Shown one piece after another: positions 1 through 18,751 of a stretch of DNA of 18,751 nt. A program made the position numbers and the translations under genes. Source of the DNA: Acidithiobacillus sp. Its GTDB lineage: Bacteria > Pseudomonadota > Gammaproteobacteria > Acidithiobacillales > Acidithiobacillaceae. The notes below the pieces were generated by a model. That model did no database searches. It saw nothing but the letters and a program-made list of their open reading frames with translations, and was not told where the DNA came from. How positions within the stretch are numbered: the stretch's first letter is position 1; each line of letters starts with the position of its first letter. The stretch spans positions 1 to 18,751 of the forward strand of contig JAPTWR010000136.1 of the NCBI GenBank assembly GCA_028065135.1, in the 5' to 3' direction.

Positions 1-2
1 AC

Positions 3-110
3 CAGGATGGCCGCTGGCTGCTCCTCGGTACCTGGGGCGGTACGGACCAGGCCGCCATCGACCCCTTCGCCGCCATCACCCTGGATCTCTCCGGGCTGTG
101 GGTGGATTGA
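3..110 (+). CDS. C-terminal end of an Uma2-like (DUF820) protein, partial
   Basis: Only the last 35 residues are in the window; the gene begins before base 1 and stops with TGA at 108-110. The visible tail has a 'DGRWLLLGTWGG' strand followed by 'ITLDLSGLW', a pattern I recognise from the C-termini of Uma2-family (DUF820) proteins. These are PD-(D/E)XK nuclease-fold proteins of mostly unknown role. The catalytic part lies outside the window, so activity cannot be judged. A second short ORF begins 5 bp after the stop. The assignment rests on a short tail only, so the family name is tentative; the reading frame itself looks genuinely coding. Confidence 0.5.
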   Translation, partial: QDGRWLLLGTWGGTDQAAIDPFAAITLDLSGLWVD

Positions 111-115
111 ACCCC

Positions 116-226
116 ATGCGCCTCAGCTCCGAGCAAATCGCCCAGATCCGCCAGAGTGCGGCGGAGGGCCTCGGCCAGGAAACAGACAACCTATGTGGCC
201 ATGGCACGGCAAAGCCCCTGACATGA
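116..226 (+). pseudogene. Truncated nucleotidyltransferase (MNT-like) N-terminus, 36 codons
   Basis: A 36-residue ORF starts with ATG at 116 and ends with TGA at 224-226. Its first ~21 residues (MRLSSEQIAQIRQSAAEGLG) resemble the N-terminal helix of small nucleotidyltransferase-fold proteins (MNT/antitoxin type). In those proteins a 'LFGSR..' strand and the metal-binding DxD follow. Here the similarity stops just before that point and the remaining residues look random, so the catalytic core is gone. The stop overlaps the likely flippase start as ATGA at 223-226, so translation of the remnant may couple to the flippase. It is probably a deletion or recombination remnant at the cluster edge. 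A chance ORF is possible because the diagnostic motifs are missing. Confidence 0.4.
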
Positions 227-1692
227 CCGCCTCCCAACCACGCATCGCGCGATCGACCCTCATCAATCTGGCGGGCCTGCTCATCCCCACCGTGGTTTCG
301 CTGGCCACGGTGCCTCTTTATCTGCGTTGGATCGGTGAAGTCCGTTACGGCGTCCTGCTCCTCGCCTTCACCCTGCTCGGCTATTTTGGCGCTTTTGATC
401 TCGGGCTCGGGCGTGCCGTGGCGCAGCGGGTCGCTCGTCAGGAAAGCGGCGAAGAACGCAACCGCACCTTCTGGACCGCCTTTCTCCTCAGCGCGGGCAT
501 GGGCGTATTGGGCGGGATCATTCTCTATTTTCTCGGCCACTGGCTCTTTGCCGATATTTTTCAGATCCCGGCCATGCTGCGCGGCGAGGCCCAAAAGGCC
601 ATTCCCTGGCTCGCCGCCATCGTCCCGCTCATTGCCCTTATCTCCGTACTGGCGGGAACTCTGGAAGCGCGTCAGGCCTTCCTCTCCCTCAATGCCAGCC
701 AGATCATCGGCGTCATCGGCCTCCAGACCTTCCCGCTCCTCAGCGTTGCCCTCGGCCATGGCAGCATCGCCGCGCTCATCGCCGCCGCCCTTGCCGGGCG
801 CCTGGTGGGGGTGCTGGTCATGTTCTGGTTGACCGCCCGCAGGCTGCCCTTTGTGGGATGGCCCGCCCTGCATCGCGCGGAGATTGGCCCCTTGCTGCGC
901 TTTGGCGGCTGGGTGAGCGTCTCCGGTGCGGTTATCCCTCTGCTCACCATCATCGACCGCCTCATCATCGGCGCCCGGCTCGGTGCCGCCGCCGTCACCG
1001 CCTATACCGTGCCTTTTAACCTTACCCAACGCCTCACCTATCTGCCCTATGCCCTCAGCACCACCCTTTTCCCGCGTTTTTCGCAGGCACAAGGGGAAGA
1101 CGCCAAAGGGCTCTTGCGCCAAGCCGTCACCGCCCTCACCGCTATCCAGACCCCCTTCATCGTCCTCGCCATCCTGCTTATGCACCCCTTCCTCAGCTTC
1201 TGGATCGGCGCGGACCTCGCAGCAAAGATGGCGCCAGTAGCCGTCATTTTGCTGCTGGGTATCTGGATCAATGGCCCTGCCTATATCCCTTACGCCTACA
1301 TGCCCGCCCAAGGGCGCCCCGACCTCATGACCAAGTTTTATCTGGCGGAGCTCCTGCCTTTTCTGCTCATTCTCTGGGCACTGATCGCATGGCTGGGCAT
1401 CGTGGGCGCGGCGCTGGCCTGGGCGCTACGGAGCAGCGCAGACGCCATTTTTTGTTTCGCGGCCACCGGGACCACCAAAACCTACGGGCGGGTCATCGGC
1501 CTCACCTTGATCCCCGTTATTGCCGCCACGCTCGTGGCGTTTGCCGCACCGCCCATCGTCTTAGAGTTTTCCATAGGGTCCGCTATTCTTGCCGTTTCTC
1601 TGGGTATGTCCTATCACCTGTTACCGGAATCGCTGCGCCGGCGCGTGATTTTTTGGCGCAAGCCCCCGCTCTCCCCCCATTTTTCGGAGTAG
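223..1692 (+). CDS. Wzx-type polysaccharide flippase (MOP superfamily membrane protein)
   Basis: The 489-residue protein is strongly hydrophobic, with about a dozen membrane segments spread over its length, as in the RfbX/Wzx branch of MOP flippases. These move undecaprenyl-diphosphate-linked glycans from the cytoplasmic to the periplasmic face of the inner membrane. The N-terminus (STLINLAGLLIPTVVSLATV, then YFGAFDLGLGRAV at about residues 50-62) is typical. The frame stays open upstream to base 7, but that part reads as an out-of-frame version of the preceding genes. I chose ATG 223 because it begins where family similarity begins and overlaps the preceding TGA. ATG 193 is possible, having an AGGA at 177-180. 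The methyltransferase follows after 4 bp. No Wzy polymerase or chain-length regulator is visible, so its pathway partners lie elsewhere or it serves another glycan. Confidence 0.88.
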   Translation: MTASQPRIARSTLINLAGLLIPTVVSLATVPLYLRWIGEVRYGVLLLAFTLLGYFGAFDLGLGRAVAQRVARQESGEERNRTFWTAFLLSAGMGVLGGIILYFLGHWLFADIFQIPAMLRGEAQKAIPWLAAIVPLIALISVLAGTLEARQAFLSLNASQIIGVIGLQTFPLLSVALGHGSIAALIAAALAGRLVGVLVMFWLTARRLPFVGWPALHRAEIGPLLRFGGWVSVSGAVIPLLTIIDRLIIGARLGAAAVTAYTVPFNLTQRLTYLPYALSTTLFPRFSQAQGEDAKGLLRQAVTALTAIQTPFIVLAILLMHPFLSFWIGADLAAKMAPVAVILLLGIWINGPAYIPYAYMPAQGRPDLMTKFYLAELLPFLLILWALIAWLGIVGAALAWALRSSADAIFCFAATGTTKTYGRVIGLTLIPVIAATLVAFAAPPIVLEFSIGSAILAVSLGMSYHLLPESLRRRVIFWRKPPLSPHFSE

Positions 1693-1696
1693 TAGC

Positions 1697-2518
1697 ATGA
1701 CTAGCCCTAGGAACAGAATCAAAGCGATCATCCGCAAAACACCCTTGTTTGGCCCGCTCAAGTGGCTTGCAGCGCTGCTGGGGCGGAGCAGTTACCCTTT
1801 GCCATTCTCCCACACCTTACCCGCGGAACCATTTCTGGAACGCGCCATAGCACGCATCGGGCACGCTCCCGACCCGGATCGCCGCGAGGAACAATTCTAC
1901 AGTTATTTCAGCGAAATCTGGGCCGAAGGTTATGAAGAGGGCCTGGCCCAACAATACGCCGCCTACCTGCCTCATCTACCCAAAGGCAGCGCCTTACCTT
2001 TTTTGGATATTGGCTGCGGTGCCGGTGAGTTTGTCCAGTTTTTGAGCGCGCATGGCATCCCCGCGCAAGGTATCGACAGCAATGCTATTGAAGTCGCCAG
2101 GGCAAAAGAACACGGCCTTAATGTCTTCTGTGCCGATGCCCTCAACTACCTGGAAGCACATCAGGAATGTTTTTCCGGCATTTCTCTGCTCGAAGTCATC
2201 GAGCATCTCCCCCCGGAATCCCTTGCCCCTCTCTTGTCCGCCATTTTCCGAGCATTGGCACCCGGAGGGGTAGTACTGCTGGAGACCATCAACGTCAGGC
2301 ACCTCTTAGCCTTCCACAGCTTCTATAGCGACCCTACCCATGCCCGCCCCATTCCATCCGACCTTTTGGTGTTTCTAACGCAATGGCATGGTTTTATGGA
2401 TGTGCAGGTGATTTATACTACTCCGCTGGCCTTCACCCACGAACAGTCCGTTGATCCTTCAAGGGCCTATTTTTCCTATGCCGTGCTGGGAAATAAACCG
2501 ATAGTTCCGCCCTCATGA
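1697..2518 (+). CDS. Class I SAM-dependent methyltransferase
   Basis: This 273-residue protein probably methylates a sugar or glycan end at the cytoplasmic face. The Rossmann-fold SAM-binding loop LDIGCGAGEF lies at about residues 101-112, followed by an acidic 'GIDSN' at the end of strand 2, a 'FCADAL' strand and 'SLLEVIEHLPPE' (motif IV-like). The segment 'FYSDPTHARPIPSDLL' near residue 210 recurs in polysaccharide-cluster methyltransferases, often for O-methylation of terminal sugars. The N-terminal ~95 residues are less conserved. A GGAG at 1686-1689 precedes the ATG by about 7 nt. It sits 4 bp after the flippase and overlaps the next glycosyltransferase by 4 nt (ATGA), so the three are probably co-transcribed and coupled. 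The substrate cannot be read from sequence. Confidence 0.85.
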   Translation: MTSPRNRIKAIIRKTPLFGPLKWLAALLGRSSYPLPFSHTLPAEPFLERAIARIGHAPDPDRREEQFYSYFSEIWAEGYEEGLAQQYAAYLPHLPKGSALPFLDIGCGAGEFVQFLSAHGIPAQGIDSNAIEVARAKEHGLNVFCADALNYLEAHQECFSGISLLEVIEHLPPESLAPLLSAIFRALAPGGVVLLETINVRHLLAFHSFYSDPTHARPIPSDLLVFLTQWHGFMDVQVIYTTPLAFTHEQSVDPSRAYFSYAVLGNKPIVPPS

Positions 2519-3903
2519 AAACCATCATAAAAAGGTGGATACGTACTCTACTGGCCAACCCCATGGCCATTTCTGCTGCGCGAAAAATTTTGCGCCCGTT
2601 TCCCTCGGCAGAAGAAGAAATACGTGTGTGGATTTATTTGCTCAAGAAAAAACTCCTCCACAATGGCACAACACCACTACCGGTTGAAAACATTCAACCA
2701 ACACCTACGACCATGCCTGGCGGACAAAAGCTGCTGATAGATGTATCGGAGTTGGTATTGCGTGACGTGCATACGGGAATTCAACGAGTTGTGCGTAGTC
2801 TCCTGCAAGAGCTGCTGCGCCACCCACCCGGCGATTATGCTGTAGAAGCAGTGTACGTCGATGTGGCAGGCCAACTCCGCTATGCAAGTAAATTTGTCAA
2901 CAGTGTTATGGGCAAGCCCCAGATCGATCTGGAAGAACCACCCGTGCCTATCCACTCGGGAGATCTCTTTTTCTGCCCAGACCTCCACCTGACCTATCCC
3001 TTTGCGATGCTGGCCGCCCTGAAACTGCAAGGATTACGGATAGTTTTTGCTATCTACGATATTATTGCGCTAAATAATCCGGAATTATTTCCTAAAGCCC
3101 TCAAACTCGGTTTTACTGATTGGTTTACAGGGGTAATGAAAGTGGCAGATGCGGTTGTTTGCGACTCCCGCGCCGTTGTTGATGAACTCGAAAGCTGGCT
3201 CGACAGCCATCCTGGTTTACGTACGCGATCTCTGCCCATCGGCTATTTTCACCTCGGCGCGGATATCGAATCCAGCCAGCCCACTCCGGGGCCGGAGGGC
3301 GAAGGTGCGGAAGTCCTGGCCGCCTGCCAGTCGCGCCCAACGCTGCTCATGGTCGGCACCCTGGAACCACGCAAAGGCCACGCCCAGGCGCTGGCGGCGG
3401 TGGAAACGCTCTGGAAGACGGGGATTGACCTCAATCTGGTCATCATCGGCAAGGAAGGCTGGCGCACCCAGCAGTTGGCGCGCCAGTTGCGCCGTCATCC
3501 CGAACGCAACCGGTGTTTATACTGGCTGGACGGTGCCAGCGACGTCCTCTTGCTCCGACTCTATGCCCGCGCCTCCGCGCTCCTCGCCGCCTCCTACGCC
3601 GAAGGCTTCGGCCTGCCCCTCATCGAGGCGGCCCATTACGGGCTGCCCATCATTGCCCGTGATATCCCGGTCTTTCATGAAGTAGCGGGGGATTTTGCCT
3701 TTTATTTCCCCAATACCGACAGCGCCGCGCTGGCCGATAGCCTCCGCCACTGGCTTCAACTCCACGCCGAAGGCAAGGCGCCGCCATCCAAAGACATGCC
3801 CTATCTCACCTGGGCGCAAAGCACCCAACAACTCCTCAAGGTCATTCTCGAAAACGACTGGTACACCACCTACCAGCCAACCACCCCTCTAGACACGCTC
3901 TAA
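2515..3903 (+). CDS. GT4-family glycosyltransferase (group 1), compositionally mosaic
   Basis: The 462-residue protein has a GT-B fold glycosyltransferase of family GT4. After a basic ~65-residue N-terminal extension, the acceptor half begins with KLLIDVSELV and HTGIQRVVRSLL. The nucleotide-sugar half carries GTLEPRKGH at about residue 281 and the EX7E-type signature YAEGFGLPLIEAA at about 361. Related enzymes in O-antigen and capsule loci often transfer mannose or rhamnose; the actual sugar is unknown. The start overlaps the methyltransferase stop (ATGA). By hand count, sample lines are about 35-43% GC in the first half (2581-2640, 3061-3120) but 67-72% after about 3240, which suggests the gene was assembled by recombination near the domain boundary. 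It converges on the next gene with 5 bp between stops and no visible terminator. Confidence 0.87.
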   Translation: MKTIIKRWIRTLLANPMAISAARKILRPFPSAEEEIRVWIYLLKKKLLHNGTTPLPVENIQPTPTTMPGGQKLLIDVSELVLRDVHTGIQRVVRSLLQELLRHPPGDYAVEAVYVDVAGQLRYASKFVNSVMGKPQIDLEEPPVPIHSGDLFFCPDLHLTYPFAMLAALKLQGLRIVFAIYDIIALNNPELFPKALKLGFTDWFTGVMKVADAVVCDSRAVVDELESWLDSHPGLRTRSLPIGYFHLGADIESSQPTPGPEGEGAEVLAACQSRPTLLMVGTLEPRKGHAQALAAVETLWKTGIDLNLVIIGKEGWRTQQLARQLRRHPERNRCLYWLDGASDVLLLRLYARASALLAASYAEGFGLPLIEAAHYGLPIIARDIPVFHEVAGDFAFYFPNTDSAALADSLRHWLQLHAEGKAPPSKDMPYLTWAQSTQQLLKVILENDWYTTYQPTTPLDTL

Positions 3904-3908
3904 AAGCT

Positions 3909-5960
3909 TCAGCCGCGCACCACTTCCCGCATCACCTCCAACACCTGCGTTGCCGCATCCTCCCAGCTATAGAGCGCCGCTCGCGCCGGGCCTGCCGCCG
4001 CCAGCCGGGCGCACAACGCATCGTCCTCCGCCAGCCGCCGCATCCCCGCGGTGATGGACCCCACATCCAGCGGGTCGCAATAGAGCGCCGCGTCGCCGCA
4101 GACCTCCGGCAGGGAGCTGACGTTGGCTACCAGCACCGGGCAGCCCGTGGCCATGGCCTCGATGGGGGGCAGACCGAAGCCCTCGTAGAGGGACGGGTAG
4201 ACCAGTGCCAGGGCGCGCCGATAGAGGGCTGGCAGCAGCTCGTCGCGCAGGTAGCCCAGCATTCGCACCTCGCCGCGCTCCACCATCCCCGTCAGGACCG
4301 CGGCGAAATTACTCTCCTGCCAACCCATCTGACCGACCAGTACCAGCGGGTGCGCCTCACGGATCACCGCCGGCAAGGCCGTATAGGCCGCCAGCAGACC
4401 TGCTAGATTCTTGCGCGGCTCCAGGGTGGAAAGAAAGAGGAAAAAGCGCCGATCGTCTCCCTTGAGCAAGGCGTTGAGCGCGGTTTCTACCGCAGTGCTG
4501 GGGGGTACCGCCATGCGGGGTTCGAGACCCGGATAAATGACATGCAGCCGCCCCGCAGCTTCCGGAAAATAGGATAACACCTCCTGCTCCGTGAAATGTG
4601 AGTCCACAACCACCGCACTGGATCGGGCAATGGCCGGGCGCAACTGTCTTTTCAGGAAGGCGACGCGCTCCGGCGGGTGCGTTTCGGGATAACGCAGATG
4701 AGAAAGATCATGAATCACCAGGACCGATGGCGCATCCGTCGGGGGCACAATGAAATTGGGTCCGAAGACCAAATCAGGATGCCAGTTCTGCGATAGCTGA
4801 GCGAGCCGCCAGCGCTGCAATTGGTACTGGACTTGCCGTCCCATGGGAATCCTCTGCCGCCAGCGCGGTTTCTGGCGGGTGAGCAGCCCTGTGGGATGTG
4901 GCGGAAGTTTGGCATATTCTTGCGCCGTGAAGTAACGGAGCTCCACACCCGGAGCCGATGCCAGTTGCTGGGACATGGTCGCGGCGTAATGGCCGATGCC
5001 CGCCTTGGCGCCATGTAAAGTACTAGCCTCAATGGCGACCCGCAAAATGTCCTTCCCGGAACAGGACGCGAGGCCTCGGGGCGGTGTAACCGTATCGGGA
5101 GGGGGCTGATGGCGTAAGGCGGCGACCATGGCCCGGACGTTAAGCCATCTACCCATGGCAGCCCTGCGGGTGATGCGCGCGGTCATGCCGAGGGCCATCG
5201 CAACCAAGGGCGATGGCGCATAGCGCCGCTGGAAATGACCCACGGAGATGGTCACGTAGTAATCCTTAAGGGGGTGCGTTCTGCCAAGGCTGGAAGACGT
5301 TCGATGCCAAACCAGGGATCGTTCCGCTACCGCGAGATTCCATCCTTTTTGCCGTAAGCGCAGACACAGATCCGCATCTTCCCAATACATGAAGAACGTT
5401 TTTTCATCAAAAAGGCCGGTCTGGGCCAAGGAAACGCCTCGTAGCAACAGGCTACACGCTGTCAGATAATGTAACTGCCCTGCTTTGACTGGATGACGAT
5501 GATGATGGGTCACGCCCAAGCGCAGATGCACCTGCCCGCCTCCCCAGGTCTGGATATGCTCCGGGCGTTCCAGATCGTAGATCACCGAACCAACGGCCCC
5601 CACCTGGGCATCCCGTTCCATCGCCTCGACAAGTGAACGCAAGGCGTCAGGATGGGGAATGGCGTCGGTATTCAGCAACCAGAGGTAATCCGCACCCTGC
5701 TCCAGAGCGTGGCGGATGCCCACATTACAGCCGCCGCCAAAGCCCAAATTGCTCCCAGTTTCCAGAATTGTTACCGGGAATCCAAGATGTGCCGCCGCCG
5801 CCCGAATGCAGGCGACGCTGTCGTCAGTGGAGCCGTTGTCAACGACAACGACCTCTGGCCGTGCGCCCCGCAAATATCGCAATGAACGTAGGCAACGGAT
5901 GGTATCGGCGGCGTTATTCCAGTTGAGTAAAATGGTAGCGACAGTTCCGGTTTTACTCAT
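3909..5960 (-). CDS. Bifunctional GT2-GT4 fusion glycosyltransferase
   Basis: The 683-residue protein joins two complete glycosyltransferase domains. Residues 5 to ~260 form a rhamnosyltransferase-like GT2 domain: VVVVDNGSTDDS at 37-48, LLNTDA near 100, and a YWEDADLCLRLRQKGW motif near 205 supplying the ED catalytic pair. Residues ~305-683 form a GT4 domain starting VAIEASTLHGAKAGIGHYA, with STLEPRKNL and YEGFGLPPIEAM near 590. It could add two consecutive sugars of a repeat unit. The reading frame is open 34 codons further upstream, but I start at ATG 5960 because the family begins there and AAGG lies ~6 nt upstream; the longer form would overlap gtrA. It is the last gene of the minus-strand operon, 28 bp after gtrA. 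Its GT4 half resembles the convergent GT4 neighbour. Confidence 0.88.
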   Translation of the reverse strand: MSKTGTVATILLNWNNAADTIRCLRSLRYLRGARPEVVVVDNGSTDDSVACIRAAAAHLGFPVTILETGSNLGFGGGCNVGIRHALEQGADYLWLLNTDAIPHPDALRSLVEAMERDAQVGAVGSVIYDLERPEHIQTWGGGQVHLRLGVTHHHRHPVKAGQLHYLTACSLLLRGVSLAQTGLFDEKTFFMYWEDADLCLRLRQKGWNLAVAERSLVWHRTSSSLGRTHPLKDYYVTISVGHFQRRYAPSPLVAMALGMTARITRRAAMGRWLNVRAMVAALRHQPPPDTVTPPRGLASCSGKDILRVAIEASTLHGAKAGIGHYAATMSQQLASAPGVELRYFTAQEYAKLPPHPTGLLTRQKPRWRQRIPMGRQVQYQLQRWRLAQLSQNWHPDLVFGPNFIVPPTDAPSVLVIHDLSHLRYPETHPPERVAFLKRQLRPAIARSSAVVVDSHFTEQEVLSYFPEAAGRLHVIYPGLEPRMAVPPSTAVETALNALLKGDDRRFFLFLSTLEPRKNLAGLLAAYTALPAVIREAHPLVLVGQMGWQESNFAAVLTGMVERGEVRMLGYLRDELLPALYRRALALVYPSLYEGFGLPPIEAMATGCPVLVANVSSLPEVCGDAALYCDPLDVGSITAGMRRLAEDDALCARLAAAGPARAALYSWEDAATQVLEVMREVVRG

Positions 5961-5988
5961 CGGCGCCTTGCGGGAAAAGTGAATTGCG

Positions 5989-6384
5989 TCACCGGGGACG
6001 GAATACCAAAGCGCGAGAAGCGGTGAAATTGAATACGAGGCCAGCCAGGGAACCTGCGGCAACCGCCAGAACGGGTTCTTTTGAGAACATCACTATGGTC
6101 AAAACCAAAAGCGCATATACCCCATTATTGACCACCGCGCCAACGGAGTTGGCCGCCACATAATGCAGCCACTCCCGCAACCAGTGGGGGCTGGCGTGGT
6201 GGGCGAAGGTGAACCGCCGGTTCAGTAGCCAGGTCACGGTCACCGCCACGGTAAAGGCGACAGCCTGTGCGGTGAGGGGATCTACACCCGCGCTGGTGAA
6301 TGCCCATACGATGCTGGCGTCCACGAGGAATCCTGCCACACCGGCAAGAGAAAAAAGGAAAAACTCGGTTTTCGGTGAACGCAT
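5989..6384 (-). CDS. gtrA: GtrA-family membrane protein (lipid-linked sugar flippase candidate)
   Basis: This 131-residue, four-helix membrane protein matches the GtrA family in length and layout. Helix 1 contains LAGVAGFLVDASIVWAF, followed by the conserved VTVTWLLNRRFTF segment, then LHYVAANSVGAVVNNGVYAL and a final helix ending FNFTASRALVF. GtrA proteins are thought to flip undecaprenyl-phosphate-linked monosaccharides across the inner membrane for serotype conversion or cell-wall glycan glycosylation. A GtrB-like synthase and a YfhO-like GT-C enzyme lie just upstream in the same operon, completing the expected trio. A truncated GT2 fragment sits immediately upstream with 2 bp spacing. The ribosome binding site is weak, so translation may depend on coupling. 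Confidence 0.9.
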   Translation of the reverse strand: MRSPKTEFFLFSLAGVAGFLVDASIVWAFTSAGVDPLTAQAVAFTVAVTVTWLLNRRFTFAHHASPHWLREWLHYVAANSVGAVVNNGVYALLVLTIVMFSKEPVLAVAAGSLAGLVFNFTASRALVFRPR

Positions 6385-6386
6385 GA

Positions 6387-6659
6387 CTAACTCACCGGCT
6401 CATCCGTGCTACCAGCAGTATGGCCGTTTGGTTCCAGTGGCGATGGATAAGCACTATATTGCAGATAGGCGAACATCTTCGCCTCTCGCCGCCCGCGCGA
6501 AACCGTGTCGAGAATAAGCCCGGTCATAATACTCAAAAACGCTACCAGCATAATTCCCATAGCCAAAACTGCAGTTGGAAGACGCATTACCAAACCCGTT
6601 TGCAAGAACAGGAGTACCACCGGAATAGCTAGGACTAATGAAATCGACATCAATATCAT
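6387..6659 (-). pseudogene. C-terminal fragment of a DPM-like GT2 glycosyltransferase
   Basis: The 90-residue ORF has two hydrophobic helices separated by TGLVMRLPTAVLA and followed by LILDTVSRGRREAKMFAYL. That arrangement is the C-terminal membrane anchor and tail of polyprenyl-phosphate GT2 glycosyltransferases (DPM1/DPG-synthase-like, about 300-330 residues). Reading upstream past the ATG at 6659, the same frame continues with CFSLIG, also family-like, up to about 6680. There it meets the end of gtrB in another frame. No catalytic GT2 domain (DxD, NDGS) is present. The remnant is best explained by replacement of an original GT2 gene's body by the incoming gtrB. It could still make a small membrane protein, since the frame is intact and closely followed by gtrA, but no glycosyl transfer is expected. 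Confidence 0.7.
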
Positions 6660-6679
6660 CCCGATTAATGAAAAGCAGC

Positions 6680-7678
6680 TTACCTTGGAGGAGGCGCGTC
6701 CATTTCGGACCCTGTGGGAAGGGCGGCGCCCGCCCCGGCGCCTGGATCGTCCAGCTCCCGGATTATATAGATGGGGCGGTGCTTGCTCTCCTCGTAAATA
6801 CGCCCAACGTATTCCCCGATCACTCCCAGCGCCATGAGCTGCACCCCTCCGAGGAACAGAATGGCCGCCATCATGGAAGGGTAGCCCTTAACTGGATTGC
6901 CGTAAAGCAGGGTGGCCACCACCAGATAGGCGGCGTAGAGTAGGGAGAGCAAAGATACCAGCAAACCGAGCCAGGAGGCGATCTGGAGCGGTACCTGACT
7001 AAAGGAGGTAATTCCTTCCAGGGCAAAGTTCCACAGCCGCCACCAGTTGAACTTGCTTTTCCCGGCGTGGCGCGGCTCGCGCTGATAATAGACCTCCGCC
7101 GTGCGAAATCCCACCCAGGCGAAAATGCCTTTCATAAAGCGCCTGCGCTCCGGCAAACGGCGGATGGCCTCCAGCGCGGGGCGCGAAATGAGCCGAAAAT
7201 CGCCGGTATCCGCGGGAATGTCGACATGGGTAAGGCGGTTGATCACGCGGTAGAATCCATGGGCTGTTGCCCTTTTCAGCCAGCTCTCCCCAGCGCGGGA
7301 GCTACGCACGGCATTGACGATGTCAGATCCTTCGCGCCACTTGGCGAGCAATTCGGGAATCAGTTCCGGCGGGTCTTGCAAATCGGCGTCAAAAGGGATC
7401 ACCGCGCTGCCTCGGGCATGGTCCAACCCGGCGGTGAGGGCGGCTTCCTTACCAAAATTGCGGGAAAGGTCCAACACCCGTACCCGCGGGTCACGATGGC
7501 GTAAGGCCAGCAGCTTTTCCAGGGTGCCGTCGCTGCTGCCGTCATTCACGCAAACGATTTCCCACGCGCAATGGGTTGTATCCAGCACCGTGGCGATGCG
7601 CTGGTACAGAACATCCACATTGCCCGCCTCATTGTAAAAGGGGATGACCATGGAGATGACGGGAAGGCGTGGGTTCAT
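6680..7678 (-). CDS. gtrB: GtrB-like undecaprenyl-phosphate glycosyltransferase (GT2, DPM-like)
   Basis: The 332-residue protein has a GT2 catalytic domain plus two C-terminal membrane helices, the usual GtrB/CsbB design. It would transfer a sugar from a nucleotide donor to undecaprenyl phosphate at the cytoplasmic face. Visible motifs are ISMVIPFYNE at 8-17, VNDGSSDG at 44-51, the metal-binding PFDADLQDPPE at 95-105 (D97, D99), and the helices around WLGLLVSLLSLLYAAYLV and MMAAILFLGGVQLMALGVIG, then the typical VGRIYEESKHRP end. The start at 7678 is supported by GGAGGA 9 nt upstream and by the ATGA overlap with the YfhO-like gene. A longer in-frame start exists at 7768 but lies inside that gene. 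The GtrA gene two positions downstream is the expected partner. Confidence 0.92.
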   Translation of the reverse strand: MNPRLPVISMVIPFYNEAGNVDVLYQRIATVLDTTHCAWEIVCVNDGSSDGTLEKLLALRHRDPRVRVLDLSRNFGKEAALTAGLDHARGSAVIPFDADLQDPPELIPELLAKWREGSDIVNAVRSSRAGESWLKRATAHGFYRVINRLTHVDIPADTGDFRLISRPALEAIRRLPERRRFMKGIFAWVGFRTAEVYYQREPRHAGKSKFNWWRLWNFALEGITSFSQVPLQIASWLGLLVSLLSLLYAAYLVVATLLYGNPVKGYPSMMAAILFLGGVQLMALGVIGEYVGRIYEESKHRPIYIIRELDDPGAGAGAALPTGSEMDAPPPR

Positions 7679-10419
7679 GTCGGCGAGTCCTCCGTAGGCT
7701 CCTTCTTGCCCGGCAAGGATCTCCACCAGGCGAGGGCCGCCCATCCCAATCCCGCCACTCCCAACCAAAAGGCGATCCAGGCGTAGCCTGCATAGGGCGG
7801 AGCGAAGCGGAAGCGGACCATATTGTTTCCTGCGGGCAGAGGGATGACCTGAAAGATCTTGTCATGGGCGGATACCGCCGTGCTCGCCCCATCCACCGTG
7901 GCGGTCCAGCCGGGCATGAACAATTCCCGGCGCAGCAGGGTGGCGGATGTCGCGCAATGGGCTTCGACGCTATCGCGCTGTTGCCCGGAAAGGGTGCATT
8001 GGCCTCTGAGCACCGTATAGTAGGGCGCGGGGTTGGGTAGCTCCCAAATATCCATAAGGGCGTCGGAATAGACTTTGCGAACGCCGGTCGCGGCACCGCC
8101 ATATTCCAGGGAAAGCTGGAGGGCCTTGCTGGATAGGGGTCCCTGCGGACCGGTGATTCTCTGCGTATAGCTGGGGGCTTGCGGCCAGAGCCAGAGGGCT
8201 TCGGGGCGATTGCCGCCAACGTGTGAGAGGGTAACGGTCAAGGCCTCCCCCGGCTCGACCCGCAGAGAGTGCGCGAGGGGGATAGAAAACACGCTGTTGT
8301 CCCTCGATTCCGACAAGGGTCTGCTGCCAGCGACACAGCCATGGGCAGCCGAGCAGATCTTGATAGCCAAACTTCCGTTGGCGGTATTGCCGTAGTTGCC
8401 CTGGAATATGCCTACCCCATTGATCGACTCTTTGCTTTTCCATCCGGTCGGCACGGCAAAGGCGACCTCCGCCGATTGCCCGGCCAACAGCGGGAGCGGG
8501 GTGTTGCTTGCCTTGCCCGCCGGGATAGTTACAGAGGGAACCAGGCTTTGGCCGCTGTCGGTAATTAAATAGCGAACTCCGACCTTCTCATAAGCATGAA
8601 TCCTATTCAGGATAGTTTGAGTGGTGTTGCCGGGATACCAAGCTGGCCAGAAAATCACGCCAGTTGTTTTCGTTATATCGGGGAAGAGATTCCTGGCGAC
8701 ATAATGCTCCCAGTTGGTTGCGATGGGGAGATAGTTATAATTCAAGCTCGGTATATTGAAGTAGGCCGAGTAATTGGGCTCGATAGGCCCTATAGTAAAA
8801 AAACGATTGGTTCCAACATGTTTCTTCAGAAACTGAACGGCGCTCTCATCTACGTCGCCCGGTTTGACTGCGGAAAGTTCAGGGATCATATACAATATCG
8901 AGGCGTTCAACACGATCAGAGCTGCGAGCAAGCGTCTTCTCTTTTCGCCATGCAGAAATTTCCATACGAGGATCAGGACTACCAATCCAAGTAGAGTCGC
9001 GCTCCAGTTTACGATGAATAGAATTTTCAGTTTGTGCATTAATTCAGGTGACCAATGGTCGAGAGGCTGCCACGGCCAGTTGGTATATACGGAGAACCCC
9101 AATAAACCTGAACAGAGGAGTGTTGGCCATAGGATGGATCGCGCACGAAAGCGCAGATCTTCCAATGCAAAAGCCGCGAGCACAATCACAGCAAACTCCC
9201 AGCTCGGTGGTGAGTAGCGGAAAAACTCTGCATCAACCAATAATGGGATATGGTTCATGATAACCATCACCGGCTGTATTCCGAAGGATTTGGCGAGGGC
9301 GATGACAATCCATCCAGCTAATATTATTTTCAGGCCTCTTTCCCGTTTTCCTGTCAGTCCGTAGATAGCTATGAAGATAAGTAAAATGCCCAGATAACCT
9401 CCGGTTCCTCCCCAAATTTCGGAGATAAAACTGCTACCATGCGAATCTGCAGAAGGTCCATATAGGTAAGGCATGAAGATGGTCGAAAATGCCTGCAATG
9501 GTAAAAATGCATGCCCCAATTGATGAGCGCCGAGTGCCGTTGAACTCAGCAGATAATCAATGAAAGCGACGGTGATCGGTGCCGCAAACAACAAGCCAAT
9601 TATCCCTCCCGTGGTTACCCGGAGCCCGAATCGCCAGCGCCAACCATCTGCAGTATAACGGTAAATAGCCCAAAGGAGAGCCAACAGGCCGTTGATGAAA
9701 GCTTCCTCGGGAAAGCCCGCATATAATGAGCCGGCAATGGCCATTGCTATCCAGAATATACCGAGGGCGCCTTGCTCTTGTTTCCGGGACTTTTCAATGC
9801 CGTAAAGCAATAAAGGCAAAAAAGCGATGACATTGAGTACGGATATGGTCCCAGGCGTCCATGCAAAGGTACCATTCATTTCAAACAATATGGCGGCAAA
9901 CAGTGCACTCGTACGGGACAAGCCCAATTCACGGATCAATGCAAAAGTAGCGAACCCCGCCATGATTTCCATGGTGATTTTAAGCCAAAGAACGCCGTTG
10001 GGCAGTAACAGCCAAAATACGAAGGGCAAAAAGAAAGCGTTAGGCTGCATTTCCCCTGCAAGGGGTAACCCTATGCCTGAATAAGGATTCCACCAGGGAA
10101 TAATGCCATGCATCCAGTCCTGGGCCGCCAGGTGCCCCAGGGCTTGTGTTGTCCAACCAAAATTCGGATCACCATAAGATAAACCAGCCAAAGGACCTGG
10201 TTGGACAGCAGCAGTTATCCATGCTTGCTGCCAAATAGGATTGATGCTCAATCCAAAAATAAGGAGCGGTAATTCCACCAGAAAAGGCAGCAGGATTAGA
10301 AAAATGATCGGAACCCAAGGACGATGATCAAACCATTCCGGATCTGCGGTTTTGGCGGGTGTTTCCTGAGTTTTTTCCCCGCCGTCCGACCGAAACTGCT
10401 CCGCTTCCCAGAGGCTCAT
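7675..10419 (-). CDS. YfhO-like GT-C membrane glycosyltransferase with inserted C-terminal module
   Basis: The 914-residue protein has roughly a dozen membrane helices from about residue 35 to 535, a long presumably periplasmic region (~535-875) and a last helix (~878-902). The first periplasmic loop carries YGDPNFGWTTQALG and IPWWNPYSGIGLPLAGE, the characteristic loop of YfhO-type GT-C enzymes; its Asp is the likely catalytic residue by family analogy. The tail PGWTATVDG..VIPLPAGNNMVRFRFAPP is also typical. Such enzymes transfer a sugar from a polyprenyl-phosphate carrier to an exported glycan. Residues ~639-775 form a module shared with the upstream 1370-residue protein (GNYGNTANG near 673-681). 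I start at ATG 10419, which overlaps the preceding stop (TGATG) and has GGAG ~8 nt upstream. It overlaps gtrB by ATGA. GC is lower in the membrane half than in the C-terminal part. Confidence 0.85.
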   Translation of the reverse strand: MSLWEAEQFRSDGGEKTQETPAKTADPEWFDHRPWVPIIFLILLPFLVELPLLIFGLSINPIWQQAWITAAVQPGPLAGLSYGDPNFGWTTQALGHLAAQDWMHGIIPWWNPYSGIGLPLAGEMQPNAFFLPFVFWLLLPNGVLWLKITMEIMAGFATFALIRELGLSRTSALFAAILFEMNGTFAWTPGTISVLNVIAFLPLLLYGIEKSRKQEQGALGIFWIAMAIAGSLYAGFPEEAFINGLLALLWAIYRYTADGWRWRFGLRVTTGGIIGLLFAAPITVAFIDYLLSSTALGAHQLGHAFLPLQAFSTIFMPYLYGPSADSHGSSFISEIWGGTGGYLGILLIFIAIYGLTGKRERGLKIILAGWIVIALAKSFGIQPVMVIMNHIPLLVDAEFFRYSPPSWEFAVIVLAAFALEDLRFRARSILWPTLLCSGLLGFSVYTNWPWQPLDHWSPELMHKLKILFIVNWSATLLGLVVLILVWKFLHGEKRRRLLAALIVLNASILYMIPELSAVKPGDVDESAVQFLKKHVGTNRFFTIGPIEPNYSAYFNIPSLNYNYLPIATNWEHYVARNLFPDITKTTGVIFWPAWYPGNTTQTILNRIHAYEKVGVRYLITDSGQSLVPSVTIPAGKASNTPLPLLAGQSAEVAFAVPTGWKSKESINGVGIFQGNYGNTANGSLAIKICSAAHGCVAGSRPLSESRDNSVFSIPLAHSLRVEPGEALTVTLSHVGGNRPEALWLWPQAPSYTQRITGPQGPLSSKALQLSLEYGGAATGVRKVYSDALMDIWELPNPAPYYTVLRGQCTLSGQQRDSVEAHCATSATLLRRELFMPGWTATVDGASTAVSAHDKIFQVIPLPAGNNMVRFRFAPPYAGYAWIAFWLGVAGLGWAALAWWRSLPGKKEPTEDSPT

Positions 10420-13400
10420 CAACCGCTCTCCTGCACTTGCAGTTCAATCCGCAGCGCCCGATCCTCATGGCCCGGTATCTGATGCCCCCAGCGATCATTC
10501 AAGGTGTAAACCCAGAACGCCACTGGGTGAGTGGCGCCTTCCAGACGGAGGTGGAAAAATAGTCGATCCTGCCCCTGCAAAGAAATCTCCCCTTGGGTGA
10601 GGGGCATTGGCAGCATAGCGTTATCTTGCGAGCCATCCAAGACGCTATGGGCATATGCGCTGTGCCCGTCACTATCTTGCAGATGCAGAACCAATGTCCC
10701 GTTGGACGCTCCGCCATAGTTGCCTATCAATATCGATATCCCGGTGAGCATTCCACGAATCCCCACGGGTATGGGGAAGCTGCCTTGGAACTCTTCACCG
10801 GGCGTCAAGGCCAATGGTTCTGTCCTCCCGTGGAGTATGCCATAGGGGACATCGATGATGGCCGGTTCCTGACGCCACGGATGCTGACCCCTTGGCGGCC
10901 ACGCCAGGGAGAAATCCTCCCGTTCGAGGGTGAGGTTGGGGTTATAGGCGGGATCGCGCTTCAGCCATTCCCCCCAGCGCCATTGCATATAGGCATGTTC
11001 CAGTGCAAATCGCTGTAATTTTTCAGGATGAACATCACTGCCGCGGGACTTGGACTCATGATGATAGAGCAATACGTGCGGGAGCCAAACATTGCGTAGA
11101 CCTGCTTCCTGCAAGCGCAGACAAAGGTCCACGTCATTGAAAGCCACCGTGAGTTCAGAAGCCATGCCGCCCACCTGATCCCAGTGGCTTTTTCGTATCG
11201 TCAAACAAGCCCCGGTAACGGCGCTAAAGTTTTGTACCAAGGCGGCACGGCCAAAGTGGCCGCAAGAATCTTTCGGAATGTTTTTATGTGCGTGGCTTGC
11301 GATTCCACCCAAACCCAGAATTACTCCGCCATGTTGAACCGCGCCATCGGCATAGAGCAATTTCGCCCCCACCGCCCCCACCCCTTGACGCTGCGCCTGT
11401 CCAAGCATTTCGTTCAACCATTGCGGTGTAATAACTTCGGTATCGTTGTTCAATAGACAGACATATTCACCGTTCGCCCGAGGCACGGCCCAATTGTGCA
11501 TGGCCGCATAATCGAATGGATATGGATAAGGCAATACCCGATAGCCTGGCCGATGTTGGATCTCGGCGAGGTAAGCCAGCGCGTCGGCATCGTCGCTTTG
11601 ATTGTCAACAACCAAAATTTCGGCATAGGGATATTCATTAAGATTCAGGCTATTCAGGCATTGGCGAAGATCAGAAAGACCGTTCCGAGTAGGAATAATG
11701 ATGCTTATTTTTGGAGTGCCATTTACAGAGAATCTGGGTAAATGAAACGCGCTATTGCAGGCGCCGTCCAGAAAAAATGTCTCTCCGCGCCGTTGCAGAC
11801 TTTCGGTAATCGCCATCTTTGCTGCGTTGACCACATAAGGTTTGGCGGACAAATCACTGGCCGTAGAGCCGTCGAGTATCCGCCAATGATACAATACGGC
11901 AGGAATATGACGGATTTTATCAGGAGGAAGATCCTCCGTAAAACGGAGCACCAAATCCCAATCCTGACTGCCTTCGAATCCCTGACGGAACCCACCGTAA
12001 CGCAAAACACGGTCTTTTTTGTAGACGCCTAGATGACTTATGTAATTTTGGCCGAGAAGAAGTTCAGGGTTCCAGTCGGGCTTGAAGTAAGGATCGCAAC
12101 GGCGATCTTTTTCGCTGATCTTGTCTTCATCGCTATAAAGGAGCTCCGCTTCCGGGTGGGCCATGATCTCCGCTGCCATCCAGTAGAGGGCATGCTCGGC
12201 GAGCGCATCGTCATGGTCCAGCAGGGCGACATAGTCGCCAGTAGCAACTTCCAAGGCGCTGTTGGAGGCTGCGGAAATATGACCGTTTTGCTCCCGGAAA
12301 ACCACCTTGATGCGGGGATCCTTGCGCGCATATTCCTCCAACACTCTGCGTACATGAGGCAACGGTGAGGCGTCGTCGGCGATGCACAGTTCCCAGTGAG
12401 GATAGATCTGAGCACGCACCGATTCGATAGCCTTGCGCAAGAATTTCTCCGGTGGGTTGTAGGTGGGCATTACCACGGAAAAGATAGGCGGCTTGGTGAA
12501 GGATGCGATGTGGGTACGTATGTCAGCGCGGTCCGTATCTGTCAATATGTCATATTGCCGGATCCACGTCTCGTAATCACTGCGAGTCTGCCCAGTGAGT
12601 AGCCGTTTGGCGGGGTTGCGCAGCGCGCGCTTGACCCTGCCCGGAAGGGGGGTGTGGTGGTAGAGCGTACGGGCAAAGGCATAGCGATGTTCATGGCCTT
12701 GTTTTCCAGGAGTCAACAATAACCGGCTAGTCCGTATACTGGCACGAAGGGTGCAAGCAGTAATGCGTAGGGGTTTGGTCATCTTCCAAGAGTGGGAACC
12801 TAATATGGACTCCAGCTCCGTGGCCAGACACTGGTTTTGTTCTTCGGCAGACTGCAACGCTGCGGTCAGTTCACCCGTCCGCACCTCGTTTGACTGGTGC
12901 ATGGACTCCAGCTCTGTGGCTAGGCGCTGGTTTTGGTCTTCGGCAGACTGCAACGCTGCGGTCAGTTCACTCGTCCGCACTTCGTTTGACTGGTGCGTGG
13001 ACTCCAGCTCCGTGGCCAGACGCTGGTTTTGTTCTTCGGCGGCCTGTAGCGCTGCGGTCAGTTCACCCGTCCGCACCTCGTTTGACTGGTGCATGGACTC
13101 CAGCTCTGTGGCTAGGCGCTGGTTTTGGTCTTCGGCAGACTGCAACGCTGCGGTCAGTTCACTCGTCCGCACTTCGTTTGACTGGTGCGTGGACTCCAGC
13201 TCCGTGGCCAGACGCTGGTTTTGTTCTTCGGCGGCCTGTAGCGCTGCGGTCAGTTCACCCGTCCGCACCTCGTTTGACTGGTGCATGGACTCCAGCTCTG
13301 TGGCTAGGCGCTGGTTTTGCTTCAGGAGATCCTCCCACTCTTCTTGAACCGCCATGTAATCTGCGGACATGGGCCACGATAGCTCTACCTCCAGATGTTC

Positions 13401-14531
13401 GGCTCGGGAAAGTATCTCGGGGGGTACAGGTAGTTCCAGCCACGGATCCTCGTCCAATAGGGACAGCACCACGCCTTCCTCCCCGGTCTTCAGCGGGGCC
13501 GGGAAGATGCCGTGCAGTGTTCCACGGAGCAGTGTTTCGACATCGCCATCCCAGGTCCAGAGACAATCAGCGCCATCAAGCAGACGCATGGCATACAAGC
13601 GCAGAAACCCCTTCCGGTCGGAAGGATCGAACCGGAGCGCCTGCACCAACCCTTTGGGGAACGTGAAATGTACGCGCTGCCGATCTAGCCCGATGGGCAG
13701 AAGGATGCGTTCACTACGGGTTTCGGTAAAGAGTTCGTCATTACTGTGCCAAAAGACCTGACAAGCGAAACGCGGCCCATGTGATACCGCCTTATCAAGA
13801 GGGAAAATAGGCGTAACATTTTCTCCTAACTCTTGAGGATAGGCCTCAACGATAAACTGATAGGTAATGCTGTCATCCCAATCCTGCATTTCCCGCAGCA
13901 ACGACGGGCTGATGATTTCCATGGGGATGGTAGAAAATTCTGAATATTGAAGATCGACTATGGTGCGGTCTACTACCTGCCCGGCAAACCCATTTTCAGC
14001 TAAAAGGTATAGGAAACTACGCCGGGTAAAAAAACGCAGATGGGTCCGGTCGAGTAATCCTTCCTCGCGGTACCGGAAGTCGCCGGACAGTAATTCCAGG
14101 AAGACGCCGATATGCCCAATGTTGGGTATGGAAATGAGGATTTTGCCATCAGGCGTCAGATGATCCTTTAGCCGTTGGAGCACCTGGCCCGGATCCCGCA
14201 GGTGTTCCAGCACGTCCGCACAAACAATTCGGTCATAGCGTGCCCCTTCCATTAGCTGCCGAAGATCGGCAGATTCCAGGTCGGTGACCATGATCCGACG
14301 GTAAAAGGGCCGGGCAATTTTGGCGGCCTCGACATTCCCCTCGATTCCATCGACGCTACAGTTTTGTTGCTCGGTGAGGTATTGGCCTAGCACACCCACT
14401 GCGCAACCCACGTCCAGTACCGTGCTGTCGTGTGGAATGCGTCGGGCGATCTTGGCCAAGCTATCCTCAGCATTCGGATCAAGTGGGGGGCGGGAATACA
14501 GGTGTTGCTGTGTCCCTGTTTCGGTAGTCAT
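10419..14531 (-). CDS. Methyltransferase / coiled-coil repeat / double GT2 glycosyltransferase megaprotein
   Basis: This 1370-residue protein has five parts. (1) Residues ~10-210 are a SAM methyltransferase: VLDVGCAVGVLGQYL, CADVLEHLRDPG, and LLDRTHLRFFTRRS. (2) Residues ~215-390 are a probable beta-rich region with LRFDPSDRKGFLRLYAMRL, seen beside other glycosyltransferases. (3) Residues ~395-585 are a coiled coil of 32-residue repeats, ending in SHSWKMTKPLR, a motif often linking such coils to GT2 domains. (4) Two GT2 domains follow: ~675-905 (FSVVMPTYN, LLDHDDAL, YSDEDKI) and ~935-1190 (ISIIIPTRNG, LLNNDTEV, FNDVDLCLRLQEAG). (5) Residues 1239-1370 form the module shared with the next gene (GNYGGASNG). 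Double-GT2 proteins typically polymerise rhamnose- or mannose-type chains. ATG 14531 overlaps the sulfotransferase stop (ATGA). The repeat region makes long false ORFs on the other strand. Confidence 0.88.
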   Translation of the reverse strand: MTTETGTQQHLYSRPPLDPNAEDSLAKIARRIPHDSTVLDVGCAVGVLGQYLTEQQNCSVDGIEGNVEAAKIARPFYRRIMVTDLESADLRQLMEGARYDRIVCADVLEHLRDPGQVLQRLKDHLTPDGKILISIPNIGHIGVFLELLSGDFRYREEGLLDRTHLRFFTRRSFLYLLAENGFAGQVVDRTIVDLQYSEFSTIPMEIISPSLLREMQDWDDSITYQFIVEAYPQELGENVTPIFPLDKAVSHGPRFACQVFWHSNDELFTETRSERILLPIGLDRQRVHFTFPKGLVQALRFDPSDRKGFLRLYAMRLLDGADCLWTWDGDVETLLRGTLHGIFPAPLKTGEEGVVLSLLDEDPWLELPVPPEILSRAEHLEVELSWPMSADYMAVQEEWEDLLKQNQRLATELESMHQSNEVRTGELTAALQAAEEQNQRLATELESTHQSNEVRTSELTAALQSAEDQNQRLATELESMHQSNEVRTGELTAALQAAEEQNQRLATELESTHQSNEVRTSELTAALQSAEDQNQRLATELESMHQSNEVRTGELTAALQSAEEQNQCLATELESILGSHSWKMTKPLRITACTLRASIRTSRLLLTPGKQGHEHRYAFARTLYHHTPLPGRVKRALRNPAKRLLTGQTRSDYETWIRQYDILTDTDRADIRTHIASFTKPPIFSVVMPTYNPPEKFLRKAIESVRAQIYPHWELCIADDASPLPHVRRVLEEYARKDPRIKVVFREQNGHISAASNSALEVATGDYVALLDHDDALAEHALYWMAAEIMAHPEAELLYSDEDKISEKDRRCDPYFKPDWNPELLLGQNYISHLGVYKKDRVLRYGGFRQGFEGSQDWDLVLRFTEDLPPDKIRHIPAVLYHWRILDGSTASDLSAKPYVVNAAKMAITESLQRRGETFFLDGACNSAFHLPRFSVNGTPKISIIIPTRNGLSDLRQCLNSLNLNEYPYAEILVVDNQSDDADALAYLAEIQHRPGYRVLPYPYPFDYAAMHNWAVPRANGEYVCLLNNDTEVITPQWLNEMLGQAQRQGVGAVGAKLLYADGAVQHGGVILGLGGIASHAHKNIPKDSCGHFGRAALVQNFSAVTGACLTIRKSHWDQVGGMASELTVAFNDVDLCLRLQEAGLRNVWLPHVLLYHHESKSRGSDVHPEKLQRFALEHAYMQWRWGEWLKRDPAYNPNLTLEREDFSLAWPPRGQHPWRQEPAIIDVPYGILHGRTEPLALTPGEEFQGSFPIPVGIRGMLTGISILIGNYGGASNGTLVLHLQDSDGHSAYAHSVLDGSQDNAMLPMPLTQGEISLQGQDRLFFHLRLEGATHPVAFWVYTLNDRWGHQIPGHEDRALRIELQVQESG
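12805..13319 (-). repeat. In-frame 96-bp tandem repeats (192-bp higher-order unit) coding a coiled coil
   Basis: Five full 96-bp units (12805-12900, 12901-12996, 12997-13092, 13093-13188, 13189-13284) and a 35-bp partial unit (13285-13319) lie inside the megaprotein gene. Units alternate between two types. By eye, 12901-13092 is identical, base for base, to 13093-13284, so the recent duplication unit is 192 bp. Each 96-bp unit codes 32 residues of the form NQRLATELES(M/T)HQSNEV, then RT(G/S)ELTAALQ(A/S)AE(E/D)Q. Thirty-two residues equal three heptads plus one 11-residue stretch, so a continuous coiled coil can tolerate unit gain or loss. Unit length is a multiple of three, so copy-number change keeps the frame. 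These are not CRISPR repeats: units abut without spacers. Confidence 0.97.
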
Positions 14532-15556
14532 AACGAGTGATCCCGCGACGCCAGAACGATGCCATAAGCATGGTCGACCAATCGGTGAATTTCAGAACGA
14601 CGGCGCAGATACTCCTTGTCCATGCGCACCCCGTAGGGGAGAATGCCGTGCCCGCGCAACGGGTTGAGTGAGACGCGGCAATGTTCATGCAGAAATTTTT
14701 TGGAGCGGCGGAATCGCACCGAAAACCGTAGGATATCCCAGCGGCTTGGGACGGACATTTTATCGGCATGCGCTCCGGCTTCGGTTGTCGCGGAGAGAAT
14801 TGCCTCCGTGTTGCGGCCTCTTTCCCTGTCGTCGGTTCCGTTGTCTCTGCTCATCTGATTAAGCCTCAGCAATGCCAGGCCGGCAACCATGTCGATGGAC
14901 TCGTTGGCCGCAACCACCCGCTCCAGTTCGTTCTCCAGATCCTGCAAGCCGATCAGCTTCACAAACTTCGGTTCGATCGGAACCTCGAATCCGTTACAGT
15001 GGACATGATGTTTTTCAAATACATTGGCGAAGCCTAGCGCAATCCTCTCATAGTGGAAGCAAAATCGCCAGTTACCCCGCATCACGAATATGCCGTTATC
15101 GAGGATCCGCTTTTGGAATACGCGAAAGGATAAATCCAGACCATGCTTCAGGAGTTCTCCATACAAGGAAATAATATATTCACCCCACTCCCGGAAGAAT
15201 ACGATCACTTCCACTTGGCATCCGACATCGTTCAAACGGTGTTTCAGCGCTACCAGGGCTTCTGGTCTGGAATAGAGGTATTCAAAGTCTTCTGAGGAAA
15301 CTACCACAGTATGGCAATCTGACCCGCTGATTTCTGCGCACAGATCGTCCAATGTGCCGTAGCCGCCCTGGAAGCGATGATCGTCATTCAACTCCCAGGC
15401 GATGTTATGATGCCCGCTGTTTGGATCTATGCAGCCGGAAACGGGTATCAACACTCCGCGTTCCTGCAGGCGTTGCTTGTTGACCCTTAAAAAGTGCTGT
15501 AACGCCGTTGTTCCGGTTTTGTGTGTTCCTATATGTAGAAAACACTTTTTATTCAC
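14528..15556 (-). CDS. Sulfotransferase-like protein (PAPS-dependent P-loop fold)
   Basis: The 342-residue protein begins KKCFLHIGTHKTGTTALQHFL, the 5'-phosphosulfate-binding loop (about residues 8-17) of the PAPS-dependent sulfotransferase fold. A second family feature is VIVFFREWGEYIISLYGE near residues 117-134, where the Arg and Ser would bind the 3'-phosphate of PAPS. The VVVSSEDFEYL strand near 85-95 also fits. It probably sulfates a sugar in the exported polysaccharide, acting in the cytoplasm; the acceptor is unknown and many relatives are annotated only as hypothetical. The start is GTG at 15556 with AAGGA 9 nt upstream. It overlaps the megaprotein gene by ATGA. It follows the ABC transporter pair after a 121-bp AT-rich gap and may head its own transcript. 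Confidence 0.75.
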   Translation of the reverse strand: MNKKCFLHIGTHKTGTTALQHFLRVNKQRLQERGVLIPVSGCIDPNSGHHNIAWELNDDHRFQGGYGTLDDLCAEISGSDCHTVVVSSEDFEYLYSRPEALVALKHRLNDVGCQVEVIVFFREWGEYIISLYGELLKHGLDLSFRVFQKRILDNGIFVMRGNWRFCFHYERIALGFANVFEKHHVHCNGFEVPIEPKFVKLIGLQDLENELERVVAANESIDMVAGLALLRLNQMSRDNGTDDRERGRNTEAILSATTEAGAHADKMSVPSRWDILRFSVRFRRSKKFLHEHCRVSLNPLRGHGILPYGVRMDKEYLRRRSEIHRLVDHAYGIVLASRDHSL

Positions 15557-15677
15557 TAAAGTTATTCCTTATCGATATATCGTAACCTGATTAGCACGAT
15601 GTTTAATCTGTACTTTTATTGATATAGTAGGAACTGAACGCCCCGATGCATCTCATTCCGTAATGGCTGCAAACCGG
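15557..15677 (-). promoter_or_regulatory. AT-rich intergenic gap, possible internal promoter region
   Basis: This is the only sizeable gap inside the otherwise overlapping minus-strand cluster. It is clearly AT-richer than the flanking genes. On the minus strand it holds several AT-rich candidates for a -10 element (TACTAT, TACGATATAT) but no good -35 at the right spacing, so no single promoter can be assigned. A 10-bp palindrome, CGATATATCG, lies at 15573-15582, and AAGGA for the GTG start of the sulfotransferase-like gene lies at the downstream end. No hairpin terminator for the ABC ATPase gene was seen. Confidence 0.3.
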
Positions 15678-16427
15678 TCAAAGTACGGCCAGACAGCGTG
15701 CGGACTCCTTTGGGTCTTGCTGCAGTCGCCCCGTTTCCACCACCCGACCATACTCCAGCCGCACGAACTGGTCGCAGAATTTGTTGACCTGTTCCCTGCT
15801 ATGGGACACCAGGATGAGCGTCATGCCATTGCGTCGCAGTTCGGCAATTTTATCGTGGCATTTATCCTGGAACGCCTGATCCCCTACGGCGAGGATCTCG
15901 TCGGCCAGGAGGATGTCTGGGTCGAGATGAGCGGCCACGGAGAACCCCAGGCGCATCTGCATGCCGGAGGAGTAGTTCTTGAGCGGGGTATCGATGAAGT
16001 GGGCCAGTTCCGAGAACTCGATGATGCCCTTGAGGCGCTTCTTGACGTCACAATTGCGGAAGCCGTAGAGGCTGGCGTTGAGGAAGATGTTTTCCATCCC
16101 CGTCAGCTCGGGATTGAAGCCGACACCCAGTTGAATCAAGGGCGCAATGCGGCCATGAGTCACTACCCGACCCGCAGTAGGCTGGAGGATTCCGGCGATG
16201 ATCTGTAGCAGGGTGCTTTTGCCGGAACCATTGTGCCCCAATAGACCCAGTGCCTCCCCCTGTTCCACGGTGAAACTCACATCGTGGAGCGCCTGGAAGT
16301 GTTCTCTGCGTTCACGCTTGCCCTTATGAAACAGCGCCAGGAATCGCGTTTTGAGCCCCATTGCGCGATTATGGCGGAGGACAAACTCCTTGGAAAGGTG
16401 TTCGACGATGACCGCATGATGGGTCAT
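15678..16427 (-). CDS. wzt: Polysaccharide ABC transporter ATP-binding protein (Wzt/KpsT-like)
   Basis: The 249-residue protein powers export of a lipid-linked polysaccharide with its permease partner. It shows Walker A GHNGSGKST at 64-72, the polysaccharide-exporter feature LIQLGVGFNPELTGMENI at about 97-114, signature YSSGMQMRL at 152-160, Walker B ILLADE at 172-177 and switch His in LVSHS near 209. It ends soon after the nucleotide-binding domain. The extra ~150-200-residue C-terminal carbohydrate-binding domain found in Wzt of E. coli O8/O9a is absent, so export would not depend on Wzt recognising a terminal modification. ATG 16427 has GGAGGA 10 nt upstream, inside the end of the permease gene; the two genes are 3 bp apart. 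Confidence 0.93.
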   Translation of the reverse strand: MTHHAVIVEHLSKEFVLRHNRAMGLKTRFLALFHKGKRERREHFQALHDVSFTVEQGEALGLLGHNGSGKSTLLQIIAGILQPTAGRVVTHGRIAPLIQLGVGFNPELTGMENIFLNASLYGFRNCDVKKRLKGIIEFSELAHFIDTPLKNYSSGMQMRLGFSVAAHLDPDILLADEILAVGDQAFQDKCHDKIAELRRNGMTLILVSHSREQVNKFCDQFVRLEYGRVVETGRLQQDPKESARCLAVL

Positions 16428-16430
16428 GTT

Positions 16431-17243
16431 TTAGAGTTCCTCCACCAGCATGCGGGCTTTGCGGCGGAAGAGCGTCATACCGACGGCGAGCGAAACCAGG
16501 GTCCATACTCCGGCAGCGAGTACATTGCTCCATTGGGGCAAAACCCCTTGGTAGAGCAGGGCGTGAAAGAGATCAAAAAATTGGGTCAGTGGATTCAGAC
16601 CAATAATCGCCTTAAAAAGAGCGGAATGTATGGTGGTGGGATCGTAGACCACGGGCGTCAACCAAAATAGAAACATCATGGCAATTTCGACCATATGCTT
16701 GAGATCCCGAAACTCTACCTGAAGGACGGACATAGCCAGAACCAAACCCCAAATAAAGGCAATGTAGAGCAGCAGCGCGAAGGGATATAAGAGCAGCCCC
16801 CAGTGGTAGACCCCGCCCAGGAAAGGATACAACGCCACCAGTACGAAAATAGCTACTGCCCATAACACCAGATTGAACAACAGGCTGGCCGTAGGAATCA
16901 GGATGCGCGGAAAGTAGATCTTCTGCAGAAGGCCGGAAGCGCCCGTCAGACTCTCACAACTTTGAGTGATGGTCATGGCAAAGAGATTGTAGTGAAGGAC
17001 ACCAACAACTAGATACAGCACATAGTTTTGTAGTGCTGTACGAAATATATGCGTAAAAACAATATCATATAGCACTATGAGAGCGAGTGGATTCCCCAAT
17101 GACCAGAGAAATCCCAAAGCGGCACCTTGGTAGCGTACCTTGAGATTCATGGTAACGAGGTTGCGCACCAAGTCACGGTACTGCCAGTAACGGGCAAAGC
17201 CGACGGCGGAGGCGCTGGACGGAGCGATGGTGCTGGTCTGCAT
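16431..17243 (-). CDS. wzm: Polysaccharide ABC transporter permease (Wzm-like)
   Basis: The 270-residue inner-membrane protein has about six membrane segments and the ABC-2 polysaccharide-exporter layout: an amphipathic N-terminal YRDLVRNLVTMNLKVRYQGA, then LGFLWSLGNPLALIVLYDIVF, and later VEFRDLKHMVEIAMMFLFWL with TPVVYD. It forms the channel that moves the lipid-linked glycan, driven by the adjacent ATPase. ATG 17243 is chosen over an upstream TTG at 17279. Neither has a well-placed ribosome binding site (an AGGA lies 15 nt upstream of 17243), so the start is uncertain by 12 codons. It is the first gene of the minus-strand cluster and is divergent from the GT4 gene at 17449. Confidence 0.92.
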   Translation of the reverse strand: MQTSTIAPSSASAVGFARYWQYRDLVRNLVTMNLKVRYQGAALGFLWSLGNPLALIVLYDIVFTHIFRTALQNYVLYLVVGVLHYNLFAMTITQSCESLTGASGLLQKIYFPRILIPTASLLFNLVLWAVAIFVLVALYPFLGGVYHWGLLLYPFALLLYIAFIWGLVLAMSVLQVEFRDLKHMVEIAMMFLFWLTPVVYDPTTIHSALFKAIIGLNPLTQFFDLFHALLYQGVLPQWSNVLAAGVWTLVSLAVGMTLFRRKARMLVEEL

Positions 17244-17448
17244 GAGCGGGATTGTGCGTCCTGCCGCGGGGCTGGTCAATAGTGCATCTAATGAAGTTCA
17301 CGGGGTGAAGGAGTATGCTCAAACTTCACGCTAGCCAGAGGGCAGGTGTTGATTGATGAAAATGACCATCTGGCGAAAAAGATTTGCAACGATCTCGGCA
17401 TTCCCTATGCCATAGGGTCCGGTGTCCCCATTTCTGGTGGAGAATGAC
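17244..17448. promoter_or_regulatory. Divergent intergenic region with inverted repeats
   Basis: This 205-bp gap lies between the divergent wzm and GT4 genes and should hold promoters for both. I see no convincing sigma70 promoter on either strand; a weak plus-strand candidate is TTGCAA (17384-17389), 16 bp, TATGCC (17406-17411). A perfect 7-bp inverted repeat with one central base, CCCTATGCCATAGGG, occupies 17403-17417, about 32 bp before the GT4 start and over that weak -10. A second inverted pair, TGAAGTT (17292-17298) and AACTTCA (17322-17328), lies nearer wzm. Either could be an operator, but this is inference from position and symmetry. Confidence 0.4.
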
Positions 17449-18609
17449 ATGCGGCGAGTAGCCATCGTCCACGACTGGCTGGTGGTGTACGCCGGAGCAG
17501 AGCGGGTGCTGGAGCAGATACTTGCCTGTTATCCCGATGCGGATCTGTTCAGTCTGGTGGACTTCTTGCCCGCCGGTCAGCGCGCATTCATCCGCAATAA
17601 AGCGGTGAGCACGTCTTTCATCCAGCGTCTGCCCAAAGCGCGCAAGAAATACCGGGCTTATCTGCCCCTCATGCCGCTGGCCGTGGAGCAGTTCGATCTC
17701 TCGGCGTATGACCTGGTGATCAGCAGCAGTCATGCGGTGGCCAAGGGGGTGCTGACCGGCCCCGATCAGTTGCATTTGTGCATGTGCTACTCCCCCATAC
17801 GCTATGCCTGGGATCTACAGCACCAGTATCTGCGGGAGGCGGGATTGGAGCGGGGTATCAAGGGATGGATGGCGAAGTTGATCCTCCATTATGTTCGTCT
17901 ATGGGATGTCCGCACCGCGAACGGGGTGGACGCTTTCATCGCTATCTCCCATTACATCGCCCGGCGCATCCGCAAGGTGTATGGGCGAGATTCCACCATC
18001 ATCTATCCGCCGGTGGATGTGGCGGATTTCCCCCTGCGCACGGACAAGGAGGATTTCTACGTCACCGCTTCGCGCATGGTCCCCTACAAGAAGGTGGACC
18101 TGATCGTCGAGGCCTTCAGCGCCATGCCCGGCAAGCGCCTGGTAGTGATCGGGGACGGGCCGGATTTCGCCAAGGTCGGGGCCAAGGCTGGGCCGAACGT
18201 GCAATTGCTGGGCTTTGCGGGCGCAGAGGCGCTGCGGGACCACCTGCAGCGGGCGCGCGCTTTTGTTTTCGCTGCGGAGGAAGATTTTGGCATCGCCCCT
18301 CTGGAGGCCCAGGCCTGCGGCACACCCGTCATCGCCTTTGGCAAGGGCGGGGCGCTGGAGACCATCATTCCCCTGCCGGAGGCGGAGTGCGCAGCGTCAT
18401 CCCCCGCGCCCACCGGCGTATTCTTTTACGAACCATCCGTCGCCGCCATCATCGCCGCCGTGGAGCGCTTCGAGGGGGCGGGTGCGGCGATCACCCCGGA
18501 AGCCTGCCGCGAAAACGCCCTGCGCTTCGCCCCGGAGCGCTTCCGCGCGGAGTTCACGGCCTTCGTGGAGCGGGAGTGGGCGGCATTCCGGGGTGGTAAA
18601 CAGGGCTGA
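17449..18609 (+). CDS. GT4-family glycosyltransferase (WbaZ-like)
   Basis: The 386-residue GT-B glycosyltransferase begins MRRVAIVHDWLVVYAGAERV, a start typical of the WbaZ-like branch of GT4, whose studied members transfer mannose from GDP-mannose in O-antigen or exopolysaccharide assembly. Further family features are CYSPIRYAWDLQHQYL near 117-132, YYVTASRMVPYKK-like FYVTASRMVPYKK near 203-215, and the catalytic-site motif EEDFGIAPLEAQACGTPVIAF near 277-297. ATG 17449 is favoured over an in-frame GTG at 17422 because GGAGA lies at the proper distance upstream and homology begins there. It is divergent from wzm, transcribed alone, and followed by a tRNA gene with its own promoter. It is a plausible early or chain-building transferase for the ABC-exported glycan. 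Confidence 0.9.
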   Translation: MRRVAIVHDWLVVYAGAERVLEQILACYPDADLFSLVDFLPAGQRAFIRNKAVSTSFIQRLPKARKKYRAYLPLMPLAVEQFDLSAYDLVISSSHAVAKGVLTGPDQLHLCMCYSPIRYAWDLQHQYLREAGLERGIKGWMAKLILHYVRLWDVRTANGVDAFIAISHYIARRIRKVYGRDSTIIYPPVDVADFPLRTDKEDFYVTASRMVPYKKVDLIVEAFSAMPGKRLVVIGDGPDFAKVGAKAGPNVQLLGFAGAEALRDHLQRARAFVFAAEEDFGIAPLEAQACGTPVIAFGKGGALETIIPLPEAECAASSPAPTGVFFYEPSVAAIIAAVERFEGAGAAITPEACRENALRFAPERFRAEFTAFVEREWAAFRGGKQG

Positions 18610-18661
18610 TGTTCGACTGGATGGATTGTAAGGTTCGCTCGCGCCGTTGCGATGGTGTGTC

Positions 18662-18690
18662 TTGACCCGGCACTGCCTGCACCCGATAAT
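18662..18690 (+). promoter_or_regulatory. Sigma70-like promoter for the tRNA gene
   Basis: TTGACC at 18662-18667 (5 of 6 to the -35 consensus) and GATAAT at 18685-18690 (5 of 6 to the -10 consensus) are separated by exactly 17 bp. The GC-rich ACGCAGCCC stretch just after the -10 fits the discriminator of stable-RNA promoters under stringent control. The expected transcript start near 18697 lies ~30 nt before the tRNA 5' end. Confidence 0.8.
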
Positions 18691-18725
18691 ACGCAGCCCT
18701 GTCGGGTATCTTGCCAGGGCCTTTG

Positions 18726-18751
18726 GGGGATGTAGCTCAGTCGGTAGAGCA
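18726..18751 (+). tRNA. tRNA gene, 5' part only (isotype not determinable)
   Basis: The last 26 bases fit the start of a tRNA: 7-nt acceptor strand GGGGATG, TA at positions 8-9, D-stem GCTC, loop AGTCGGTA, and D-stem GAGC. The gene runs past the window edge and the anticodon is not visible, so the amino acid cannot be named. A good promoter lies just upstream. tRNA genes often flank variable genomic regions. Confidence 0.88.

What the first reader, a model, noticed from the sequence alone, without database searches (positions are those of the whole stretch)
10419..14531. Candidate single-chain 'molecular ruler': methyltransferase, repeat-built coiled coil and double GT2 in one protein beside an ABC exporter
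The sequence shows a SAM methyltransferase domain, a ~190-residue coiled coil made of tandem repeats, and two GT2 domains in one chain, cotranscribed with a sulfotransferase-like gene and close to wzm/wzt. In E. coli O9a, WbdD (kinase-methyltransferase) caps the chain and its coiled coil acts as a ruler that sets O-antigen length together with polymerase WbdA. Here the cap-type enzyme, the coil and the polymerase-type domains would be fused, and the coil length would be set by the number of 32-residue units (about 4.8 nm each at 0.15 nm per residue). The ruler role is inference; coiled coils next to GT2 domains are not rare.
Basis: partly seen in the sequence, partly recalled or inferred. Interest (0 to 1): 0.75.

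Follow-up and report, generated by a model that had tools for sequence, protein, structure and literature searches.

The report
Sugar-chain polymerase with repeat-built ruler
A probable acid-loving bacterium carries one large protein that seems to build a surface sugar chain and cap its end, with a rod of copied 32-residue blocks between the two jobs; this kind of protein is known, but the changing number of blocks and the missing cap reader on the exporter are unusual.

Summary
It follows wzm and wzt, as in Acidithiobacillus relatives.

The fusion is not new. Klebsiella O7 ORF6 (methyltransferase-kinase, coil, two GT2), O12 WbbB and Geobacillus WsaE are published.

Two things are unusual. First, coil length changes in whole units among relatives: 14 of 17 proteins are 1 mod 32, from 65 to 257 residues. 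Two pairs are identical outside the coil and differ by exactly two or three units; assembly error is not excluded. Second, the exporter Wzt is 249 aa with no cap-reading domain, whereas published capped systems need one. Two sister loci have a polymerase without cap enzyme after wzt, so the cap is probably not an export ticket here.

Best reading: methyl-capping polymerase whose coil spaces cap site from polymerase. The ruler role remains inference. New variant of a known kind.

The parts
10419..14531 (-). 1370-aa fusion: methyltransferase, beta-sandwich, repeat coil, GT2, GT2, C-terminal sandwich
13827..14492 (-). SAM methyltransferase head, residues 14-235
13353..13781 (-). beta-sandwich between head and coil, residues 251-393; possible carbohydrate-binding module
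   Evidence: AF2 strands 254-386; same domain by HMM in 55 of 120 homologues; sugar binding is inferred
12795..13361 (-). helical coil, residues 391-579
   Evidence: AF2 helices 391-483 and 518-578
12805..13319 (-). 96-bp tandem repeat that encodes the 32-residue coil units
   Evidence: TRF; units compared at DNA level
12714..12794 (-). basic amphipathic segment after the coil (residues 580-606), possible membrane-contact helix
   Evidence: hydrophobic moment, and net charge +2 to +5 over the 18-residue windows; membrane role inferred
11730..12542 (-). first GT2 domain, residues 664-934
10917..11714 (-). second GT2 domain, residues 940-1205
   Evidence: Pfam; AF2 model
10422..10901 (-). C-terminal beta-sandwich, residues 1211-1370, shared with the YfhO neighbour
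   Evidence: HMM match to the YfhO protein, E 1.1e-12; AF2 strands
14528..15556 (-). sulfotransferase-like protein, 342 aa
   Evidence: 37% identity over 138 aa to the N-terminus of P0079; no family or PDB hit
15678..16427 (-). Wzt, ABC exporter ATPase, 249 aa, without C-terminal carbohydrate-binding domain
16431..17279 (-). Wzm, ABC exporter permease
   Evidence: Pfam ABC2_membrane; NCBIfam galactan permease, below its cut-off
7675..10422 (-). YfhO-type membrane protein that carries the same sandwich as the fusion's C-terminus
   Evidence: Pfam YfhO; HMM
6680..7768 (-). GT2, perhaps of GtrB kind
   Evidence: Pfam Glycos_transf_2; GtrB reading is from context only
5989..6384 (-). GtrA-type membrane protein
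   Evidence: Pfam PF04138, E 1.9e-22

Best explanation
It is a single-chain polymerase and terminator for an ABC-exported surface polysaccharide, perhaps rhamnose-containing. The two GT2 domains at the membrane extend a lipid-linked chain. The N-terminal methyltransferase, held away by the coil, methylates the non-reducing end once the chain is long enough to reach it, and that stops growth. The head sandwich probably binds the chain. Coil length follows the number of 32-residue units (equal to 3 heptads plus 1 hendecad, so register can be kept); each adds about 4.75 nm, and the window's coil is about 28 nm. Export by the short Wzt does not require the cap. Shown: the domains, the repeat units, length differences in whole units, the gene order, the absent Wzt domain. 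Inferred: substrate, end-methylation, spacing, length control, uncoupled export.
For: Domain order and folds. Foldseek's best hits to the tail are two-domain polymerases, K4 chondroitin polymerase and heparosan synthase. Residues of the SAM loop and acidic residues of both GT2 domains are invariant or nearly so in 54- and 53-row alignments (their catalytic roles are recalled). wzm-wzt-fusion order kept in L001 and L003; rmlA, C, D, B upstream in L001. Heads and tails swap around the coil: the double GT2 tail occurs with methyltransferase, sulfotransferase-type or no head, and the same head occurs on RgpF/WsaF-type tails. Coil length differs in whole units, in two pairs with nothing else changed. 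The same architecture was tested in Klebsiella O7 ORF6, and a single-chain form in WbbB.
Against: [quoted passage not shown] L044 has a similar short Wzt with an 844-aa polymerase that has no head and only about 50 residues before the SxSW motif; L016 likewise has an 830-aa polymerase after a wzt cut by the contig end. In A. ferrivorans the head match next to wzm-wzt (G002:C81) lies in an open frame of only 199 aa, and the tail is on another contig; not followed up. WsaE methylates independently of chain length in vitro. The first periodicity tests of the coil did not beat shuffles (0.166 and 0.57); a second, with another scale, gave a weak 0.031. The AF2 model is a monomer with a low-confidence gap in mid-coil. 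Copy-number differences could be assembly errors.
Confidence: 0.52

Rival explanations
1. The methyltransferase decorates sugars along the chain and the coil is a flexible or oligomerising tether. Chain length is set by the ratio of exporter to polymerase, as in Klebsiella O2a, whose Wzt also lacks the domain. Repeat number drifts neutrally.
For: Short Wzt; PMC11231755 says O2a length follows exporter:synthase stoichiometry with a CBM-less transporter. L044 and L016 have no head on the polymerase. Units differ even between otherwise identical proteins.
Against: In the tested relatives (O7 ORF6, WbbB, WbdD) the enzyme at the far end of the coil is a chain terminator. The unit is kept at 32 residues in 14 of 17 proteins, although tandem duplication alone would also keep it.
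Confidence: 0.33
2. The unit-number differences are assembly artefacts: collapse or expansion of an exact 192-bp repeat. The coil length is really fixed.
For: Window and P0001 are identical outside the coil, and the window's extra block is an exact copy.
Against: At protein level P0038's four units all differ and P0023 has six distinct units of seven. Lineages with diverged heads and tails also differ in unit number: P0001 against P0002 and P0004 against P0005.
Confidence: 0.1
3. The sulfotransferase-like neighbour adds the true end cap and the methyltransferase acts elsewhere, or the two compete as alternative caps.
For: Sulfotransferase-type N-terminal parts are fused, through a different helical stretch, to the same kind of double GT2 tail in P0021 and P0024 (Pfam) and, read by eye, in L045. 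A relative of the window's own gene is fused to such a tail in P0079.
Against: In L001 and L003 no such gene lies between wzt and the fusion. The gene matched no family.
Confidence: 0.05

Closest known systems
Klebsiella pneumoniae O7 ORF6 (PMC11231755; abstract, passages and part 1 of 2 of the Discussion seen)
   Same: N-terminal methyltransferase, an Ig-like module, central coil, two C-terminal GT2 modules, wzm/wzt cluster; rhamnose precursor genes in its cluster (here in L001, not in the window)
   Different: O7 has a kinase domain and caps with methyl-phosphate; here there is no kinase-sized domain. The paper says all terminated examples have a Wzt with a carbohydrate-binding module (O7's own Wzt was not checked); the window's has none. 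No tandem-repeat coil is described in the parts seen.
WsaE of Geobacillus stearothermophilus (PMC2943079; passages seen)
   Same: Methyltransferase plus two rhamnosyltransferase domains in one chain, overlapping wzm, wzt and wsaE genes, rml genes in the cluster
   Different: No coil is mentioned in the passages seen and its sequence was not compared. [quoted passage not shown]
WbbB of Klebsiella O12 (as described in PMC11231755; its own paper was not held)
   Same: Polymerase, coil and terminator in one polypeptide
   Different: Its terminator is a Kdo transferase, not a methyltransferase
WbdD of E. coli O9a (PMC3482155 and PMC5082667; passages seen)
   Same: Methyltransferase head on a long coil; coil length changes chain length there
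   Different: Polymerase WbdA is a separate protein, and WbdD has a kinase. The O8 homologue is methyltransferase-only.

Membership tests
Coiled-coil chain terminators of ABC-dependent polysaccharides (WbdD, WbbB, O7 ORF6 kind) | Terminating-enzyme domain at the far end of the coil | tested here: inconclusive
   A methyltransferase fold is there at residues 14-235; that it terminates chains is not shown
Coiled-coil chain terminators of ABC-dependent polysaccharides (WbdD, WbbB, O7 ORF6 kind) | Extended coil between terminator and polymerase | tested here: met
   Helix predicted over 391-483 and 518-578; an oligomeric coil is not shown, periodicity tests weak or negative
Coiled-coil chain terminators of ABC-dependent polysaccharides (WbdD, WbbB, O7 ORF6 kind) | Polymerase modules next to the coil's membrane end | tested here: met
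   Two GT2 domains right after the coil; polymerising activity is inferred
Coiled-coil chain terminators of ABC-dependent polysaccharides (WbdD, WbbB, O7 ORF6 kind) | Wzt with C-terminal cap-binding domain | tested here: not met
   Wzt is 249 aa and has no Wzt_C match; Wzt_C found in 1 of 29 genomes of the family
Coiled-coil chain terminators of ABC-dependent polysaccharides (WbdD, WbbB, O7 ORF6 kind) | Coil length sets chain length | not testable with these tools
   Needs polymer sizing of unit-number variants
Methyltransferase-kinase terminators (WbdD O9a, O7 ORF6) | Kinase domain | tested here: not met
   Only a ~140-residue beta-sandwich lies between methyltransferase and coil; no kinase family match
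WsaE | Methyltransferase plus two GT domains making a rhamnan, with rml genes | tested here: inconclusive
   Domains match; rmlA, C, D, B lie beside the ortholog in L001 but not in the window; no direct comparison with WsaE was made

The most novel reading that the evidence does not exclude
A chain-length ruler that evolution tunes by changing the copy number of a 96-bp tandem repeat, each unit adding one register-keeping 4.75-nm rung. It works in a system that caps its chain without the exporter reading the cap, so measuring and capping have been separated from export licensing.
Probability: 0.3. Interest if true: 0.7.

Novelty: new variant of a known kind. Interest (0 to 1): 0.48.

Why it matters
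The ruler model for surface sugar chains rests, as far as I read, on a few enterobacterial systems and engineered coils. Here the databases hold a series of coils of about 60 to 257 residues, most in 32-residue steps, and two pairs of proteins that differ only in unit number. If these are real, sizing the polymer of each would test the ruler directly, in a single-chain enzyme. The missing cap reader also asks what a cap is for when the exporter cannot see it.

Tried and rejected
Kinase domain between methyltransferase and coil: rejected, that stretch is a beta-sandwich.

Cap-binding domain moved from Wzt into the fusion: profile comparison of either sandwich with an alignment of five Wzt C-terminal parts gave probabilities under 1%, so there is no support. 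It is not excluded, because the structure lists were filled by the methyltransferase and GT2 domains.

Cap-binding domain elsewhere in the genome: Wzt_C was found in 1 of 29 family genomes (G026, beside a different cluster) and in 0 of the 3 genomes of L001-L003. These genomes may be incomplete.

Coil periodicity: the first test, with a standard hydropathy scale, was not better than shuffles (fractions 0.166 and 0.57). A second test on 27 distinct units from 14 proteins, with a hand-made core scale, ranked harmonic 9 (period 3.56) first of 16, shuffle fraction 0.031. This is weak and followed a failed test.

Second large protein of the family (20 loci L052-L071, 1146-1813 aa): matches mainly in one GT2 region; three were read, by eye without a repeat coil; set aside.

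Viral contigs: no relative. Plasmids: one record, 6% of the query. Papers: a search for ruler, coiled-coil, tandem repeat, polysaccharide and chain length together found none; this covers open-licence PMC papers only.

Full report

WHERE IT IS. Close relatives lie in Acidithiobacillus ferriphilus (L001) and A. ferrianus (L003), with a headless tail in A. ferrivorans (L002). wzm and wzt directly precede the fusion in L001 and L003, as in the window, where the sulfotransferase-like gene is inserted. In L001, rmlA, rmlC, rmlD and rmlB lie upstream of wzm, which points to dTDP-rhamnose as a donor there.

COIL LENGTH. I measured from the end of the sandwich motif to the SxSW motif after the coil. 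Of 120 homologues listed plus the window, 22 had both borders recognised, and 17 of these carry the NQRLATEL-type unit. Coil lengths are 65 (five proteins), 97 (four), 129 (two), 161, 193 (window) and 257: 14 of 17 equal 1 mod 32. The exceptions are 60, 79 and 107. Window and P0001 have 100% identical heads and tails and differ by exactly two units; P0038 and P0090 are 100% identical outside the coil and differ by three. P0038's four units all differ from one another and P0023 has six distinct of seven, so simple collapse is less likely there. But the window's extra block is an exact 192-bp copy, and several relatives are MAGs or unnamed. A 32-residue unit equals three heptads plus a hendecad, so added units can keep the coil register (inference).

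MODULE SWAPS. By HMM over the 120 homologues: 17 have methyltransferase, sandwich, double GT2 and C-terminal sandwich; 18 have the double GT2 and C-terminal sandwich with no recognised head; 8 have another N-terminal part before that tail, of which P0021 and P0024 match sulfotransferase families and P0079 matches Methyltransf_24. Five (P0023, P0038, P0083, P0090, P0102) have the same methyltransferase and sandwich on a tail with RgpF and WsaF domains, by the precomputed Pfam and my own scan of P0038. The remaining rows have further arrangements. The coil is the joint where heads and tails are exchanged. This fits the view in PMC11231755 that terminator and polymerase modules are variably distributed. 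P0079 begins with a relative of the window's sulfotransferase-like protein.

THE EXPORTER. The window's Wzt is 249 aa and has no Wzt_C match; the same holds for L001 (249 aa) and L044 (250 aa), and L003's Wzt is of similar length. Wzt_C occurs in 1 of 29 genomes of the family. In a sample of 398 genomes of the phylum, 29, G003 among them, had a match to the head at E 1e-25 or better, most to its methyltransferase part alone; I fetched loci from 8 of these 29, three of which (L101-L103) match the whole head. Four of the 8 loci (L101, L102, L103, L106) had a Wzt in the stretch; the other four showed none. All five Wzts of those four loci had a Wzt_C match: two clearly above the curated cut-off, one just above, one at it and one below it. 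L106 has a more distant head without the sandwich. PMC9445017 (passages) states that transporters without the domain fail to export capped chains, and PMC11231755 that all terminated examples have it. Acidithiobacillus thus joins a cap-type head to a cap-blind exporter. In L044, with an 81% identical short Wzt, the polymerase has 844 aa, starts about 50 residues before the SxSW motif and has no head. L016 shows an 830-aa headless polymerase after a wzt that is cut by the contig end. In A. ferrivorans a head piece in a 199-aa open frame lies by wzm-wzt while the tail is on another contig. The simplest reading is that export does not depend on the cap. A stand-alone head elsewhere in those genomes was not excluded.

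HOW IT PROBABLY WORKS. GT2 domains at the membrane extend a lipid-linked chain; the methyltransferase, held off by the coil, methylates the end when it can reach it; growth stops; the short Wzm/Wzt exports the chain. Under this reading the window's coil is about 28 nm and one unit about 4.75 nm; PMC5082667 gives about 20 nm for WbdD. The order of events, the end-methylation and the length control are inference from the tested relatives. The main rival is that length depends on exporter-to-polymerase ratio, as in Klebsiella O2a, and that the head only decorates.

AFTER EXPORT. The gene row continues with YfhO, a GtrB-like GT2 and GtrA, which resembles the three-component systems that add side-chain sugars outside the membrane (PMC11127046, passages). 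The YfhO protein carries the same C-terminal sandwich as the fusion (E 1.1e-12). PMC11127046 describes a backbone-binding module in a GT-C enzyme, so both proteins may bind the same chain (inference).

NOVELTY. The fused architecture is published. In the listings and the passages I read, I met no ruler coil built from tandem repeats of variable number, and no methyltransferase-coil-polymerase fusion served by a Wzt without the cap-binding domain. Only the first of these was searched for directly, and only in open-licence papers. Subscription papers, including the original ruler and WbbB papers, could not be read.

Noticed in passing
7675-10422 and 10422-10901: The YfhO membrane protein and the fusion's C-terminus share a beta-sandwich (E 1.1e-12), although they may work on opposite sides of the membrane; it may bind the polymer backbone.
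   Followed up: partly
5989-10422: GtrA, a GtrB-like GT2 and YfhO form a likely three-component set for adding side-chain sugars after export.
   Followed up: partly
L001:11815-17744: In A. ferriphilus the genes after the fusion look like a UbiA-type prenyltransferase near decaprenyl-phosphate phosphoribosyltransferases, an FAD oxidoreductase, a DprE2-like reductase (below that model's cut-off) and a protein with the shared sandwich, as for pentofuranose side chains.
   Followed up: partly
P0021, P0024, L045, L046, P0079: Sulfotransferase-type heads (L045 and L046 by eye) fused to a double GT2 tail, perhaps sulfate-capping versions; no sulfate-capped coil system was met in the passages read.
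   Followed up: partly
L012 (G002:C81): In A. ferrivorans a head piece 87% identical to residues 1-150 lies in a 199-aa open frame next to wzm-wzt, with the tail on another contig: a broken or split fusion, or an assembly break.
   Followed up: no
L051:5431-6654: The only Wzt with a cap-binding domain among 29 family genomes (G026), next to a 1237-aa glycosyltransferase.
   Followed up: no
L052-L071: Many genomes of the family hold a second large GT2 protein (1146-1813 aa) with varied N-terminal parts, at the 20 loci fetched.
   Followed up: no
12751-13666, plus strand: The 96-bp repeat leaves long open frames on the opposite strand (198 and 258 aa); these look like a by-product of the repeat, not genes.
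   Followed up: no
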